DNA of 64,000 bases from Arthrobacter sp. MYb227 (GTDB lineage: Bacteria; Actinomycetota; Actinomycetes; Actinomycetales; Micrococcaceae), in assembly GCF_002975435.1 (NCBI RefSeq), contig NZ_PCPT01000002.1, forward strand, positions 248,001-312,000, in the 5' to 3' direction. Numbering within the stretch: the first letter of the stretch is position 1; every line of letters starts with the position of its first letter. Below, piece by piece: positions 1 to 64,000 of this stretch. The notes under the pieces are model-generated. The model made no database searches, was not told the origin of the DNA, and was given only the letters and a program-made list of their open reading frames with translations. The position numbers and the translations under genes are program-made.

Positions 1-1
1 G

Positions 2-226
2 ATGCTGGTGCGTACCACGGGAATTCTTCCCGATTCGGTGCTTGAATTCGCAAAGCTCGCCCAGACCTTCTTACTAGCCGCAGCAATGTTTGGACTAGGC
101 CTTGGCGTACATATCAAGAGTTTGATGCGTTCGGGTAGTCGCTCGCTGGTTCTTGCCGCGCTCTCCACACTGATCATTTTGGGTGTTGCAGTTGCCGGGA
201 CCATGCTTTTCCCGCCGGCTGGCTAA
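2..226 (+). CDS. YeiH-type putative sulfate exporter family membrane protein, C-terminal part
   Basis: Reading frame already open at the window edge, ending at TAA 224-226; the 74 visible residues are the C-terminus of a longer protein and the first ATG is probably internal. The piece has an amphipathic stretch with AKLAQTFLLAAAMFGLGLG, then GVHIKSL and a last hydrophobic helix (LVLAALSTLIILGVAVAG). This is the usual C-terminal layout of the Cons_hypoth698/YeiH integral membrane family (about 330-350 residues), whose substrate is uncertain (sulfate or sulfonate efflux has been proposed). The same 3' end occurs again, degraded, at 5218-5358. Next to a sulfatase locus, a role in sulfur-anion export would fit, but this is inference. 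Confidence 0.75.
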   Translation: MLVRTTGILPDSVLEFAKLAQTFLLAAAMFGLGLGVHIKSLMRSGSRSLVLAALSTLIILGVAVAGTMLFPPAG

Positions 227-254
227 GAAACTCTAAATGAGACTGCACAACGTC

Positions 255-308
255 AGGTTCAGCGCAGCACCGTCCGATCCAAGGATCTGACAGTGTTGCG
301 CTGAACCT
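255..308 (+). terminator. Hairpin after the YeiH-type gene
   Basis: Arms 255-270 and 293-308 (AGGTTCAGCGCAGCAC against GTGTTGCGCTGAACCT) pair at 15 of 16 positions around a 22-nt loop. There is no T-run, so this is a stem-loop terminator by position only. Confidence 0.5.
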
Positions 309-803
309 AGATAAGTGAAGAAAACTGAATGCTCACGCGGGCATTATTGTCGGTCGTAACGTGGATGACGAGCCGAGAAGCCGCCACCAAAAGAGACCAG
401 CGCCGTTTCATCCGCTACTACCCTTTTGAAGATGGTTATACGACTGGGGTGTGCCCTCCCCGAAGCAGCGAAACGAAAGTTACCGTCGATGAATAGGGGG
501 TACTACGTGTAACAGTGGACTGGTATTCTGCGGAAAGTTCATGCTTCCTCCTTAAAAAGTTGAAATTATTAGTGGGCGGCTATGAAGCCCCGTACTCGCA
601 TCGAGCTTCGAAAGCTCACTTCTAGGGAACGGGGCTCACAGGCGTTGGCTTGATCTTATGGAAGCCGGAACGCGTAGCGTACTGCTGATTCGTTCGGGCA
701 TTAACGCCACCATTGCTATGACGATCGCTTGTAGTAGTTCTCGACATTGGCACCGCTCAGCGCCGGTGATCAAGCAGGACGAATCGGAGGAGGCTTTTTC
801 GGA
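309..803. other. Gene-free stretch downstream of betC
   Basis: No convincing coding frame. It holds a compound hairpin at 586-636: outer arms AGCCCCGT/ACGGGGCT and an inner GAGCTT/AAGCTC stem at 603-617. This could end leftward transcription from betC or rightward transcription from the membrane gene. Nothing else recognised. Confidence 0.4.
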
Positions 804-2339
804 TCAGACCGAAGGATCTGAAATTGTTCCGTAGCCGAGGGCATTCCAAAAATCTCCGCGGACGTAGCGTTGCTCGGGTCGGGGCTCGAAGTCCCAGGGA
901 TGTGTCCGCCCTTGCTGCAATGCCTCGGCCACCAACTGCCGGTTGGACTGACTAGCCAAAATTCCTGCCTCCAGTGTGGAAAGGTCGTAGCGGCTTTCGA
1001 TCGCCGCGCGCAGCTGCGCGAGAACACCCACGTATTCTGGGTCAGTTGCATGGTTCTGCAATTCGTCTGGATCGATGTTCAGATCAAACAGCTGATCCGG
1101 ATCCCCAGGGCAAACAACGTACTTATACCGGCCACGAACGAGGGTTATCTGGGGCCGATACGTGCCCTCGGCCAGATATTCGATTACGATGTCTCGATCC
1201 TCGTCAGTGACCTTGCCGGAGAGCTCGCGACGGGCGGATTCCAGCAAGGAAATGCCTGTCGACTGTGCCTCTGAGGCACCGGAAAGCTCAACGAGCGTCG
1301 GCATGAGATCAAGGAGGCACACCGGGTTTGTGAAGCGTCCCCGCGGCACCAATTTTTCCGCGCCATGGATGATCAGTGGCACCCGGGAGGACTGCTCGTA
1401 CGGTGACATCTTGAACCAGAGCCCTTTCTCACCGAGCATGTCTCCGTGGTCGCTGGTAATGATGATGACGGTATTCTCCGCCAAGCCCAATTCCCGGAGT
1501 CGCTGCTGGATCCGACCAATGTGATCATCAATGTAGCTGACTGCCGCGTAGTACGCGCGGCGGGCCCTACGTACCTGATTGATATTTGGATCGCGTTTGT
1601 CGAACCCGCTCATGGCCCGTAGTCGATGGGTATGCGGATCTTGATCAATGGAGGGTACCGCCGGGTGCTTGGGATCCGGGATGTTTTCTCCCTCGAATCG
1701 GTCCCAGTGTTCACGCGGTGGTTCGTACGGATCATGCGGGTGGATGAAGGAGGTAACCATGAGAAATGGGATGTCCTCGCCAGCGGCTTGGTTTGCTCGA
1801 ACCCGGTCATTGAGGTGTCGGATGGTACGGAAGCCGACCTCATCGTCAAAGTCTTGCTGTACCGTGGCTTTTGAGACCCCAGCGGTGAAAACGGCATCTG
1901 CATCGTGGTACCACTGCATGCGTTGGTCAAGAGGCCGGGTCCAGTCCGGCACCATGTCAAGATCCGCCGGATAGACGTCGGTAGTCAACCGTTCCTCGAA
2001 TCCGTGTTCCTGGTCAGGGCCGATGAAATGCATGCGGCCAATCAAAGCGGTGTGGTAGCCGACGGCGCGTAGGCGATGGGCGAAGGTTGGCACGGAGGCC
2101 GCGAAGTCAGCCCCATTGTCGTAGCAATCGATTTCAGAGGGGAGCTTTCCCGACATCATCGAAGCCCGTGAGGGCGCACATAGCGGGGTGTTGCAGTAAG
2201 CCCGGTCAAATACCGCGCCTTCTTCGGCCAAGAAATCGATATTTGGGGTTTTAGCGGCCAGGTCACCGTAAGCGCCCAACGCTTGAGCAGCCATCTGGTC
2301 GGCCTGGATGACCACGATGTTTGGTCGTTTTTGGGTCAT
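804..2339 (-). CDS. betC: Choline-sulfatase
   Basis: Type I sulfatase of 511 aa, the usual length of choline sulfatase, which hydrolyses choline-O-sulfate to choline and sulfate in the cytoplasm. The formylglycine motif C-A-P-S-R lies at residues 54-58 in the context NTPLCAPSRASMMSGKLPS. Metal-ligand motifs follow (QADQ near residue 12, SDHGDMLGEKGLWFKM in the middle). BetC-typical segments are present, including DNGADF, GRMHFIGPDQEHGFEERLTT and a C-terminal HPWDFEP region. The start ATG at 2339 follows GAGAGGAAATATC; a longer frame to 2552 has no homologous N-terminus. The next gene upstream on the same strand is a BCCT carrier, so the pair looks like a choline-sulfate/choline uptake and use cassette. 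No betA, betB or betI is adjacent. Confidence 0.9.
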   Translation of the reverse strand: MTQKRPNIVVIQADQMAAQALGAYGDLAAKTPNIDFLAEEGAVFDRAYCNTPLCAPSRASMMSGKLPSEIDCYDNGADFAASVPTFAHRLRAVGYHTALIGRMHFIGPDQEHGFEERLTTDVYPADLDMVPDWTRPLDQRMQWYHDADAVFTAGVSKATVQQDFDDEVGFRTIRHLNDRVRANQAAGEDIPFLMVTSFIHPHDPYEPPREHWDRFEGENIPDPKHPAVPSIDQDPHTHRLRAMSGFDKRDPNINQVRRARRAYYAAVSYIDDHIGRIQQRLRELGLAENTVIIITSDHGDMLGEKGLWFKMSPYEQSSRVPLIIHGAEKLVPRGRFTNPVCLLDLMPTLVELSGASEAQSTGISLLESARRELSGKVTDEDRDIVIEYLAEGTYRPQITLVRGRYKYVVCPGDPDQLFDLNIDPDELQNHATDPEYVGVLAQLRAAIESRYDLSTLEAGILASQSNRQLVAEALQQGRTHPWDFEPRPEQRYVRGDFWNALGYGTISDPSV

Positions 2340-2578
2340 GATATTTCCTCTCGCTAGAAGTATGTAAAATGGGCAAAAGGCAATCGGCCTTGATAGATCG
2401 GACGGTGTTGCACGATCCGACACCGTGTCAGCTCCGCAGCACGTGCCACGTCCTAGCCCGGTGTCATGCTTTCTCATCGGCTGGAATGTCAGCGAACACA
2501 AGACCACGTCTGCTGAATAAAGTGGCTGCCCCACTGACTGTGAGCTCACCAACCTGACGGAGCCATGTTGCAGAGGCG

Positions 2579-4591
2579 TTAGTGCACTTGATCCGGTTCA
2601 TGCTGCTCGAAACGCGGTGGAAGTGTTTCAACAGTTTCTTCCGCATCAGGAGCTAGCACCTGGTCGGGGGTGACCAGCGTAATTTCACCGGTCTCTGGGT
2701 CGTATCCATCAGCCCACTCACCGGTTTCGAAATCGAATCCGACCGGTTCCCCGTCTTCATTGGTACGCTGATACCACTGGGTGTATGCCTCATTGTGCGA
2801 ATCCATTTCTGCGCCCGCACCTCCGTTGCCCTTAGCCTCACCGACCTTGAAGGCGAAATCATCGCCGAAACGTTCGACTCCATCCGTCACAGCATTGTTC
2901 AGTGCTCTTTCGGTGTATTGGAGGCGTAGTGCCTGGGGGTCAGTGCGAAGTTCTTTGAACCAGGCAAATAAGATCAGGATCAGGATCAGGGAGAATGGGA
3001 CAGCCGTGACAATCACGAGTTGTTGTAGCCCGGTTAGTGCCATAGCGTCGCCAAGTAGCAACATCACCACGGCGATTCCGCTCATGACCAGTCCCCAGAA
3101 CACGATCACCCAGCGGCGCGGATTTTGATCGCCCTGGGTGGTAAGAATGCCCATGACAACCGACGCTGAATCGGCAGCGGTAATAAAGAAGATTGCGAGC
3201 ACCACCAGCACGACGTAGGGTAACCATTCGACGTACGGCAGGTTGTCAATCAGTGCGAAGAGTACTTCTGGAGCAGCCAAATCAGCAGAGAACCCCGGTT
3301 TTCCCTCTCGATACATCCAAATTGAGGTACCGCCCATGACGCCGTAGGCGGCAAAAATCAATGATGAAGGAATCAATATGGTTCCGAGCACGAACTGTCG
3401 GATGCTTCGACCCCGTGAGATGCGAGCGATGAAGATACCCACGAATGGTGACCACGAAATCCACCAAGCCCAGTAGTAAACGGTCCACGCCGATTGAAAA
3501 TCTTGTGTTGCAGATCCCCACGAGAGAGATCTGCCCATCAACTCGAACATGGAGCCGAGATATTCCATGATGGCAGAGGGCAGCAGGTTCATCAGAAATA
3601 GTGTTGGCCCTAGGACAAGCACGATCAGCATGAGAGCGATGGTCAAGACAATATTGATAGTTGATAGGTAGCGGATGCCGCGCGAGACGCCCGATACCGC
3701 CGAAACGACGAACCCTATCGTGAGAATCGCTATGATCACCACGAGTGTGGTGTTCGTGGCTTTGCTCGCGCCGGAGATAATACTGACACCGGTGCCGATC
3801 TGCATAGCAGCAATACCTAGGGCGGCAGCGGTGCCAAAGAGTGTGGCAACGATGGCAAAAACGTCGACTAACCTGCCGGCAATTCCCTCGGTGAGCCGCT
3901 GACCAAAAAGAGTACGAAAAATCGAGGAGATGAGCAAAGAACGTCCACGGCGGTAAGCTGCGTAGGCGACGGCTCCACCCACGAGTGCGTAGATAGCCCA
4001 TGCATGGAAACCCCAATGATAGTACGTCTGAGCAAAAGCATAATGCATGGCTTCGACCGACTCTGGATCGTTGGTCATCGGAGGAGGCGAGGTGAAGTAC
4101 ATGAGAGGTTCCGCAGGTCCCCAGAAAAGTACTGCCACACCGAGGCCGGCAGCAAAGAGCATCGCGGTCCAGGAAAAAGTGCTAAATTCTGGCTTTTCAT
4201 TATCCTTGCCCAGAAGGATCTTTCCATAGGGGGAAAGCGCCATGCCCACCAAGGCAATCAACACGACTATGGCCACGGTGTTGAACATCCAACCGAGGTT
4301 TTCGGTTGACCAGTTGAATGATGTGGCAGCGACCGACGCGACACTCGCGGGAGAAATGATTCCCCAGATAACGAACGCCGAAGTTAAAGACCCAGCGATC
4401 AGAAAGATGAGTTTGTCGATTTTGTAACGCTTGCGTTGCTCATCGATGGCAATGCCCGGGACCAGAACTGGGTGCCTGTTGTGTGGATATGCTAGGAACC
4501 GGTGGTTTAGGCGCTTGGTTTGCGAATTCTTCTGCGATTTTGGGAGAGAATCTGGTTGTTCTTGACTGGGAGTAGAATTTTTTTGAGACAT
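2579..4591 (-). CDS. BCCT family choline/betaine/carnitine transporter
   Basis: 670-aa membrane protein with about 12 hydrophobic segments, a hydrophilic N-terminal tail of about 60 residues and a long acidic C-terminal tail rich in D and E after about residue 570. The BCCT signature is clear: the Trp-rich box WTVYYWAWWISWSPFVGIF around residue 370, followed by FITAADSASVVMG. The family imports choline, betaine or carnitine with Na+ or H+. The acidic cytoplasmic tail is often an osmosensing part in this family, but that is not shown here. The gene precedes betC on the same strand with a 239-nt gap, so choline, choline-O-sulfate or betaine is the most likely cargo. The start is ATG 4591 behind AGAGAGGACC. 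Confidence 0.85.
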   Translation of the reverse strand: MSQKNSTPSQEQPDSLPKSQKNSQTKRLNHRFLAYPHNRHPVLVPGIAIDEQRKRYKIDKLIFLIAGSLTSAFVIWGIISPASVASVAATSFNWSTENLGWMFNTVAIVVLIALVGMALSPYGKILLGKDNEKPEFSTFSWTAMLFAAGLGVAVLFWGPAEPLMYFTSPPPMTNDPESVEAMHYAFAQTYYHWGFHAWAIYALVGGAVAYAAYRRGRSLLISSIFRTLFGQRLTEGIAGRLVDVFAIVATLFGTAAALGIAAMQIGTGVSIISGASKATNTTLVVIIAILTIGFVVSAVSGVSRGIRYLSTINIVLTIALMLIVLVLGPTLFLMNLLPSAIMEYLGSMFELMGRSLSWGSATQDFQSAWTVYYWAWWISWSPFVGIFIARISRGRSIRQFVLGTILIPSSLIFAAYGVMGGTSIWMYREGKPGFSADLAAPEVLFALIDNLPYVEWLPYVVLVVLAIFFITAADSASVVMGILTTQGDQNPRRWVIVFWGLVMSGIAVVMLLLGDAMALTGLQQLVIVTAVPFSLILILILFAWFKELRTDPQALRLQYTERALNNAVTDGVERFGDDFAFKVGEAKGNGGAGAEMDSHNEAYTQWYQRTNEDGEPVGFDFETGEWADGYDPETGEITLVTPDQVLAPDAEETVETLPPRFEQHEPDQVH

Positions 4592-5217
4592 CGAAATAGG
4601 GTCCTCTCTGGATCCTCATGACGAGGCACGGCTTAGGAAGTTGTAGCGGAAGGCGCACAGCAACGAGCCCAGTTGCTATTTAGAAGTCAGAAGAAGGTTT
4701 ATTCGCGGCGAATATTTGCACCGCAGGCACATGCCTATAATTTGCTGCAGTATTGTGGCCCCGCGTAAACGCGGTATCGCAAAAGATGCGGGAAAGTACC
4801 TGCCGAGATTCTCCAAAAGAGGGAAACGTTAAGCCGTTGATTTATTCGACAAGCTTGGTCAGGTTCTTTGAATCGATCCAGCAATTTAGGTATCGAGTTT
4901 AAGGCTCGCCGCCCCACCAGCCGATTGCGGCTGGTGACCAAGAATCATTCGCGTATCCCGCGGTTGGGAACGAGGTAAAAGACCGCGTCAGAATGCGGAG
5001 GATGGTTGAAGCCTCGACTCTAGAAGCATCTTCGCGCTTGCGGCGGAAGAACTCCAGTGAAGTGAGGTTCGTCATAAATGATGACCCTAGTCGGAGTCTC
5101 TAATGCTGTCAACGACTTGTATTGATGTCTGGGCAATTCCCGCCAAAAGATACTTGGCTAGCGAAGATAGAGTATCCTTTTCCCTTCTCACCCATGTGAA
5201 TTTTCTTGTAAGAATCA
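4592..5217. other. Gene-free stretch upstream of the BCCT gene
   Basis: Probable promoter region of the leftward betT-like/betC pair. No convincing coding frame in either direction and no operator I can define. Its right end runs directly into the YeiH-type gene remnant. Confidence 0.4.
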
Positions 5218-5358
5218 ATATTTGGGCTAGGTCTTGGCGTACATATCAAGGGAATCATGTGTTCGGGTAGCAGCTCGTTGGTACTTGCCGCGTTATCCGC
5301 ACTGATCGTTTTGGGTGTTGCCGTTGCCGGGACCGTGCTTTCCCTGCCTGCTGGCTAA
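5218..5358 (+). pseudogene. Remnant of YeiH-type membrane protein gene (3' end only)
   Basis: Translating 5218-5358 gives 47 residues starting IFGLGLGVHIKGIM and ending in AGTVLSLPAG with TAA. It aligns without gaps to the C-terminus of the frame at 2-226 (FGLGLGVHIKSLM through the stop), and the DNA is also clearly alike along the whole stretch, for example CTTGGCGTACATATCAAG in both. No start codon, upstream coding or ribosome site is present, so it is a dead fragment. It places two copies of the same gene end on either side of the betC/BCCT cassette. Confidence 0.8.
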
Positions 5359-5378
5359 AGGTATATAGATTAAGTTTG

Positions 5379-5420
5379 AAATTCCCCTTGTATCGGTCGA
5401 ATGGTGCAGGGGGAATTTTT
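5379..5420 (+). terminator. Rho-independent terminator
   Basis: Arms AAATTCCCC (5379-5387) and GGGGAATTT (5410-5418) with a T-run (TTTTT) at the end of the right arm. It sits just after the YeiH remnant, as if it were that gene's original terminator. Confidence 0.7.
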
Positions 5421-5480
5421 CTCTGTCCACGAGGGCTGAACCTAACAGGGAACCCGATCACCAGCGGTAAGGAATGCTCC

Positions 5481-5861
5481 ATGCTAGGTAAACGAGAAGA
5501 CAGTGCAAGCGAATTTGCCAACGCCTGGAGCTCCGCAAACGCCGATGGCATTGCATCACTCTTTGTCCCAGATGCAGGCTTTGTGAACGTCGTGGGGATC
5601 TGGTGGACTACCCGCGAACAAATCCGTGACGGCCATGCCTACGGGTTCAAACACATGTTCCCGAACAGCGTGATGATATTGAAGAAGGTCACCAGCAGGG
5701 CGCTGGGGGCGGACTACTCGGTGGTGCACGTTGAGTGTTCGATGACCGGGCAGATTACCCCTGCGGGGATGCCCGCAGACGCGCACAATACCGATATCGT
5801 TTCCGGAGCCCAAATATATGTTTCAGCCAACGGAACCTTGCGCTCGGAAAGCTATAAGTAA
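5481..5861 (+). CDS. SgcJ/EcaC-type SnoaL-like protein
   Basis: 126 aa from ATG 5481, behind AAGGAATGCTCC; a longer frame opens at TTG 5376 but runs through the terminator hairpin, so the later start is chosen. The protein looks like the SgcJ/EcaC (DUF4440, NTF2-like fold) family: an N-terminal helix with EFANAWSSANADGIASLF, the DAGFVNVVGIWW strand, then RDGHAYGFKHMF and paired strands ending at an INTVSGAQIYV-like edge. Members are small alpha+beta-barrel proteins of uncertain role, often fused to or near oxidoreductases. Nothing around it points to a pathway; it stands alone between a terminator and the HTH/Fic pair. Confidence 0.65.
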   Translation: MLGKREDSASEFANAWSSANADGIASLFVPDAGFVNVVGIWWTTREQIRDGHAYGFKHMFPNSVMILKKVTSRALGADYSVVHVECSMTGQITPAGMPADAHNTDIVSGAQIYVSANGTLRSESYK

Positions 5862-6001
5862 CGCACCAAGCTGAATCCGCACTAAAAGTGGTCCGGAGCT
5901 TTCTGGCTCGGTGCTACTGAGTGGGCTGGGTTAAACGCACTGGCGCGCTGATCGACATGCGCCTCATCCAGCTTTCCAGAGCTGGTGAAGCCCTGAGGGT
6001 T

Positions 6002-6046
6002 GTTCCGTATATGGAACACCTGGTGATACTGTTCCGTATATGGAAC
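6002..6046 (+). promoter_or_regulatory. Tandem operator of the HTH/Fic module
   Basis: Two identical 16-bp elements, GTTCCGTATATGGAAC, at 6002-6017 and 6031-6046, 29 bp apart start to start. Each has GTTCC/GGAAC inverted arms around six bases. The second copy covers the ATG at 6040, so a bound repressor would sit on the translation start. They are the likely autoregulation site of the HTH protein encoded directly downstream. Confidence 0.8.
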
Positions 6047-6777
6047 AGGTGCGATTGGGCGAGTGGATTCAACGAGCAGGGCTAAGCAAATCGTATGTCT
6101 CACTTGCCTCGGGTGTGTCTAGGTCTTCCATCCATCGTATTGAAAATGGTGATGCCGATCCTTCACTGGGTACCTTGCGAGAGCTGGCGATCGCATGTGG
6201 TTTCGATTTGGACATTCAGATACGCCCACTGAGCGATCCAGCTGCGGCCCAGGCCGCCAGATCCCTCCTGGAGCAGGGACTTGAGCCTGACCGTCCAAGC
6301 GAGGTTGTCCAATGGGTGCGTCGATTTGAACGACTGGGTCTCCAAGACCCTATTGCCATCCTCGACTACGCCGGTCGATCGTCTGGGCTCCTTGCGCTGG
6401 GAGCCCCTAGCGCCTACCTTCGGGGTAACGTCGATGACCTGCGGCTGGCTTCTGCCGGTGATGCCACCGGCGCGCAATGGGCACTGTCTGGCCAACCTCA
6501 TCTGCAGTTAGGCGCTGGAGAACCAATCAGCGGTGTGAAGGTACTGTGGACCGAAAAGCCTTTACTAGCTGCTTCTCTTCTGGCCGACACTTTGCCGGTT
6601 GCTCGTTCATCTCATACTGCTTCTGTCATCGTAGCGGCAGCCACGCCCGCCTTGTTTCAAGGATCCTTCATGCATGAAGGAATTAGATATGTTGCGCCGA
6701 TTCAGGCGCTCATTGATGGATTCTCATTAGGCAATAACCTTGCCAAGGTTGCCGAGTCAATCGCAAAGGAATGGTGA
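6040..6777 (+). CDS. HTH (XRE/Cro-type) regulator with AbiEi-like C-terminal region
   Basis: 245 aa. Residues 1-60 form an XRE/Cro helix-turn-helix (LGEWIQRAGLSKSYVSLASGVSRSSIHRIENG, then LGTLRELAIACGFDL). The remaining part resembles the C-terminal module of AbiEi-type antitoxin/regulator proteins, ending in YVAPIQALIDGFSLG; this second assignment is by eye only. The ATG lies inside the second operator copy and has no clear ribosome site, so the message may be leaderless or start at the GTG nine bases on. The stop overlaps the region where the Fic gene starts, which shows translational coupling. Likely role: autorepressor and possibly antidote of the Fic protein. Confidence 0.7.
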   Translation: MEQVRLGEWIQRAGLSKSYVSLASGVSRSSIHRIENGDADPSLGTLRELAIACGFDLDIQIRPLSDPAAAQAARSLLEQGLEPDRPSEVVQWVRRFERLGLQDPIAILDYAGRSSGLLALGAPSAYLRGNVDDLRLASAGDATGAQWALSGQPHLQLGAGEPISGVKVLWTEKPLLAASLLADTLPVARSSHTASVIVAAATPALFQGSFMHEGIRYVAPIQALIDGFSLGNNLAKVAESIAKEW

Positions 6778-6779
6778 AT

Positions 6780-7625
6780 ATGGGAGATCAACGGAAGTGG
6801 GCCGTCGGAGCCAGTGCGTATGTTAAAAAGTCGTCTGAGAAAACGACACCTAACTCTGCCCAGATACCGTCGACAGTAGCTGGCGCTAGGCTCGAACTTT
6901 GCGGTTTCACGTGGGAATCAGCAGACATAGACATCTCACGCATCCGCCATGTGGGAATCGACAAGGCCCGGGCTCGGTTCCGTGCATCGATGCCAGATCT
7001 AATCTGGAATGCTGCCGCACTGGAAGGCAATAACTTCACCCTGCCCGAAGTAAAAACATTGCTTGACGGAGTCACCGTGGGTGGCAAATCCCTTGAAGAA
7101 GCGGAACAAATCTTGGCTCTCAGCGAGGGTTACTCGCTGATTGATGAGCTAGTGCGCGACGATCAGTTCACGCTGACCAAACAGACCTCTGACCGACTTC
7201 ATGGATTGGTGGCTCGTCACGAGGCAATCGAGAGTGGTCATTTTAGGGGCGAAGGAGCGGTGACGGGCGGTGGCCATGTCCGGCTGTCGCATGGAGGCCT
7301 TTATTCTCCAACAGAATCTAGTGAGGGTGGCGCAAAGCTACTTGAGGAGATGGATGCGCTTCTAGAATATTTGGAAAGTATTGCTGAACCTCGTGAACGA
7401 GCTCTTGCCTATTTTGCCGCTGCCACCAGACGCCAGTTTTACTTTGATGGCAACAAAAGGACCGCCAGGCTCATGATGACTGGTGAACTGCTGAAGCATG
7501 GGTATGATGCCGTCGATGTCCCCTTTGCCCGAAAATTGGAGTTCAATATTTCCTTGGACACACTGTTCGATACGGCTGATGGAACGCCTCTCATGGCATT
7601 TCTTACAAGTTGTAGCAAAGCATAA
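6780..7625 (+). CDS. Fic domain protein with altered catalytic motif
   Basis: 281 aa from ATG 6780, nine bases after AAAGGA; an ATG at 6771 overlapping the upstream stop would add three residues. It has an N-terminal inhibitory-helix-like AALEGNNFTLPEV (about residues 79-92), as in class II Fic proteins, and a Fic core with RRQFYFDGNKRTAR near residues 217-230. The usual motif is HPFx(D/E)GN(G/K)RxxR. Here D-G-N-K-R-x-x-R is kept, but the position of the catalytic His is Gln, so ordinary AMP transfer is doubtful. Coupled to the HTH gene upstream, it looks like the effector or a co-regulator of a toxin/antitoxin-like pair. A true toxin activity is not shown by the sequence. Confidence 0.75.
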   Translation: MGDQRKWAVGASAYVKKSSEKTTPNSAQIPSTVAGARLELCGFTWESADIDISRIRHVGIDKARARFRASMPDLIWNAAALEGNNFTLPEVKTLLDGVTVGGKSLEEAEQILALSEGYSLIDELVRDDQFTLTKQTSDRLHGLVARHEAIESGHFRGEGAVTGGGHVRLSHGGLYSPTESSEGGAKLLEEMDALLEYLESIAEPRERALAYFAAATRRQFYFDGNKRTARLMMTGELLKHGYDAVDVPFARKLEFNISLDTLFDTADGTPLMAFLTSCSKA

Positions 7626-7642
7626 GCTTCCGGCGTTAAACG

Positions 7643-7683
7643 CCGTGAGGGGCTTTCACATTTCGTGTGAAAGCCCCTCACGG
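7643..7683. terminator. Bidirectional terminator hairpin
   Basis: Perfect 18-bp stem (arms 7643-7660 and 7666-7683, GTGAGGGGCTTTCACA core) with a 5-nt TTTCG loop. It lies between the converging Fic and SDR genes. Confidence 0.75.
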
Positions 7684-7716
7684 GTTACTCCTAATTACCT
7701 ATCGAGCTCCTGGCGC

Positions 7717-8415
7717 TTAGCGGCGGATCGAGCCGCCATCAACCACTAGGGTCTGGCCGGTAACAAAGCCCGAACCTTCTGAGAGGAAGAAGCGCGTTGG
7801 TCCCACGTAGTCCTCAACGATCGAGGCACGCTTGATGGCGCGGGTCTCGATGTTCTTAGCCTCGCCACCCGCCAGATCGGTAGCGAGCGGGGTCATGACA
7901 AGGCCCGGTGCAATCACGTTAACCGTGATGTTGCGTGCGCCCATCTCCATGGCAAAGCTGCGGGCAAAGCCGATGATGCCGGCCTTGGAGGCGGCATAGG
8001 CGGCAGCGCCACCCGGAGCCTTGAACACGGTGCCGGAGGAGTACAGAACAATACGTCCACCATCTTCAACCAGGTCCGCGGTGCCCTGAATGAAGTTCAG
8101 GGTGCCCATCAGGTTCAGCTGAATCGCACGCTCCCAGTCGGCCTTGGGGGTATCCAAGAACTGACCAAAGAGACCAACACCGGCACAGTGAATCAGCGAG
8201 TGGATTGAATCCCGTCCCTGCTCCTTCAATGCCGCACGGACGTTCTCTGCCGCGTCGCCCGCGACGTCGCCCGCGACGTAGTTGACCCCGTCCAACGGGC
8301 TCTTGGGCAGTGAGCGGGATACCGAGGTGATATCCCAGTCCTTGCGTAGGTCATTGACCAGGCCTTCACCGATTCCGGAGGAACCGCCGGTGATGACTAG
8401 TGCCGGTGCGCTCAT
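7717..8415 (-). CDS. Short-chain dehydrogenase/reductase
   Basis: 232-aa classical SDR. Cofactor loop GGSSGIG (residues 9-15), a CAG variant of the NNAG motif in HCAGVG, active-site Ser in YSSGTV and Y-x3-K in YAASK, and a C-terminal VVDGG. Such enzymes interconvert secondary alcohols and ketones with NAD(P). It is the last gene of the leftward operon and overlaps the hydrolase upstream by 4 bp, so the two are translationally coupled. In this context it probably oxidises the alcohol freed by the hydrolase or the alcohol that precedes the BVMO step; direction and substrate are inferred. Confidence 0.85.
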   Translation of the reverse strand: MSAPALVITGGSSGIGEGLVNDLRKDWDITSVSRSLPKSPLDGVNYVAGDVAGDAAENVRAALKEQGRDSIHSLIHCAGVGLFGQFLDTPKADWERAIQLNLMGTLNFIQGTADLVEDGGRIVLYSSGTVFKAPGGAAAYAASKAGIIGFARSFAMEMGARNITVNVIAPGLVMTPLATDLAGGEAKNIETRAIKRASIVEDYVGPTRFFLSEGSGFVTGQTLVVDGGSIRR

Positions 8416-9275
8416 GCCTTGCCACCCTTGGTGAGATCGGTGAGGAATTCATTGATAACGTCCCAGGTCTGGGTCGGCTGGCTGATATTGGGGCTGTGCT
8501 TGGAATCCATGACCACGGCCTTGGCCTGCGGCAAGAACTCCTGCAGGTTGGTGCTCCAACCGGACTCAAACAAGGTGTCATCCTTGCCCTCAATCAGCAG
8601 GGCCGGGGTGGTGACGCCGGTCAGGTTGCCAGGGTAAGGATCGGCGGGACGCTCAACCTTCATGGCTTCCGGGACCACGGTGTGCGGGGCCTTCATGCAA
8701 GCGAAGTGGCCCGGGGCGGTGGCCCAGCGCATGCGTGCTTCGAGCTGTGCCGACTTATCGTCAAATGATTCGCAGAGGAAATCAACGATTTCTTCCAAAC
8801 GTTCCGGTGTGCCATCAAAGTCACCGATCTTGGCAAGGTCGGCTCCACGCCAGGCGCCACCGGTGCCGGCAATGGTCGTCACCGAGGCAATGCGCTCACG
8901 CAATGCCGGATTGGTCAACGCACGTAGGGTCAGCGAGCCACCAAAGGAGTTACCCACAAGGTGAACCGGCTCGGTGATGCCCAGGTGATCAAGCAGCGAG
9001 AACAGGTGAGTCAGGCGGAAAGCGAACGGCGAAACATCGAGACGGATGGACTTTGCCGATCCGCCGTAGCCGAGCAGATCCGGTGCGATGACACGGAACT
9101 TCTCTGCTGCCAAGGGCAGTAGATCGCCCCAGGTGACATCGGCTGCGCCGCCCCAGGCGCCATCGTGTAGGAACACGACGGGGACGCCGTCGGTCGGGCC
9201 GCCGGTGAGGAAACGAGTTTCAAGATTGGCGATGACCTCGGTGGTCTCGGTAATGACTGGTGTTTGCGTTAGCAA
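8412..9275 (-). CDS. Alpha/beta hydrolase (MhpC-type fold)
   Basis: About 287 aa. Fold signatures: HDGAWGG oxyanion-hole region, nucleophile elbow GNSFGG, an acid in EGKDDTLFE and the catalytic His in SKHSPN near the C-terminus. The start is taken as TTG 9275 because GGAGGGG lies six bases before it; the ATG at 9290 has no ribosome site and its own first codons form that GGAGGGG. The gene lies between a BVMO and an SDR in one leftward operon. Hydrolysis of the ester or lactone made by the BVMO is the natural job, though C-C bond hydrolases share this fold. Confidence 0.82.
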   Translation of the reverse strand: MLTQTPVITETTEVIANLETRFLTGGPTDGVPVVFLHDGAWGGAADVTWGDLLPLAAEKFRVIAPDLLGYGGSAKSIRLDVSPFAFRLTHLFSLLDHLGITEPVHLVGNSFGGSLTLRALTNPALRERIASVTTIAGTGGAWRGADLAKIGDFDGTPERLEEIVDFLCESFDDKSAQLEARMRWATAPGHFACMKAPHTVVPEAMKVERPADPYPGNLTGVTTPALLIEGKDDTLFESGWSTNLQEFLPQAKAVVMDSKHSPNISQPTQTWDVINEFLTDLTKGGKA

Positions 9276-9341
9276 GGTAAACCCCTCCATGTCTGGGAAT
9301 TATTGAGGATGTATCTGGTGTGCAATGCCCCCGGTAGGGGA

Positions 9342-11258
9342 CTAGCCCAGCTGGTAGTGCTCGGGGCGAACCTTGGAGGTGCGCTCGTAGTATTCGATGG
9401 CCGGCAGCGGCCACATGATGGTGGAGCGTCCCTCGGCGTTCATGTACCAGGAATGGGTCTTGGACCAACCCCAGGTGCGCTTGGAGCTTTCGGTGGTGAT
9501 CAGCTTGTCGTATTCCTCGAAGACGTCATCCTTCAGGTTCATTGACTTGTTGCCGGTTTCGGCAAGCAGCTGCATGGCACTGGCGATGTAGTTTGCCTGG
9601 CATTCCAGGAAGAAGACAAGGTTTCCGTGGATCACGGTGTTGGTGTTTGGGCCGTACATGCAGAAGAAGTTTGGGTAGCCCGGAAGTGCTGTGCCCAGGT
9701 AGGCGCTTGCATCGATTCCCCACTTTTCGTGCAGGTCCTGGCCACCAATGCCCTCGACTTTCATCGGGAGCAGGAAGTCCGCTGCCTTGAAGCCGGTGCC
9801 GAAGAGGATGATGTCTGCATCAAAGTGCTCATCTCCGGCCCAGACACCTGATTCGTCAATTTTCTGGACCGCATTGGAAACCAGCTGCACGTTATCGCGC
9901 TTCAGCGTGGCAACCCAAGTTCCATCATCACAGATGATGCGCTTGGCGGCGGGTGGGTAGTTGGGAACAATCTGGTCACGCAATTCGAGATCATCCCCGG
10001 CCTGGGCTTCCAGGTAAGAGGTCAAATCCTTGCGCAGCGCATCGTTTGCCGCCGAGACGGCAAGTTCTGTCGGCGGGTAGTCAAGATCAACCGTTGCCGC
10101 CGGAAGGTTACCGATCAAGCGTGGAAGGAAGATCGAGAAACGGTAGAACGCACGGTACTGGTTCAGCTTGTCCATGAGCCAGCGTTCACCGGAGGCTACT
10201 TCCTGACGTAAGACCGGGGTATCGCGTAGCCACGGGGCGCTGCGCTGGAAGATGGTGACCTTGGAAGCTACCTTGGCAACGGCCGGAGCAAACTGCAGTG
10301 CCGAGGCACCGGTGCCAATGACGGCAACCTTCTTGCCGGTGAAATCAAGATCGTGATCCCACTTGGCCGAGTGAACCTTGGGGCCGGTGAAGGTATCAAG
10401 GCCCGGCAGGTTTGGAATCGAGGGGCGGTTGAGCTGGCCTACGGCGCTGACCACGGTGCGCGAAGAAACCGAGCCGACATTGCCGTTCAGGTCCTTAGTT
10501 TCCAGCGTCCAGGTGCTGGTCTCCTCATTCCACTTAGCTGCGGTAACCTCGGTGCCGAAGACTACGTGCTCAAGCAGGCCGTTGTCCGCGGCGAAGTTGT
10601 GCAGGTAGTTGTGGATGCGATCCTGGCGGCCGTAGTGGGTCTCCCAGTTGAACTGGCGGAAGGAGTAGGTGTAGATGTGGCTGCGTACGTCGGTACGGCA
10701 ATCCGGGTAGGTGTTCTCCCACCAGGTGCCACCAACGCCCATGCTCTTTTCAATGATGGTGAAAGGAACTCCTGCCTGCTTCAAACGCAGTGCTGCGAGC
10801 AGGCCGGAGAAACCGGTGCCAATGACGGTAGCGGTTAATCCGCTATCCGGGGCAACCTCATTCAAGTTCCACTGTGGGGCACGTGGGTCACCCTCATTGG
10901 AAGTAAAGGCAACCTTTGACAAGGTCAGCGCGTCTTCATTGACGCCGCCCATGAGCCAGATGGCAAGTTCCTGACGCATCTGATCGCTTGGGTATTCGGC
11001 CCACTCGGCCTGGTTGGCAAGATGTGGTGCTAATAGTTCAAGGCATAGGGCACGAGCCTTGGATTCTTCCTCGGCACTGATTCCGCTCAGGGGAAGCTTA
11101 GGAAGGGTAGGGCGCCATTCGTCCTTGAGCACGCTGGTATCCCCGGTGACATGAGCGGTGAGCATGACCAAGGCCGGGATCTGGGCAGATTCAATGTGTT
11201 CGGTGAGTTCTGCCAGCGTAATGCTCGGTGCTGACGTGCTGGTGATGGTGGTGTTCAT
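9342..11258 (-). CDS. Baeyer-Villiger monooxygenase, 4-hydroxyacetophenone monooxygenase-like (copy A)
   Basis: 638 aa, the size of HapE-type BVMOs, with the extra N-terminal domain of about 140 residues found in that group (IPALVMLTAHVTGD segment). It has an FAD-binding GTGFSG at residues 147-152, GGTWWENTYPDCRTDV near 177-191, the BVMO fingerprint FTGPKVHSAKWD at 290-301 and an NADPH-site GTGAS at 315-319. The enzymes use NADPH, FAD and O2 to turn ketones, often aryl ketones, into esters. The start is ATG 11258 after TTTGGAG; a frame extension to 11276 lacks a site. Hydrolase genes lie on both sides. The paralogue at 45881-47806 is alike over its whole length. Confidence 0.9.
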   Translation of the reverse strand: MNTTITSTSAPSITLAELTEHIESAQIPALVMLTAHVTGDTSVLKDEWRPTLPKLPLSGISAEEESKARALCLELLAPHLANQAEWAEYPSDQMRQELAIWLMGGVNEDALTLSKVAFTSNEGDPRAPQWNLNEVAPDSGLTATVIGTGFSGLLAALRLKQAGVPFTIIEKSMGVGGTWWENTYPDCRTDVRSHIYTYSFRQFNWETHYGRQDRIHNYLHNFAADNGLLEHVVFGTEVTAAKWNEETSTWTLETKDLNGNVGSVSSRTVVSAVGQLNRPSIPNLPGLDTFTGPKVHSAKWDHDLDFTGKKVAVIGTGASALQFAPAVAKVASKVTIFQRSAPWLRDTPVLRQEVASGERWLMDKLNQYRAFYRFSIFLPRLIGNLPAATVDLDYPPTELAVSAANDALRKDLTSYLEAQAGDDLELRDQIVPNYPPAAKRIICDDGTWVATLKRDNVQLVSNAVQKIDESGVWAGDEHFDADIILFGTGFKAADFLLPMKVEGIGGQDLHEKWGIDASAYLGTALPGYPNFFCMYGPNTNTVIHGNLVFFLECQANYIASAMQLLAETGNKSMNLKDDVFEEYDKLITTESSKRTWGWSKTHSWYMNAEGRSTIMWPLPAIEYYERTSKVRPEHYQLG

Positions 11259-11315
11259 GGTTTCTCCAAAGAGCAAGAAGTTAATGAGTCGTAAGTTTTT
11301 TCAATGCGAGGAAGC

Positions 11316-12131
11316 TTAGGCACGGTCCCAGTTAGCTAGCCCGTCAAGGAATGGACGGATGGTCTTGGCAACTTCTTCAGGGTTTTCGAAGGCCACCAGG
11401 TGACCTCCGTTCGCGTAGAGCAACTGTGCGCCCTTAGTCGAGGCAGCTAGTGCTTCGATGGTTGCCTGGGGGGTGCTCTTGTCATTGCTTCCACCAATGA
11501 CCAAGGTCGGTGGGGGAGTGTCTGTGGCAAAATCGCCAACGCTAGTCATTGCCTCAAAGTAAGCACCAATGGTCTCGCCGCCGGCTCCACGGAATTGCGC
11601 ACTGGCTCGTGCCACGAGTGGATCGGTGCGATCCTTGGACTTCTCACCAAACCAGCGGTACATGGTTGTTTCATCGGCGGCTTCAAGTCCGCCTTCGGCA
11701 CGTACCTCGGCGGCCCGGGCCGAAATAGCCTGAGTCGAGGTGGCGTTGTAGCCGCCGCTGGTGGCCATCAAGATCTGCGCATCAACACGGTCCGGGTAGA
11801 GCCCTGTTACTGCCTGGGCGACCATACCGCCCAGAGAGATTCCGAGGATGACCGAGGACTCGATACCTTCGGCATCCCACATTGCGGCAATATCTTGGGC
11901 AACAAGCTTTAGGGAAATCGGGGTTGAGCCGGCGATGCTTTGACCGTGTCCGCGAAAGTCCGGAGCCAACAAGCGGTATTCCGGGCCCAATGCTGCGGCA
12001 AGCGGCTCGTACCAGGACCCATCGAGGGCAAGGGAGTGCAACACCGTGATGAGTTTCGGGCCGGAACCGTACTGGCGGTACACGACTGTGCTTTGGTCAG
12101 CACCCTGAATGTTCTTTAATGTCTTAGGCAA
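11316..12131 (-). CDS. Alpha/beta hydrolase (3-oxoadipate enol-lactonase-like)
   Basis: 271 aa. Features of the PcaD/lactonase side of the fold: LHSLALDGSWYEPL, DFRGHGQS, nucleophile elbow GISLGG, an acid in GGSNDKSTP and the catalytic His in NGGHLVAFENPEEV. The start appears to be TTG 12131 with only a weak purine run before it. It is in the leftward operon, between the ABC ATPase and the BVMO. A lactonase or esterase acting on the Baeyer-Villiger product is likely. The true ring size or ester is not predictable. It is only distantly similar to the hydrolase at 8412-9275, so the two probably act on different intermediates. Confidence 0.8.
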   Translation of the reverse strand: MPKTLKNIQGADQSTVVYRQYGSGPKLITVLHSLALDGSWYEPLAAALGPEYRLLAPDFRGHGQSIAGSTPISLKLVAQDIAAMWDAEGIESSVILGISLGGMVAQAVTGLYPDRVDAQILMATSGGYNATSTQAISARAAEVRAEGGLEAADETTMYRWFGEKSKDRTDPLVARASAQFRGAGGETIGAYFEAMTSVGDFATDTPPPTLVIGGSNDKSTPQATIEALAASTKGAQLLYANGGHLVAFENPEEVAKTIRPFLDGLANWDRA

Positions 12132-12174
12132 TTTCTTACGCTACTTTTCTTCGTTGAAAATCTTGGCGCGGGGC

Positions 12175-13068
12175 TTAGGAGTTCTTGTTCTCTTCGCGCA
12201 AGCGTTCTTCGGCCAGATCAACTTCCTGGCGCAGGCGATCGGACATCTCATGGAAGTAATTCTTAAAGACATCCGAGTCGCGACGCATTTCCTGGCGACG
12301 GGGACGCTCAAGATCAATCTTCATATCCACAACCATGCGTCCCGGGCGGCTGGCCATCAGGATTACACGGTCTGAAAGCAGGATAGCTTCTTCTAAGTCG
12401 TGGGTCACAAAGATGACGGTGGGGCGCTCCGCTTCCCACAGGCCGGTAAATTCTTCCTGCTGGATGGCACGGGTCTGTGCATCAAGTGCTGCGAACGGTT
12501 CATCCATGAGCAGTACTTTGGGGTTCTGGACCAAGGTGCGGGCAATGGCAACACGCTGGCGCATGCCCTGGGACAGGTGCAAGACATCGGACTCTGCGAA
12601 CTCGTGCAGACGAACCTTGCGTAGCCATTCCTCGGCGCGTACCTTGCGTTCGTCAGCTGGAACGCCTCGGACCTCCATGCCGAGTTCCACGTTTGAACGC
12701 ACGCGGCGCCAGGGGAGCAATGCATCACGGGCAAAAAGGAATGCTGCCTCATTGCTGCCGGTGCGGATTGGCTTGCCATCAATTTCTACGCTGCCGGCAC
12801 GTGGCTTGAGCAGGTTTCCGACCATTCCAAGTGCGGTGGTCTTGCCGCAACCCGAAGGGCCGACGATGCTGACAAACTCGGAAGGCTCAATGCGCAGGTT
12901 GAAATCGTTCAGAACGCGGACCGGGCGGTTTCCGTGCAGGAAGCTGTGGTTCACGTTCTTGAACTCGACAGAAACGCCTTGGGCGGTCTTGGCCTGTTTG
13001 GTTGCTCCAGCTAGTTGGCTCACGGGAATCTCACTCTCATTGCTCGAGCGAAGGGTGGTGTTCAACAA
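12175..13068 (-). CDS. ABC transporter ATP-binding protein, nitrate/sulfonate/taurine type
   Basis: 297-aa ATPase of the SsuB/TauB class. Walker A GPSGCGKTT, a Q-loop region around FARDALLPWRRV, signature LSQGMRQR, Walker B VLLMDEP, a D-loop and switch His in FVTHDLEEA. The frame opens at TTG 13068/13065, about 4-7 bases after GGAG; a GTG at 13023 after GAGAGTGAG is an alternative that would remove a nonconserved tail. It energises an importer with the permease at 14289-15140 and the lipoproteins at 24096 and 50020. It is the first gene of the leftward operon, facing the SDR/permease operon across a shared control region with a T-N11-A palindrome. Confidence 0.88.
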   Translation of the reverse strand: MLNTTLRSSNESEIPVSQLAGATKQAKTAQGVSVEFKNVNHSFLHGNRPVRVLNDFNLRIEPSEFVSIVGPSGCGKTTALGMVGNLLKPRAGSVEIDGKPIRTGSNEAAFLFARDALLPWRRVRSNVELGMEVRGVPADERKVRAEEWLRKVRLHEFAESDVLHLSQGMRQRVAIARTLVQNPKVLLMDEPFAALDAQTRAIQQEEFTGLWEAERPTVIFVTHDLEEAILLSDRVILMASRPGRMVVDMKIDLERPRRQEMRRDSDVFKNYFHEMSDRLRQEVDLAEERLREENKNS

Positions 13069-13269
13069 TTCGCTCCAAACGACTAGGACTTACTTGGCTT
13101 ATTTCTAGGGGTCTAATTCATGAGGTGTAACGCGGAAAAATCCGGCTAGCTTGCTGTGCTCAAAGCGTCGGAAAATTGGCTTCATATCCTGTGGTGCGCG
13201 TCACTCATCAGTCCATGAATCGTTCAACACCTTGAGGAGTGAGTCAAGGTAAAAGTGGGTAGAACGGAG

Positions 13270-13284
13270 CTATCGCAACGATAG
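13270..13284. promoter_or_regulatory. LysR-type binding box (T-N11-A palindrome)
   Basis: CTATCGCAACGATAG is a perfect 6-3-6 inverted repeat containing TATCG-N3-CGATA, a textbook T-N11-A box. It lies in the 341-nt divergent control region (13069-13409) between the ABC ATPase operon and the SDR/permease operon. The same arms occur at 49322-49336. It is the likely target of the LysR-type regulator at 16256-17173. Confidence 0.6.
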
Positions 13285-13409
13285 GTCTTTTCTTATTGCT
13301 CGGGCACCAGATAGCGGACAAGCTTTCTCAAACGCACCATTCTTGGGAAGTGCCTTGGGCTGAATCCAGCCAGCGCATCCCGTGCAACCATTCTTCAGGA
13401 GGAAGAACG

Positions 13410-14246
13410 ATGACTAACGTCGCAACCCAGACCAGCACCAAAAAGGTTGGTATAGCTACCTTTGATTTCTCAGGTCAGGTAGTCATTATCACCGGCGCCA
13501 CCGGCGGGATCGGTTCGGCGTTGGCGGAAAAGTACGCCGAGGCCGGAGCCAACCTAGTACTTCACGGGCGTAAGGCAGAAACCCTGCAGGAACGCGTTGA
13601 ACGAGTCGAAGAACTCGGTGCTCAGGCAACGCTGGTGACCGGAAATATTAAGGAACCAGAAACCGCTCAGGCACTGGTTGCCGCAGCCATGGAAAAGTTT
13701 GGCCGCATCGATGTACTGATCAATAACGCCGGTGGAAACTTTGCTGCACGCCTCGAAGATCTCTCGGTCAACGCCTGGAACGCAACCATCGGAACCAACC
13801 TTTCCGGTGCCTTCTACACCGCTTGCGCCGTGCTTCCGGTATTCGAAAAGCAGGGTGGCGGTGTGATCATCAACGTCGGCTCCGGCTCGGCAAACTACGC
13901 CCACCCGATGCGTGGTGCCTACGCCGCAGCCAAGGCCGGGCTCGCCTCATTGACCAAGACCATGTCTTGGGAATGGGCGGATCGTGGCATTCGCGCCAAC
14001 TGCGTGGAGCCCGGTGCAACCCTTACCCCATCCTCACGTTTTGCTAATGAGGATGTTGAAAAGTCCTTCGGCGAATTCCTCGCCCTGGGCCGCGTTGGCC
14101 TGCCCGAAGAGGTAGCCGACGCATGCATTTACCTGTCTTCGGATGCGGCAAGCTTCATTACCGGCACCGTACTGCAGGTTACCGGTGGTCCGCACACTTC
14201 GTCCCCACTGGACTCGAAGCTTGTGCGCGCACCACGCGAAGACTAA
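13410..14246 (+). CDS. Short-chain dehydrogenase/reductase
   Basis: 278 aa from ATG 13410, directly behind AGGAGGAAGAACG; a frame extension to 13296 has no signal. It has a classical SDR layout: GATGGIG, NNAGG, catalytic Ser in VGSGSAN and YAAAK, then a C-terminal GTVLQVTGG. The region ECPGATLTPSSR after the active site fits a substrate lid. It is the first gene of the rightward operon with the ABC permease 42 nt on. Probable job: NAD(P)-linked oxidation of a ring or side-chain alcohol in the catabolic path. One of five SDRs in the island, so individual roles cannot be assigned from sequence. Confidence 0.85.
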   Translation: MTNVATQTSTKKVGIATFDFSGQVVIITGATGGIGSALAEKYAEAGANLVLHGRKAETLQERVERVEELGAQATLVTGNIKEPETAQALVAAAMEKFGRIDVLINNAGGNFAARLEDLSVNAWNATIGTNLSGAFYTACAVLPVFEKQGGGVIINVGSGSANYAHPMRGAYAAAKAGLASLTKTMSWEWADRGIRANCVEPGATLTPSSRFANEDVEKSFGEFLALGRVGLPEEVADACIYLSSDAASFITGTVLQVTGGPHTSSPLDSKLVRAPRED

Positions 14247-14288
14247 TCCAAAAAGCTTCACCGAAGACTGAAGGAAAAAGGTACTGAC

Positions 14289-15140
14289 ATGGCAACCACA
14301 ACTCCCACTGGGGGCGTAGCAGCATTAGCCAATGGGCTCGCGTACGATGACAGTTCAATCCTTGCCGAACGCCGCAAACGCAAGGTCCAGCAGACGCTTT
14401 CCGTGTGGGGTCTGCGCGTTGGAGTGCTAGCTGCATTCGTGCTTCTGTGGGGCACGGCTGTGCAACAGGGGTGGATGGATAAAACCCTCATTTCCACCCC
14501 CATCGATGTTGCCACAAAGTTTGTCACCCAGCTTGCCGATTCCACCTTCTGGGTTGACGTGCTGGCGACCTTCTCCGGTGCGATGGCAGGTCTAATCGCC
14601 GGTGCGGTGCTCGGCATTCTTGCCGGTGTAGTCTTCGCTCGCGTCGAGGTCCTGCACATTGCCGCCAGGCCGTTCCTGACTCTGATGAACTCGTTGCCAC
14701 GCCCGGCGTTGGCCCCGATCTTCATTCTTTGGTTTGGTCTTGGCTTTGGGCCGAAGGCACTGGTTGCCTTCTCGGTGGTCTTCTTCGTGCTGATGACCAG
14801 CACCATGGGCGCACTGCAGGCGCTGGATCATGACATTAAACAGTTGACTCAGTCCCTGGGCATGAGCAAGGCGCAGCGTTTCTTCAAGATTGAACTGCCA
14901 TCCGCGCTTCCTTCCATCATTGGTGGTCTGCGACTGGGTGCCGTGTACTCCGTTCTTGGTGCGGTGGTCTCCGAAATGGTCGGCGCCTACACGGGTCTTG
15001 GCCAACGACTGGTGGTTGTTACAAACAACTTCCAGGTTGCCGAAACCTTCGCCATTCTGCTGGCCATGGGCTTACTTTCGATGGCACTTGACGCCTCAAT
15101 TTCGGGGCTGCAAAAAGTCGTCACCAACATGACCCGCTAG
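14289..15140 (+). CDS. ABC transporter permease, nitrate/sulfonate/taurine type
   Basis: 283-aa inner-membrane permease of the SsuC/TauC class with about six hydrophobic segments. The EAA-type loop that contacts the ATPase is seen as SLGMSKAQRFFKIELPSALP near residues 196-215, and the conserved NSLPRPALAPIFILWFGLG lies before it. Ribosome site AAGGAAAAAGG. It follows the SDR gene and is ended by a strong terminator at 15175-15227. Partners are the ATPase across the divergent promoter and the two substrate-binding lipoproteins. The ATPase, permease and binding protein lie in three different operons, which is unusual for this family. Confidence 0.88.
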   Translation: MATTTPTGGVAALANGLAYDDSSILAERRKRKVQQTLSVWGLRVGVLAAFVLLWGTAVQQGWMDKTLISTPIDVATKFVTQLADSTFWVDVLATFSGAMAGLIAGAVLGILAGVVFARVEVLHIAARPFLTLMNSLPRPALAPIFILWFGLGFGPKALVAFSVVFFVLMTSTMGALQALDHDIKQLTQSLGMSKAQRFFKIELPSALPSIIGGLRLGAVYSVLGAVVSEMVGAYTGLGQRLVVVTNNFQVAETFAILLAMGLLSMALDASISGLQKVVTNMTR

Positions 15141-15174
15141 GAAAGATACGCATTTATTCAATGAAGCATGACTA

Positions 15175-15227
15175 ACAGATACCGACCCCTCGAGCAAAGC
15201 CGCTCGAGAGGTCGGTATCTGTTTTTC
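15175..15227 (+). terminator. Rho-independent terminator
   Basis: Nearly perfect 21-bp stem, arms ACAGATACCGACC...GAGC (15175-15195) and GCTCGAG...ATCTGT (15202-15222), loop AAAGCC, then TTTTT. It ends the SDR/permease operon. Confidence 0.9.
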
Positions 15228-15259
15228 TGTCCGAAGATTATCGAGGAGACCCCATAACC

Positions 15260-16120
15260 ATGAGCACTTCCACCACCAAAAATGCCCCCATCCACGCGCC
15301 ATGGCCAGCTCGGATCCAAGCAGATGCGGCGTTGCCTGCACATCAGGTCCCACATGAAGGACTCTTCCGCTTTGATGGCAAGAGCTTTGTAGTCCTTGGT
15401 GCCGGAGGAGGAGTTGGCGAACATATTTCCCGCACGATCGCTGCCCTAGGTGGCAAGGTTTTATGTGTTGATCGTGAAGCGGCTGCGGTGCAAGCGTTGG
15501 CCGAGGATCTGGGCATGCCCTACGTTGCTGCAGATATCACCACGGAGCTGGGTTTGGCTGGAATCGCCGAATCTGCACGTCGCGAGTTCGGAGTGATCTC
15601 CGGCTATGTTGATGTCATTGGACAGATGTTCCGCAAAGAAATCACCGAATATTCCCTCGAAGACTGGGAAAAGGATTTCACGGTAAATTTGGGCCACGCA
15701 TTCTTGGCGGCCAAACATTTGGTGCCCCTGATGGATGGCGGAGCAATTGTGCATATTTCAAGTTCCGTTGCAGCCCGAGGTGGGCTCATGGCCCCGGGCT
15801 ATGGGCCAGCAAAAATGGCTTTGGAGGTCTGGGTGAAGCAGTTGGCGGCAGTTCACGGACCACGCGGTATCCGCGTCAATGCGGTGGCACCGGGCCTATT
15901 TCTCTCCCCACGCGTCGAGGCGCGCGGCCACAGCCAAGCGGAGCTGAAAGAACTTACCTCACGCCCCTCGCTGGGACGATTGGGGCAACCCTATGAAATC
16001 GCCGGTGCCGTAGCTTTCCTGCTATCCCCGGCGGCCGGCTACATTACCGGCACCACTATCCCCGTCGAAGGTGGAGCCCTGTCCCGGGATTCAACCGGTG
16101 TGGATGCCATCATGAAGTAA
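15260..16120 (+). CDS. SDR family oxidoreductase with divergent NAG motif
   Basis: 286 aa from ATG 15260 behind CGAGGAGACC. The N-terminal 45 residues precede a Rossmann strand with GAGGGVGEHIS. The usual NNAG is replaced by VDVIGQM, while Ser in HISSSVAARGG and YGPAK are kept, so catalysis should still be possible. The C-terminus has the standard GTTIPVEGG. It follows the terminator of the previous operon and precedes the LysR gene by 135 nt, so it may have its own promoter. Substrate unknown; presumably another alcohol/ketone or diol step in the same catabolic route. Confidence 0.8.
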   Translation: MSTSTTKNAPIHAPWPARIQADAALPAHQVPHEGLFRFDGKSFVVLGAGGGVGEHISRTIAALGGKVLCVDREAAAVQALAEDLGMPYVAADITTELGLAGIAESARREFGVISGYVDVIGQMFRKEITEYSLEDWEKDFTVNLGHAFLAAKHLVPLMDGGAIVHISSSVAARGGLMAPGYGPAKMALEVWVKQLAAVHGPRGIRVNAVAPGLFLSPRVEARGHSQAELKELTSRPSLGRLGQPYEIAGAVAFLLSPAAGYITGTTIPVEGGALSRDSTGVDAIMK

Positions 16121-16255
16121 CAAACCGAACGGTTAGTCAGGCAGTCGGAGAAATACTGCGACCCCGTGGACTGAAAATCAGAAAGAAGCTGTAACCTTGC
16201 GGGTGTTACACGTCACAGGCCTGACCCCCAAGAAGGCCTGACAAAGGAGAAAAAC

Positions 16256-17173
16256 ATGAGATTCGCACAGTTACGCTACCTAGAGGCGGCGCTACGAACC
16301 GGATCTTTTAGGCAGGCGGCCAAGGAATTGGATATCTCGCAGCCAACAATTACCAACCAGGTTCAGCGCCTCGAGGAAGACTTGGGCGTGGTGCTAGTGA
16401 CCCGCGGAGCCAAGGGCGTGAAACCAACCTATGCCGCCGAGCGGATCTTGCCGCACGTGATCGCGGCCGTACAGGCCGAACGCATGCTCCGTGAGGAAGC
16501 TAGCGCCATTAGTGGACTCAAGCTCGGTACCGTCAAGCTCGGGACAGTCCCCGCGGCTTCACAGACGATCCTGCCCAAGGTGGTTCAGCGGCTACTCACC
16601 GATTATCCTAATGTGCGCTTCGACGTTGATGAGGGTCCCTCGAAGATGGTTGCCCGGGGTGTGCTCAGTGGCCAATTCGATGTGGGGCTGGTGACCCGCC
16701 TGCCAGGTATCGAACTCACTCCGGCCGAGGGGGCCCTGCTGCACCATATAGATCTACTGTCCGGGCGTCTGGTACTTGCGGTTCCCGAGGGACACCCGCT
16801 GGCGGAAAAGGATGAATTTGATCCCGCCGACCTCGAAGGTGAGCCAATGATCTTCCCCGCCGAGTCGAGCATTTTGCGTGCCGCCTTTGAGAAACTGTTC
16901 GAAGGGCTTGAAGCTCGCGTGGTTTACTCAACCCCGAACGCCGAGGCTTCCCAGGCCATGGTGCGCGCTGGCGTTGGCATTTGCATGGCTAACACGCTGC
17001 TCGATTCAACGGTCAGCGGAAACGGTGTCTCACTGGTTCCGCTGCCCTACGACTGGGCGTATGCGAAGACCTCGGCGATCGTGCGTAAGGACGAAGCGCG
17101 CTCCTCGGCAGTACAGGCACTATTGCGCCTTTTGCGCGAATCAACCAAGGGTTACGTGCCCAACGGCAAGTAA
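16256..17173 (+). CDS. LysR family transcriptional regulator
   Basis: 305 aa. The N-terminal winged HTH is typical (LRYLEAALRTGSFRQAAKELDISQPTITNQVQRLEEDLG), followed by the effector-binding domain with KLGTVKLGTVPAASQTILPKV and a second half with SGRLVLAVPEGHPLA and AMVRAGVGIC. Ribosome site AAAGGAG. LysR proteins bind T-N11-A boxes and usually respond to a pathway intermediate. Boxes that fit occur at 13270-13284, 37695-37707 and 49322-49336, with half-sites at 17358-17376. I infer that this protein controls the importer, acyl-CoA and P450 operons. It ends before a strong terminator. Confidence 0.87.
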   Translation: MRFAQLRYLEAALRTGSFRQAAKELDISQPTITNQVQRLEEDLGVVLVTRGAKGVKPTYAAERILPHVIAAVQAERMLREEASAISGLKLGTVKLGTVPAASQTILPKVVQRLLTDYPNVRFDVDEGPSKMVARGVLSGQFDVGLVTRLPGIELTPAEGALLHHIDLLSGRLVLAVPEGHPLAEKDEFDPADLEGEPMIFPAESSILRAAFEKLFEGLEARVVYSTPNAEASQAMVRAGVGICMANTLLDSTVSGNGVSLVPLPYDWAYAKTSAIVRKDEARSSAVQALLRLLRESTKGYVPNGK

Positions 17174-17196
17174 CTTTTCCGCCGACTTAACAGATT

Positions 17197-17250
17197 AAAG
17201 AGCTCGGTGTTCAGCGACGAAGGCAGCCGCTGCGCACCGAGCTCTTTTTT
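17197..17250 (+). terminator. Rho-independent terminator after LysR gene
   Basis: Stem AAAGAGCTCGGTG (17197-17209) with CACCGAGCTCTTT (17235-17247) and a T-run to 17250. Confidence 0.9.
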
Positions 17251-17496
17251 GTTGGCACCAAACCTCGAGACACTCAACAGGTCCTCCTGGTGCCACCCGC
17301 TGGGGGACGCTATACCGCTGCTGGACGTGGGGCGATAATGGGTGGCCCACGAGAGGGCGATAGGGGGTGCCGATAGCGCAGTGGTATCACCGTGCATCAG
17401 CAAAATTGCTTCCCATTCCCGCGGAGAATCGCGAGACTAATCTCACACCGGGCGCGAAATTGGTCGCGCTGTTCCGAATCCCAGTGAGGTGCACAG
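17251..17496 (+). promoter_or_regulatory. Control region of the acyl-CoA operon
   Basis: Gene-free DNA before the synthetase gene. Two direct copies of the half-site CGATAG lie at 17358-17363 and 17371-17376, 13 bp apart. The same hexamer forms each arm of the T-N11-A palindromes at 13270 and 49322. No full palindrome is present here. The ribosome site GTGAGGTG precedes the TTG start. Confidence 0.35.
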
Positions 17497-19707
17497 TTGT
17501 CAATCGCAACCGCCCAGCAGAGCTCAGGCTCTATCCTTGAGCTGATCGCTCAGGCAAAGACCCGAGAATCCGCAATGTTTACCGAGGCAGAGGGTAAGAC
17601 CCTGCTTTCGTCCTTTGGGATCGATACCCCACAGGGCGTAGAGCTTGAGCTCGGCGCCCCCGTTCCGCAGCACTTGCGTGAGCCCTTGGTCGTCAAGGCA
17701 GTCTCCAAGACACTAGTTCACAAGTCTGACGCTGGTGGAGTCAAGGTTGGCATCACCGCCGCCGAACTCCCAGCAGTTACCGAGGCCATGAAGGCTTCCT
17801 TGGCCGCAGCCGGCCACCAGCTCGAAGGCGTGCTGGTTGAAGAAATGATCCCCGCCGGACACGAGATCATCGTGGGTGCCGTTCGTGCACCGGGCCTGGG
17901 CTGGACCGTCATGGTCGGCCTCGGCGGCATCCTGGTTGAGGTCTTCGAAGACGTTGCCTTCGGTCTGGCCCCACTGAACGACACCCAGATCCTGGGCATG
18001 CTCAACGAACTCAAGGGCATGAAGGTTCTTGACGGCGCCCGTGGTGGCATCAAGGCAGACATTCCTGCCCTGGTAGACCTGATCGGCAAGCTCGCTGGTC
18101 CACACGGCCTACTGGCCGCCCTGCCCGATGACGTGCAGGAAATTGATCTGAACCCCATCATCGTTTCCGAGTCCCGCGCAGTGGCAGTAGACGCCCGCTT
18201 CGTGGTTGGAAAGGTCGAAGAAGACGCCGCGGCAACCACGCGCTCGGCATCCACCACCGACTTCTCCCCGCTCTTCCGCCCGGCCCGCATTGCAGTACTC
18301 GGTGCCAGCGGTAAACGACCCAACATGGCAAACCGCTTCATTCAGAACATCACCGCGGGCGGCTTCGCCGGCACCATCATCCCGGTCAACCCGACAGCGG
18401 ACACCCTCGAAGGCCTGCCCGCCATTGGTTCACTCGCCGAGCTGACCGAACCGGTTGACTACGCATTCGTGGCCCTGCCGGGCGGCCGTGTTGCCCAGGC
18501 ACTGAGTACGGGCAAGGGCATGGTCCGCTTCGCCCAGGTAGTTTCCAGTGGCTTTGGTGAGGTTGAAGAGGGCAAGGAACTCGAAGCCGAACTGATCCGC
18601 ACCGTCAAGGATGCCGGAATCCGTTTGATCGGCCCCAACTGCCTAGGTACCCACTCCTCGGCTGGCAAGCTTTCCTTCGTGCCGCAGGCACCACTGACCG
18701 CGGGCACCACGGCGGTCATCTCGCAAAGTGGTGGCTTGAGCGTTGACATTCTGCGCGTTGGCGCTGCAAGTGGCATTGACTTCCACTCGGTGGTTTCCAT
18801 TGGCAACAGCGCGGACGTCAGCGCCGCAGAACTACTCGCCGCCCATCTTGAAGATGATGAAGTTCAGGTCATTGGCCTGTACCTCGAATCCTTGAGCATT
18901 GCCCGTGACGTGATGGACGTGCTTACCACGGCAGTTACCCGCAAGCCGGTAGTTCTGCTGGCCGGTGGACGCACCCAAGGCGGCTCGCGTGCGGCAACCA
19001 GCCACACCGGTGCCCTTGCAGGAAACCACCGACTCTGGCCGGCAATCGCCCGCCAGGCGGGAATCACCCTGGTTGATTCCATTGGAGATTTTGCCAGCGC
19101 ACTTCACGCACTTTCAACCCTCGATCTGTCGGTCAAGCCGGCAGGCAACGAGGCGGTGCTCTTCGGCAACGGCGGCGGAGCCAGCGTGTTGGGTGCAGAT
19201 GCACTTGACCGTCAGGGCATCTCCACCACCCCACTGCCGGATGCCATCATTGCCGAACTTGAATCACTCGAAGTCCCACCGGGCAACGGATTCCACAACC
19301 CGATCGACGTCCCGGCCGGCACCCTCGCGGTGAAGAAGGGCGCGGTAGCCGAAGACATCCTCGGTGTAGTCCTGGGCGGAACCGAACCAGCGGTACTGAT
19401 TACCCACCTGAACGTTGGAATCATCCAGCGTAACCTCGGGGCAACCCATGGGGACGTCACCGGAACCATTATCGATTCGATCGCCGTGGCACGGGATAAG
19501 TCCAAGTCCAACACCCACCAGATCCTCGTACTGAAGACCGACGGCAGCGAAGACACTGAAGCGATGATCACCGATTACTCGGCACGCGCCCGGAAGATCA
19601 ATATTCCGGTCTTCGCAACCTTTGAAGATGCGGCCCTGGCAACACGGGCAGTACTCGAGCAAAGCATCCAAATTCACCAGCCAACTTTGAGCGCTAAGGG
19701 AAAGTAA
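17497..19707 (+). CDS. Acyl-CoA synthetase, NDP-forming type, fused to ATP-grasp domain
   Basis: 736 aa, TTG start behind GTGAGGTGCACAG. An ATP-grasp module comes first (residues 1-240: PLVVKAVSKTLVHKSDAGGVKVG, GVLVEEM, EIDLNPII). After it come the CoA-binding Rossmann part (FRPARIAVLGASGKRPNMANRF) and the ligase part with the phosphohistidine region ISQSGGLSVDI and SHTGALAG. This is the domain order ATP-grasp/CoA-binding/ligase of single-chain acetate or acyl-CoA ligases that split ATP to ADP. It activates a carboxylic acid to its CoA thioester. Four bases separate it from the carboxylase gene, and it heads an eight-gene operon, so it likely activates the hydroxy acid made by BVMO and hydrolase. 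Confidence 0.85.
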   Translation: MSIATAQQSSGSILELIAQAKTRESAMFTEAEGKTLLSSFGIDTPQGVELELGAPVPQHLREPLVVKAVSKTLVHKSDAGGVKVGITAAELPAVTEAMKASLAAAGHQLEGVLVEEMIPAGHEIIVGAVRAPGLGWTVMVGLGGILVEVFEDVAFGLAPLNDTQILGMLNELKGMKVLDGARGGIKADIPALVDLIGKLAGPHGLLAALPDDVQEIDLNPIIVSESRAVAVDARFVVGKVEEDAAATTRSASTTDFSPLFRPARIAVLGASGKRPNMANRFIQNITAGGFAGTIIPVNPTADTLEGLPAIGSLAELTEPVDYAFVALPGGRVAQALSTGKGMVRFAQVVSSGFGEVEEGKELEAELIRTVKDAGIRLIGPNCLGTHSSAGKLSFVPQAPLTAGTTAVISQSGGLSVDILRVGAASGIDFHSVVSIGNSADVSAAELLAAHLEDDEVQVIGLYLESLSIARDVMDVLTTAVTRKPVVLLAGGRTQGGSRAATSHTGALAGNHRLWPAIARQAGITLVDSIGDFASALHALSTLDLSVKPAGNEAVLFGNGGGASVLGADALDRQGISTTPLPDAIIAELESLEVPPGNGFHNPIDVPAGTLAVKKGAVAEDILGVVLGGTEPAVLITHLNVGIIQRNLGATHGDVTGTIIDSIAVARDKSKSNTHQILVLKTDGSEDTEAMITDYSARARKINIPVFATFEDAALATRAVLEQSIQIHQPTLSAKGK

Positions 19708-19711
19708 GAAC

Positions 19712-21277
19712 ATGACACAGGAAGCCATTAAGGAAAAAGAAGAAGTCGTCGAACTTTCCCGCGAGCAAGAACACGAGGTGCGTCGCACCGCAGCTCTGGC
19801 CATGGGCGGCTCGCGCAAGCTTGATGCCCGCCGCGCCAAGGGTGAACTCAACGCCCGCGAACGCGTCGCCTTGTTGCTGGACCCGGGGACATTCCGTGAA
19901 TCCGGCCTGTTCATCACCTCGGCCGTGGTCGCCGACCACGACAAGACCCCGGCCGATGGAAAGATTGCCGGCTCCGGTGAAATCAACGGTCGCCGTGCGG
20001 CAGTTGTTGCCTACGACTTCACGGTTAAGGGATCCTCATCTTCACCGGTCTCCAACAAGAAGATGTCTCACTTCAAGGCCCTGAGCGCGAACAACGGCAC
20101 CCCGTTGATCTACCTCTCGGAATCCACGGGTGTACGCATGCCGGACGCCATGGGCGGCACCGGCATGGGCAGCGCAAACTCCAAGACCCGTTTCCTGCGC
20201 AAGCGTGAAGCTCCTTGGGTCTCGGCAGCCTTCGGCTACTGCTTTGGCTCCGCAGCCTGGCACACCGTCACCGCAGACTTCGCCGTCTTCCGTAAGGGCT
20301 CGGTCCTTGCGGTATCCAGCCCAGGCCTAGTTTCCCGTGCCACCGGCCAGGAAGTTGATGCTCAGGAATTGGGCGGCTGGAAGGTTCACGCCGATGTCAC
20401 CGGTTACGCCGATGCAGTCGCCGATACCGATGAGGAAGCCATTGAATTGGCTCGTCGTTTCCTTTCCTACCTGCCGAGCCACAATGGTGAATTGCCGCCA
20501 ACCGCACCGATCCCTTCGGGCTCGGGCGATCGTGCAGAGGAAATCAAGGACATTGTTCCGGAATCACGCACCAAGACCTATGACGTACGTGAAGTCATTG
20601 AGCGCGTTGCGGATACCGGTTCGGTCTTCCCGATCAAGGCACGCTACGCCAAGTCCTTGGTCACCTGCCTGACCCGCATTGGTGGACAGACCGTCGGCAT
20701 CATTGCCAACAACCCCAAGTTCAAGGGTGGTGCACTGGATGCGGCGGCCTGTGACAAGGCAACCAGCTTCCTGGTGCTCTGCGATTCCTACAACATCCCG
20801 CTCGTGCACCTGGTTGACCAGCCGGGCTTCCTGATTGGTCTTGAGGCAGAACGCCAGAAGGTTGCCGGCAAGATCATCAACTGGATGAACGCACTGTCAC
20901 TGGTCACCGTCCCGAAGATCTCGGTCACCATGCGCAAGAACTACGGCCAGGCCTTCATCAACATGGGTGGTGGCGGTACCGCAGATGCAACCGCTGGCTG
21001 GTGGAGCTCCGAGGTTTCCTTTATGGACCCAACATCCGCTGTTGCCGTTGTACACGGTGTGGATCCGAAGGAAGAACCGGAACTCTACGCCGAGCGCCTT
21101 GCCGAAATGGCCAAGGGAACCACCGCCTATGACGTGGGACGCGTCTATGGATTCGAGCAGGTCATTGACCCAGCCGAAACCCGCGACTTCATCCTCGGTG
21201 CGTTGGCCGACCAGTACAACGCACGCACCAATGGCATTGGCGAGCACAACCTCAGCACCTGGCCAACAAGCTACTAA
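19712..21277 (+). CDS. Acyl-CoA carboxylase, carboxyltransferase (beta) subunit
   Basis: 521 aa. Carboxyltransferase domains of the MmdA/PccB class: an N-terminal half with SESTGVRMPDAMGG and SAAFGYCFGSAAW, and a C-terminal half with GIIANNPKFKGGALD, then DQPGFLIG and AFINMGGGG. Propionyl-type enzymes usually show a D-x-PGF-x-P/T-G pattern; the Q here differs from the common V or T, so the substrate may not be propionyl- or acetyl-CoA. It transfers CO2 from carboxybiotin to an acyl-CoA. The subunits that carry and load the biotin are encoded next in line. The substrate could be a branched acyl-CoA as in terpenoid or leucine-type pathways; this is inference. Confidence 0.85.
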   Translation: MTQEAIKEKEEVVELSREQEHEVRRTAALAMGGSRKLDARRAKGELNARERVALLLDPGTFRESGLFITSAVVADHDKTPADGKIAGSGEINGRRAAVVAYDFTVKGSSSSPVSNKKMSHFKALSANNGTPLIYLSESTGVRMPDAMGGTGMGSANSKTRFLRKREAPWVSAAFGYCFGSAAWHTVTADFAVFRKGSVLAVSSPGLVSRATGQEVDAQELGGWKVHADVTGYADAVADTDEEAIELARRFLSYLPSHNGELPPTAPIPSGSGDRAEEIKDIVPESRTKTYDVREVIERVADTGSVFPIKARYAKSLVTCLTRIGGQTVGIIANNPKFKGGALDAAACDKATSFLVLCDSYNIPLVHLVDQPGFLIGLEAERQKVAGKIINWMNALSLVTVPKISVTMRKNYGQAFINMGGGGTADATAGWWSSEVSFMDPTSAVAVVHGVDPKEEPELYAERLAEMAKGTTAYDVGRVYGFEQVIDPAETRDFILGALADQYNARTNGIGEHNLSTWPTSY

Positions 21278-21287
21278 GGAGAAGGAC

Positions 21288-22673
21288 ATGAGTTCATATC
21301 CAGAGTCGGTTCTTATTGCGAACCGTGGCGAAATTGCCAGACGCATTATCAAGACCGCAAACCGTTTGGGTGTACGCACCATTGCCGTCTACCACGAGGT
21401 AGACGCGGGCCTTCCCTATGTTCTCGAAGCTTCCCAGGCGGTACGCCTGGAAGGTGAGATCCCGGTGAAGTCCTACCTGGATTCCGAGCAGCTGATCCGC
21501 ATTGCCAAGGAAACCAACGCAGCCTCGATTCACCCGGGCTACGGCTTTTTGGCCGAAAGTTCCACCTTCGCCCGCGCAGTAGAAGAAGCGGGCGTTACCT
21601 GGATCGGCCCGAGCGCCGATGCTATCGATTTGATGGGCGATAAGGTTGAGTCCCGTCGCACCGTGGCGGCCGCAGGCGTGCCCATCAGTGGGGATGCCGG
21701 TGCAGCACTGGAAAGTGCCGAAGAAGCAGTGGCCGAAGCAGAAATCATTGGTTACCCGGTGATGGTCAAGGCTTCGGCCGGCGGTGGCGGCATCGGTATG
21801 TCGGTGGCCCACAATGCCGAGGAACTTGCCAAGGCCTTTGCCAATACCAAGTCCATGGCCGCTCGCAGCTTCGACTCGGACCGCGTCTTCATTGAACGCT
21901 TTGTTGCCTCGGCCCGCCACGTTGAGGTTCAGATTCTGGGCCTTGCCGATGGCACGGTAGTTGCCCTGGGCGAGCGCGACTGCTCAACCCAGCGCCGCCA
22001 CCAGAAGCTCATCGAAGAATCCCCGGCACCTAACCTTGACCCGAAGATTCGCGAGCGCCTGATTCAGTGCGCCATCGACTCGGCAGCCTCGGTCGGGTAC
22101 CTCAATGCCGGAACCGTTGAGTTCCTGCTGGACACCGTCAGCGGCGACTTTGTGTTCCTCGAAATGAATACCCGTATTCAGGTAGAGCACCCGATCACCG
22201 AGATGACTCACGGTGTGGATCTGATTGAACAGCAGTTGAGCATTGCCGCAACGGGCAAAACAACACCTGACTTCAATCCGGTGCAGCGCGGACACGCCTT
22301 TGAATTGCGTATCTGTGCCGAGGATCCCAAGAAGTTCTTCCCACGTCCGGGCCCGGTCAACACCTTTGTTGAACCCACGGGTGAAGGAATCCGCGTTGAC
22401 TCCGGGTATGCGGCAGGCACCGAGGTGTCCCAGCACTTTGACTCACTGGTGGCCAAGGTATGTGCCTACGGCCAGACCCGTGAAGAAGCGTTGCTACGGG
22501 TTATCCAGGCCTGTGAAGATCTGGAAATCGGTGGCTTGACCACCAACCAAACGTTCCTTGCCCAGATTCTGGCCTCCGAAGAATTTTCTTCGGGTAGCTA
22601 TGACACAGGCGTGGTCGAAAAAATCCAAAAACGGCTTAAAGAAGAAGCCAAATTAGCCAAGAGGAGTGCGTAA
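21288..22673 (+). CDS. Biotin carboxylase subunit of acyl-CoA carboxylase
   Basis: 461 aa from ATG 21288 behind AAGGAGAAGGAC; a frame extension reaching 20967 lies inside the beta gene and is spurious. ATP-grasp biotin carboxylase: VLIANRGEIARRI at the N-terminus, glycine-rich KASAGGGGIGM, the RDCSTQRRHQKLIEE motif, and FLEMNTRIQVEHPITE with the metal- and bicarbonate-binding residues. It lacks the C-terminal biotin domain found in most actinobacterial alpha subunits; that domain is a separate gene at 22677. It lies in an operon between the carboxyltransferase and the biotin carrier. Confidence 0.92.
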   Translation: MSSYPESVLIANRGEIARRIIKTANRLGVRTIAVYHEVDAGLPYVLEASQAVRLEGEIPVKSYLDSEQLIRIAKETNAASIHPGYGFLAESSTFARAVEEAGVTWIGPSADAIDLMGDKVESRRTVAAAGVPISGDAGAALESAEEAVAEAEIIGYPVMVKASAGGGGIGMSVAHNAEELAKAFANTKSMAARSFDSDRVFIERFVASARHVEVQILGLADGTVVALGERDCSTQRRHQKLIEESPAPNLDPKIRERLIQCAIDSAASVGYLNAGTVEFLLDTVSGDFVFLEMNTRIQVEHPITEMTHGVDLIEQQLSIAATGKTTPDFNPVQRGHAFELRICAEDPKKFFPRPGPVNTFVEPTGEGIRVDSGYAAGTEVSQHFDSLVAKVCAYGQTREEALLRVIQACEDLEIGGLTTNQTFLAQILASEEFSSGSYDTGVVEKIQKRLKEEAKLAKRSA

Positions 22674-22676
22674 ATC

Positions 22677-22898
22677 ATGGCAGAGAACATCAATGCAGAC
22701 ATGGCAGCAAACGTGTGGAAGATCTTGGTCTCCCCGGGAGATGTTGTTGAAGAAGACGACACCTTGCTGATCCTTGAAGCTATGAAGATGGAAATTCCGG
22801 TGACCGCCGAAGATGGCGGCAAGGTCTTAGAAATCCTGGTTGCCGAAGGTGAATCTGTAGCACCGGGACAGCCGCTGTTCTCCTTCGAATCGGAGTAA
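22677..22898 (+). CDS. Stand-alone biotin carrier (biotinyl domain) protein
   Basis: 73 aa only, an isolated lipoyl/biotinyl domain. The biotinylation motif E-A-M-K-M has its Lys at residue 37, and the mirror-image hairpins (KILVSPGDVVEEDDTLLILE and KVLEILVAEGESVAPG) are complete. It starts four bases after the carboxylase stop. It carries carboxybiotin between the two enzyme subunits. Free biotinyl domains are common in transcarboxylases and in some acyl-CoA carboxylases, but most actinobacterial ones are fused, so the split is worth noting. Confidence 0.93.
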   Translation: MAENINADMAANVWKILVSPGDVVEEDDTLLILEAMKMEIPVTAEDGGKVLEILVAEGESVAPGQPLFSFESE

Positions 22899-22905
22899 AC
22901 CCGCA

Positions 22906-23940
22906 ATGACTACCCCTGCAACCACGGAAGTAACGCTTCCAACAACACTCAAAGCTTGGTCGGTCACCGAACTCGGTGAACCAATCGATGCCCTGAAGTT
23001 CGCTGAAATTCAGGTGCCCACTCCGGGCCCGGGACAGGTGCTTGTCAAGGTGTTGGCCTCAGCTGCTAACTTCCCTGACGTGTTGATGTGCCGCGGCGTC
23101 TACCAGGTCAAGCCGGAACTGCCCTTCACCCCGGGACGCGAGGTATGCGCCGAGGTGATTGCCACCGGTGAGGGTGTCACCCGCGCCACGGTGGGAGACC
23201 GAGTACTGGGTCTGACCACGCTTCCCTACGGTGGCTTTGCCGACTACGCACTGATGGAACAGGGAGTAGTCCACCAAGCACCCGAGAAGCTCGACGATGC
23301 ACAGGCCTCCTGCCTATTCATTGGATATCAGACCGGTTGGTTTGGATTGCACCGCTTGGCTCGCATCCAGCCCGGAGAAGTTCTACTGGTCCACGCCGCC
23401 GCAGGCGGCGTGGGCTCGGCAGCCATCCAGCTGGGTAAGGCCGCCGGTGCCACGGTGATTGGTGTTGTGGGAGGCGAGGCCAAGGCCGAGTACGCTCGCA
23501 GCCTCGGTGCCGATCTTGTCATTGACCGCCGCAAGGAAGACTTTGTAGCAGTTGTTAACGAGTACACCAACGGTCGCGGAGCGGATGTTATTTATGATCC
23601 GGTCGGCGGCGAGGTCTACAACAAGTCAACCAAGTGCATTGCCTTTGAGGGACGCATCGTCGTTGTTGGTTTTGCCGGTGGGGAGATTCAGACCGCCAAG
23701 CTGAACCACGCACTGGTGAAGAACTACGCAATCCTCGGTATCCACTGGGGCCTGTACAACACCAAGAACCCACAGGCAGTAGATGACTGCCACGCGGAGC
23801 TGACCAAGCTTGCCAACGCCGGAAAGATTGACCCGTTCGTCAGCGAACGATTCACCATTGACGGAGTTCCGGCAGGATTACAGCGCTTGGCAGACGGCAA
23901 GACAGTGGGCCGCGTGGTCATGGAGCACGCAGCACAGTAA
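22906..23940 (+). CDS. NADPH:quinone oxidoreductase-like MDR protein (zinc-free)
   Basis: 344 aa, medium-chain reductase. It has SAANFPDVLMCRGVYQVKPELPFTPG at the N-terminus, LVHAAAGGVGSAAIQLGKAAGATVIG as the NADP loop, and no Cys/His ligands for catalytic zinc. This family includes quinone oxidoreductases and enoyl reductases that act on C=C bonds next to a carbonyl or a CoA thioester. It follows the biotin carrier by seven bases. Reduction of an alpha,beta-unsaturated ketone or acyl-CoA is the most likely job in this operon. Confidence 0.83.
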   Translation: MTTPATTEVTLPTTLKAWSVTELGEPIDALKFAEIQVPTPGPGQVLVKVLASAANFPDVLMCRGVYQVKPELPFTPGREVCAEVIATGEGVTRATVGDRVLGLTTLPYGGFADYALMEQGVVHQAPEKLDDAQASCLFIGYQTGWFGLHRLARIQPGEVLLVHAAAGGVGSAAIQLGKAAGATVIGVVGGEAKAEYARSLGADLVIDRRKEDFVAVVNEYTNGRGADVIYDPVGGEVYNKSTKCIAFEGRIVVVGFAGGEIQTAKLNHALVKNYAILGIHWGLYNTKNPQAVDDCHAELTKLANAGKIDPFVSERFTIDGVPAGLQRLADGKTVGRVVMEHAAQ

Positions 23941-23993
23941 CAACGGCGCACTAACAAGACAGTGCAGCCCCGGGCAGCACACATGCACCACAT

Positions 23994-24025
23994 GCCGCTG
24001 CAGAGAACCAGTTTTCTGCAGCGGC
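23994..24025 (+). other. Hairpin between oxidoreductase and binding-protein genes
   Basis: Arms GCCGCTGCAGA (23994-24004) and TCTGCAGCGGC (24015-24025) pair perfectly around a 10-nt loop without a T-run. It may be a partial terminator or a stabiliser that sets transcript levels within the operon. Confidence 0.5.
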
Positions 24026-24095
24026 GCAGCAACACTCCCTTAGTTAGGCATCTTTTCGCCGTCACACACACGGCCACCGCAAAGGAGCAGTCACG

Positions 24096-25208
24096 ATGCA
24101 CACGCAGAATGGTTTGGTAACACCGGCAGGAGCAGGAAAACTTGCTCTCTCACGTCGATCACTATTGAAGTACGTTGGCATAGGCGGGGCCGCGCTGGGT
24201 TCGGCCTCATTGCTGGCTGCCTGTGGCGGTGGCGGTAACGCAGCCGGTGCCGGTGCTTTGCAGGACTTTGCTGTTGCTGCATTCCCCGGGGATGCGTACT
24301 TCCTTGACACCATTAACTTGGAAAACAAGGACTACGCAAATCACGGACTGAAGGTGGATAAGCACCTGAACCCGCAGTCCGGTGTTCAGGCATTCCAGCT
24401 GTTGGTCGCCGGCGCCATTGACGGCTACGCCGCAGATACCCTGTTGCTCATGGCAACACACGCAAACTCCTCCAAGGGCAAGCGTCCCATGCTCATTGGC
24501 TTCCGCAACGTGGAGACCACCTACGGCATTGTTGGATCTTCGAAGCACACCTGGCCTTCGGCCGATGCGAGCTTCGAAGAGAAGATTGCCTCGTTGAAGG
24601 GCAAACGCATTGGTGTGACAAGCGTTGGCGCCGGTGGCGATTTGCAGCTGAAGCTCGCCTTGGAACTTGCCGGCATGAAGTACGGGGATGTTACGGCCCT
24701 TGCCGTTGGTCCAACGGCCCAGGCAATTCCCAACCTGAAGGCCGACCGCATCGATGCGTACGTCACCGTGCAGTGGACCTCAACCCGCTTTGTTGCCCAG
24801 GAATCCGGTGGCACGGTACTGATCGACTTTGCCGAGAAGAACGTGCCGGATCTGATGCGTAACCAGGCAGTAGTGGCCATTGGAATGCGCGAAGAAACCA
24901 TTGAGAAGAACCCGGATATGGCCAAGAACTGGCTTGCCGCACAGAACGATGCCAATACCTGGATCGTTGAAAATAAGGACAAGGCTGCGGCGCTGTTGAA
25001 CAAGACGGGGTTGGGCGGCAACGGCCTGGAAATTGCCAACAACTATGTTGAGCACTACATCAATGACATTGCCCCGAACCTCAAGCCAATGTTCAAGGCA
25101 GATAAGGCAACCGTTGATCACATGGCGGAGCTTGCCTTGCGCTTTGGAAGCGTAAAGAAGGGGGATATCACCTTTGAATCCCTCGTTCCGGAATTTGCCC
25201 GGGCATAA
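24096..25208 (+). CDS. ABC substrate-binding lipoprotein, NMT1/SsuA-like (copy A)
   Basis: 370 aa behind AAAGGAGCAGTCACG. The signal peptide combines a twin-arginine motif (SRRSLLKYVG, residues 19-28) with a lipobox ending in LLAAC at about residue 48, so it is a Tat-exported lipoprotein on the outer face of the membrane. The mature part is a two-lobed NMT1/SsuA fold, with LKGKRIGVTSVGAGGDLQLKLALELAG and DRIDAYVTVQWTSTRFVA typical of nitrate/sulfonate/taurine-type binders. It feeds the permease and ATPase encoded at 12-15 kb. The close paralogue at 50020-51144 keeps the whole layout. The ligand is unknown, but the catabolic setting suggests the pathway substrate. Confidence 0.85.
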   Translation: MHTQNGLVTPAGAGKLALSRRSLLKYVGIGGAALGSASLLAACGGGGNAAGAGALQDFAVAAFPGDAYFLDTINLENKDYANHGLKVDKHLNPQSGVQAFQLLVAGAIDGYAADTLLLMATHANSSKGKRPMLIGFRNVETTYGIVGSSKHTWPSADASFEEKIASLKGKRIGVTSVGAGGDLQLKLALELAGMKYGDVTALAVGPTAQAIPNLKADRIDAYVTVQWTSTRFVAQESGGTVLIDFAEKNVPDLMRNQAVVAIGMREETIEKNPDMAKNWLAAQNDANTWIVENKDKAAALLNKTGLGGNGLEIANNYVEHYINDIAPNLKPMFKADKATVDHMAELALRFGSVKKGDITFESLVPEFARA

Positions 25209-25223
25209 AGAAAGCTTTGAACG

Positions 25224-26297
25224 ATGAGCACCACAGAAAATGTTGAAGTGAAAACACAGACAGAATCACCGACCGGACTTGATCTGCCACGCCTGAAAAC
25301 GTGGTTGGATGCACAGCACCCGGGCTTGGTTGCGGGTGAGCTTTCGGCATCCCTGATTACCGGTGGTAAATCGAACCTGACCTACAAGCTCACCGACGGT
25401 AGCAGCGAATGGATCATTCGCCGTCCACCACTGGGAAATATCATGGCAACCGCCCATGACATGCGCCGTGAATACGATATGGCCCATGCCTTAGGTGCCA
25501 CCAATGTTCCGGTCCCCAAGATGCTGGCCTACGGAGCCGACAAGGACATTGTTGGCGCGGAGTTCTACATCATGGAACTCATTGACGGTGTTCCCTACCG
25601 TTACCGCGACGAGCTGGTTCCACTGGGTGAAGAGCGCACGCGTGCAATTTCCACCGAGCTGGTCCACACACTGGCCAAGCTGCACCAGGTCGATGCCGAC
25701 GCGATAGGTTTGGGCAACTTTGGTCGCCCGCAGGGCTTTGTGCAGCGTCAGGTTAAACGTTGGAAGACCCAGCTTGACGCGTCTAAGACCCGCGAACTAG
25801 TCGGTGCCGATGAGCTTCATACCAAGCTTGCTCGTCTGGTACCGGAAAACTCGCCGGCCGGAATCGTGCACGGTGACTTCCGTCTAGATAACGTCTTGAT
25901 GAGCCCGGATGACAAGCCGGCCGCGGTGATCGACTGGGAAATGGCAACACTGGGTGATCCACTACTGGATCTTGCCCTGATGCTGACCTACCAGAAGCGC
26001 GCACGGATCGTCTCCACGTGGGAAACCACCGACCAGGCAACCATCGATGTGACGCTGGCGCCCGGATACCTTTCCGAGGAAGAGATCATGGATCTTTACG
26101 CCAAGAAAACTGGTACCGATTTAAGTGGATTTGGTTTCTATTTGGGGCTTGCAGCATTCAAGCTTGCGGGCATTTCCGAAGGTGTTAGATTTAGGCACAT
26201 TAACCGCCAGACAGTTGGCGAAGGCTTCGAGGACAGCGGAAATTCAGTGCCATTGCTGTTAGAACTCGGCCTAGAAGCTCTTAAGGAGTACAAGTAA
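25224..26297 (+). CDS. Phosphotransferase family protein (ACAD10/11 kinase-like)
   Basis: 357 aa with the aminoglycoside-phosphotransferase fold: LITGGKSNLTYKL at the nucleotide site, IRRPP, the catalytic loop HGDFRLDN and metal-binding VIDWEMATLGDPLLDL. It is of the type seen in mammalian ACAD10/11 and in LvaA of the levulinate route, where it phosphorylates the 4-hydroxyl of a 4-hydroxyacyl-CoA (published biochemistry). The next gene starts on the base after its stop and is an acyl-CoA dehydrogenase, the exact pairing of that pathway. I therefore infer 4-hydroxyacyl-CoA processing here; kinase activity is not shown. Confidence 0.82.
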   Translation: MSTTENVEVKTQTESPTGLDLPRLKTWLDAQHPGLVAGELSASLITGGKSNLTYKLTDGSSEWIIRRPPLGNIMATAHDMRREYDMAHALGATNVPVPKMLAYGADKDIVGAEFYIMELIDGVPYRYRDELVPLGEERTRAISTELVHTLAKLHQVDADAIGLGNFGRPQGFVQRQVKRWKTQLDASKTRELVGADELHTKLARLVPENSPAGIVHGDFRLDNVLMSPDDKPAAVIDWEMATLGDPLLDLALMLTYQKRARIVSTWETTDQATIDVTLAPGYLSEEEIMDLYAKKTGTDLSGFGFYLGLAAFKLAGISEGVRFRHINRQTVGEGFEDSGNSVPLLLELGLEALKEYK

Positions 26298-27554
26298 ATG
26301 GAATTCTCAATTGACGAAAAGACCGAGCTGCTCAAAAAAGAGCTCGTCGATTTCATGTATTCGCACGTCTACCCCAACGAGCAGGCCTTCGCCGACGAAA
26401 TTGCGGGAATGGAGAACCCCTACGCCTGGTCAGAGTCCAAGATTCTGAACGAGCTGCGTGCCGAGGCTCGCAGCCGTGGTCTGTGGAACCTGTTCCTTCC
26501 GGGTGAGGGCGGTGCGGGACTGACAAACGTCCAGTACGCCGCGTTGTCCGAAATCACCGGCCGTGCCCGCACGCTGGCACCTGCCGCACTGAACTGTGCT
26601 GCACCGGATACCGGAAACATGGAGCTGCTTGCCGAGTTCGGTACCGAAGAGCAGAAGGAAAAGTGGCTCAAGCCGCTGTTGAACGGCGAGATCCGTTCGG
26701 CCTTCGCGATGACCGAGCCGAAGGTTGCTTCCTCGGATGCAACAAACATTGAGACCTCGATCGTGCGTGATGGCGACGAGTACGTCATCAACGGCACCAA
26801 GTGGTTCATTACCGGTGCCATGAACCCCAACGCGGAAATCTTTATCGTGATGGGCAAGACCGATCCGACCGCGGATCGTCACAAGCAGCAGTCCCAGATC
26901 TTGGTTCCGCGCAACACCCCGGGGCTGACCGTCACGCGCGGCATGACCATCTTCGGCTACGAGGACCACTACAACGGTGGACACGCGGAGCTGGAGTTCA
27001 AGGACGTGCGCGTCCCGGTCTCCAACCTCATCGGAGCGGAGGGCGAGGGCTTCGCCATCGCTCAGGCTCGTCTGGGCCCCGGACGTATCCACCACTGCAT
27101 GCGTGCCATTGGTATGGCCGAGCGTGCCATCTCGATGATGTGTGAACGTGCAGATACCCGCACCCCGTTCGGCAAGCCGCTCTCCGAGCAGGGCGTTGTA
27201 CGCACCTGGATCGCCGAGTCGCGTGTGAAGATCGAGCAGCTGCGCCTGATGGTCCTGAAGACCGCATGGTTGATGGATACCGTGGGCAACAAGGCAGCTC
27301 ACACCGAGATCCAGGCCATTAAGATTGCTACCCCGGAAGCCGTCGAGTGGATCCTTGATAAGGCCATTCAGGTACACGGTGCCGCTGGCCTCTCGCAGGA
27401 CTTCTTCCTGGCTTCATCCTTCGCCTACGCACGCACCATTCGGTTCGCCGATGGCCCGGATGAGGTTCACAAGAACTCGATGGCTCGCAATGAGCTCAAG
27501 CGTCAGCGCGCCCGCCGTGAGGCTCGCGCCGCCGCCGCAGCAAACAAGGGCTAA
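26298..27554 (+). CDS. Acyl-CoA dehydrogenase (copy A), ACAD11-like pairing
   Basis: 418 aa. Acyl-CoA dehydrogenase fold with FAMTEPKVASSDATNIETSIV for FAD and substrate contact, KWFITGAMNP, the C-terminal helical part with RTPFGKPLSEQGVV, and QVHGAAGLSQDFFLA near the end, where ACAD11-type enzymes differ from the classic Glu-loop ACADs. It uses FAD and an electron-transfer flavoprotein. The ATG follows the kinase stop directly, so the two are coupled. In the ACAD10/11 scheme the enzyme takes the 4-phosphoacyl-CoA to an enoyl-CoA with loss of phosphate. The paralogue is at 51237-52520. Confidence 0.85.
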   Translation: MEFSIDEKTELLKKELVDFMYSHVYPNEQAFADEIAGMENPYAWSESKILNELRAEARSRGLWNLFLPGEGGAGLTNVQYAALSEITGRARTLAPAALNCAAPDTGNMELLAEFGTEEQKEKWLKPLLNGEIRSAFAMTEPKVASSDATNIETSIVRDGDEYVINGTKWFITGAMNPNAEIFIVMGKTDPTADRHKQQSQILVPRNTPGLTVTRGMTIFGYEDHYNGGHAELEFKDVRVPVSNLIGAEGEGFAIAQARLGPGRIHHCMRAIGMAERAISMMCERADTRTPFGKPLSEQGVVRTWIAESRVKIEQLRLMVLKTAWLMDTVGNKAAHTEIQAIKIATPEAVEWILDKAIQVHGAAGLSQDFFLASSFAYARTIRFADGPDEVHKNSMARNELKRQRARREARAAAAANKG

Positions 27555-27574
27555 CTAGCCTCTCCCTATAGACA

Positions 27575-27620
27575 CCTGTGTCCCCCTTTCAGCTACGCAC
27601 GGCAGGAAGGGGGACACAGG
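27575..27620 (+). terminator. Terminator hairpin after acyl-CoA operon
   Basis: Perfect 14-bp stem, CCTGTGTCCCCCTT (27575-27588) with AAGGGGGACACAGG (27607-27620), no T-run. It ends the long operon starting at 17497. Confidence 0.75.
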
Positions 27621-27804
27621 CTTGCCCAAAAATAACTGTCTATGCGGATCTTCATGAGCCGAGGACTTGTGCGTAGAGCTCCAATGGGTTGCTGTGCTTC
27701 CCATGCATGGCAAGGTGCAACTACTGGTTGTGCTCAGTTGATGAAGTCTTGTGCTGGGAGGGCCTGCTCGGCGCCTCGGGTAAGGCCGAAGCCATGGCAG
27801 CAGA

Positions 27805-27850
27805 GGTCAAGCCCAAGCCCTCAAGAATGTTAGGGGGCTTGGGCTTGACC
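27805..27850 (-). terminator. Terminator hairpin after the aldehyde dehydrogenase gene
   Basis: GGTCAAGCCCAAGCCC at the left arm and GGGGCTTGGGCTTGACC at the right arm (27833-27850) with an 11-nt loop. It lies 23 bp past the stop of the leftward gene. The 318-nt gap 27555-27872 holds this hairpin, the one at 27575-27620 and no gene. Confidence 0.7.
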
Positions 27851-27872
27851 GGGACAAAGAGTGGGCCAATAA

Positions 27873-29240
27873 CTAGGCCGGAATACGAATGAGCTTCTTG
27901 TTTGAGAATTCATCGATTCCGTAGGCGCCAAGTTCTCGACCGAACCCCGAACGTTTGGTGCCACCGAAGGGCAAATCTGCCTGGCTTCCGGCAACTCCGT
28001 TGATGACGACCATGCCTGCCTCGAGACGATCAGCAACGGCATTTGCCTGCTCGGTATCTGAGCTAAACACCGCGGCCCCCAGTCCGTAGTCGGAGTCGTT
28101 GGCCAACTCGATGGCATGTTCGGTATCTTCTGCGCGCAGGAGCACCGCCACCGGGCCAAAGATCTCTTCGCGGAACGCACGCATACCCGGTGTGACACCG
28201 ACAAGAACCATGGGAGCCATGAAGGCGTGGGGATCCTGCACCGAATGCTGGCCAACGAGCAATTCTGCGCCTTGGTTTAGCGCGTCCTGGACTACCTCGA
28301 GTATTTCTGTCTTGGCGTCGGCAGAATATAGCGGGCCCAGGAAGGTTGTCGGATCCAGGGGATCCCCATATGTCATCGAGGAGACAGCCTGGGCGAACGA
28401 CTCGGAGAATTCCTCGTAGGTCTCATCCAAGACAATAATACGCTTGGAAGCGATGCAAGCCTGGCCCGCATTGGCAAAACGACCCCGCAGGGCCGACTTG
28501 ACCGTTCTGGCAAGATTTTCGCCGTCCAACACCAATAGCGGGTCCGAGCCACCGAGCTCGAGCACAACCTTTTTCAGGTGCTTCCCGGCTTCCTCAGCAA
28601 CCGCTGCACCTGCCTTTTCCGAACCCGTCAGTGAGACCCCCTGGACATGTGGGGACGCAATCAGGGCAGCAATGTCGCGTGAGGATGCCAGCAGGTTGAT
28701 GTAAGCATCAGTGGGAACGCCCGCAGCGTGTAGGACCTGCTCGAATGCCAAGGCGGACTGTGGGCAATTGCTCGCATGCTTCAGCAGGATGGTGTTTCCG
28801 AGAAGTAGGTTGGGGATTGCGAATCTGGCCACCTGATAGAAAGGGAAATTCCAAGGCATGATGCCCAGAACCGGTCCAATCGGGCTGGTGCGCACCAACG
28901 CGGTGTCGCCACTTGCTGGGTTCAGTTTTTCATCGGCCAAGAGTTCGTGAGCGTTCTCGCCGTAATAGCGACAAATGGATGCAACAAGGAAAAGCTCACC
29001 CTTGGATTGGGAAATTGGTTTTCCCATTTCTCGCGTGATAATTTCGGCAAATTCGTCGGCTCTTTCCTCAAATGCGGCAGCTGCCCTGAGCAGTGTTTGG
29101 GCGCGGTCCTGAAGTGAAACCCGTTGCCAAGAACGGTAGGCGAGCGCCGATTTTTCTGCTGCGCCGACGATCTCTTCGCGGGACAGCGTGGGGAATTCAG
29201 CCTCGACGATGCCGGTGGCTGGATTGGTTGAGCGGTACAT
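27873..29240 (-). CDS. NAD(P)-dependent aldehyde dehydrogenase (succinate-semialdehyde type)
   Basis: 455 aa. ALDH signatures: MPWNFPFYQ, catalytic Glu in LELGGSDPLLVL, catalytic Cys in NAGQACIASKR, and a C-terminal PFGGTKRSGFGREL. The family oxidises aldehydes to acids with NAD or NADP; semialdehyde dehydrogenases such as GabD-like enzymes have the same layout and length. ATG 29240 follows AGGAG. A likely GntR operator (29290-29308) lies 50 bp before the start. Together with the alcohol dehydrogenase upstream it would turn a primary alcohol, such as one released by lactone or ester hydrolysis, into the acid. Confidence 0.88.
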   Translation of the reverse strand: MYRSTNPATGIVEAEFPTLSREEIVGAAEKSALAYRSWQRVSLQDRAQTLLRAAAAFEERADEFAEIITREMGKPISQSKGELFLVASICRYYGENAHELLADEKLNPASGDTALVRTSPIGPVLGIMPWNFPFYQVARFAIPNLLLGNTILLKHASNCPQSALAFEQVLHAAGVPTDAYINLLASSRDIAALIASPHVQGVSLTGSEKAGAAVAEEAGKHLKKVVLELGGSDPLLVLDGENLARTVKSALRGRFANAGQACIASKRIIVLDETYEEFSESFAQAVSSMTYGDPLDPTTFLGPLYSADAKTEILEVVQDALNQGAELLVGQHSVQDPHAFMAPMVLVGVTPGMRAFREEIFGPVAVLLRAEDTEHAIELANDSDYGLGAAVFSSDTEQANAVADRLEAGMVVINGVAGSQADLPFGGTKRSGFGRELGAYGIDEFSNKKLIRIPA

Positions 29241-29289
29241 GAGCGGGGCTCTCCTGTCTGCGGTGATCTTGTTCGTGAGTGAAATAAAC

Positions 29290-29308
29290 TAAATGCACAA
29301 TGCATTCT
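29290..29308. promoter_or_regulatory. Probable GntR operator (imperfect copy)
   Basis: TAAATGCACAATGCATTCT shares the right arm ATGCATTCT and the AATGCA core of the left arm with the perfect palindrome at 31283-31301. It lies between the alcohol and aldehyde dehydrogenase genes, 50 bp before the ALDH start. Confidence 0.6.
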
Positions 29309-29313
29309 TTTGG

Positions 29314-30378
29314 TTAATTACTTGATTCCAAAACGACGCGGCCAGAGATCAGGCGGTTTTCGAGGGCATCGAGGGCATCTCGGACTCCGTCGGCGGATAA
29401 TGAACCCGAATGAGGTGTAGAGCGGGGGATCTGCCCCGACTTGGCCAGCTCGACAAGCTGGTGCAACTCACCGAGGTTGCCCACGAAGCTACCTTGGATG
29501 GTGATCATTTTCATGGAAATCATTGCGGTGGGTATGACAAGTTCTCCGCCAAAGAGCCCCACCTGAACCATGATCCCGCCCTTGTTGAGCCAATCGAACC
29601 CGATGGCCGCGGTCTGTGAATTGTTGACGAAGTCGATGATCCCCGCGGGGCGGGCGTTGAGTGATTTGCCAATGGTTGCCGCCGAGCTTTCCGCATCGAT
29701 CTGCAGGGTCTGGGTGGCACCGGCGTCGGTGGCCAGCGCAAGGTTTGCTGGGTTCAAGTCGATGGCAATAATGTTCTTGTGGCCCAGCGCCTTGAGGATT
29801 GCCACCGCGCTCAGCCCGACCCCGCCGGCGCCGATAATCGCAACCGGTGCCTCCGGTGGCAACGGGAGGATCTTGTTGATGGCCGAGAATGACGTGACCC
29901 CTGAGCAGGCAAGGGTTGCTGCCCATGCGGGATCCAAACCTTCAATGTCTAGAAGGTACTTTTCGTGGGGAACCAGTACGTGGTCTGCGTATCCGCCGGG
30001 CAGCTGAATCCCAATGGAGCGCGGTGCTCCGCAGGCGTTTTCGGCGCCGTTTACACATTGCACACACTCCGTGCAGCCAAGCCATGGGTAGAGCAGTACC
30101 CGATCACCGATTTTCCGGTCCGTGACCTCGGCGCCAACGGCAAGAACCTCGCCTACGACCTCGTGACCCATGACAAAACTTTCGCCCATTCCTCGCGAGG
30201 CAAGGGAGAGTTTTCCGCGGCTTCCGAGATCAAAATATCCATCGCGTGCGTGGATGTCGGAATGGCAAACGCCGCTGTGTGTGGTTCTGAGCAGGACTTC
30301 TTTGCCCGTGGGAACCGGAGTTTCTGAATCAATTTCCCGGATGGTCCGGTCGGCAGCGAACGCAGTAAATGACCTCAA
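29314..30378 (-). CDS. Zinc-dependent alcohol dehydrogenase
   Basis: About 354 aa. Medium-chain ADH: catalytic-zinc ligands in GVCHSD and GHEVVGEV, structural-zinc Cys set CTECVQCVNGAENAC, and NAD loop IIGAGGVGLSA. The start is set at TTG 30378, six bases after AAGGAG; ATGs at 30411 and 30429 have no ribosome site and fall within inverted repeats. NAD-dependent oxidation of a primary or secondary alcohol is expected. Gene order on this strand is GntR regulator, ADH, ALDH, which suggests alcohol to aldehyde to acid conversion under GntR control. Confidence 0.87.
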   Translation of the reverse strand: MRSFTAFAADRTIREIDSETPVPTGKEVLLRTTHSGVCHSDIHARDGYFDLGSRGKLSLASRGMGESFVMGHEVVGEVLAVGAEVTDRKIGDRVLLYPWLGCTECVQCVNGAENACGAPRSIGIQLPGGYADHVLVPHEKYLLDIEGLDPAWAATLACSGVTSFSAINKILPLPPEAPVAIIGAGGVGLSAVAILKALGHKNIIAIDLNPANLALATDAGATQTLQIDAESSAATIGKSLNARPAGIIDFVNNSQTAAIGFDWLNKGGIMVQVGLFGGELVIPTAMISMKMITIQGSFVGNLGELHQLVELAKSGQIPRSTPHSGSLSADGVRDALDALENRLISGRVVLESSN

Positions 30379-30398
30379 TGGTGACTCCTTGGGGGTAG

Positions 30399-30437
30399 TT
30401 GCGTGATTCATGTCACGCAAGAAGACCATGACATGAA
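30399..30437. promoter_or_regulatory. Overlapping inverted repeats before the alcohol dehydrogenase gene
   Basis: TTGCGTGA-TTCATG-TCACGCAA (30399-30420) is a perfect 8-6-8 palindrome, and TTCATGTCA (30407-30415) pairs with TGACATGAA (30429-30437). They lie 21-59 bp upstream of the start codon. Candidate operator; the motif differs from the GntR-type sites at 29290 and 31283. Confidence 0.5.
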
Positions 30438-30499
30438 GTTCGCGGTTCTGTCTAGAGGGGGGAGTCGGTAACCGAGGCAGGCATCGGTGGTCGCGCGAC

Positions 30500-31174
30500 T
30501 TAGTTTCCGGTGAGCACCTGATGGGGGTTTCGCTCCTGGGCCATGGCGGTTACGAGGCGCTCAAAAAACTCGGTGATCTTGGTGGCGGCGGTGGCCGTAT
30601 CGGGCAAAATCTCGGCAATCTCGGTGAACGCCGCATCCCATAGCGGGGCAAAATGTTGGTACGGGTACATCGAGATGCGTCCACTGATCCGCGTGGACAG
30701 CTGTGTGGCAAGGGCCTTGAGTTCGGAGTTTCCCGCCATGTTGAAGACCTCGTTTACAAGCAGGGAAACCGGGCCGCCCTCGGGCTTGCGAGTCTCGGGA
30801 TGTTCAATGCCGGGCCCGATTTGAAGCATGATCTTACGCAACGCCTTGGTATCCTGGGTGGTGCCGTCGATCCGTGCGATGCCCAGGCTCAGTAGTGCCC
30901 CGAGCGCATCCATGAGCTCTTCGGCCTGATGCTGCGTCAGGGTCATGACCATGCGTCGCTTATTGGGCAGCACATCGATGAACCCTTCGGAGATCAGTAC
31001 CGCGATAGATTCACGCACCGGAGTGATGCTCACGCCCAGGCGTGCGGCAATTTCCGCATCTCGGATCGGTGCGCCGGGTGCCAGGAAGCCGCTGGAGATT
31101 TCCGCGCGCAGCTGCGTGGCGACCGCTTCGGCCCGTGTCGTGGGAGCGATGAAGTTGTTTGGCCCGGTCGTCAT
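30500..31174 (-). CDS. GntR family transcriptional regulator (FadR/FCD-like)
   Basis: 224 aa. An N-terminal GntR winged HTH (AVATQLRAEISSGFLAPGAPIRDAEIAARLGVSITPVRESIAVLISEGFIDV) is followed by a helical effector domain of FCD type, with the expected acidic/His residues only partly visible. ATG 31174 follows AGGAGAAACGCCA. It sits head to head with the esterase gene across a control region that carries a 19-bp palindrome (31283-31301). It probably represses the esterase/BVMO operon and the ADH/ALDH pair until an intermediate binds. Confidence 0.85.
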   Translation of the reverse strand: MTTGPNNFIAPTTRAEAVATQLRAEISSGFLAPGAPIRDAEIAARLGVSITPVRESIAVLISEGFIDVLPNKRRMVMTLTQHQAEELMDALGALLSLGIARIDGTTQDTKALRKIMLQIGPGIEHPETRKPEGGPVSLLVNEVFNMAGNSELKALATQLSTRISGRISMYPYQHFAPLWDAAFTEIAEILPDTATAATKITEFFERLVTAMAQERNPHQVLTGN

Positions 31175-31282
31175 TGGCGTTTCTCCTGCGTGGATCCGGT
31201 GAAGCTGTTCACCCTAGAGCATATGGGCGAAAAGCGGAAGGTCCGCAAATAGCTGGCAGAAACTTTCCTCTAGGGACTAGAA

Positions 31283-31301
31283 AGAATGCATTATGCATTC
31301 T
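31283..31301. promoter_or_regulatory. GntR-type operator, perfect palindrome
   Basis: AGAATGCAT-T-ATGCATTCT, a perfect 9-1-9 inverted repeat between the divergent GntR and esterase genes, 75 bp before the GTG start of the esterase. A degenerate copy lies at 29290-29308. Confidence 0.75.
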
Positions 31302-31375
31302 ATGCTGATGTGACCCGCCCCACTCCGGGGTTGCCGGTTCACCCACAGCAAGCTCCGAAATCAAAGGAACGATTA

Positions 31376-32323
31376 GTGGCTCTCGATGAAGCAACGCAGC
31401 AACTACTGCGCACCCTAGCAGCGGCGCCGGACGCCGTACCGCTTGCCTCGCTGACCCCGGTCCAGGCCCGCGCCTTGAGCTCCTCCCGTGCAACGGCATA
31501 TGCCCCGGGACCCGAAATCTTAGACACCACCAACTTTCTGTTGCCCGTCTCGGGAAACTCAAACATCCGGATGCGGATTCATACACCAACGACCACCCCC
31601 ACTTCGGTTCTTCTCTACCTCCACGGCGGTGGCTGGGTCATTGGAGATCTTGACACCTATGATTCTTTGGCCAAAAATCTTGCCCACGAATCCGGGGCAA
31701 CGGTCGTGCTTGCCGAATATCGCAAGGCCCCGGAATTTCCCTTCCCGATTCCCGTTGAGGACGCCTGGGCGGCGTATTGCTGGGTCGTGGAAAACCTCGA
31801 GCAGCTTGCCTCCCTGGATGCGAAGCTACACATTGCCGGAGACAGCGCCGGAGGAAACCTTGCCGCGGTGATCGCCCGCCGTGCCCGTGATGCAGCGGTG
31901 GGCAATCTAGCCAGCCAGATCCTCATTTACCCCGTGGTGGATCACGATTTGAGCCGGACCAGTTACCTCGAGCGTGAAAACCAGACCCTGCTGCCGAAAG
32001 CAGCCATGGAGTACTTCTGGGGACACTATGCACCGGACGCCCAAGACCGAAAACACCAAGATGCCTCGCCCCTGCACTGCACGGATCTTTCAGCGCTCCC
32101 CAACGCACTTATTATCACCGCCGAGCATGACGTGCTGCGCGATGAGGGTGAACACTATGCACTGGCGCTGACCGAGGCAGGAGTCCACGTGGAGCATCAC
32201 AGATGGCTCGGGCAAATGCACGGATTTATCCAAATGGTGGGAATCCTTCCGGCAAGTTTGGAAGTAACCCGATTGATTGCCCGTCATATCAGCGAAAATG
32301 AACAACTTGAAAGCGAGGCCTAA
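31376..32323 (+). CDS. HSL-family alpha/beta hydrolase (esterase)
   Basis: About 315 aa. Hormone-sensitive-lipase group: oxyanion motif HGGGWVIGD, nucleophile elbow GDSAGGNLA, acid in TAEHDVLRDEG and His in GQMHGF. The start is GTG 31376, eight bases after AAAGGAA; a frame extension to ATG 31286 would put the operator within the coding region. Two bases separate its stop from the BVMO gene that follows, so the two are one operon. It most likely hydrolyses the ester or lactone produced by that BVMO, a common pairing in cyclic-ketone catabolism. Confidence 0.85.
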   Translation: MALDEATQQLLRTLAAAPDAVPLASLTPVQARALSSSRATAYAPGPEILDTTNFLLPVSGNSNIRMRIHTPTTTPTSVLLYLHGGGWVIGDLDTYDSLAKNLAHESGATVVLAEYRKAPEFPFPIPVEDAWAAYCWVVENLEQLASLDAKLHIAGDSAGGNLAAVIARRARDAAVGNLASQILIYPVVDHDLSRTSYLERENQTLLPKAAMEYFWGHYAPDAQDRKHQDASPLHCTDLSALPNALIITAEHDVLRDEGEHYALALTEAGVHVEHHRWLGQMHGFIQMVGILPASLEVTRLIARHISENEQLESEA

Positions 32324-32325
32324 AG

Positions 32326-33933
32326 ATGGCTCTGCCAAACGACGTAGATGTATTAGTGGTTGGTGCCGGGTTCTCCGGACTGTACATGCTGCACAAGCTA
32401 CGAGGCCTAGGCCTTAGCGCCGTGGCCCTGGAAAAGGGCGACGGCGTTGGCGGAACCTGGTACTGGAACCGCTACCCCGGAGCGCGGTGCGATGTTGAAA
32501 GCCCATACTATTCATATTCGTTTGATGCGGACCTGGAGCAGGAATGGGAATGGACCGAACGCTACCCGGCACAGCCCGAACTGCTCAAATACATCAATCA
32601 TGTGGCAGACCGTTTTGAGCTACGCAAGGATATCTTCCTAGAAACAACGGCAGTTTCGGCCGTGTTCGACGAGTCGGAAAACCTCTGGACCGTCACAAGC
32701 ATCGGGCCAGAAGGTGGCCACGTCACCCGCGCCAGGTACTGCATTATGGCAACCGGCTGCCTTTCCTCGGCGCGCATGCCAAATATCCCCGGACTTGAAT
32801 CATTTCAGGGCCAGCTACTGCACACCGGCATGTGGCCGCACGAAGAAATCGATTTTACCGGCCAACGCGTGGGCGTCATTGGCACCGGTTCCTCCGGCAT
32901 CCAAGCAATCCCGGTCATTGCCGAACAGGCCCAGAACCTACAGGTCTTCCAGCGCACCCCGAATTTCTCGGTCCCGGCCTTCAACGGCCCCATCGATCAA
33001 CAGTGGTACCGAGAGATCAAAGAAAACTACCCCGAACTACGGGAACGTTCCCGCCACACCACCATGGGAATTCCCTTCCAGCGGCGCGACCAAGCGGCCA
33101 TCGACATCAGCGAGGAAGAACGCGAGCAAGTCTTTGAGGAACACTGGCCCAAGGGTGGGTTCAGGATTTCTTCCTGCTTCAACGATCTGATGCGTAACCA
33201 AGAATCCAATGATTCCTTGGCCTCATTTGTCAGAAACAAGATCGATCAGATGGTTCATGACCCCAAGATTGCTCAGTTACTCAAGCCCTACGATCACCCG
33301 GTCACCGGAAAACGCATCTGCGTTGATACAAACTACTACGCAACCTATAACCGGGACAACGTTGAGCTCATCGATGTGAAGAGTGACCCCATCCAGGAAA
33401 TCACTGCGCACGGTATCCAGACCGAGGACCATTTCTTTGAGCTTGACACCATCGTGGTGGCCACCGGATTTGATGCCATGACCGGGGCAATGCTGCACAT
33501 GGATATTCGCGGCCGCGGGGGAGCATCGCTGCGCGAGCACTGGGAAGCCGGAGCCCGCACCTACCTAGGGCTCGCCGTCGCCGGATTCCCCAATATGTTT
33601 ACCATTGCAGGGCCCGGCAGCCCCAGCGTGCTGAGCAACATGCTCACCTCCATTGAGCAGCACGTGGAGTGGATCAGCGACCACCTGGTCCACCTGCGTG
33701 AAGGAGGTTACACGAGTTCCGAGGCGGCAACCGTCGCGGAGGATGAATGGGTTGATCATGTGCGGGAACTTTCCGAAAAGACGCTATTCCCCAGCGCTAA
33801 TTCCTGGTACCTAGGTGCCAACGTTCCGGGCAAGCCACGGGTATTTATGCCTTATATAGGTGGCGTTGGAAGATACCGTGCCCATTGCACCGACATCGCT
33901 TCCCGCGATTATGAGGGGTTCGTCTTGAAATAG
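32326..33933 (+). CDS. Baeyer-Villiger monooxygenase, cyclohexanone/phenylacetone-type
   Basis: 535 aa, the length of class-B single-chain BVMOs without the extra N-terminal domain. FAD site VVGAGFSGLY (residues 11-20), GGTWYWNRYPGARCDVES (42-59), fingerprint FQGQLLHTGMWP (160-171) and an NADPH site GTGSSG (186-191). It uses NADPH, FAD and O2 to insert oxygen next to a ketone, giving a lactone or ester. It differs from the two 640-residue BVMOs in this window in length and N-terminus, so it probably acts on a different ketone. It is co-operonic with an esterase and under GntR control. Confidence 0.92.
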   Translation: MALPNDVDVLVVGAGFSGLYMLHKLRGLGLSAVALEKGDGVGGTWYWNRYPGARCDVESPYYSYSFDADLEQEWEWTERYPAQPELLKYINHVADRFELRKDIFLETTAVSAVFDESENLWTVTSIGPEGGHVTRARYCIMATGCLSSARMPNIPGLESFQGQLLHTGMWPHEEIDFTGQRVGVIGTGSSGIQAIPVIAEQAQNLQVFQRTPNFSVPAFNGPIDQQWYREIKENYPELRERSRHTTMGIPFQRRDQAAIDISEEEREQVFEEHWPKGGFRISSCFNDLMRNQESNDSLASFVRNKIDQMVHDPKIAQLLKPYDHPVTGKRICVDTNYYATYNRDNVELIDVKSDPIQEITAHGIQTEDHFFELDTIVVATGFDAMTGAMLHMDIRGRGGASLREHWEAGARTYLGLAVAGFPNMFTIAGPGSPSVLSNMLTSIEQHVEWISDHLVHLREGGYTSSEAATVAEDEWVDHVRELSEKTLFPSANSWYLGANVPGKPRVFMPYIGGVGRYRAHCTDIASRDYEGFVLK

Positions 33934-33945
33934 CCCTGCATGGTG

Positions 33946-33990
33946 GGTGCTTGCTGTGTGGCGGGGGAATCCCACTACACAGCAAGCACC
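33946..33990 (+). terminator. Hairpin after BVMO gene
   Basis: Perfect 14-bp stem, GGTGCTTGCTGTGT (33946-33959) with ACACAGCAAGCACC (33977-33990), loop 17 nt, no T-run. It lies between the BVMO gene and the MFS gene. Confidence 0.65.
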
Positions 33991-34035
33991 TGTCCCATGT
34001 TCTTTCGCTGCCCGAGTCGACCCGGAAGTATCCTC

Positions 34036-35346
34036 ATGAAAGAAAAAAGTGATGTTTTGGAGCAATTTTCGCTTGATGCAGTGCCACTTCACCCACGGGT
34101 CCGCCGGGACCGGTTGCGTTCTACCCTTGGGGCAACCTGTCTGACCTTCTGTGTCTCATTTGTTGTGGCCTTCGGTCTACTGGTGCCCTCGGGCACTAAA
34201 CATTTTGGGGTGGGGGTCAGCGCCTACCTGGTCCACTACACGTTGCTGGCAGCCGTGAGTGGATTGTGCTTTGGGCTCGTGGGCAAACTCGTACCACGAG
34301 TGGGAATCCGCCGGTTAGTCATTATTGGCGGATCGATCACGACCATCAGCATTTTTGCGATGTCCCTGACCACTAACCTTTACCTCTTTTACTTCTTTGC
34401 CGTTCTGAGCGGCGTGGGCTGGTCGAGCTGCACCCTGGTTGCCGCAACGATCATCATCAACGGATGGCATCTGCATCAACGCCGCGGATCTGTCCTAGGC
34501 GCGGTGCTTGCCGGCAACGCGGTGGGCGGCGTGCTGTGGGGATTAGTCATGCCTACTGTTGTGCAAATGTATGGCTGGTCCGGAGGGATGCAGTTATTGG
34601 CCATCTGCGCCCTAGCCATGATGGTGCTACCCGGGGTCTTGCTTATTAAAAACCCACCGGTGAGAACCACCCAACAGGACCAAACGGCACTGACAACATC
34701 AAGGCTCCCATCCCTGCGCGCGAGCGGCCTGAGGTTCGCCGTCGCGTTGTTGGTCATTGGAGCATTTGCCTTGGCCCTCGAAGGGGGATCGGTCCAGATA
34801 CTACCCACGCTATTTGCGGACCGGGGAATAGACCCGGTGAAGGCCGGTGTCTTTGTATCGCTCTACGCGGTCGGTGGCATCGTAACAAAACCGCTCTTTG
34901 GTTTCATCTACGACAGGTTTGGCCCGCGCGGAGCCTCCTTCGCCGCCTGGATCGCCTTTATGATTGGGTTCCCATGGTTGGCCCTGACCACCTCGGAGAA
35001 CAGCTATTACATCATCATTCCGCTGATATCTCTGGCCCTGACCACCTATACGGTGATGGTCCCGCTGATTGTCTCCGATGCTGTGGCCCCGGAACACTTC
35101 TCAAATGTGTTTGGTAAGACGATGATGATCGGTTCGCTGGGCCTTGCCATCTCGACACCAATGTGGGGACTGCTCTATGACCTCACCGGAGACTTCACCC
35201 CGGCGTTGTATGCGGCTTCCGTACTCGGAACCCTGGGCATGGTGTTGCTGCTGGTTGGCCGCCATTGGGGGAAGAAACAAACATTAAAGGTAGCCAGTTC
35301 GGAGCCGGTCGACGTCCCGGTATCCGCGGGCGCCTCCACTCATTAG
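34036..35346 (+). CDS. MFS transporter (monocarboxylate-type OFA-like)
   Basis: 436 aa from ATG 34036; a frame extension to 33940 crosses a hairpin. About 12 hydrophobic segments with the central loop near residue 215 and the MFS motif FGFIYDRFGPRG after the seventh segment. The fold and sequence feel like the oxalate:formate-antiporter/monocarboxylate branch, which moves organic acids. It stands between the BVMO gene and an SDR gene, so it may import the substrate or export an acid intermediate. Confidence 0.75.
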   Translation: MKEKSDVLEQFSLDAVPLHPRVRRDRLRSTLGATCLTFCVSFVVAFGLLVPSGTKHFGVGVSAYLVHYTLLAAVSGLCFGLVGKLVPRVGIRRLVIIGGSITTISIFAMSLTTNLYLFYFFAVLSGVGWSSCTLVAATIIINGWHLHQRRGSVLGAVLAGNAVGGVLWGLVMPTVVQMYGWSGGMQLLAICALAMMVLPGVLLIKNPPVRTTQQDQTALTTSRLPSLRASGLRFAVALLVIGAFALALEGGSVQILPTLFADRGIDPVKAGVFVSLYAVGGIVTKPLFGFIYDRFGPRGASFAAWIAFMIGFPWLALTTSENSYYIIIPLISLALTTYTVMVPLIVSDAVAPEHFSNVFGKTMMIGSLGLAISTPMWGLLYDLTGDFTPALYAASVLGTLGMVLLLVGRHWGKKQTLKVASSEPVDVPVSAGASTH

Positions 35347-35421
35347 CAAGTAACCCTACAAGTTATCTCCCAGTCCCCGGTGCGTGGGGGGCTATCCACA
35401 CTAGTTCGGAGAAGGACAAAA

Positions 35422-36171
35422 ATGCAGCGATTCGCTCACAAGACAGCACTAGTCACCGGCGCCGGAAGCGGTATCGGCAGGAGTACCGCACGCGCTCTTG
35501 CCGCCCAAGGCGCAAACGTAGTGCTCACCGACATTGATGAGGCAAAGGCCAAGGACGCAGCCGAAGAAATCAGCCGGACGGGAGGAAACGTCCTGGCACT
35601 GCGGCAGGACACCTCCGATCCCGATGAGGCACAGCACGTAGTGGATGCCGCCCTGGCGGAATTCGGCGCACTGCATCTTGCCGTCAATAACGCGGGTGTC
35701 ACCTCGGCAATTTCCCCCCTGGGCGGGTACCCACTCGATGAATGGCACCGCGGGATGGATATTAACCTCAATGGTGTCTTCTATGGGTTACGCACGCAAC
35801 TACCGGCCATTGCTTCCTCCGGGGGAGGCGCCGTGGTAAATATGTCTTCGGTGTTCGGAACCCTTGCCCGTCCGGGCAATCCCGCATACGTTGCCTCAAA
35901 GCACGCGGTCATTGGACTAACAAAGGTCGCGGCCCTGGACTATGCACAACAGGGTGTGAGGGTCAATGCTGTGGGCCCGGGGTACATTGAAACTCCCTTG
36001 CTCGCAGAGATCAATGACCATGTCATCCAAGACTTGGTCAGCCGCCACCCGCTGGGCAGGCTGGGAAACCCGGACGAAGTCGTCAATTTGGTACTCTTTT
36101 TACTCTCCGGCGAAGCCTCCTTCATTACAGGTAGCTATCATCTGGTTGACGGCGGCTACTCATCTGTTTGA
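35422..36171 (+). CDS. SDR family oxidoreductase
   Basis: 249 aa from ATG 35422 behind GGAGAAGGACAAAA; a longer frame to 35380 has no site. Classical motifs: GAGSGIG, NNAG, Ser in NMSSVFG, YVASK, then GPGYIETPL and a C-terminal LVDGG. Family members oxidise secondary alcohols or reduce ketones with NAD(P). It comes after the MFS gene and before the ADH-A-like gene and probably takes part in ring-alcohol oxidation. Confidence 0.85.
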   Translation: MQRFAHKTALVTGAGSGIGRSTARALAAQGANVVLTDIDEAKAKDAAEEISRTGGNVLALRQDTSDPDEAQHVVDAALAEFGALHLAVNNAGVTSAISPLGGYPLDEWHRGMDINLNGVFYGLRTQLPAIASSGGGAVVNMSSVFGTLARPGNPAYVASKHAVIGLTKVAALDYAQQGVRVNAVGPGYIETPLLAEINDHVIQDLVSRHPLGRLGNPDEVVNLVLFLLSGEASFITGSYHLVDGGYSSV

Positions 36172-36173
36172 CC

Positions 36174-36289
36174 GCGATCTAAAATCCCTGAGATCGCAAA
36201 GGGTCACCCGCAGCCCGAGCAAATACACAAGCTTCAAGGCACCCCCCAGAGAAAACATGCCTGCAGCGATGTCGCCGACTCCTGCAGGC
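36174..36289 (+). other. Two hairpins between SDR and ADH-A-like genes
   Basis: GCGATCT (36174-36180) pairs with AGATCGC (36191-36197), and GCCTGCAG (36259-36266) pairs with CTGCAGGC (36282-36289). They are likely termination or processing signals; no gene lies in the 209-nt gap. Confidence 0.4.
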
Positions 36290-36380
36290 CATCTTTCCCC
36301 CCCCTGTACACACAGCCAGTCATGGCTCATCTGCTCCCCGCAGAATCGACGCATAACTACAACGTGAAGGAATCCTCAGG

Positions 36381-37427
36381 ATGAAAGCTCTCAGGTATCT
36401 TGCACACGGCCAAGCCCCTGAAATCGTTGAGATCGAAAAACCTGTCCCCGGCCCGGGGCAGGTGCTACTGAAGATCACGGCAGCCGGGGTCTGTCACTCC
36501 GATGAAGCCGTCATGAACATGCCGGAAAAAGAGTATCTGGAAAGAAGGTACCCATTTCCCCTAACGCTGGGGCATGAAGCTACAGGGATTGTGCACGAAA
36601 TCGGCCACGGCGTTAACACCTCTTTCAAGGTCGGAGACTCGGTGGCAGTCTATGGACCGTGGGGCTGCGGACGCTGCAAGCACTGCAGCATGGGCATGGA
36701 AAACTACTGTACGAATGCCGCAGCCGAAGGCATCCGACCCCCGGGACTCGGCAGCCAGGGCGCGATGGCCGAATACATGGTGGTTGACGATGCTCGGCAC
36801 CTGGTAGCCCTCGGGGACCTAGACCCGGTCAAGCATGTGTCCCTCACCGACGCGGGGCTCACGCCCTATCACGCAATCAAAAAATCATTGCCAAAACTTG
36901 GTGCCGGGACCTTTGCCGTGGTCATTGGCGTGGGAGGACTGGGCCACGTGGGCATCCAAATCCTCAAGGCGCTCGCCGGAGCCACGGTAATCGCCCTTGA
37001 TCTCAATGAAGAAAAACTTGAACTTGCACGCCAGATGGGTGCCGACCACGTCCTGCTCAGCGATGCCGACGCGGCGCAAAAGATCAGGGACCTCACCGGC
37101 GGTCTCGGCGCCAACGCCGTCTTCGACTTTGTGGGGGCCAACCCCACTGTCGCCCTGGCACAGCGCGTTGCGGCACTTGACTCCGAGGTGGCAATCATTG
37201 GCATAGGTGGCGGATCGATGTCGCTGAGCTTTGGAAATATTGCCTTTAATGCTGCGGTTCGCATTCCATATTGGGGATCGCGTGGGGAATTCCTTGAAGT
37301 GATCGACCTTGCGCGAGCGGGAAAGATTGCGGTTGAAGTCCAAACTTATACTCTGGAGAATGCTCCGCAAGCCTATAAAGACCTCTCCGCAGGTTTGATC
37401 CGCGGGCGCGCAGTAATCGTTCCCTAG
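36381..37427 (+). CDS. Secondary alcohol dehydrogenase, Rhodococcus ADH-A-like
   Basis: 348 aa with strong resemblance from memory to Rhodococcus ruber ADH-A, which oxidises secondary alcohols such as 1-phenylethanol to ketones with NAD. Shared stretches: GVCHSD, LGHEATGIV, YGPWGCGRCKHC, GLTPYHAI, VVIGVGGLGHVGIQIL and a C-terminal RGRAVIVP. The catalytic-zinc ligands and the structural Cys set (CGRCKHCSMGMENYC) are present. ATG 36381 follows GAAGGAATCCTCAGG. A dehydrogenase that yields ketones suits the BVMOs on either side. Confidence 0.92.
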   Translation: MKALRYLAHGQAPEIVEIEKPVPGPGQVLLKITAAGVCHSDEAVMNMPEKEYLERRYPFPLTLGHEATGIVHEIGHGVNTSFKVGDSVAVYGPWGCGRCKHCSMGMENYCTNAAAEGIRPPGLGSQGAMAEYMVVDDARHLVALGDLDPVKHVSLTDAGLTPYHAIKKSLPKLGAGTFAVVIGVGGLGHVGIQILKALAGATVIALDLNEEKLELARQMGADHVLLSDADAAQKIRDLTGGLGANAVFDFVGANPTVALAQRVAALDSEVAIIGIGGGSMSLSFGNIAFNAAVRIPYWGSRGEFLEVIDLARAGKIAVEVQTYTLENAPQAYKDLSAGLIRGRAVIVP

Positions 37428-37585
37428 GGATCTCACGTACGCCGGAAACAAGACTCCGTCAGTCACAATCTCTACGCAACACATCAGCAGCACCAAGAAA
37501 CCCCCTGGCTTGTGCCGAGCTGTAGGTGGGTGCAAACAACAAGCGAATACTTAACAATCGAAGACTAGATTCGGTTGCACAACGG

Positions 37586-37635
37586 TGTCTCCCTTGGTGT
37601 TTCTGTCACTCGAGACAGAAATACCAAGGGAGACA
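37586..37635 (+). terminator. Long hairpin terminator after ADH-A-like gene
   Basis: 22-nt arms (37586-37607 and 37614-37635) pair with one mismatch, loop ACTCGA. The right arm has no T-run. The 328-nt gap 37428-37755 otherwise holds the control region of the reductase/P450 operon. Confidence 0.75.
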
Positions 37636-37694
37636 TAGTTCTGCCCGGAAATCGTTGCAAACTGTTGTCAAGTAATCACTGATCACTACGCGGC

Positions 37695-37707
37695 TATCAC
37701 CTCGATA
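37695..37707. promoter_or_regulatory. LysR-type box before the P450 operon
   Basis: TATCACCTCGATA fits T-N11-A with TATC/GATA arms; it differs from the palindromes at 13270 and 49322 by one base in the arm and in the spacer. It lies 49 bp before the reductase start. Confidence 0.4.
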
Positions 37708-37755
37708 AGTCATGTGAGATTGATTACTTAAGGGTCGAGCGCGGATGATCGATGT

Positions 37756-38772
37756 ATGCCTACACATGCCACCTCACTCACGGTCGATGAATCCTCGGCC
37801 TCCAAACCCGCTGTTGGCCGCCCAGGAATTCAGTCCCTCCGGGTGGCACGGAAGGATGTTCTTGCCGAAGGGGTTATTCGTCTGCGGCTCGAGGAACCAC
37901 ACAACGCCCGTGTCCCGGACTGGACCCCTGGTTCACATATTGAACTAGTACTTCCCACCAAGGAACACGGCGTGCTCTCGCGTCACTACTCGCTGTGTGG
38001 GGACCGCTGGGATGCCCACGCCTACGAAGTAGCAGTATTGCGCGAACCAAACTCACGCGGCGGATCACACTTCGTTCACGACGAGCTTGCCGTTGGTGAC
38101 ATGATCACCATTGGCACCCCACGTAACAACTTCCACCTCACCCAGGCCAAGCGCATTGAATTCATTGCCGGTGGCATCGGCATCACACCGATCATGACAA
38201 TGATTGCAGCTGCCGAGCAGCTGGGCGTTGACTGGCGTCTGCACTACGGTGGGCGTAGCCGCGACTCCATGGCATTCTTGGATGAACTTGCTCAGTATGG
38301 GGATAAGGTCGTCATTTGGCCGCAGGATGAAAAGGGCCACCTGAACCTTACCTACCTCAATGAACCGGTTGAAGGCGGCCGCGTGTACTGCTGCGGCCCC
38401 GAACCACTGCTAAACGCCGTTGCCGGTGCCGCCGAGGCCTGGCCCAAGTGGGCAGTGCGCTTTGAACGCTTCGTGCCAGCAACCCAGCCGCCACCGGTAC
38501 GCACCGAACCCTTCGAATTAGAACTGACGCGTTCTAACAAATCGGTCACCGTAGGTACCGACGAAACCGTACTTTCGGCCCTGAGCAATGCCGGAGTTCC
38601 GGTGCTTGCCTCCTGTATGGAAGGCATTTGCGGCACCTGTGAAGTATCTGTCCTCCGCGGCACCCCGGAACACCGTGACTCGTTGCTCAACGACGGCGAA
38701 CGCGAAAAGAACGACCGGATGTTTGTCTGTGTTTCTCGTTCTATCACCGACAAACTCGTCCTGGATCTTTAG
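37756..38772 (+). CDS. Flavin/2Fe-2S oxidoreductase (VanB/phthalate-dioxygenase-reductase type)
   Basis: 338 aa. FMN-type flavin fold with RHYSL at residues 76-80, NAD(P) loop GGIGITP at 139-145 and CGPEPLL near 213. A C-terminal plant-type 2Fe-2S domain follows with Cys at 287, 292, 295 and 325. It takes electrons from NAD(P)H and hands them to an oxygenase. Directly downstream (14 nt) lies a CYP199-like P450, so it is the P450 partner. A similar P450/reductase pair (PbdA/PbdB of Rhodococcus) is known for para-substituted benzoates. ATG 37756 lacks a clear ribosome site; a LysR box lies 49 bp upstream. Confidence 0.88.
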   Translation: MPTHATSLTVDESSASKPAVGRPGIQSLRVARKDVLAEGVIRLRLEEPHNARVPDWTPGSHIELVLPTKEHGVLSRHYSLCGDRWDAHAYEVAVLREPNSRGGSHFVHDELAVGDMITIGTPRNNFHLTQAKRIEFIAGGIGITPIMTMIAAAEQLGVDWRLHYGGRSRDSMAFLDELAQYGDKVVIWPQDEKGHLNLTYLNEPVEGGRVYCCGPEPLLNAVAGAAEAWPKWAVRFERFVPATQPPPVRTEPFELELTRSNKSVTVGTDETVLSALSNAGVPVLASCMEGICGTCEVSVLRGTPEHRDSLLNDGEREKNDRMFVCVSRSITDKLVLDL

Positions 38773-38786
38773 GAGATATACCCCTT

Positions 38787-40007
38787 ATGACTGCCACCTC
38801 CAAGTGCCCGATAAACCACGGCACGATCCCCGTGTTGGATGATGATCCATTCGCCCCGGAAGTCCTCGAAGACCCGATTCCCTTCCAGACTCGTCTGCGT
38901 GAAGCAGGGCCGGTAGCTTACCTGTCCAAATACAATGCCTACGCCATTGGCGGCTACGACGAGATGTCTGCCGCCGTCAGCGACTGGCAGGGACTTTCCT
39001 CGGGTTCAGGTGTTGGCCTGAACGAACCATGGCGTGCCCGTGGCCTGCTGCAGATGGATCCTCCGGAACACGATGCCCCACGCGAAGTACTCCAAGAAAT
39101 TCTCTCGGCCCGTGTGCTGCGTTCCATGAAGGATAACTGCGTGGACCGTGCACGCACCCTGATTGATGAACTCCTTGAAGGAACCGAACCCGGTGGGCAG
39201 GTTGAAGTTGATGCTCACAAACAGATTGGTGCGGTCTTCCCGGTGAACTTCTTCCCGGATGCTTCGGGAATTGATGAGACCGACCGCGAGAATCTTGTCC
39301 CGTACGCTGACCACATCTTCAACTCGCTGGGCCCACGCAATGAGCTGGTCAAACAGGGCGAATGCCGTGCCGCCGAACTCCAAGAATGGGCACTATCCAA
39401 GTGTCAGCGTGAGAATCTGAAGCCGGAAGGCTTCGGCGCGGATATTTGGGCTGCCGCCGATCGTGGCGAAATTCTTCACGAGCACGCACCATTGCTGACC
39501 CGCTCGCTACTCTCGGCCGGCGTCGATACAACCGTTTACGGTATTTCAGGGGTTCTCTATGCCATGGGTGCAAACCCGGAACAATGGGACAAACTCAAAG
39601 CCAACCCGGGCATGGCCCGTGTTGCCTTTGATGAGTCCTTGCGCTGGCATTCTCCGGTACAGCAGATCTTCCGCAAGGCAACCCGCGACATTGAAATCGG
39701 TGGAGTAGTCATTCCCGCCGAGAGCCGCGTACTGCTGTGCTTCCAGTCGGCAAACCATGATCCGCGCCGCTGGGATAACCCGCTGAAGTTTGACCTGGAC
39801 CGTGATCCCTCGGGCCACCTGGCCTTTGGCATGGGCATGCACCAGTGCGTGGGCCAGCACGCTGCGCGATTGCAGGCTGCAACGCTGCTCGAGGAACTGC
39901 TCGAACGCGTTGACAAGATTGAATTGGTGGCTCCGGTCGGACGCCACCACAACAATGTGTTGCGCGGCATCGATAGCGTTCCGCTGCGCTTTACCCTCAA
40001 GAAGTAG
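38787..40007 (+). CDS. Cytochrome P450, CYP199-like (copy A)
   Basis: 406 aa behind TTAGGAGATATACC. I-helix AGVDTT at 244-249, ExxR in ESLR at 283-286 and the heme loop FGMGMHQCVG with Cys 354. Regions such as PDASGI, FNSLGPRNELV and the C-terminal HNNVLRGIDSVPL resemble CYP199A enzymes, which oxidise para-substituted benzoates by O-demethylation or by hydroxylating an alkyl group. Substrate here is inferred. It is co-transcribed with the reductase. A close paralogue lies at 52663-53880. The operon is ended by a hairpin at 40026-40068. Confidence 0.9.
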   Translation: MTATSKCPINHGTIPVLDDDPFAPEVLEDPIPFQTRLREAGPVAYLSKYNAYAIGGYDEMSAAVSDWQGLSSGSGVGLNEPWRARGLLQMDPPEHDAPREVLQEILSARVLRSMKDNCVDRARTLIDELLEGTEPGGQVEVDAHKQIGAVFPVNFFPDASGIDETDRENLVPYADHIFNSLGPRNELVKQGECRAAELQEWALSKCQRENLKPEGFGADIWAAADRGEILHEHAPLLTRSLLSAGVDTTVYGISGVLYAMGANPEQWDKLKANPGMARVAFDESLRWHSPVQQIFRKATRDIEIGGVVIPAESRVLLCFQSANHDPRRWDNPLKFDLDRDPSGHLAFGMGMHQCVGQHAARLQAATLLEELLERVDKIELVAPVGRHHNNVLRGIDSVPLRFTLKK

Positions 40008-40025
40008 GTTTCTCCTAGAAAAGAT

Positions 40026-40068
40026 TGCCGGCCTCACGGTCTACCGAAAACCGTGGGGTCGGCATTTC
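40026..40068 (+). terminator. Terminator after P450 copy A
   Basis: Stem TGCCGGCCTCACGGT (40026-40040) with ACCGTGGGGTCGGCA (40050-40064), then TTTCTAT. Confidence 0.85.
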
Positions 40069-40190
40069 TATGTACGGAGAGCTGGCACGCGAATGATTGA
40101 GATTAAGCATCCGGTGTGTAAAAGATTAAGCATCCAATGTCGAAAGGTAATCAAGGACCGAGCCGCAAAACACGGAGTAAAACAGCAAGA

Positions 40191-40243
40191 CAAAGCGGTG
40201 GGCTCGACGAGGAATATTAAGTCTCGACAAGACCACCGCTTTG
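40191..40243. terminator. Hairpin before the thiolase 3' end
   Basis: CAAAGCGGTGG (40191-40201) with CCACCGCTTTG (40233-40243). It lies 62 bp past the thiolase stop and could end leftward transcription. The rest of 40069-40304 holds no gene I trust. Confidence 0.55.
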
Positions 40244-40304
40244 CTGAATCAACGGATCCCGAATAGCTACCCGGGGCTCTCCTCAATGAGGGGATCCAGA
40301 TGGG

Positions 40305-41507
40305 TCAGCGTGCTACTTCGAAGAGGCCGGCGGCGCCCATGCCGCCGCCGACACACATGGAGATGATGACGAATTGTTCGTCGCGACGTTTGGCTTCTAA
40401 GAGTGCGCTGCCGATGGCGCGAGCACCGGTCATGCCGTAGGGGTGGCCTAGGGCAATGGCTCCGCCATTGGGGTTCATTTTTTCTGGATCAATGCCCAAG
40501 AAGTCCCGGCAGTACACAGCCTGGGCGCCGAAAGCCTCGTTGAGTTCCCAGATACCAATGTCTTCAACCTTCAGCCCATGTAAACGCAGGAGCTTGGGGA
40601 TTGCGGTGACCGGGCCTATGCCCATTTCATCTGGTTCACAGCCGGTGACGGTCATGCCGCGGTAGAAGCCCAGCGGGGTCAGCCCCAGGGCTGCTGCGTA
40701 GTCGCTGTCCATCAGTACGTTTGCCGAGGCACCGTCGGAGAGCTGGGAGGCGTTGCCGGCGGTGACCGTTGGATTCGTGGTGAACTCGCCTGGCTGTAGT
40801 ACGGTGCGTAGTCCGGAAAGTCCCTCGGCAGTGGTTCCTTCTCGGATGCCTTCATCGTGGGTGACCAGCTGTTCGAACTCGGTGGTTTCCCCGGTTTCCT
40901 TATTGGTGCGCAGCGTTGTTACCCGGATGGGTGCGATTTCTTGGGCGAAGGTTCCGTCCTGGCTGGCACGTAGTGCGCGCTGCTGAGAAATTGCTCCCAT
41001 TTCATCTTGGCGTTCCCGGCTGACCTGGTAGCGTTCGGCTACTAGTTCGGCTGTCTTGAGCATGGGCATGTAAACGCCCGGTTGGTGTTCGGCAAGCCAT
41101 GCATCTTCGGCGCGGTATTTGTTTAGGTGCTGGTTTTGGACCAAGGAGATTGATTCAACACCGCCACCAATGGCAACCTTCATCCCGTCATGCAAGATCT
41201 GCTTGGCGGCCGTGGCCACGGCCATCAGGCCCGAGGAACACTGTCTGTCTATGCTCTGTCCCGGCACGCTGACCGGCAGTCCGGCGCGCAGGGCACCCTG
41301 TCGGCCGATATTTGAGCTGGTGCTTCCCTGCTGAAGTGCGCAACCGAGGATGACGTCCTCAACCGTTGCCGGATCTATATCCACCTTGGCGAGGGCTGCG
41401 GCGATTGCGTGGCCGGCAAGTTCTTGGGCCGAGGTGTTGTTGAAGGCACCTCGGTAGGCCTTGCCAATGGGGGTACGGGCTGTTGAAACGATTGCTGCTT
41501 GGGACAC
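40305..41507 (-). CDS. Thiolase (acetyl-CoA C-acyltransferase)
   Basis: 400 aa, GTG start 41507 behind AAAGGAAAATACC. Nucleophile Cys 90 in DRQCSSG, NEAFGAQ, GHPYGMTGARAIG with the active His, and the second Cys in MCVGGGMGAAG. It cleaves a 3-ketoacyl-CoA to acetyl-CoA and a shortened acyl-CoA, or runs the reverse. With the MaoC hydratase and FabG-like SDR upstream on the same strand it makes a beta-oxidation set. A near-perfect palindrome at 41551-41566 lies 44 bp before the start and looks like a TetR-type operator. Confidence 0.9.
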   Translation of the reverse strand: MSQAAIVSTARTPIGKAYRGAFNNTSAQELAGHAIAAALAKVDIDPATVEDVILGCALQQGSTSSNIGRQGALRAGLPVSVPGQSIDRQCSSGLMAVATAAKQILHDGMKVAIGGGVESISLVQNQHLNKYRAEDAWLAEHQPGVYMPMLKTAELVAERYQVSRERQDEMGAISQQRALRASQDGTFAQEIAPIRVTTLRTNKETGETTEFEQLVTHDEGIREGTTAEGLSGLRTVLQPGEFTTNPTVTAGNASQLSDGASANVLMDSDYAAALGLTPLGFYRGMTVTGCEPDEMGIGPVTAIPKLLRLHGLKVEDIGIWELNEAFGAQAVYCRDFLGIDPEKMNPNGGAIALGHPYGMTGARAIGSALLEAKRRDEQFVIISMCVGGGMGAAGLFEVAR

Positions 41508-41550
41508 GGTATTTTCCTTTGCCTCGAAAAAGAGATGGATAGCGCGTAAA

Positions 41551-41566
41551 ACTGACGATCGTTAGT
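41551..41566. promoter_or_regulatory. Candidate TetR-type operator before thiolase
   Basis: ACTGACGATCGTTAGT is a 16-bp palindrome with a single broken pair. Motifs of the form ACTAACGATCGTTAGT are common targets of TetR regulators in actinobacteria. No TetR gene lies in this window. Confidence 0.45.
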
Positions 41567-41706
41567 CGGTATCCAGTTGAACTGAAAGCCAACGTTTTAA
41601 AAGGGATGGTAGTGCTTTGTATTGGATTATTTGCAAGAGATTTAGAGGGAAGAATGGGCGTTGTGATCACCAAGAGGCAAACACAACGCCCACTGCGTTG
41701 AATCGA

Positions 41707-42183
41707 TTAGGAAGTGGCAGGCGCCGGGTAGAGTCGTGAGACGACCTCAGCTACGCATCCGGGCTTTTTCTGTTCGCCGTTGTATTCCTGCTCAACTGTC
41801 ACTTGGATGGTTGACTGGGCCCAGTTTTCTTCACGGTCAAGGGCTACGAGTTTGACGCGTCCGCGGACTCGGGAGCCCACTAGGACAGGAGCGGGGTAAC
41901 GGACCTTATTCGAGCCGTAGTTCACTCCCATGGACAGTCCATTGACCTTGTAGGTATCAAACATGAAGCCCGAAACCAAGGAAAGTGTCATGTAACCGTG
42001 GACCAAGGTGGTGCCAAACGGGCCGGAGGCGGCGCGCTCGGTGTCAACGTGAATCCACTGGAAGTCATTGGTGACCTTGGCAAAGGCATCAATGTCTTCC
42101 TGGGTGATGGTGCGCCACTCGGTGAGCCCGATTTCTTCACCAACAACCTTTTCAAACTCATCTACGTTCTCAAAGATCCTCAT
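41707..42183 (-). CDS. MaoC-like (R)-specific enoyl-CoA hydratase
   Basis: 158-aa hotdog protein. The hydratase-2 motif is seen as AFAKVTNDFQWIHVD followed by GPFGTTLVHGYMTLSL, with the Asp and His of the catalytic pair. It hydrates an enoyl-CoA to the (R)-3-hydroxyacyl-CoA. Its ATG overlaps the stop of the SDR gene upstream by 4 bp, so the two are coupled: hydration and then oxidation by the SDR. Thiolysis by the enzyme at 40305 would follow. Confidence 0.87.
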   Translation of the reverse strand: MRIFENVDEFEKVVGEEIGLTEWRTITQEDIDAFAKVTNDFQWIHVDTERAASGPFGTTLVHGYMTLSLVSGFMFDTYKVNGLSMGVNYGSNKVRYPAPVLVGSRVRGRVKLVALDREENWAQSTIQVTVEQEYNGEQKKPGCVAEVVSRLYPAPATS

Positions 42184-42938
42184 GCCTTCGGACCACCTGC
42201 CACATAGATGACCTGGCCGGAAACGAAACCGGCATTCTCGGAAGCGAAGAAGGACACGGTGTTGGCGATATCCGCTGGCTTACCGGTGCGGCGCACCGGG
42301 ATCGCAGCGGCAGCCTTCGTGGTGAATTCCTCAAACGTGATGCCCATGCGTTCGGCGGTGGAGGCCGTCATTTCGGTTTCAATGAAGCCCGGTGCAATGG
42401 CATTTGCGGTCACACCGAACTGGCCCAGTTCCAAGGCTAGGGTCTTGGTGAAGCCCTGAAGCCCGGCTTTTGCCGCGGAGTAGTTGGCCTGTCCGCGGTT
42501 ACCCAAGGCCGAGGTGCTTGAGAGGTTGATGATGCGACCCCATTTGGCTTCCACCATGTGCTTCTGGGCCGCCTTCGACATCAAGAACGAGCCGCGTAGG
42601 TGAACGTTCATGACTAGGTCCCAGTCGGAGACACTCATCTTGAACAGGAGGTTGTCACGGATGATTCCGGCGTTGTTAACAACGACCGTTGGTGCGCCCA
42701 ATTCGGTAGCAACCTGCTCAACGGCCGCGTTGACCGCGTCCTCATTGGAAACATCTGCGGTAATTCCCAAGACCTTGTGTCCCTGAGCGCTTAGTTCCTC
42801 GGTGATTGAAGCAATGCCTTTTTCATCAAGGTCAATGATGGCAATATTCATTCCATCGGAGGCAAGCCGGCGGGCAATTTCGGCGCCAATGCCGCGTCCT
42901 GCACCGGTAATGATTGCTGTGCGTTGTACTTCAGCCAT
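42180..42938 (-). CDS. FabG-like 3-oxoacyl reductase / 3-hydroxyacyl-CoA dehydrogenase (SDR)
   Basis: 252 aa. Classical SDR close to FabG/PhaB: GAGRGIG, NNAGIIRDNLLFKM, Ser in LSSTSALG, YSAAK, APGFIETEMT and a terminal VIYVAGG. ATG 42938 follows AAAGGTCC. The GIIRDNLL and FIETEMT stretches are hallmarks of acyl-carrier or CoA-thioester SDRs. With the MaoC hydratase and thiolase on the same strand it would oxidise the (R)-3-hydroxyacyl-CoA. NAD or NADP use cannot be told safely from the sequence. Confidence 0.87.
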   Translation of the reverse strand: MAEVQRTAIITGAGRGIGAEIARRLASDGMNIAIIDLDEKGIASITEELSAQGHKVLGITADVSNEDAVNAAVEQVATELGAPTVVVNNAGIIRDNLLFKMSVSDWDLVMNVHLRGSFLMSKAAQKHMVEAKWGRIINLSSTSALGNRGQANYSAAKAGLQGFTKTLALELGQFGVTANAIAPGFIETEMTASTAERMGITFEEFTTKAAAAIPVRRTGKPADIANTVSFFASENAGFVSGQVIYVAGGPKA

Positions 42939-43000
42939 GATTGGACCTTTCTACTGCTCTGAACGAGCCGGGGGATGGAAGTGATGAGAAAGTTGGAAAG

Positions 43001-43675
43001 CTAGCGGTAAGTGATCCACGGGGTGGGTAGATGTCCGTGGTCATTGAAACTGACAAGCGTGGTGCCCTGAGAACCGCTGACAATCTTTGAAACAGCGGAG
43101 TTTACGGTGACCCGATTTATCGGTAGCCATTGCTCAAAGCCACCGTTGAGTAGGTGAGCTGCAGTCCAAGCGATGGCGCCGGATGAGGAAACCACCACCG
43201 CACTTTCGCCGGAACCCAAGCCGTCTACTGCGTCCTTGAGCGCTTGCTCAACACGGGACGTAAAGGTGGAAAAAGATTCGAGGTAATCCTCATCGTGTGC
43301 ACCGGAGGACCAACGGGTCGAGGCTTTTTCGAGCATGCGTTGGAAGATGCGTGTATCAGTTTTAGCCCGCGGATCTTGTTCGGGATAGGCATTGATGATG
43401 TCGGTAGCGTTGAACTCGTCCCAGCCTTGGTCAATGCGCAGATCAAGTCCCCAGTTGGCGGCCTCGTTGGCGCCTTGGGCTGTTTGCTTTTGCCGGAGCA
43501 TGCCACCGGAAATGATGCGACTTGGAGTTACCTCGAGTTGCGCCAGTGCCTTGCCTAAGGCTCGACTTTGTTCGTGGCCACGATCCGATAACCTGTCGTA
43601 GTCGTCGGTGCCGAAGGATGCTTGTCCGTGACGGACTAGATATAGAACGCTCACGATATAGGACGCTATCGGCAA
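43001..43675 (-). CDS. Histidine phosphatase (phosphoglycerate-mutase family)
   Basis: About 217-224 aa. Phosphohistidine motif LYLVRHGQAS near the N-terminus, matched Arg and Glu positions further on, and a second His in VSSSGAIAW replaced relative to the usual G-H-G, which may lower activity. The frame opens at TTG 43675, but GTG 43654 gives the expected short N-terminus; neither start has a ribosome site. Members dephosphorylate small molecules or proteins, and the specificity is unknown. It follows the beta-oxidation genes on the same strand with a 62-nt gap and may be co-transcribed upstream of them. Confidence 0.75.
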   Translation of the reverse strand: MPIASYIVSVLYLVRHGQASFGTDDYDRLSDRGHEQSRALGKALAQLEVTPSRIISGGMLRQKQTAQGANEAANWGLDLRIDQGWDEFNATDIINAYPEQDPRAKTDTRIFQRMLEKASTRWSSGAHDEDYLESFSTFTSRVEQALKDAVDGLGSGESAVVVSSSGAIAWTAAHLLNGGFEQWLPINRVTVNSAVSKIVSGSQGTTLVSFNDHGHLPTPWITYR

Positions 43676-44448
43676 ATCGATGTGATCTACACCTCTTATG
43701 GCTATCGGGGTGAAAGGGGGGGGCTGATTCCCCGTGGTAGTTCTATTCCTGCCCGGTGTTCTTCTTGTCTTCCTATAGCAAGGTGGAACTTAGCCCCCCA
43801 TACGCTGGGCCAGCAGAACTGCTTGATGGTTTTCAGTAGCGGCAATTGGCTACGCAGCGGTGCCTCACCAGTGCACACGGGAGCGAGCAACTCCTGCATG
43901 AACTTGGGTCCCAATATTCTCGATGCTCCAGGACGTGGGCTGAATGAAGCCGGCGAAGTGAGCCAACGACACGATCTCTCCTATCACTGTGATGTGTAGT
44001 TCTCTGCATATCAATGCCAATATTCGGAGCTTTCGGGCACCTGATCCACTACTTTCTGGCGTGTGTCCAACGGGCCCGGCGATAGGTGATTTTCATAGAT
44101 ATTGAGCGGAAAACAGCGCCTTAAACGGTGCCGAGGCGGCGGCGGAATTCTTCATAAAAGATGTGTCAAGGGCCTTTTGGCAAAAGTACTTTTGGGAGCA
44201 CGTTCGCGGTCGAATGCCCTATTCCGCACCTCAAACAACGTTGTTATTGTGGTGAACATTACAAGGTGAAGTGACTCTCCCCTAGGTGATATGACAAAGG
44301 TGCAGCCAGCGGTTGGGGCCTTGGAAATCGGTAAGTTTTGATAGGCATACCGCATTCCAGCGTTCCAATCGCTGGCATCTATCTCCCTTGTGACTCATTC
44401 CTTTCGAGCGGTCCCTTGTCCCGATGGATACGAAAAGAAAGACGGACC
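43676..44448. other. 773-nt gap between phosphatase and acyl-CoA dehydrogenase genes
   Basis: Divergent control region. Several frames of 60-105 codons exist but none has a start signal or recognisable sequence. A CGATAGG half-site of the LysR box type occurs near 44080-44086. GGCCTTTTGGCAAAAGTACTTTTGGGA at about 44170 has imperfect inverted structure. Nothing firmer seen. Confidence 0.3.
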
Positions 44449-45675
44449 ATGACCTCGGTTATTGACCACCCAGATTATTTCTTGCTTGATGCCGATCTCA
44501 CCGATGCCGATAGGGCACTGCGTGACAAGGTACGTGCCTTTGGGCAGACCAGCATTGAACCGATCATCAACGATTACTGGGAGCGTGCAGAATTTCCGCG
44601 CGAGGTCATTCCTGGGCTGGCGAAGCTCGGAATCATTGGTACCTTCATTGAAGGTTACGACTGCCCAGGCCTCTCACGACAGGCGGCGGGAATTGTCGCC
44701 CGCGAAATGGGCCGCATCGATGGCTCGGTCAATACCTTCTTAGGCGTGCACTCAAACCTGGGTATGGGTTCCATCTACATGCTGGGCAACGAAGAACAGA
44801 AGCAGCGCTGGCTGCCAGAGATGGCACGTCTTGAAAAGACCGGTGCCTTTGCGCTGACCGAACCGCTGCACGGCTCTGACTCGGTATCCCTAGAAACCTC
44901 GGCCCGTCTAGAGGGCGATACCTGGGTACTCAACGGACACAAGCGCTGGATCGGCAATGGCCACGAGGCAGATGTCATTGTGCTCTTTGCACGCGATGAA
45001 GCCGACGGAAACGTCAAGGCCTTCATTGTTGAGCGTCAAGCCTCGGGTGAATACCCAGCCGGTTACAACCCAACTCCAATTGTTGGCAAGATTGGCAAGC
45101 GTGCCATCCTGCAGGCAGACATTGTCATTGAAAACCTGCGTATCCCGACCGAAAACCGCTTGGAACACTGTGAATCCTTTGCCGGTGTGAACCGTGTGCT
45201 GAAGGCTACCCGTGGTGGCGCTTCCTGGGAAGCTGTCGGCCACGGCATGGCCGCCTTCGAGATGGCAGCCAAGTACGCAATGCAGCGTGAACAGTTCGGC
45301 GCGCCAATCGGCAGCTACCAGCTGGTCCAAGAAAAGCTGGCCACCATGCTTTCGGACCTGACCAGCATGCAGCTGATGTGCACCCGCATGGCGGAACTGC
45401 AGGAACGCGACGAGCTGACCGCGCCGATGGCTTCGCTGATCAAGATGACAACCTCACGCAAGGCCCTAGCGATGTGCCGTGAGGCTCGCGACATGATGGC
45501 CGGCAACGGTATGTTGCTGGAAAACCACGTGGCTCGTCACCTGACGGACATGGAAGTTGTTTCTACCTATGAGGGCACAGATTCCATGCAGGCGTTGATC
45601 GTTGGCCGTGATATCACCGGAATTTCCGCTTTCACTCGTAAGGCATCAACACCCAAGGAAAGCTCGGGTAAATGA
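44449..45675 (+). CDS. Acyl-CoA dehydrogenase, glutaryl-CoA dehydrogenase-like
   Basis: 408 aa from ATG 44449 behind AAAGAAAGACGG; a longer frame to 44338 has no site. ACAD fold: AFALTEPLHGSDSVSLETSA, KRWIGNG, the C-terminal RGGASWEAVG and the YEGTDSMQALIVGRDITG loop. In glutaryl-CoA dehydrogenases the Glu of YEGT is the catalytic base and the region reads very similarly, so the Glu is taken as the base here. It oxidises a dicarboxyl- or branched acyl-CoA with FAD and ETF. As the BVMO/lactone route commonly yields dicarboxylic or hydroxy acids, such an enzyme suits the end of the path. Confidence 0.87.
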   Translation: MTSVIDHPDYFLLDADLTDADRALRDKVRAFGQTSIEPIINDYWERAEFPREVIPGLAKLGIIGTFIEGYDCPGLSRQAAGIVAREMGRIDGSVNTFLGVHSNLGMGSIYMLGNEEQKQRWLPEMARLEKTGAFALTEPLHGSDSVSLETSARLEGDTWVLNGHKRWIGNGHEADVIVLFARDEADGNVKAFIVERQASGEYPAGYNPTPIVGKIGKRAILQADIVIENLRIPTENRLEHCESFAGVNRVLKATRGGASWEAVGHGMAAFEMAAKYAMQREQFGAPIGSYQLVQEKLATMLSDLTSMQLMCTRMAELQERDELTAPMASLIKMTTSRKALAMCREARDMMAGNGMLLENHVARHLTDMEVVSTYEGTDSMQALIVGRDITGISAFTRKASTPKESSGK

Positions 45676-45798
45676 CCCATAGCGTGATGCCCCAACGCAT
45701 TTAGGAGCATGTCAAAAGACTCGCGAAGAGGCGAAAGCGCAAGATCCCGTTCTTCCGCTTCTTCGTGTTGGGTGAGTAGTACAACTACTCACCATTAC

Positions 45799-45856
45799 AA
45801 AGCCGCCTAGCACTTCCAACCTCTGGGTGAGGGGGAGCGAAATACTAGGCGGCTTT
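45799..45856. terminator. Bidirectional terminator
   Basis: AAAGCCGCCTAG (45799-45810) with CTAGGCGGCTTT (45845-45856), A- and T-rich on both outer sides. A second small hairpin, GTGAGTAGT/ACTACTCAC, precedes it at 45772-45792. It separates the converging acyl-CoA dehydrogenase and BVMO copy B. Confidence 0.85.
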
Positions 45857-45880
45857 GCTATGCCCAGAGAATGGGCGGTA

Positions 45881-47806
45881 TTAGCTCAGCACGTAGTCTG
45901 AGATAGTGGCTTTGGCCGTACGTTCGAAATAATCACGAGCGGGCAATGGCCACATGATGGTTGAACGCCCGGCAGCATTCATATACCAAGATTTTGTCTT
46001 CGACCATCCCCACGTACGTTTAGCGCTTTCGGTGGTGATCAGCTTGTCGTATTCAGCGAATACATCCTCACGTAAATTCAATGATTTCTTCCCCGATTGA
46101 GCTAATTGCTTGAGCGCATCAATCATGTAGTTGGCTTGGCATTCGAGGAAAAATACAAGATTTCCGTGGATCACCGTATTGGTATTGGGGCCATACATAC
46201 AGAAGAAGTTCGGATAGTCGGGCAGCGTGGAACCAAGGTATGCGCTCGCATCAATTCCCCACTTTTCATGAAGGTCTTGCCCACCAATTCCCTCAACTTT
46301 CATGGGCAACAAGAAATCAGCGGCCTTGAAGCCGGTGCCAAACAAGATAATGTCGGCTTCCACATATTCGTCTCCAAGCCAGATTCCGGTTTCATCAACC
46401 CGCGAAACACCCTCATTTACCAATCGGACGTTGTCCCGCTTCAAGGTCTTGATCCAGGTGCCGTCGTCACAGATGATGCGTTTGGAGGCCGGTGGATAGT
46501 TGGGAATGATCTGTTCTAAGAGGTCGGGACGATCCTGAACCTGATCGCTAAGGTATTTAGTCAGCATCAATCGCAACGCATCATTGGCGGCAGATACCGC
46601 AACTTCTGTTGGCGGGTACTCCGGATCAACGGTTGCCGACGGTAAATTACCAATCACCCGGGGCAGGAAGAGTGAGAACCGATAAAACGCGCGGTACTGG
46701 TTGAGGTTTTCCATGAGCCACCGCTCATCTGGATTGATCTTTTGCCGCAAGATGGGCATGGGCATCAGCCACGGTGCGCTACGTTGAACGATTGTCACCT
46801 GCTGAGCATCTTTAGCCACCGCCGGAGCGAACTGTAGGGCGCTGGCACCGGTGCCAATGACAACAACTTTCTTCCCGGTGAAATCAACGGTGTGGTCCCA
46901 CTGGGCTGAATGAATTTTTGGCCCAGCAAAGCTTTCGAGGCCTTCAATATTTGGAATCGAGGGGCGGTTGAGCTGGCCTACCGCGCTAACGACAACACGT
47001 GCGGTGATGCTTTCTTCGATGCCAGCGGTGGAACGAGTCTGAAGCGTCCAGGAATCATTTTCTTCATCCCAGATGCTCGCGGTGACCTCGGTACCAAAGA
47101 TCAGGTGTTCTAACAGGCCATTGTCTTTGGCGAAGTTGTGTAGGTATTCATGGATGCGGTTGTGGCGGCCAAAATGGGTTTCCCAGTCGCGCTGCCAGAA
47201 TGAATAAGTGTAGATATGGCTCGGAACATCGGTGCGGCAATCCGGGTAGGTGTTTTCCCACCAGGTACCACCCACCTCAAAATTCTTCTCGATAATGCTG
47301 AACGGTATTCCCGCCTGCTTCAATCGAAGTGCCGCAAGTAGCCCGGAGAATCCGGAGCCGATCACCACCGCGTTCATGGTGCTTTGCGGGTCAACCTGGT
47401 CAAGGTTCCATTGTGGAGCGCGGGGGTCTCCCTCATTAGGGACAAACGATATCTCGGCCAAGGCCCGGGCATCTTCAAGATCGGCTCCGAGCAGCCACGT
47501 AGAAATCTCTCTCAGTAATTCGGGTGTGGGTCTGGAGGCCCAAGACCGTTGCTGAGCAAGGTATGGAGCCAGTCGTTCAAGGCAATACTCCCGTGCCTGT
47601 GCTTCCTGTTGCGCAGTCAATGGATTGGGTGCAAATACCGCGGGAGCCGGACGCCATTCGTTTTTCAGTACTTTAGGATCACCGGTGATATGTGCCGTGA
47701 GCATGACCAGCGTGGGAATCTGGGCGGCTTCAATATGCTGTTCAAGATCTTCGAAGCTGATTTCACCGATACGCTTCGCGCGGGTGCTTTCAACGGTATT
47801 AGTCAT
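45881..47806 (-). CDS. Baeyer-Villiger monooxygenase, 4-hydroxyacetophenone monooxygenase-like (copy B)
   Basis: 641 aa, a paralogue of the gene at 9342-11258 with the same N-terminal domain (IPTLVMLTAHITGD), FAD site GSGFSG, GGTWWENTYPDCRTDV, fingerprint FAGPKIHSAQWD and NADPH site GTGASAL. ATG 47806 follows GGTGGAGACC. The two copies are alike over the full length but clearly not identical, so they are an old duplication or separately acquired. It lies downstream of an SLC13-type carrier on the same strand, so uptake and oxidation are linked. Confidence 0.9.
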   Translation of the reverse strand: MTNTVESTRAKRIGEISFEDLEQHIEAAQIPTLVMLTAHITGDPKVLKNEWRPAPAVFAPNPLTAQQEAQAREYCLERLAPYLAQQRSWASRPTPELLREISTWLLGADLEDARALAEISFVPNEGDPRAPQWNLDQVDPQSTMNAVVIGSGFSGLLAALRLKQAGIPFSIIEKNFEVGGTWWENTYPDCRTDVPSHIYTYSFWQRDWETHFGRHNRIHEYLHNFAKDNGLLEHLIFGTEVTASIWDEENDSWTLQTRSTAGIEESITARVVVSAVGQLNRPSIPNIEGLESFAGPKIHSAQWDHTVDFTGKKVVVIGTGASALQFAPAVAKDAQQVTIVQRSAPWLMPMPILRQKINPDERWLMENLNQYRAFYRFSLFLPRVIGNLPSATVDPEYPPTEVAVSAANDALRLMLTKYLSDQVQDRPDLLEQIIPNYPPASKRIICDDGTWIKTLKRDNVRLVNEGVSRVDETGIWLGDEYVEADIILFGTGFKAADFLLPMKVEGIGGQDLHEKWGIDASAYLGSTLPDYPNFFCMYGPNTNTVIHGNLVFFLECQANYMIDALKQLAQSGKKSLNLREDVFAEYDKLITTESAKRTWGWSKTKSWYMNAAGRSTIMWPLPARDYFERTAKATISDYVLS

Positions 47807-47855
47807 GAGGTCTCCACCAATCTTTGAGTCTTAAAACAAAAGGCTGATCTTGGTT

Positions 47856-49244
47856 CTACGCGTATACGGGCCATACGAGCGGGACGATGACCATACACAC
47901 AACAAAAGCCATCACGGATAGCGGTAAACCGCTGCGAATCCAGTCCACGAATTTGATGTTGCCCGGTTCGGCAACCATGATGTTTGGCGGCGTTGCAATC
48001 GCCGTGAGGAATGCGCAGGAAGCTCCAAGAACTACCGCCATAACCAACGCGCGTGGGTCGCCACCGATACCTGTGGCTAATGAGATGGCGATTGGCGCCA
48101 GAATTCCAGCAGCCGCGGTATTGGACATGAACTGAGTCATGATCAAGCTGATCAGGAACATCCCACCAATCAACACGTACGGATTTGGTGATCCGCCGAG
48201 CATTTTCACTAGAACATCAACAATGAGCTGGCTGGCCCCGGTAGAAACTATGGTTCCAGCCAAGACCAAGATCCCACCCACGAAGAACAGCGTTGACCAG
48301 CTGATGCTCGATAGAGCGGTTTTCTCGGGAAGCGCCCTGGTCGCGACCAATACCGCGATCGCAATGATGCCAATGATGTAGGCGTTGATGCCCGTCTGCT
48401 TTTCTAGAAGGATTCCCAGAACAAAGGCTCCAAACATGCACAGGGTCAATATCTGGTGCCAGCGCGGAACTGCGGGAGTCGCAGTTGCGGGGGTGTCTTC
48501 GCCGCGGGAAGCGGCCAGTAGAGCTGAATCATCCGTGCTGTATCCGATGCCCGAGGAGCCAGCGCCCGCCGAAATATTGACGCTGGCTTTTGCTGGAATA
48601 CCAACAGCGGCGGTGACAAGGGTCTGTGCCGGGAGCCAGCGCCGCCCAATGGTTGCAAGGTAGAGCGTGCAGAGTATGGATAACGGTATGCCAACCCAAC
48701 CAAATTCAAAGAAACCAAAGGTTCCGGCCCCTGCCGCTTCTAAGGCGCCGCGTCCAATGAGGTTATTTGGTGAACCAATGAGCGTGATGAGCCCGCCGAC
48801 ACTTGATGCGTAGGCAACCGGCAGGAGCAACCGGCCCGCAGCAATACCGGTAGTTTTTGAAATTGAGAGGAAGACCGGCAAAAGTACGGCAACGACTCCA
48901 AGGTTTGGCAACACACTGGACATCACAATGGTCACCGTCATGGCGAGGACAATGATGAACGCTTCGGAGCCTTTGCCGAAGCGGTCGGCAAAAACCTGCA
49001 CCGAGTCACCAATAATTTGGGCAAGCCCTACTTTGAAGAATGCGCCACCAAATACGAAGGCACACGCAACCAGTAGCATGAGTGGATCGCCGAGGACCAA
49101 GAACGCGGTTTTGGGTTCCAAGATTCCGAACAACACAAGCGCCACCGGAATCAAGAGGCCAATGACTCCGATGGGGATCTTGTCTGTCATTAATAGGGCG
49201 ATAGTTGCAACCAGAACGAGCAGGACAAAGATCGATGGAGCCAT
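47856..49244 (-). CDS. SLC13/citrate-type membrane transporter
   Basis: 462 aa from ATG 49244 behind GGAGGAAAATCCG. Many hydrophobic segments. Family marks are SSVLPNLGVVAVLLP near residue 115, a serine-rich repeat SSVGGLITLIGSPNNLIG, and a second repeat with SNTAAAGILAPIAISLA and TPPNIMV in the C-terminal half. SLC13/DASS carriers move di- and tricarboxylates, sulfate or related anions with Na+ or H+. A short hydrophilic insert around residue 245 separates the halves. It is the first gene of the leftward pair with BVMO B and has the 15-bp T-N11-A palindrome 78 bp before its start. Confidence 0.82.
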   Translation of the reverse strand: MAPSIFVLLVLVATIALLMTDKIPIGVIGLLIPVALVLFGILEPKTAFLVLGDPLMLLVACAFVFGGAFFKVGLAQIIGDSVQVFADRFGKGSEAFIIVLAMTVTIVMSSVLPNLGVVAVLLPVFLSISKTTGIAAGRLLLPVAYASSVGGLITLIGSPNNLIGRGALEAAGAGTFGFFEFGWVGIPLSILCTLYLATIGRRWLPAQTLVTAAVGIPAKASVNISAGAGSSGIGYSTDDSALLAASRGEDTPATATPAVPRWHQILTLCMFGAFVLGILLEKQTGINAYIIGIIAIAVLVATRALPEKTALSSISWSTLFFVGGILVLAGTIVSTGASQLIVDVLVKMLGGSPNPYVLIGGMFLISLIMTQFMSNTAAAGILAPIAISLATGIGGDPRALVMAVVLGASCAFLTAIATPPNIMVAEPGNIKFVDWIRSGLPLSVMAFVVCMVIVPLVWPVYA

Positions 49245-50019
49245 AACGGATTTTCCTCCGAAACAATGAATGGTTTTTCCAAGCATTTGGTAACGGGAGT
49301 CACATTTGAAGTGGGGTTCGACTATCGCCGCGATAGGGGTTTGCCCGACGCCCCCTCGCGCTCAGGGCACCCGGCCGTGGCGAGGGGGCCGCGCCTTGCT
49401 ACTGGCGAGTATGTGGAGGGCGCCGGCGTCACGGGCCGGGCCGCCGGGGTATTGCCGGGCTCAGTCTCGAAGCCTGCTGCGGTGCGTCCAATCCTGGACT
49501 TTCGGCGCCCGAGGGCTCGGGCGGCGCTCTAATTGAGGATGTGCCGATACCGCAGAGGCTAAATATTGGGGTCACATTTAGGTGGCTGGGTAGCGCCCGT
49601 CGTGGGCGGGGGTGGCGAGTGGGGGCAAGTTCCCCGCCAGTAATCAGTGATTTCCGGGGGTGCGCCAACCGAGCGATAGCCTTTCCCGATCACAGTGCCA
49701 AGGCGTGCGCGCTTTCGCGGTGTGATCAAACTAACAATACTGAGTGTCAGATTAAGCGCCTCAGTCCCACGGACGCGGTGCTGACATACCGAATTGAAAC
49801 GGTTGCTGCGATTTAGCTCGAGCGCCATAAGGAAAGCCGTAGTGAGCAGGGTTGAATTTTGCTTATGAGGCCCGATTAGTTTCGAAGGAATTTCAGACAC
49901 CGATGCAGAGGCAGCAGGCAAGGGAACGTCCACGCCCGTTGTGCTCGGTGAGGTTTCCTAGCGGTGTTGAAGTCAAGGAAAGTTATTCCATTTTTTCAAT
50001 GTAGAAAAGGCGTGGAGCA
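49245..50019. other. Divergent control region of gene set B, GC-rich
   Basis: 775 nt without a credible gene and with a GC content visibly above its surroundings between about 49350 and 49720. It carries the palindrome at 49322-49336, a CGATAG half-site at 49674-49679, and two similar GTCACATTT tracts (near 49299 and 49570). Promoters for the carrier/BVMO pair and for the binding-protein operon must lie here. Confidence 0.45.
49322..49336. promoter_or_regulatory. LysR-type binding box (T-N11-A palindrome)
   Basis: CTATCGCCGCGATAG, a perfect 6-3-6 inverted repeat with the same arms as CTATCGCAACGATAG at 13270-13284. It is 78 bp upstream of the SLC13 gene and about 680 bp from the binding-protein gene. 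Confidence 0.6.
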
Positions 50020-51144
50020 ATGAACAAGGCAGGAATCTTCGGATCAAACAAGAGTGGTCTTCTTCTTCCAGCGAGCGGTGTTTCACGCCGATCTTTGCTG
50101 AAATTTGCGGGGCTTGGCGCTGCTGCCCTCGGGTCGGCATCGTTATTGACGGCCTGTGGTGGAGGAAGCAGTGCTCCGGCCGGAGCTAAGGAACTAACGA
50201 AATTCGTCATCTCCTCGGTTCCCGGTGACTCGTTCATTCTTGATGCAATCAATGTTGCCAATAAAGACTATGCAAACCATGGTCTGGACGTGCCAAAGCA
50301 CATCAACCCTTCTAGCGGTGTCCAGGGCTTCCAACTGCTGACGGCCGGTGCTGTCGACGGAATGGGTTCGGACACCCTAAACCTCATGGCAAACCATGCA
50401 AACAATCAAGGTGGCAAGCGTCCCGTGCTGATTGGATTCCGAACCAAAGAAACAACCTACGGAATCGTACGTAGCAAGGCAGGAACCTGGCCCGCGGCCG
50501 ATGCAAGCTTCGAAGAGAAGATGCGTTCCTTGAAAGGAAAGAAAGTTGGAGTAACTGCCGTAGGCGCTGGTGGTGACCTGCAATTGCGGCTAGCTCTTGA
50601 AGAAGCTGGCATGAAGTATGAAGACGTTACGGTGCTTGCCGTCGGTCTGACCGCACAAGCAATCCCGAATATGAATGCCGAACGCATCGATGCCTACGTC
50701 GGTGTTCAATGGACGGCAGCACGCTTTGTAGCGCAGGAAACCGGTGGCGCGATGCTCGTTGATTTTGCTGAACCCAGTGTTCCATCGATTGTTCGCGATC
50801 AAGCAGTAGTTGCTATTACCGTGCGCGAAGAGACCGCACAGCAGCAACCCGAGCTGGTCCAGCAATGGGTAGCGGCGCAGAATGACGCAAGCGAGTTCAT
50901 GCTCAAGGACAAGGCTGGGGCTGCGAAGATCCTCAACGATACGGGCCTTGGCGGACAGGGGGCCGAGATTGCCGCAGCCTACTTAGAGCACTACGCAGCG
51001 CAGGTTCAACCGAAGCTAAACCCCATGTTCAAGGCGGATCGCGAAACCGTTGAGCGCATGGCAGCAGTGGGGGAGCGCTTTGGCAGCATCGGTAAGGGTG
51101 CCATCAAGTACGAAACCTTTGTCCCAGAATTTGCTCGGGCTTAG
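50020..51144 (+). CDS. ABC substrate-binding lipoprotein, NMT1/SsuA-like (copy B)
   Basis: 374 aa, paralogue of the protein at 24096-25208 with the same order of segments. The Tat motif SRRSLLKFAG and lipobox LLTAC mark a Tat-exported lipoprotein. In the mature part LKGKKVGVTAVGAGGDLQLRLALEEAG and DAYVGVQWTAARFVA match copy A nearly word for word. There is no second permease or ATPase nearby, so it probably shares the importer at 12-15 kb and may widen its ligand range. It heads the set B operon with an acyl-CoA dehydrogenase and a P450. Confidence 0.85.
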   Translation: MNKAGIFGSNKSGLLLPASGVSRRSLLKFAGLGAAALGSASLLTACGGGSSAPAGAKELTKFVISSVPGDSFILDAINVANKDYANHGLDVPKHINPSSGVQGFQLLTAGAVDGMGSDTLNLMANHANNQGGKRPVLIGFRTKETTYGIVRSKAGTWPAADASFEEKMRSLKGKKVGVTAVGAGGDLQLRLALEEAGMKYEDVTVLAVGLTAQAIPNMNAERIDAYVGVQWTAARFVAQETGGAMLVDFAEPSVPSIVRDQAVVAITVREETAQQQPELVQQWVAAQNDASEFMLKDKAGAAKILNDTGLGGQGAEIAAAYLEHYAAQVQPKLNPMFKADRETVERMAAVGERFGSIGKGAIKYETFVPEFARA

Positions 51145-51236
51145 TTGTAAGAATCTCTGGCCAGCAAACTAATGCTGGTCCAAAGCCACACCCCCATGGA
51201 ACTTAGCTTCCGAATAGTTGTAAGGAAAGTACTTCA

Positions 51237-52520
51237 ATGGAATTCGCATTAGATGAGAAGACCCTGAGCCTGCAGGAAAATCTGCTCGATTTCATGGAAT
51301 CCCACGTTTACCCCAACGAGCGGGCATTCGCTGATGAATTGGAGGCCATGGAAAATCCGTTTGCCTTCACCCAGTCGAAGATCCTGCAGGGACTGCGGGC
51401 AGAGGCGCGCGGTCGGGGGCTGTGGAACCTATTTCTCCCGGGTGCCGACGGTGCGGGGCTTACCAACGTCCAGTACGCAGCACTTGCCGAAATTACCGGG
51501 CGTAGCCCCATGCTTGCACCGGCATCCTTGAACTGTGCAGCCCCAGACACCGGAAATATGGAGTTGCTGCACCAATTTGGCAACGCAGAGCAAAAAGAAA
51601 AATGGCTCACGCCGTTGCTCAATGGCGAGATTCGTTCGGCCTTTGCCATGACCGAGCCGGCAGTTGCTTCTTCGGACGCTACAAATGTTGAGATCAGTAT
51701 CGTGCGAGACGGCGATGAATATGTGATCAATGGACGCAAGTGGTTTATCAGTGGTGCCATGAATCCGGATGCCAAGATCTTTATTGTCATGGGCAAGACA
51801 GATCCGGGAGCCGAGCGTCACCGACAGCAATCCCAGATCTTGGTCCCACGTGAAACACCAGGTGTCATAGTCACTCGGGCCATGGAAATCTTTGGCTATG
51901 ACGACAGGGAAAGTGGTGGGCACGCCGAAATTGAGTTCGCAAACGTCCGGGTGCCGGTCGGCAACCTGATTGCCGGAGAAGGGGATGGCTTTGCCATTGC
52001 CCAGGCTCGCTTGGGCCCGGGGCGTATTCACCACTGCATGCGCGCCATTGGAATGGCCGAACGTGCACTAGAAATGATGTGTGAGCGCGCAGAACTACGC
52101 ACCCCATTTGGTAAGCCGCTGAGTGAACAGGGAGTCATCCGTGACTGGATTGCGCAATCACGCGTCAAGATCGAACAACTGCGCCTGCTGACATTCAAGG
52201 CGGCATGGCTGATGGACACGGTGGGCAACAAGGGAGCTCACACCGAAATCCAGGCAATCAAGATTGCTACACCAACTGCCGTGGAATGGATCATCGACAA
52301 GGCGATCCAGACCCATGGTGCAGCCGGACTATCCCAAGACTTCTTCCTGGCGGCTGCATTCGCCTACAACCGCACGCTGCGCTTTGCCGATGGCCCGGAC
52401 GAAGTCCATAAAAATGCGCTCGCTCGTCACGAGCTCAAGCGCCAACGTGGCCTAATCGAGGCCCGTGCGGCACGAATTGCTGCAGCACAAGAGAAAAACT
52501 TGGTGCTGGGAGCAGTTTAA
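51237..52520 (+). CDS. Acyl-CoA dehydrogenase (copy B)
   Basis: 427 aa, paralogue of 26298-27554. Shared stretches: FAMTEPAVASSDATNVE, KWFISGAMNPDAKIF, RTPFGKPLSEQGVI and QTHGAAGLSQDFFLAAAFAYNRT. Ribosome site AAGGAAAGTACTTCA. Copy A is coupled to a kinase; here no kinase gene is present, so this one either shares the kinase at 25224 or works without it. It has 92 nt to the binding-protein stop and 142 nt to the P450 gene. Confidence 0.87.
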   Translation: MEFALDEKTLSLQENLLDFMESHVYPNERAFADELEAMENPFAFTQSKILQGLRAEARGRGLWNLFLPGADGAGLTNVQYAALAEITGRSPMLAPASLNCAAPDTGNMELLHQFGNAEQKEKWLTPLLNGEIRSAFAMTEPAVASSDATNVEISIVRDGDEYVINGRKWFISGAMNPDAKIFIVMGKTDPGAERHRQQSQILVPRETPGVIVTRAMEIFGYDDRESGGHAEIEFANVRVPVGNLIAGEGDGFAIAQARLGPGRIHHCMRAIGMAERALEMMCERAELRTPFGKPLSEQGVIRDWIAQSRVKIEQLRLLTFKAAWLMDTVGNKGAHTEIQAIKIATPTAVEWIIDKAIQTHGAAGLSQDFFLAAAFAYNRTLRFADGPDEVHKNALARHELKRQRGLIEARAARIAAAQEKNLVLGAV

Positions 52521-52580
52521 GAAGTACGAAGCAAGATTCTGGTTTGACCCGTTGTCACCCACGGTTCTTTGTGGTGGCAT

Positions 52581-52638
52581 CAGTCCATCGTTCGGGGGTA
52601 CTGGGTACATGACTTGTACCCCCGAACGATGGGCACTG
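52581..52638 (+). other. Strong hairpin between ACAD B and P450 B genes
   Basis: CAGTCCATCGTTCGGGGGTAC (52581-52601) pairs with GTACCCCCGAACGATGG plus ACTG (52616-52638), two unpaired bases near the base. No T-run. It could terminate most transcripts or act as a processing or stability element that sets P450 B expression apart. Confidence 0.6.
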
Positions 52639-52662
52639 AAGCTCTAGGAAAGGTTGTGGGTT

Positions 52663-53880
52663 GTGACGACGATTTCTCGTTGCCCGGTAAATGAAGGCGC
52701 AATACCTGTATTGGATGATGATCCATTTTCATCAGAAATTTTGGAAAACCCGTTGCCATTCCAAGAACGGTTGTTGGAGGCCGGCCCGGTTGCCTACCTG
52801 TCAAAATATAATGCCTACGCGATAGGACGATTCGACGAGCTCTCAAGTGCGCTCTCGAATTGGCAGGAATTCATTTCCGGTGATGGGGTCAGTATCCGGG
52901 AGCTAGAAGCTCCCAAGGGGCTACTGCAAACCGACCCACCAATGCATGACGCCCCGCGCGAGGTCCTCCAAGAGATCCTCTCGGCACGTGTGCTGCGCAA
53001 GCTCAGGGACGATTGCATGGCCCGAGCTATAGCGCTACTCGATGCTCATCTCAATGGCTTTGAGGTTGGAGCCCAGGTCGAGATCGACGGCGTGAAGGAT
53101 ATTGCCGCAGTGCTACCGGTGAATTTCTTCCCGGATGCCTCCGGGATCGATGAAGCAGGAAAAGATAAGTTCGTTGATTTTGCTGATCACAACTTCAATA
53201 CGGCAGGACCCTACAACGACTTGGTCAAGGCGGGGGAGTGTAAAGCTTCCGAATTGGCCCAGTGGATGGTGCAAAAATGTCAACGTGATGCCTTGAAGCC
53301 CGAAGGCTTTGGTGCGGATATCTGGGCCGCCGCGGATCGTGGGGACATTCTTCCAGACCATGCACCATTGCTAGCAAGTTCTTTGATTGCCGCGGGTGTT
53401 GATACGACAATTTATGGCATCTCTGGGCTCCTGTATGGTTTGGCGACAAATCCAGACCAATGGGAAAAGCTTAAGGAAAACCCCGGGCTGGCACGCGTCG
53501 CCTTTGATGAGGCTTTGCGGTGGTCTTCCCCGGTCCAGGCAATGTTCCGTAAGACAACAACGGACGTGAATATTGGCGGAACCATCATTCCCGCTAATAG
53601 CAGAGTCATGATGAGCTACCCAGCAGCAAACCGGGATCCCCGTAGGTGGGAGAACCCAGATAAGTTCGATTTAAACCGTGACCCTTCGGGACACCTGGCA
53701 TTTGGCAGGGGAGTGCACCAGTGCGTTGGTCAACATGCCGCACGCTTGCAGGCCGCTTGCTTGCTCGAACTGCTGATTGAGCGTGTTCAGAGCATCGAAT
53801 TGGTTGGCCCGGTGGAATACCACCACAACAATGCGCTTCGAGGCTGGGCTGCGGTGCCGCTTCGCTTCACGCTTTGCTGA
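52663..53880 (+). CDS. Cytochrome P450, CYP199-like (copy B)
   Basis: 405 aa. The start is GTG 52663, nine bases after AGGAAAGG; this gives an N-terminus (MTTISRCPVNEGAIPVLDDD) that aligns with copy A (MTATSKCPINHGTIPVLDDD), while the longer frame from 52654 does not. I-helix AGVDTT and heme loop FGRGVHQCVG are kept, as are HNNALRGWAAVPL and FNTAGPYNDLV. No reductase gene lies next to it, so it likely uses the one at 37756-38772. Substrate probably related to that of copy A. Followed by a hairpin at 53898-53926. Confidence 0.9.
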   Translation: MTTISRCPVNEGAIPVLDDDPFSSEILENPLPFQERLLEAGPVAYLSKYNAYAIGRFDELSSALSNWQEFISGDGVSIRELEAPKGLLQTDPPMHDAPREVLQEILSARVLRKLRDDCMARAIALLDAHLNGFEVGAQVEIDGVKDIAAVLPVNFFPDASGIDEAGKDKFVDFADHNFNTAGPYNDLVKAGECKASELAQWMVQKCQRDALKPEGFGADIWAAADRGDILPDHAPLLASSLIAAGVDTTIYGISGLLYGLATNPDQWEKLKENPGLARVAFDEALRWSSPVQAMFRKTTTDVNIGGTIIPANSRVMMSYPAANRDPRRWENPDKFDLNRDPSGHLAFGRGVHQCVGQHAARLQAACLLELLIERVQSIELVGPVEYHHNNALRGWAAVPLRFTLC

Positions 53881-53897
53881 CCCACTAAGCCGGGAGT

Positions 53898-53926
53898 CGG
53901 CGAATAGATAGGGGATCTATTCGCCG
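53898..53926 (+). terminator. Hairpin after P450 B
   Basis: CGGCGAATAGAT (53898-53909) with ATCTATTCGCCG (53915-53926), loop AGGGG. Perfect 12-bp stem without T-run. Confidence 0.7.
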
Positions 53927-54119
53927 GCCCCCAATGGTTGATGGAACCCTGGTAAACGGTGATTTGGCCGGTGACCTTGCCAGCGCTAAGGGTTGCGTGT
54001 TTTCAGGAATCAGAAGCCAATTAGCCCTTATCCGGAAACTTGGGTAGTATCTATCGTCGTGTTGCGGCGCTAATTTGGACTTCGATTTACCTCGAAAATC
54101 AGCTTAGAAGGCAACGCAT

Positions 54120-54191
54120 TGGGGTATGGTGTAATTGGCAACACAGCAGTTTCTGGTACTGTCGTTCTAGGTTCGAGTCCTGGTACCCCAG
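54120..54191 (+). tRNA. tRNA-Gln (anticodon CTG)
   Basis: 72 nt from TGGGGTA to discriminator G at 54191. Acceptor stem TGGGGTA/TACCCCA, a TpsiC arm with GGTTCGAGTCC, and an anticodon stem GCAGT/ACTGT enclosing TTCTGGT, which puts CTG at positions 34-36. CCA is not encoded. It is followed by a terminator at 54212. Confidence 0.92.
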
Positions 54192-54211
54192 CTCAATAAA
54201 TAAGCATTTTT

Positions 54212-54241
54212 GACACCGATTCGTCGGTGTCTTTTTTGTTT
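54212..54241 (+). terminator. Terminator of tRNA-Gln
   Basis: GACACCGA-TTCG-TCGGTGTC (54212-54231), a stable TTCG tetraloop hairpin followed by TTTTTTGTTTT. Confidence 0.95.
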
Positions 54242-54743
54242 TCTGACGCCGGTGCGGGGCGCCAGAAGGGCTGAGCATGGGCTTACCCAAAGGGAGACCC
54301 GCTGAAGCCGGTCGTGTGGGCCGGTTCGTAAGCGCTCCTGATGCCGACAAGAGCATATGCGGCACAAGGCAACACGATGCCCCTCAGTCGTTTGTTGTAT
54401 CTCATGTCTGCATGGCGACGCGCTATAGCAGCAGGATGGGCCCGTCAGCGCGAACTGCGCCCGAGCGGTGAAGGCGTCTTACCTGAGATGCGACGTTGGG
54501 GCTGCCTGCGAGGTGGGTATGCAGGCCCCCAATTGGCCGTCCAAAGAGGAAACCCATGTGTGGAAGAGGGCTTCAAGATATTGAGGCTAGGCAGTCGATT
54601 CTGAGGTGTCTTTCGAGCAACGGCTCGGGGCTCTGTGGGCCAGGACCCGCTTCGTGGTCGGGGAAAATAGCGAATGGACTTGCTGCCCGGCACCGATCAA
54701 ATATCGCTTTTTTGGGGTTGTGGGTCTCGGGCCACATGCAAAA
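54242..54743. other. Gene-free stretch after tRNA-Gln
   Basis: Several 60-90-codon frames overlap on both strands but none has a ribosome site or a recognisable product. I found no second copy of the tRNA 3' end in the window that would mark an integration site. Confidence 0.4.
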
Positions 54744-54784
54744 GGGTCTTGGTCTGGATAACTACGATATCCAGACCAGGACCC
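54744..54784 (-). terminator. Terminator of the leftward MFS gene
   Basis: Stem GGGTC-TGGTCTGGATA with TATCCAGACCA-GACCC; on the minus strand it is followed by TTTTGC. It lies 27 bp past the MFS stop. Confidence 0.75.
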
Positions 54785-54810
54785 AAGCCAATGTTCCCCG
54801 TGGAGAATCC

Positions 54811-56160
54811 TTATGCCGAGTGCGAGACTTCCTTGCGGGCCTCGTACACGGCCGTGAGTTCAAGCAGGCGTATGCGGGCGCGTGCCGGGTTCAGCATGAG
54901 GCCACCGATGACACCGAAGACGCAAATCACGATGCCAACAATGAAGAACCCATTTGCATAACCCTCGGTTGGGGTCGGGGCGTTTTCAACGATGAGTCCC
55001 AGAACATAGGGAGCCACCATACCTGCAACCGAATACACAGCGACGATGCAACCAAAGAATGATGCACGCTGGTGTGCCGGTAAGAAGTCAGAAGCACCAG
55101 CAAAGCCAATGGCAAAGGCAATCGAGTTGATCGAGAACGCTGCAACGACCAGAACCAGCTGAAGCGTCCCTGGCTCAACCTTGGTAAAGCTGATCATGCA
55201 TACCCCTGCAAAGAGCAGGAATGCGGCAGTCAAGTAGGAGCGAGCGGCTCGTGAGGAGAAGCCACGCTTGAGCATCCAACCCGAAAGGGCACCGCTAGCC
55301 AAGAGCAGAATTGCTGCACAAACGTAAGGGATGGAGACTAGGACACCAACCGTCTGCATTGAGTAGCCAAGGCCTTCGTTCATGAAGGCTGGAAGCCAGG
55401 TGACCTTCAATGAAGTGATTAGGTAACCGGCGAATGAAAGCAACGCCAGTCCCCAGAAACTTGGGAGCATCAGCAGGCGGTAGAAGGGAACCTTGATGTC
55501 GCCGTTTGGATCGACTGCTACTTCTTTTTCTTCGAGTGTCTCGGGGCGCTTCTTGAACGGCAGCTTGTCCGCAAAGAAGAACCACATGATGATCCACACG
55601 ACGCTGACGGCCACGAGGAAGATGAAAGATGCGTGCCAGTCCCAACGCAGGATGATCCAGGTCAGTAGCGGGGCAGCAATGAGTGGGCCGAGTGAGGTGC
55701 CGGAGGTAACGATGGCTCCTGCCGTGGCACGCTTCTCTGGTGGGAAGAGTCCATGCACGATCGACTGACACATTGCGTGAGCCGGGCCTTCAAAGAAGCC
55801 AAGCGCAATGCGGCTGGCAAACAGAACGCCAAATGTGGTTGGCACTGTCAACGGAAGCATGGTCAGGATCCAGGTGAACATCAAGATGCCCATGGCCCAG
55901 GTGTAGGAAATCTTGCGGAAAGCCGCGGTGAGTACCACTGCACCAATCGCGAAGAGCCAGAAGAAAGCACTTGAAAGCAGGCCGTACTGGCTTGCGGTTA
56001 GACCCATGCTTTCGCGGATTGGCTTACTTGCCAAACCGATTGCGGCTTTATCGGCAAAGTTGAGCATTGAGAAAATCAAGAGCATAAGAACAATGCCCCA
56101 GTATCGCTTGCTTGTAGGCGTGCTTGACTGGGTGGCACTGCGCCGGGGGAGCGCGGTCAT
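54811..56160 (-). CDS. MFS transporter (anion:cation symporter/ACS-like)
   Basis: About 449 aa. The start is uncertain among ATG 56160, GTG 56163 and TTG 56166, all behind AAGGAG; TTG has the best spacing. Twelve hydrophobic segments, the first near residue 20 with LMLLIFSMLNFADKAAIGLASKPI, whose FADKAAIG resembles the ACS (anion:cation symporter) branch for organic acids. The conserved RIALGFFEGPAHAM and the loop FFPPEKRATAGAIV are present. Likely uptake of an organic acid in exchange with H+. It stands next to tRNA-Gln and is divergent from another MFS gene. Confidence 0.8.
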   Translation of the reverse strand: MTALPRRSATQSSTPTSKRYWGIVLMLLIFSMLNFADKAAIGLASKPIRESMGLTASQYGLLSSAFFWLFAIGAVVLTAAFRKISYTWAMGILMFTWILTMLPLTVPTTFGVLFASRIALGFFEGPAHAMCQSIVHGLFPPEKRATAGAIVTSGTSLGPLIAAPLLTWIILRWDWHASFIFLVAVSVVWIIMWFFFADKLPFKKRPETLEEKEVAVDPNGDIKVPFYRLLMLPSFWGLALLSFAGYLITSLKVTWLPAFMNEGLGYSMQTVGVLVSIPYVCAAILLLASGALSGWMLKRGFSSRAARSYLTAAFLLFAGVCMISFTKVEPGTLQLVLVVAAFSINSIAFAIGFAGASDFLPAHQRASFFGCIVAVYSVAGMVAPYVLGLIVENAPTPTEGYANGFFIVGIVICVFGVIGGLMLNPARARIRLLELTAVYEARKEVSHSA

Positions 56161-56360
56161 CACCAAGAAGGTCTCCTTGTATCTGGAAGTCAATGAACGG
56201 AAGAGGCCTTGTGACCTAGCGCACATCACTTTCCTCACCTACAAGTAGAAGCGCATGCCTGAAATCCTTCAATGATTCAAGGGCTATCAGGGTGATTATC
56301 CGAAAGTGTCGGCAGTCACAAGATTAGTCGTTTGACGCAATTTTTACTTGGTTCGGCGCA

Positions 56361-56380
56361 TGATTTAAGGCTCACCTTAG
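56361..56380. promoter_or_regulatory. Possible iron-regulator (DtxR-type) half-box
   Basis: TGATTTAAGGCTCACCTTAG holds AGGCTCACCTTAG, which looks like the right half of actinobacterial DtxR/IdeR boxes; the left half fits poorly. It is in the 412-nt divergent gap 56161-56572, which has no gene. Low confidence. Confidence 0.25.
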
Positions 56381-56572
56381 TCGTGCTTTCATCTACTGTC
56401 AGGTAGCTGACGGTAGACCGTTGGCCGAAAGTTTGACTGTGGGAGCGATAGTAACTGTTGTGGGCTGTCAGGCAAGGGTGAAGCTTGTCGATAGCGTGAG
56501 TGCTCTGGCTGGGGATCGACTTGGGGGAGGGTGAGTCTTTCGCCCAGCTATGGCAGGCTCTAGGCTAGGAGC

Positions 56573-58009
56573 ATGCCGCAGGACGAGCTTCCAGCTGCTG
56601 GCGCGGAATCTTCGAATACCAACTTTTCCGCTGCAACGGTGTCCCCGCCAACGGGACAACGTACGTTCATGCATGTGCTGGTCAATACGGCCTTGGCTAA
56701 TATCATCACGAGTTACCTATGGTTCGCATTAACTTTCTGGGTGTATTTGGAGACCCGCTCGGTGCTAGCCACCGGACTCATTGGTGGGGCCTACATGCTA
56801 TTGGTTGCGTTCTTTGGCCTCTTCTTTGGTGTGCTGGTCGATCGCTATCGAAAACACGCGGTGATGGTTGGCTCAACCTTGGTTACAGTTGCATGCTTTG
56901 CTCTGTCACTGGGGCTGTTCATGCTCGTTCCAGAATCTGAGCTGATGAGCCTGACGGGAATCTGGTTTTGGCTCTTTGCCTTGGTAATCCTCATTGGGGC
57001 AGTGGTTGAACAACTGCGTAACATTGCGCTGTCCACCACCGTGACTCTATTGGTACCTGCGGAACGACGCGCCAATGCCAATGGCCTCGTTGGTACGGTG
57101 CAAGGACTGGCATTCATGATTACCAGTGTCTTTAGTGGTCTTTCCATTGGCATGCTTGGCATGGGCGGAACAATAGTCATTGCGCTTCTGGCTTGTGTTA
57201 TTGCGTTGGTGCACCTGCTCTTCCTGAAGATCCCTGAGCCGAAGGTCGTCCGTGCCGAGGAGCGTGAGAGCTTTGCCGAGATACGCGCGGGGATTGCCGC
57301 GGTCCGCACAACGCAAGGCCTGTTTGCGCTGATTTTGTTCACCACCTTCAATAATCTGACCGGTGGAGTCTTCGTGGCACTCATGGATCCCTATGGGCTG
57401 ACAATATTCACGGTAGAGGTCTGGGGCATAGTGCTTGGGGTGACAGCCACCGGATTCTTGATTGGCGGCGGGCTGGTTGCGAAATTTGGGTTAGGCAAAA
57501 ATCCCATTCGGACCATGCTGATCTTGGTGATCTGTACCGGTGTATTGGGAGCTAGTTTTACGATCCGCGAATGGTGGTGGATCTACGCGGTGGGCATTTG
57601 GCTCTTCATGATGCTGATCCCCGCGGTGGAAGCCGCGGAACAAACTGTCATACAAAAGGTGGTGCCCTATGCTGTCCAGGGCAGGGTCTTTGGCTTTGCC
57701 ATGACATTTGAGGCCGCTGCAGCTCCGATTACCGCCTTCATGATCGCCCCGTTGGCCGAATTTTTGATTATTCCCTATATGAAGTCCGAGTCGGGGCAAC
57801 AAAGTTGGGGTTGGCTATTGGGAAGTGGGGATGCCCGAGGGATCGCGCTGGTATTTCTCATCTCGGGTATAGCTTCGATCGTGCTGGGGCTTGCGGCATT
57901 AAGTACTCGTTCGTACCGTCGGCTATCGCTCGCCTACGAAACCGCGGTGCCGAGCGCACCGGTTGAGCCAGATGCCGAAAGTGAGAGCGGTTCTGCGGGC
58001 GCGGTTTAG
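56573..58009 (+). CDS. MFS transporter, EntS-like exporter type
   Basis: 478 aa. Hydrophobic segments begin near residue 35 (VNTALANIITSYLWFALTFWVYLETRS). The N-terminal half carries the MFS loop GVLVDRYRKHAVM, and the layout resembles enterobactin-exporter EntS-like or multidrug efflux proteins. The C-terminal tail is hydrophilic and acidic. The ATG lies just after TAGGAGC, a very short spacing. Cargo unknown; the possible iron box upstream would suit a siderophore exporter but is weak. Confidence 0.75.
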   Translation: MPQDELPAAGAESSNTNFSAATVSPPTGQRTFMHVLVNTALANIITSYLWFALTFWVYLETRSVLATGLIGGAYMLLVAFFGLFFGVLVDRYRKHAVMVGSTLVTVACFALSLGLFMLVPESELMSLTGIWFWLFALVILIGAVVEQLRNIALSTTVTLLVPAERRANANGLVGTVQGLAFMITSVFSGLSIGMLGMGGTIVIALLACVIALVHLLFLKIPEPKVVRAEERESFAEIRAGIAAVRTTQGLFALILFTTFNNLTGGVFVALMDPYGLTIFTVEVWGIVLGVTATGFLIGGGLVAKFGLGKNPIRTMLILVICTGVLGASFTIREWWWIYAVGIWLFMMLIPAVEAAEQTVIQKVVPYAVQGRVFGFAMTFEAAAAPITAFMIAPLAEFLIIPYMKSESGQQSWGWLLGSGDARGIALVFLISGIASIVLGLAALSTRSYRRLSLAYETAVPSAPVEPDAESESGSAGAV

Positions 58010-58047
58010 AGACGGGTCTTGACTGATGGATATGGCCGCTGAATAAT

Positions 58048-58647
58048 TTAGCGCCTCGGAGATTCGGGATCGCCTATATGGCCCTCGGCGTTGGCGTCGA
58101 GCACGCGTTGCACAAAGGCACAGTACTCGAGCATGTAGTGCTCGAGGAATCCACGGAGCGAATCATCGGTGATGGTGCCGTCGGGTTCAAAGACTCCGGG
58201 CTTGAAGGTGAGGTAGACCTCGGGGGAGCTCAACTGTGGTGCATCAAGGAAGCTGAGGACACTGCGCATATGTGATTGCATGACTGCGGTGCCGATGGCA
58301 CCGGTTGATGCACCGATGACGCCAGTGGGTTTGCGTGCGAAAGAATTGGTACCCTTCGGACGCGAGGCCCAGTCGATAGCGTTCTTCAAACCGCCAGGAA
58401 TGGAGCGGTTGAATTCGGGAGAAATGATGAGGATGCCATCTGCGGATTGAATGGCATGTTTCAGCACTATTCCCTCGGGCGGGTAGTTTTCATCGTGATC
58501 CTGACTGTAGAGGGGCAGATCCCGAATCGGAATCTCAGTGAAAGTGAGATTTTCGGGTGCCAGCTTGATCAGTGCCCGGGACAGGATGCGGTTGATTGAT
58601 GTGCTGGAGAGCGAACCAACTATGTAACCAATGTTGTAGGTAGCCAT
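58048..58647 (-). CDS. NADPH-dependent FMN reductase
   Basis: 199 aa, flavodoxin-like fold. Phosphate-binding loop VGSLSSTSINRILSRAL near the N-terminus and SPEFNRSIPGGLKNAIDW in the middle, the hallmark of the NADPH:FMN/quinone/chromate reductase family. The enzyme reduces free FMN, quinones or azo compounds with NAD(P)H. It faces the MFS gene tail to tail. It may supply flavin or detoxify quinones; the link to the catabolic island is only positional. Confidence 0.88.
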   Translation of the reverse strand: MATYNIGYIVGSLSSTSINRILSRALIKLAPENLTFTEIPIRDLPLYSQDHDENYPPEGIVLKHAIQSADGILIISPEFNRSIPGGLKNAIDWASRPKGTNSFARKPTGVIGASTGAIGTAVMQSHMRSVLSFLDAPQLSSPEVYLTFKPGVFEPDGTITDDSLRGFLEHYMLEYCAFVQRVLDANAEGHIGDPESPRR

Positions 58648-59121
58648 AAACCCAGTTCAGCACTCGTAATCCCTCAAGGCTAGAGGTGCTGGGAATGCTA
58701 TAGGTTAGTGGCGTCCAGAATAAGCAAGTCAGCAAAACTTTGGACAAACGATTCCAGGAAGACACGAAGCCTGAACACTCGGGACATGTGACTTCTGCAG
58801 TTCTCTGGAGATCGATAGATGCTTCACTGCGCATGACCTGGGCACATCCTTAGCACAAAAGTCTATTTGGAAAAGTCTGATTGCCTAAGATCGGGCTTTG
58901 CCTCACGACTCGAGCCACCGTCAGTTGCTTGAGGAGATTGAAGATGCAGTTGAGCGAGCTGTTGTCTTGGGCCCTGTTATTGGCAGAAGTCCCCACAAGC
59001 AGCAGAACTTGAGGCGCGGCCCACGAGGTCGCGGAGCCACGAGACGTCAAAAGCGACAAGTGGTGCCACCGTTATGGCAGTTACTCCCGGTCTGACGGTG
59101 ACAAGGAGTAACTGCCCTAAT
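58648..59121. other. 474-nt gap with hairpin next to the helicase 3' end
   Basis: GGCAGTTACTCC (59076-59087) pairs with GGAGTAACTGCC (59105-59116), six bases past the helicase stop; this is its likely terminator. Short frames in the rest lack support. Confidence 0.5.
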
Positions 59122-61521
59122 TTACTTAGGCGTCTGAGACTTCAGCATATTTAGCGCCTCGGAAAGAATCGCAAGCTGAACATTTGTCCCGTAGAACTTC
59201 AAAATGACATCACTTAGATACAAGGCATTTCTTCGCACTAGCTCTTGTTCTACTGGGCTGAGGTCTGTATCGTGACCGAGGATGTCTAAAGTTCGGTTGC
59301 GTTCGTCCACGCTCTTGAGACTAGGCATCGGTTCCCGCGACTTGGGCATACCAGCTGGTGTCGGTACTGGAGGGCTTACCACATCGGGGGTATCCATAGA
59401 TGCTGCGCCGTAGTCGGCCCCATGGTGAACTTCAGAAATAAAGACATCTACTTCAGTTGTTGATGATTCTTCCCTGGTCGGTACTACGTTATCGATGACC
59501 TTGATTGTAGTGAATGCGTCTGCAATAAGCTCAGGCACACGCCCCGAAGGACACAACACATCAAGCCTGCTGGTAGTGCGTGTCAAAGCAATATATAGCA
59601 GTCGTTCTCCGTTGTCGTCCTCAAGTATTCGTTGGGGATCGACGACTATGATGGAATCAAATTCCAGTCCTTTGGAATCGCTCGGGGTTACAAGGTTGAT
59701 TGATTTGCCCAGCTGACCGGAACTTGAATCACTCCAGATGAGTTCTTCCTGACTGAATGCTTCCTTGATTTCGTCCCAGCGTTCCTTCTGTGCGATGACT
59801 CCAACAAATCGTCCTTTACCGCTGTGATGGCTGGCGACCTTGGCGACTTCTAGCGCCAGTTGGGCATCTGGCACATCAAAAAGTGTTGGTATGGCATTGG
59901 CAGCTCGAACAATAATCGGTGCCCTCAGATCAGGCGCTGCGATTGGTAATAAGCGCGCGGCAATGTCGAATACTTCTCGTGGCACACGGTATCCATGCTC
60001 CAATTCCTCCACCCGGTAAGGTAGCGCAGATTTGAGTGAGGAAATAATATCGGCCCAGTCAGCTCTAGCGAATGCCCCCGTTGACTGGGCTACATCGCCC
60101 ACGATGGTCATTGAACCAGTCTTCGATCTGCGACGCAGCGCCATAAGTTGCATAGGGCTAAGATCCTGAGCTTCATCGACAATGATATGGCCATACAATT
60201 CGGAGCTGCCCGTCATGTTTTCGTTGGCCTCATCAATAAGCGCAAGGTCGGCCAAAGTCCATGGTTCTTGGTCCATACGCGCGGCTGCAGATCTGTAGAG
60301 CAGATCGACGACATCCGATTCAAAGACTTGATCGATAGCGGTGCGAAGCCGGTTTTTTGAGCCTAACAATTCACGGATGAATTGAGGTCCGCTTAACTTG
60401 GGCCACATTTTATCGACGGCTGCTTCAAGTGACGCCGGCTCGAGAACATTTGAAATGTCTACTTCGCCGCGTGTGCCAACTTGAGCGAGACAGTGCTGCA
60501 GGAGCCGCTCACGTAGTTCACCGCGCCCTTGACCGTACGGAAGATGCCTAAGTCTATTCACATCGTCGGTGATCAACTCTGGGCCAATGTTAATCGTCAC
60601 GGCTGAGCTGCGGCGTCTAATTCGCAGCGGTGATGAAGGTACTTTGATTCGGTCATTTAACCCATTGGCAATAACATCAGCCATTTCTGCTCGGCCTTTG
60701 AGGCGCTCCGCTGCATCGCTGTCGATTCCTCGAACCGGTAATGAACCGGCCATCAACTCTTGAACTGAAGTTTGTCGAATGTCCTTGTCACCTAAAGCAG
60801 GGAGAACATGCTGGATATATTTTGTAAAAGCAGGGTTGGGACCAACCACTAACAGATCCTGAGCAGTCAGCTTGTCGCCGTAATTATATAGGAGCCAAGA
60901 CGCGCGGTGTAAAGCAACGGCGGTTTTTCCGGTGCCTGGACCACCCTGAATAATAAGTAATTGGTCTATGTCGGCACGCATCAATTTATCTTGAGACGCT
61001 TGAATGGTCCGAACTATGTCCTGCATTTGGCCAGTTCGGCCTTCAGCCAAGGATTGGAGGAGAGCATCGTCAGCATGAAATTCTCCGCCGAGATCCTCGA
61101 GACGAGCAGCCAACTCCACAAAAATTGTATCTTCGAAAGACTCAACGTGGTTCTGAGAAGTTGAAAAGATTCGCTTGCTTTTCAGTCCCATCTGATCATC
61201 CGTAGTGGCTTGGTAATAACACTTCGCAAATGGGGCTTTCCAACTTATTACTAGACGGGTGCCATCTTCGGAAAGAATAGGAACCTTGCCAACATAAATA
61301 TGGTCGCCGTCGTCTAGCTCTACCCGCCCAATAGCGATGGCGTCGTCTATTTGTAGCGTCTCTGCAGATTCAAGGTGCGTTTTCATAGCGCGACGTTCGG
61401 GGCCCGACCCCATAGTACTTTGAAGACGTTTTCGCTCGAGCAGGTTACTCTCGTAGACCTCTCGAGTTTCATCAAAAAAGGTCTGTTCTTTAGCCAAATC
61501 ACCCGAATAATCATCCTGCAT
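59122..61521 (-). CDS. HelD-like SF1 (UvrD/Rep) motor ATPase
   Basis: 799 aa. Walker A GGPGTGKTA at 193-201, DEAQDLSPMQLMALRRR at 449-465 (Walker B with the SF1 DEAQ), the motif GDVAQSTGAFA after it, and SDSKGLEFDSIIVVDP plus YIALTRTTSRLDVL near the C-terminus. The N-terminal coiled-coil-like 1-60 and the helical region at 240-420 between the helicase motifs match the HelD layout, where such arms reach into RNA polymerase channels and free stalled or drug-bound enzyme. ATG 61521 follows GGGGGAACCG. It is divergent to the ATPase gene at 61901, and its base composition is AT-richer than the catabolic genes. Housekeeping or defence-linked use is open. Confidence 0.83.
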   Translation of the reverse strand: MQDDYSGDLAKEQTFFDETREVYESNLLERKRLQSTMGSGPERRAMKTHLESAETLQIDDAIAIGRVELDDGDHIYVGKVPILSEDGTRLVISWKAPFAKCYYQATTDDQMGLKSKRIFSTSQNHVESFEDTIFVELAARLEDLGGEFHADDALLQSLAEGRTGQMQDIVRTIQASQDKLMRADIDQLLIIQGGPGTGKTAVALHRASWLLYNYGDKLTAQDLLVVGPNPAFTKYIQHVLPALGDKDIRQTSVQELMAGSLPVRGIDSDAAERLKGRAEMADVIANGLNDRIKVPSSPLRIRRRSSAVTINIGPELITDDVNRLRHLPYGQGRGELRERLLQHCLAQVGTRGEVDISNVLEPASLEAAVDKMWPKLSGPQFIRELLGSKNRLRTAIDQVFESDVVDLLYRSAAARMDQEPWTLADLALIDEANENMTGSSELYGHIIVDEAQDLSPMQLMALRRRSKTGSMTIVGDVAQSTGAFARADWADIISSLKSALPYRVEELEHGYRVPREVFDIAARLLPIAAPDLRAPIIVRAANAIPTLFDVPDAQLALEVAKVASHHSGKGRFVGVIAQKERWDEIKEAFSQEELIWSDSSSGQLGKSINLVTPSDSKGLEFDSIIVVDPQRILEDDNGERLLYIALTRTTSRLDVLCPSGRVPELIADAFTTIKVIDNVVPTREESSTTEVDVFISEVHHGADYGAASMDTPDVVSPPVPTPAGMPKSREPMPSLKSVDERNRTLDILGHDTDLSPVEQELVRRNALYLSDVILKFYGTNVQLAILSEALNMLKSQTPK

Positions 61522-61900
61522 TCTTCGGTTCCCCCTTGCGCCTTCAGTATCAAAATAAACCTAACGCTCAACAGTTTATCTGTGAGCACAGTCAGTTTGA
61601 GGCGATAGACGCATTAGATGCTCTAAGCGTCCAAAAGAAGATCAGCTTAACCACATAAAACACTTCTTTAGAAGATAGTTGCTATAAATAAGTTCAATTC
61701 TCGAATATATATCTATGTGCAAATGTTCTGGCTAGGCGGTTTACGCTGAGAGTCCCCCCGATCGAAGCAACTAACTGATATAACTAGTGAATGGACCGTG
61801 CGGGTGGCTGCTCTGGCAGGCAAGAATTCAAGGGAACGTCAGAATTTCACTCGTCAACGCATCAAAGCGGCAGAGCCGCGGATAGTGGGGCAACAAGAAC
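61522..61900. promoter_or_regulatory. Divergent, AT-rich control region
   Basis: 379 nt between the helicase and ATPase genes. AT-rich tracts such as TATAAATAAG and ATATATATC near 61680-61715 could hold promoters, and CTTCTTTAGAAG (about 61665) is a small inverted repeat. No reading frame is credible. Confidence 0.4.
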
Positions 61901-64000
61901 ATGGCTGAAACGACGGTTGCTGGCGTCTGGACTGACAGTGAACTAGAATCCTTGACCGACGCTTATTTGGTGATGCTCCACTCGGAAATAGAAAAAGAAC
62001 CCTTTAATAAACGGCAACACAACATTGCCCTGCAAGAGAAGATCAATCGTACTCACGCTTCAATTGAATTTAAGTTTTGCAATCTAAGCGCAGTGCTTTT
62101 AGATTTGGAAAGAACTTATATCAATGGATATAAACCTCGAGATCATTACCAGCAAGCGCTTAAAGACCTTATTCTGAGGCGTTTAGATGAATTTCCTAAG
62201 GCATCTACTGAGCAGATGAACAAGAGAACTATGCCGGTCGAAGACCCGAATTCTAAAATCATAGATTCTCAGACAGGAGCGTCTTCTAGCAAGTCCGTCA
62301 ATGAGGGTTTCCTTCATTCAAAGATTGCTTCAGATTCCATCACTCTAGATGTCAAGCAAGATAAGTTCAGCAAACCGAATGATATCTGGGATGCGTTGAC
62401 TGCGCTTTGGGAACGCTCAACGGGAGGCTCCGGTGTTGCTGATAGACCAGAAGACAGTCACACGAGTCGTATGCCGATTGCTCCTCGTCCTGCTGGAGTA
62501 GAAGAAGCTTCCGTGTGGTTTGGTCAGAATCTGAAGGATGCGACGATCCCAAGGTTTCTATTTCTTGTAGGTGGGCCTGGAGCAGGTAAATCGCATACTG
62601 CAAGCTACTTGGTCAAAGATCTCGAAAAAATTTCGCCGGGTGATGATGGGCTTGCCCACCGGAAATATACGTACAAAGTAGGAAACCATCGCTTAGACCT
62701 AATAAATGACGCCACGATTCCGTCCGATGGAAGGAATTTGGGACCATTGGTCCAAGACCTGCAGGAATCCATCGCTGATGAGAACCACGTCATAGCTTGT
62801 GTGAATAGAGGAGTGCTCATTGAAGAAACTAATCATTTCGCGGGGAAGGACCTCGCTGAGCTAACGCCAGGCGAAGTGATAACGAAATGGCTTGCCTCAA
62901 ACGAGGCAGGATTTCTTCCAGACCAGGAGTGGAAGATATACAGCGATTTGAATCTGGACTATATTCAGTCAGGATTCCTTTCACATGGATCCCGAAAGAT
63001 CGCTGAGATTGTAGCGGTCTTTGTAGATGTTTGTTCGTTATTCGAGACAAAACCGGTTCCACAGCTTGACCACAACAATGAATCAGCGATGACCTCCTAC
63101 CAAAGTACTTATGAAATCGCTGATTTTTTTGCTCGATCAGATATTCCAATTGAAGATTATCCGGCAGGTGTTCTTTTTTCAAAAATAGTTAAACAGTTAT
63201 CAACGCTTGATTTTTGCGATGTAGATGAGAGGTTTAACCCAATCGCTGCGAATATCGCTGCGCTTGGTACTCTGCCCACTCAACGATCACTGTTATCGAT
63301 AGTTAGAGCGTCAGAGATAGTCAGTGGCCAACGATTTACATACCGCGAGGTATGGGGCGTAATTGCACGAATAATTGTTGGCGGTCTTACTGAGACCATC
63401 GAAAGTTCGAACCTTAAAGAACACGTGTATCAAATGAAATCCGATAATCGAACGGAGATCGATCACTTTAAACACATGAGGAAGCTTGCTGCAATTCGTT
63501 ATAATCAGTCGCTCTTTGGAATAGGTGATATTACGAGCTCAGCGAAAGATGATTCAAAGCGAAATCCAGTAACACGATTGACTAGCAGGGTTGACCCTAT
63601 GCGCGATGCAGTGGCCGGCAAACGCTCATCAGGCAAGAACAAGGGCTGGGCTACACCTGTAACCGAAGCTTTCTCAGGCCCGGCGGTGGCCGGTTCCCCC
63701 CTGAAGACCCTCGAAGAAATCCTTGGTCCTGAGGACCTTTTTTCCGAGATAGTTCAACCGTTCGACCGAGAGCTTGACCACGCCTTTGCGACAGTGATGA
63801 GTGTCGATACGTTGCCAGAGTCGCAGAGGTTTGAGTTCATTCATTGGTATGGCGCGTATCTCGGAAGGCTCTATGCAGTTACCCACGGAATACCTGCATT
63901 TGAACGAGAAGTCGCGCTCTGGATCGAGGCTTGGTATTCAAAGCCCAATCTTCCGATGGAGCTCGAAAGCGGGTTACAGACTCTACTTCGACCAAAGAGG
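61901..64000 (+). CDS. Large P-loop ATPase with McrA-like N-terminal module, incomplete at window end
   Basis: Open from ATG 61901 (an in-frame TAG lies 18 bases upstream) to the last base with no stop, 700 codons seen. Residues 10-95 carry WTDSELESLTDAYLVML, IEFKFCNLSAVLLDL and YINGYKPRDHYQ. That pattern is known from the N-terminal part of ScoMcrA-type and other restriction-linked proteins (from memory). A low-complexity linker follows to about 200, then a P-loop GGPGAGKS at 224-231, and HVIACVNRGVLIEE at 296-309, which could hold a Walker-B or sensor Asn/Arg. No nuclease motif is seen so far. Coding DNA is visibly AT-richer than the catabolic island. Function unknown; a defence role is an inference. 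Confidence 0.7.
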   Translation, partial: MAETTVAGVWTDSELESLTDAYLVMLHSEIEKEPFNKRQHNIALQEKINRTHASIEFKFCNLSAVLLDLERTYINGYKPRDHYQQALKDLILRRLDEFPKASTEQMNKRTMPVEDPNSKIIDSQTGASSSKSVNEGFLHSKIASDSITLDVKQDKFSKPNDIWDALTALWERSTGGSGVADRPEDSHTSRMPIAPRPAGVEEASVWFGQNLKDATIPRFLFLVGGPGAGKSHTASYLVKDLEKISPGDDGLAHRKYTYKVGNHRLDLINDATIPSDGRNLGPLVQDLQESIADENHVIACVNRGVLIEETNHFAGKDLAELTPGEVITKWLASNEAGFLPDQEWKIYSDLNLDYIQSGFLSHGSRKIAEIVAVFVDVCSLFETKPVPQLDHNNESAMTSYQSTYEIADFFARSDIPIEDYPAGVLFSKIVKQLSTLDFCDVDERFNPIAANIAALGTLPTQRSLLSIVRASEIVSGQRFTYREVWGVIARIIVGGLTETIESSNLKEHVYQMKSDNRTEIDHFKHMRKLAAIRYNQSLFGIGDITSSAKDDSKRNPVTRLTSRVDPMRDAVAGKRSSGKNKGWATPVTEAFSGPAVAGSPLKTLEEILGPEDLFSEIVQPFDRELDHAFATVMSVDTLPESQRFEFIHWYGAYLGRLYAVTHGIPAFEREVALWIEAWYSKPNLPMELESGLQTLLRPKR

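Follow-up and report, generated by a model that had tools for sequence, protein, structure and literature searches.

A DndFGH-like operon accompanied by a C5-cytosine methyltransferase, a candidate restriction-modification system of Arthrobacter sp. MYb227

The window analysed here, a stretch of 64,000 nucleotides from Arthrobacter sp. MYb227 (contig NZ_PCPT01000002.1, positions 248,001 to 312,000), ends inside a gene that we term F'. An ATG-initiated frame opens at position 61901 on the forward strand and runs without a stop to position 64000 (61901..64000; codons 1-700), and when the source genome was read past the window the stop was reached after 827 codons, at window-equivalent position 64384, as expected from a preliminary description of this DNA in which the gene was held to be unfinished and longer than it first appears. 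The motifs named in that description are present in the F' sequence. Its P-loop GGPGAGKS (Walker A; 62570..62593) is invariant in five of five aligned F' homologues, and the linker that it had called disordered has pLDDT values below 50 (residues 101-147) in the AlphaFold model of a relative from locus L033 (Arthrobacter sp. UNC362MFTsu5.1). F' matches the DndF profile and carries, likewise on the forward strand, an N-D motif after strand 2 (INDAT, 62705..62710; invariant in five of five homologues, with Q-D in its place in the alignment of three plasmid F'), an Asn replacing the Walker B Asp (ACVNRG, 62804..62806; invariant, the plasmid F' included) and a TYRE motif in the helical lid (63338..63349) that aligns with TxRE of DndF. 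The N-D after strand 2 and the Asn at Walker B are listed among the features of DndF in PMC10853773 (section 20). Some 400 residues that had at first gone unrecognised can now be assigned, by position and predicted structure, to the helical lid and the C-terminal alpha+beta domain of DndF, as the L033 model has a long helical stretch followed by an alpha+beta end, the sequence match to DndF covering the first part of the lid only. F' would be the nucleotide-binding regulatory subunit of a complex.

The N terminus of F' had been described as McrA-like, a label that is not supported, as neither Pfam nor NCBIfam gave a match there. No SRA, SBD or HNH domain was found in F' with these two libraries at E 0.1, and a McrA/HNH type IV reading was rejected for want of such support. 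Instead, residues 8-121 (61922..62263, forward strand) match the PADLOC candidate family PDC-S36 (E 1.9e-29) and form four helices in the AlphaFold model of the L033 relative. By alignment or length, this module is found in 14 of 18 actinobacterial F' frames versus none of five others, being absent from the called frames of L034, L035, L043, L076 and the five non-actinobacterial loci, and it is matched alone, without the rest of F', in 11 further genomes of the family sample. On these alignments the module is an optional add-on of F', which fits the varied N-terminal domains that DndF cores bear according to PMC10853773 (section 20). As to its role, it may serve as a nucleic-acid-binding, target-recognition or co-effector unit, and the open-access literature yielded no paper under the name PDC-S36. 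At L025-L032 we observed PDC-S36-type proteins of about 260-320 residues, in which the module is joined to a NOV_C domain named by Pfam in three of three tested; an ExK-type motif is visible in these PDC-S36/NOV_C proteins, and one of them, scanned with PADLOC, matched PDC-S36 over its whole length.

The right-hand partners that the preliminary description had placed beyond the window are indeed there, in the form of a DndG-like protein, a DndH-like nuclease-translocase and a C5 methyltransferase. In window-equivalent coordinates, G' occupies 64395-65825 on the forward strand (a frame of 494 codons in full, giving 476 residues from the ATG that fits the homologues), H' follows at 65839-71430 on the same strand (1863 residues), and the methyltransferase gene lies at 71489-73120 on the reverse strand (543 residues), convergent with H'. 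From the gene spacing we assume that F', G' and H' are co-transcribed. In the alignment the methyltransferase retains GGPPCQ, ENV and GNAV, which we take to be the motifs of a catalytically complete C5 methyltransferase, and it is therefore predicted from these motifs to be complete.

One gene lies on either side of this group. Divergent from F', at 59122-61521 on the reverse strand, lies the SF1 motor that had been noticed as its neighbour and that proved to be HelD/HelR-like (best NCBIfam E 1.7e-99, with a score of 334 bits, far below the model cut-off of 1100). This gene (GC3 0.47) is an extra divergent paralogue, with about 34-37% identity at best, over part of its length, to relatives in the same genome and genus. 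On the other side, at window-equivalent 73354-76356 (L002:15354-18356, reverse strand), a protein of 1000 residues consists of an orphan N-terminal part, about 640 residues long, fused to SigA regions 1.2-4; the sigma part is 75% identical to the housekeeping SigA of the genome over 341 residues and host-like in GC3 (0.637), the orphan part has a GC3 of 0.415, and the NCBIfam model MzaA matches the sigma part only. The orphan part had no match in 196 other genomes of the family or in plasmids, and two marginal matches of 41-46 residues among 395 other genomes of the order. The fusion looks like a captured SigA domain; that it serves as a decoy or guard for sigma-targeting phage proteins would be a bold guess. 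At E 1e-4, the 16 further actinobacterial loci compared contain no relative of the HelD-like motor or of the SigA fusion, so that both were rejected as parts of the system and the notion of the SF1 motor as a member of a defence grouping is not supported.

Profile comparison suggests that F' is a distant DndF, and the match is uneven. A profile of 17 F' sequences matched six DptF with P 94.6% (E 6.7e-8) over a stretch that holds the P-loop, DAT, the Asn at Walker B and the TxRE motif of the lid; P was 66% when four DptF were used instead of six, 58% for the five F' from outside Actinobacteria alone (from plasmids and the virus contig) and 91.7%, over 52 lid columns only, for the actinobacterial F' alone, and single DptF proteins, scored in a set of 15, matched the F' model weakly (E 1.3e-4 to 0.09). 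The curated DptF (TIGR03238) and DptG (TIGR03236) models did not match F' and G' of the MYb227 locus, nor those of L033 and L050, the latter in a test in which Massilia DptF, Massilia DptG and Priestia DptF did match; surveys that rely on these models would therefore probably overlook the system. Against the PDB, F' had no match by sequence and only P-loop fragments by fold (no match with E up to 0.001), and since a DptF query did not find a PDB chain either, the missing DndF match says nothing.

For G', sequence profiles gave no match to DptG (P <3%). Its AlphaFold model (pLDDT 80, pTM 0.87; fold models were built on 15 sequences) was searched with Foldseek against 350,542 PDB chains, and the top match was 7exx, 'structure of DndG' (probability 1.00, E 1.4e-3), followed by a next match at E 0.86 and probability 0.03. 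The superposition on 7exx has TM-scores of 0.44/0.46 and an rmsd of 9.9, and the model suggests that G' resembles DndG (triple winged helix) in overall fold, with TM below the customary threshold of 0.5.

The kinship of H' is carried by its C terminus, as the last 330-350 residues match DndH models at 1.8e-62 and the solved DptH domain 7es4 at 4.2e-44. A profile of 13 H' matched three DptH with P 100 (E 2.4e-51) over 708 columns spanning nuclease and motor; taken alone, the motor part matched DptH with P 100 (E 2e-59) and the nuclease part with P 66% (E 5.6e-5), versus at most 0.2% for the nuclease part against DptF and DptG as a control (at most 0.5% across the N-terminal, middle and nuclease blocks). 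All of the 12 H' and four DptH aligned retain the nuclease site, a D followed by ExK. The C terminus of H' is thus predicted to be a PD-(D/E)xK nuclease followed by a HerA/FtsK ATPase, as in DndH. Residues 1-700 and 700-1140 of H' had no sequence match to DptH (P 0.2% and 4.7%), which is why the recognition parts may differ. PHROGs gave no match for F', G' or H'.

Loci of this kind are scattered in the sampled genomes, and their recurrence shows that the F' frame is real and not a product of chance. A full-length F' homologue was found in four of 196 other genomes of the family (38-39% identity; in two pieces in G104), that is in five of 197 with MYb227 included, and G' in at least two of 396 genomes of the phylum when four candidates were scored per genome; a scan of named genomes gave 15 loci, and scans of virus contigs gave two relatives in A5 and one weak partial match in A1. 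The base composition of F'G'H' and the methyltransferase is foreign (GC3 0.41-0.46 vs 0.61-0.66 in two flanking genes), and the AT-richness remarked on earlier is evident in the window itself (46.4% GC at 61901-64000 vs 56.0% at 1-61900). When 13 neighbours of homologous loci were picked, ten matched PADLOC families, including Druantia DruE and DruK by L037, DruE by L046, a DrmD-like and a TmtA-like protein by L042, a ThsA-like protein by L036, PDC-S15 by L033, Septu PtuA by L073, a MkoA-like protein by L050 and, as a weak match, an HNH protein by L048, and three picked neighbours by L033, L049 and L076 had no PADLOC match. These neighbours, together with the identities of G', H' and the methyltransferase, support the proposal of a horizontally acquired defence system; the preliminary interpretation therefore stands for horizontal acquisition and hidden partners and finds no support as regards the McrA-like module and the SF1 motor as a part. 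In an empty-site comparison within the genus (15 genomes), the right flank was found at length in MYb227 and G180 only, and in G180 it does not stand in a matching order with respect to the left-flank gene. Several loci have peculiarities of their own: at L042:3075-9361 the genes for the DrmD-like helicase and the TmtA-like protein sit immediately upstream of F', on the opposite strand; on a Pseudoalteromonas plasmid a protein of 164 residues that has no Pfam match is encoded between G' and H' (L048:9840-10334); and the Sinorhizobium fredii GR64 plasmid p64a (L053:4227-10065) has a shortened H' of 1169 codons, which is followed by Vsr and has an integrase and an IstB-like gene in front of it on the opposite strand.

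A C5 methyltransferase was present in 21 of 21 complete F'G'H' loci, comprising all 17 actinobacterial loci (MYb227, L024, L033, L034, L036-L047 and L076), which come mostly from Arthrobacter and its kin and are often closely related and thus do not amount to 17 independent cases, and all four complete loci elsewhere (three plasmids, from Pseudoalteromonas (L048), Shinella and Rhizobium (L050), and one virus-labelled contig). G157, G123 and G135, the same contigs as L044, L039 and L047, were counted once, and L034 was included among the complete loci with a methyltransferase gene that is truncated by the edge of the stretch and lies about 1.4 kb from H'. Outside the 21 are L035, whose contig ends inside H' and which has Vsr but no methyltransferase within 2 kb upstream of F'; L074, whose contig stops after F' and which does have a methyltransferase; L053, with a shortened H' and a stretch in which a methyltransferase was not found; L056, whose contig begins inside G' and which has Vsr and no methyltransferase; and L075, with only a weak F-like match. 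The methyltransferase gene precedes F' in L043, L049, L050, L073, L074 and L076 and follows H' in the others, and it is inverted in the MYb227 locus and L034; Vsr is encoded in 11 of the 17 actinobacterial loci and in three of the four complete loci elsewhere. By tblastn at E 1e-6 in stretches of 21-25 kb, none of six DptFGH-type loci (L051, L052, L055, L057, L058 and L059) had a relative of the F'G'H'-linked methyltransferases, although two of them encode methyltransferases that are annotated differently (Dam family in L055, a putative PT-associated one in L059). DndC (TIGR03183), which transfers sulfur in PT modification, was found in none of 17 carrier genomes, the genome of L035 being left out of the search, and in neither of two carrier plasmid records, and the one positive control was recovered.

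The MYb227 enzyme itself is of another lineage than its F'G'H' would predict. F', G' and H' of MYb227 are 45, 51 and 48% identical to those of L033, whereas its methyltransferase shares 32-36% identity with the enzymes of eleven other loci; those of L024, L033, L036, L037, L041, L044 and L047 are 49-77% alike mutually. The L043 methyltransferase is also distant (31-35%), and a swap there is less sure because F', G' and H' of L043 likewise stand apart (33-41% to those of the other actinobacterial loci). Among the best eight of 382 plasmid records, the best matches of the MYb227 methyltransferase were in five (47-49% identity over 95-97%), on gammaproteobacterial plasmids of 12-111 kb, and a MvaI/BcnI-family endonuclease adjoins the matching methyltransferase in three of three records; no close relative was found at E 1e-60 in 296 other genomes of the order. 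The kinship with MvaI/BcnI-associated enzymes predicts that it would mark a CC(W/S)GG-like site. With an enzyme of another lineage here, the mark-maker seems exchangeable, and its replacement rather than loss suggests that F'G'H' depends on a methyltransferase. Since this enzyme is both convergent with H' and of another lineage, its pairing with F'G'H' at the MYb227 locus is judged by position alone.

Taken together, we propose, with a probability of roughly 0.75, that F'G'H' is a three-subunit restriction complex homologous to DndF-DndG-DndH and paired with a C5-cytosine methyltransferase in a restriction-modification system that would use 5-methylcytosine, rather than phosphorothioate, as its self mark. 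DndFGH forms a 2:2:1 complex that nicks DNA in a translocation-coupled manner and whose ATP hydrolysis is repressed by phosphorothioate (PT) marks, according to PMC11662687, and by homology F'G'H' should translocate and nick DNA. The methyltransferase would mark host DNA with 5-methylcytosine, most simply the self mark by analogy; F', G' and H' would assemble on DNA, the HerA/FtsK motor of H' would translocate, and its PD-(D/E)xK site would nick or cut DNA lacking the mark. At a cognate site 5-methylcytosine may halt translocation or the hydrolysis of ATP, in the way that phosphorothioate acts on DndFGH, and Vsr, often encoded nearby, could repair T:G mismatches arising from deamination of the mark. 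PMC12707154 reports that restriction was not fully lost when dndF, dndG or dndH was deleted singly, a result that fits poorly with a simple obligate complex.

The strongest competitor to this restriction-modification proposal holds that F'G'H' is a standalone DndFGH-type counter-invader machine that responds to other cues (nucleotides, DNA in transit), the methyltransferase being a separate travelling defence gene. The variation in position and strand of the methyltransferase between loci would suit such an arrangement, and PMC10853773 argues in section 25 that DndFGH is standalone, without an inbuilt modification module. We nonetheless regard it as unlikely, because a methyltransferase accompanies every complete locus, that of MYb227 with its other-lineage enzyme included, because such an enzyme is missing from the six DptFGH-type loci compared, and because replacement without loss points to dependence. 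Less probable still is an abortive infection sensor, silent as long as the chromosome is methylated and lethal to the cell once methylation is inhibited or diluted by a phage: the same anatomy suits it as well as restriction, and PMC12707154 reports toxicity of DndFGH in some cases where the modification partner is missing, but according to the same source a suitable PT modification shields phage and plasmids from DndFGH in vivo, which for DndFGH speaks in favour of classical restriction. That the HelD-like motor, F'G'H' and the SigA fusion act jointly on RNA polymerase is very improbable, for although the homologies of both flanking genes point to RNA polymerase (HelD/HelR; SigA regions 1.2-4) and the HelD-like gene and the N-terminal part of the fusion share the low GC3 of the operon, neither has a counterpart in the other 16 actinobacterial loci at E 1e-4, and G' and H' resemble DndG and DndH.

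Within the restriction-modification proposal, a further idea, which we offer tentatively and hold to be rather doubtful, is that FGH is a restriction chassis indifferent to the chemistry of the self mark, served by phosphorothioation in Dnd systems and by 5-methylcytosine here, with the methyltransferase swapped between lineages (in MYb227 and perhaps in L043). If so, in place of a fixed modification reader, FGH would have to respond to something that marked sites have in common, or its specificity would have to come from the modifying enzyme. The way in which DndFGH distinguishes self from non-self when PT genes are not nearby is an open point in PMC10853773 (sections 12, 22 and 25), to which a divergent FGH family with a constant 5mC partner would be one concrete answer, testable with ordinary methylation tools. 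We found no description of an FGH operon with a cytosine methyltransferase in the open-access literature as far as it was read (preprints, supplements and most subscription papers aside), which included passages of PMC12839542, PMC12707154, PMC11662687 and PMC8569181.

Among known systems, DndFGH/DptFGH share with F'G'H' the order F-G-H, the DndF motifs, the DndG-like fold and the DndH nuclease site and HerA/FtsK motor. They differ in that F' and G' are invisible to the DptF and DptG models, that most actinobacterial F' have the added PDC-S36 module, that a C5 methyltransferase lies beside F'G'H' in every complete locus and DndC was not found in the genomes searched, and that residues 1-1140 of H' cannot be aligned by sequence to DptH. 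The N-terminal part of DndH comprises an inactive SWI2/SNF2 domain, beta-sandwiches, TRDs and an inactive DAM domain. PADLOC treats PDC-S36 as a single-gene defence candidate; its N-terminal module is that of F', joined to NOV_C in the PDC-S36-type proteins and to a DndF-like core in F'. With MADS there is a HerA-like similarity of the H' C terminus to mad8 (3.9e-15), and the reading of H' as mad8 was rejected against 1.8e-62 for DndH models; besides H', mad8 matched F' alone (0.013), among the best 25 of 62 families listed for the methyltransferase and the best 25 of 39 for the HelD-like protein. Type II MvaI/BcnI systems have kin of the MYb227 methyltransferase beside MvaI/BcnI-family endonucleases on plasmids, whereas the MYb227 locus is without such an endonuclease, and a separate system of this type was rejected as the endonuclease was not found in the genome in a search run without a positive control. 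In PMC10853773, cytosine methylases are tied to systems anchored on CxC-DndE, and DndFGH is called standalone. These Pbe-like systems are alike in that cytosine methylation replaces phosphorothioate in a Dnd-related setting. Their described anchor consists of a CxC ABC ATPase, DndE and an HKD nuclease-helicase (section 16), whereas in the loci read the interval from F' to H' contains no gene large enough for an ABC ATPase, and the partner of the methyltransferase here is FGH.
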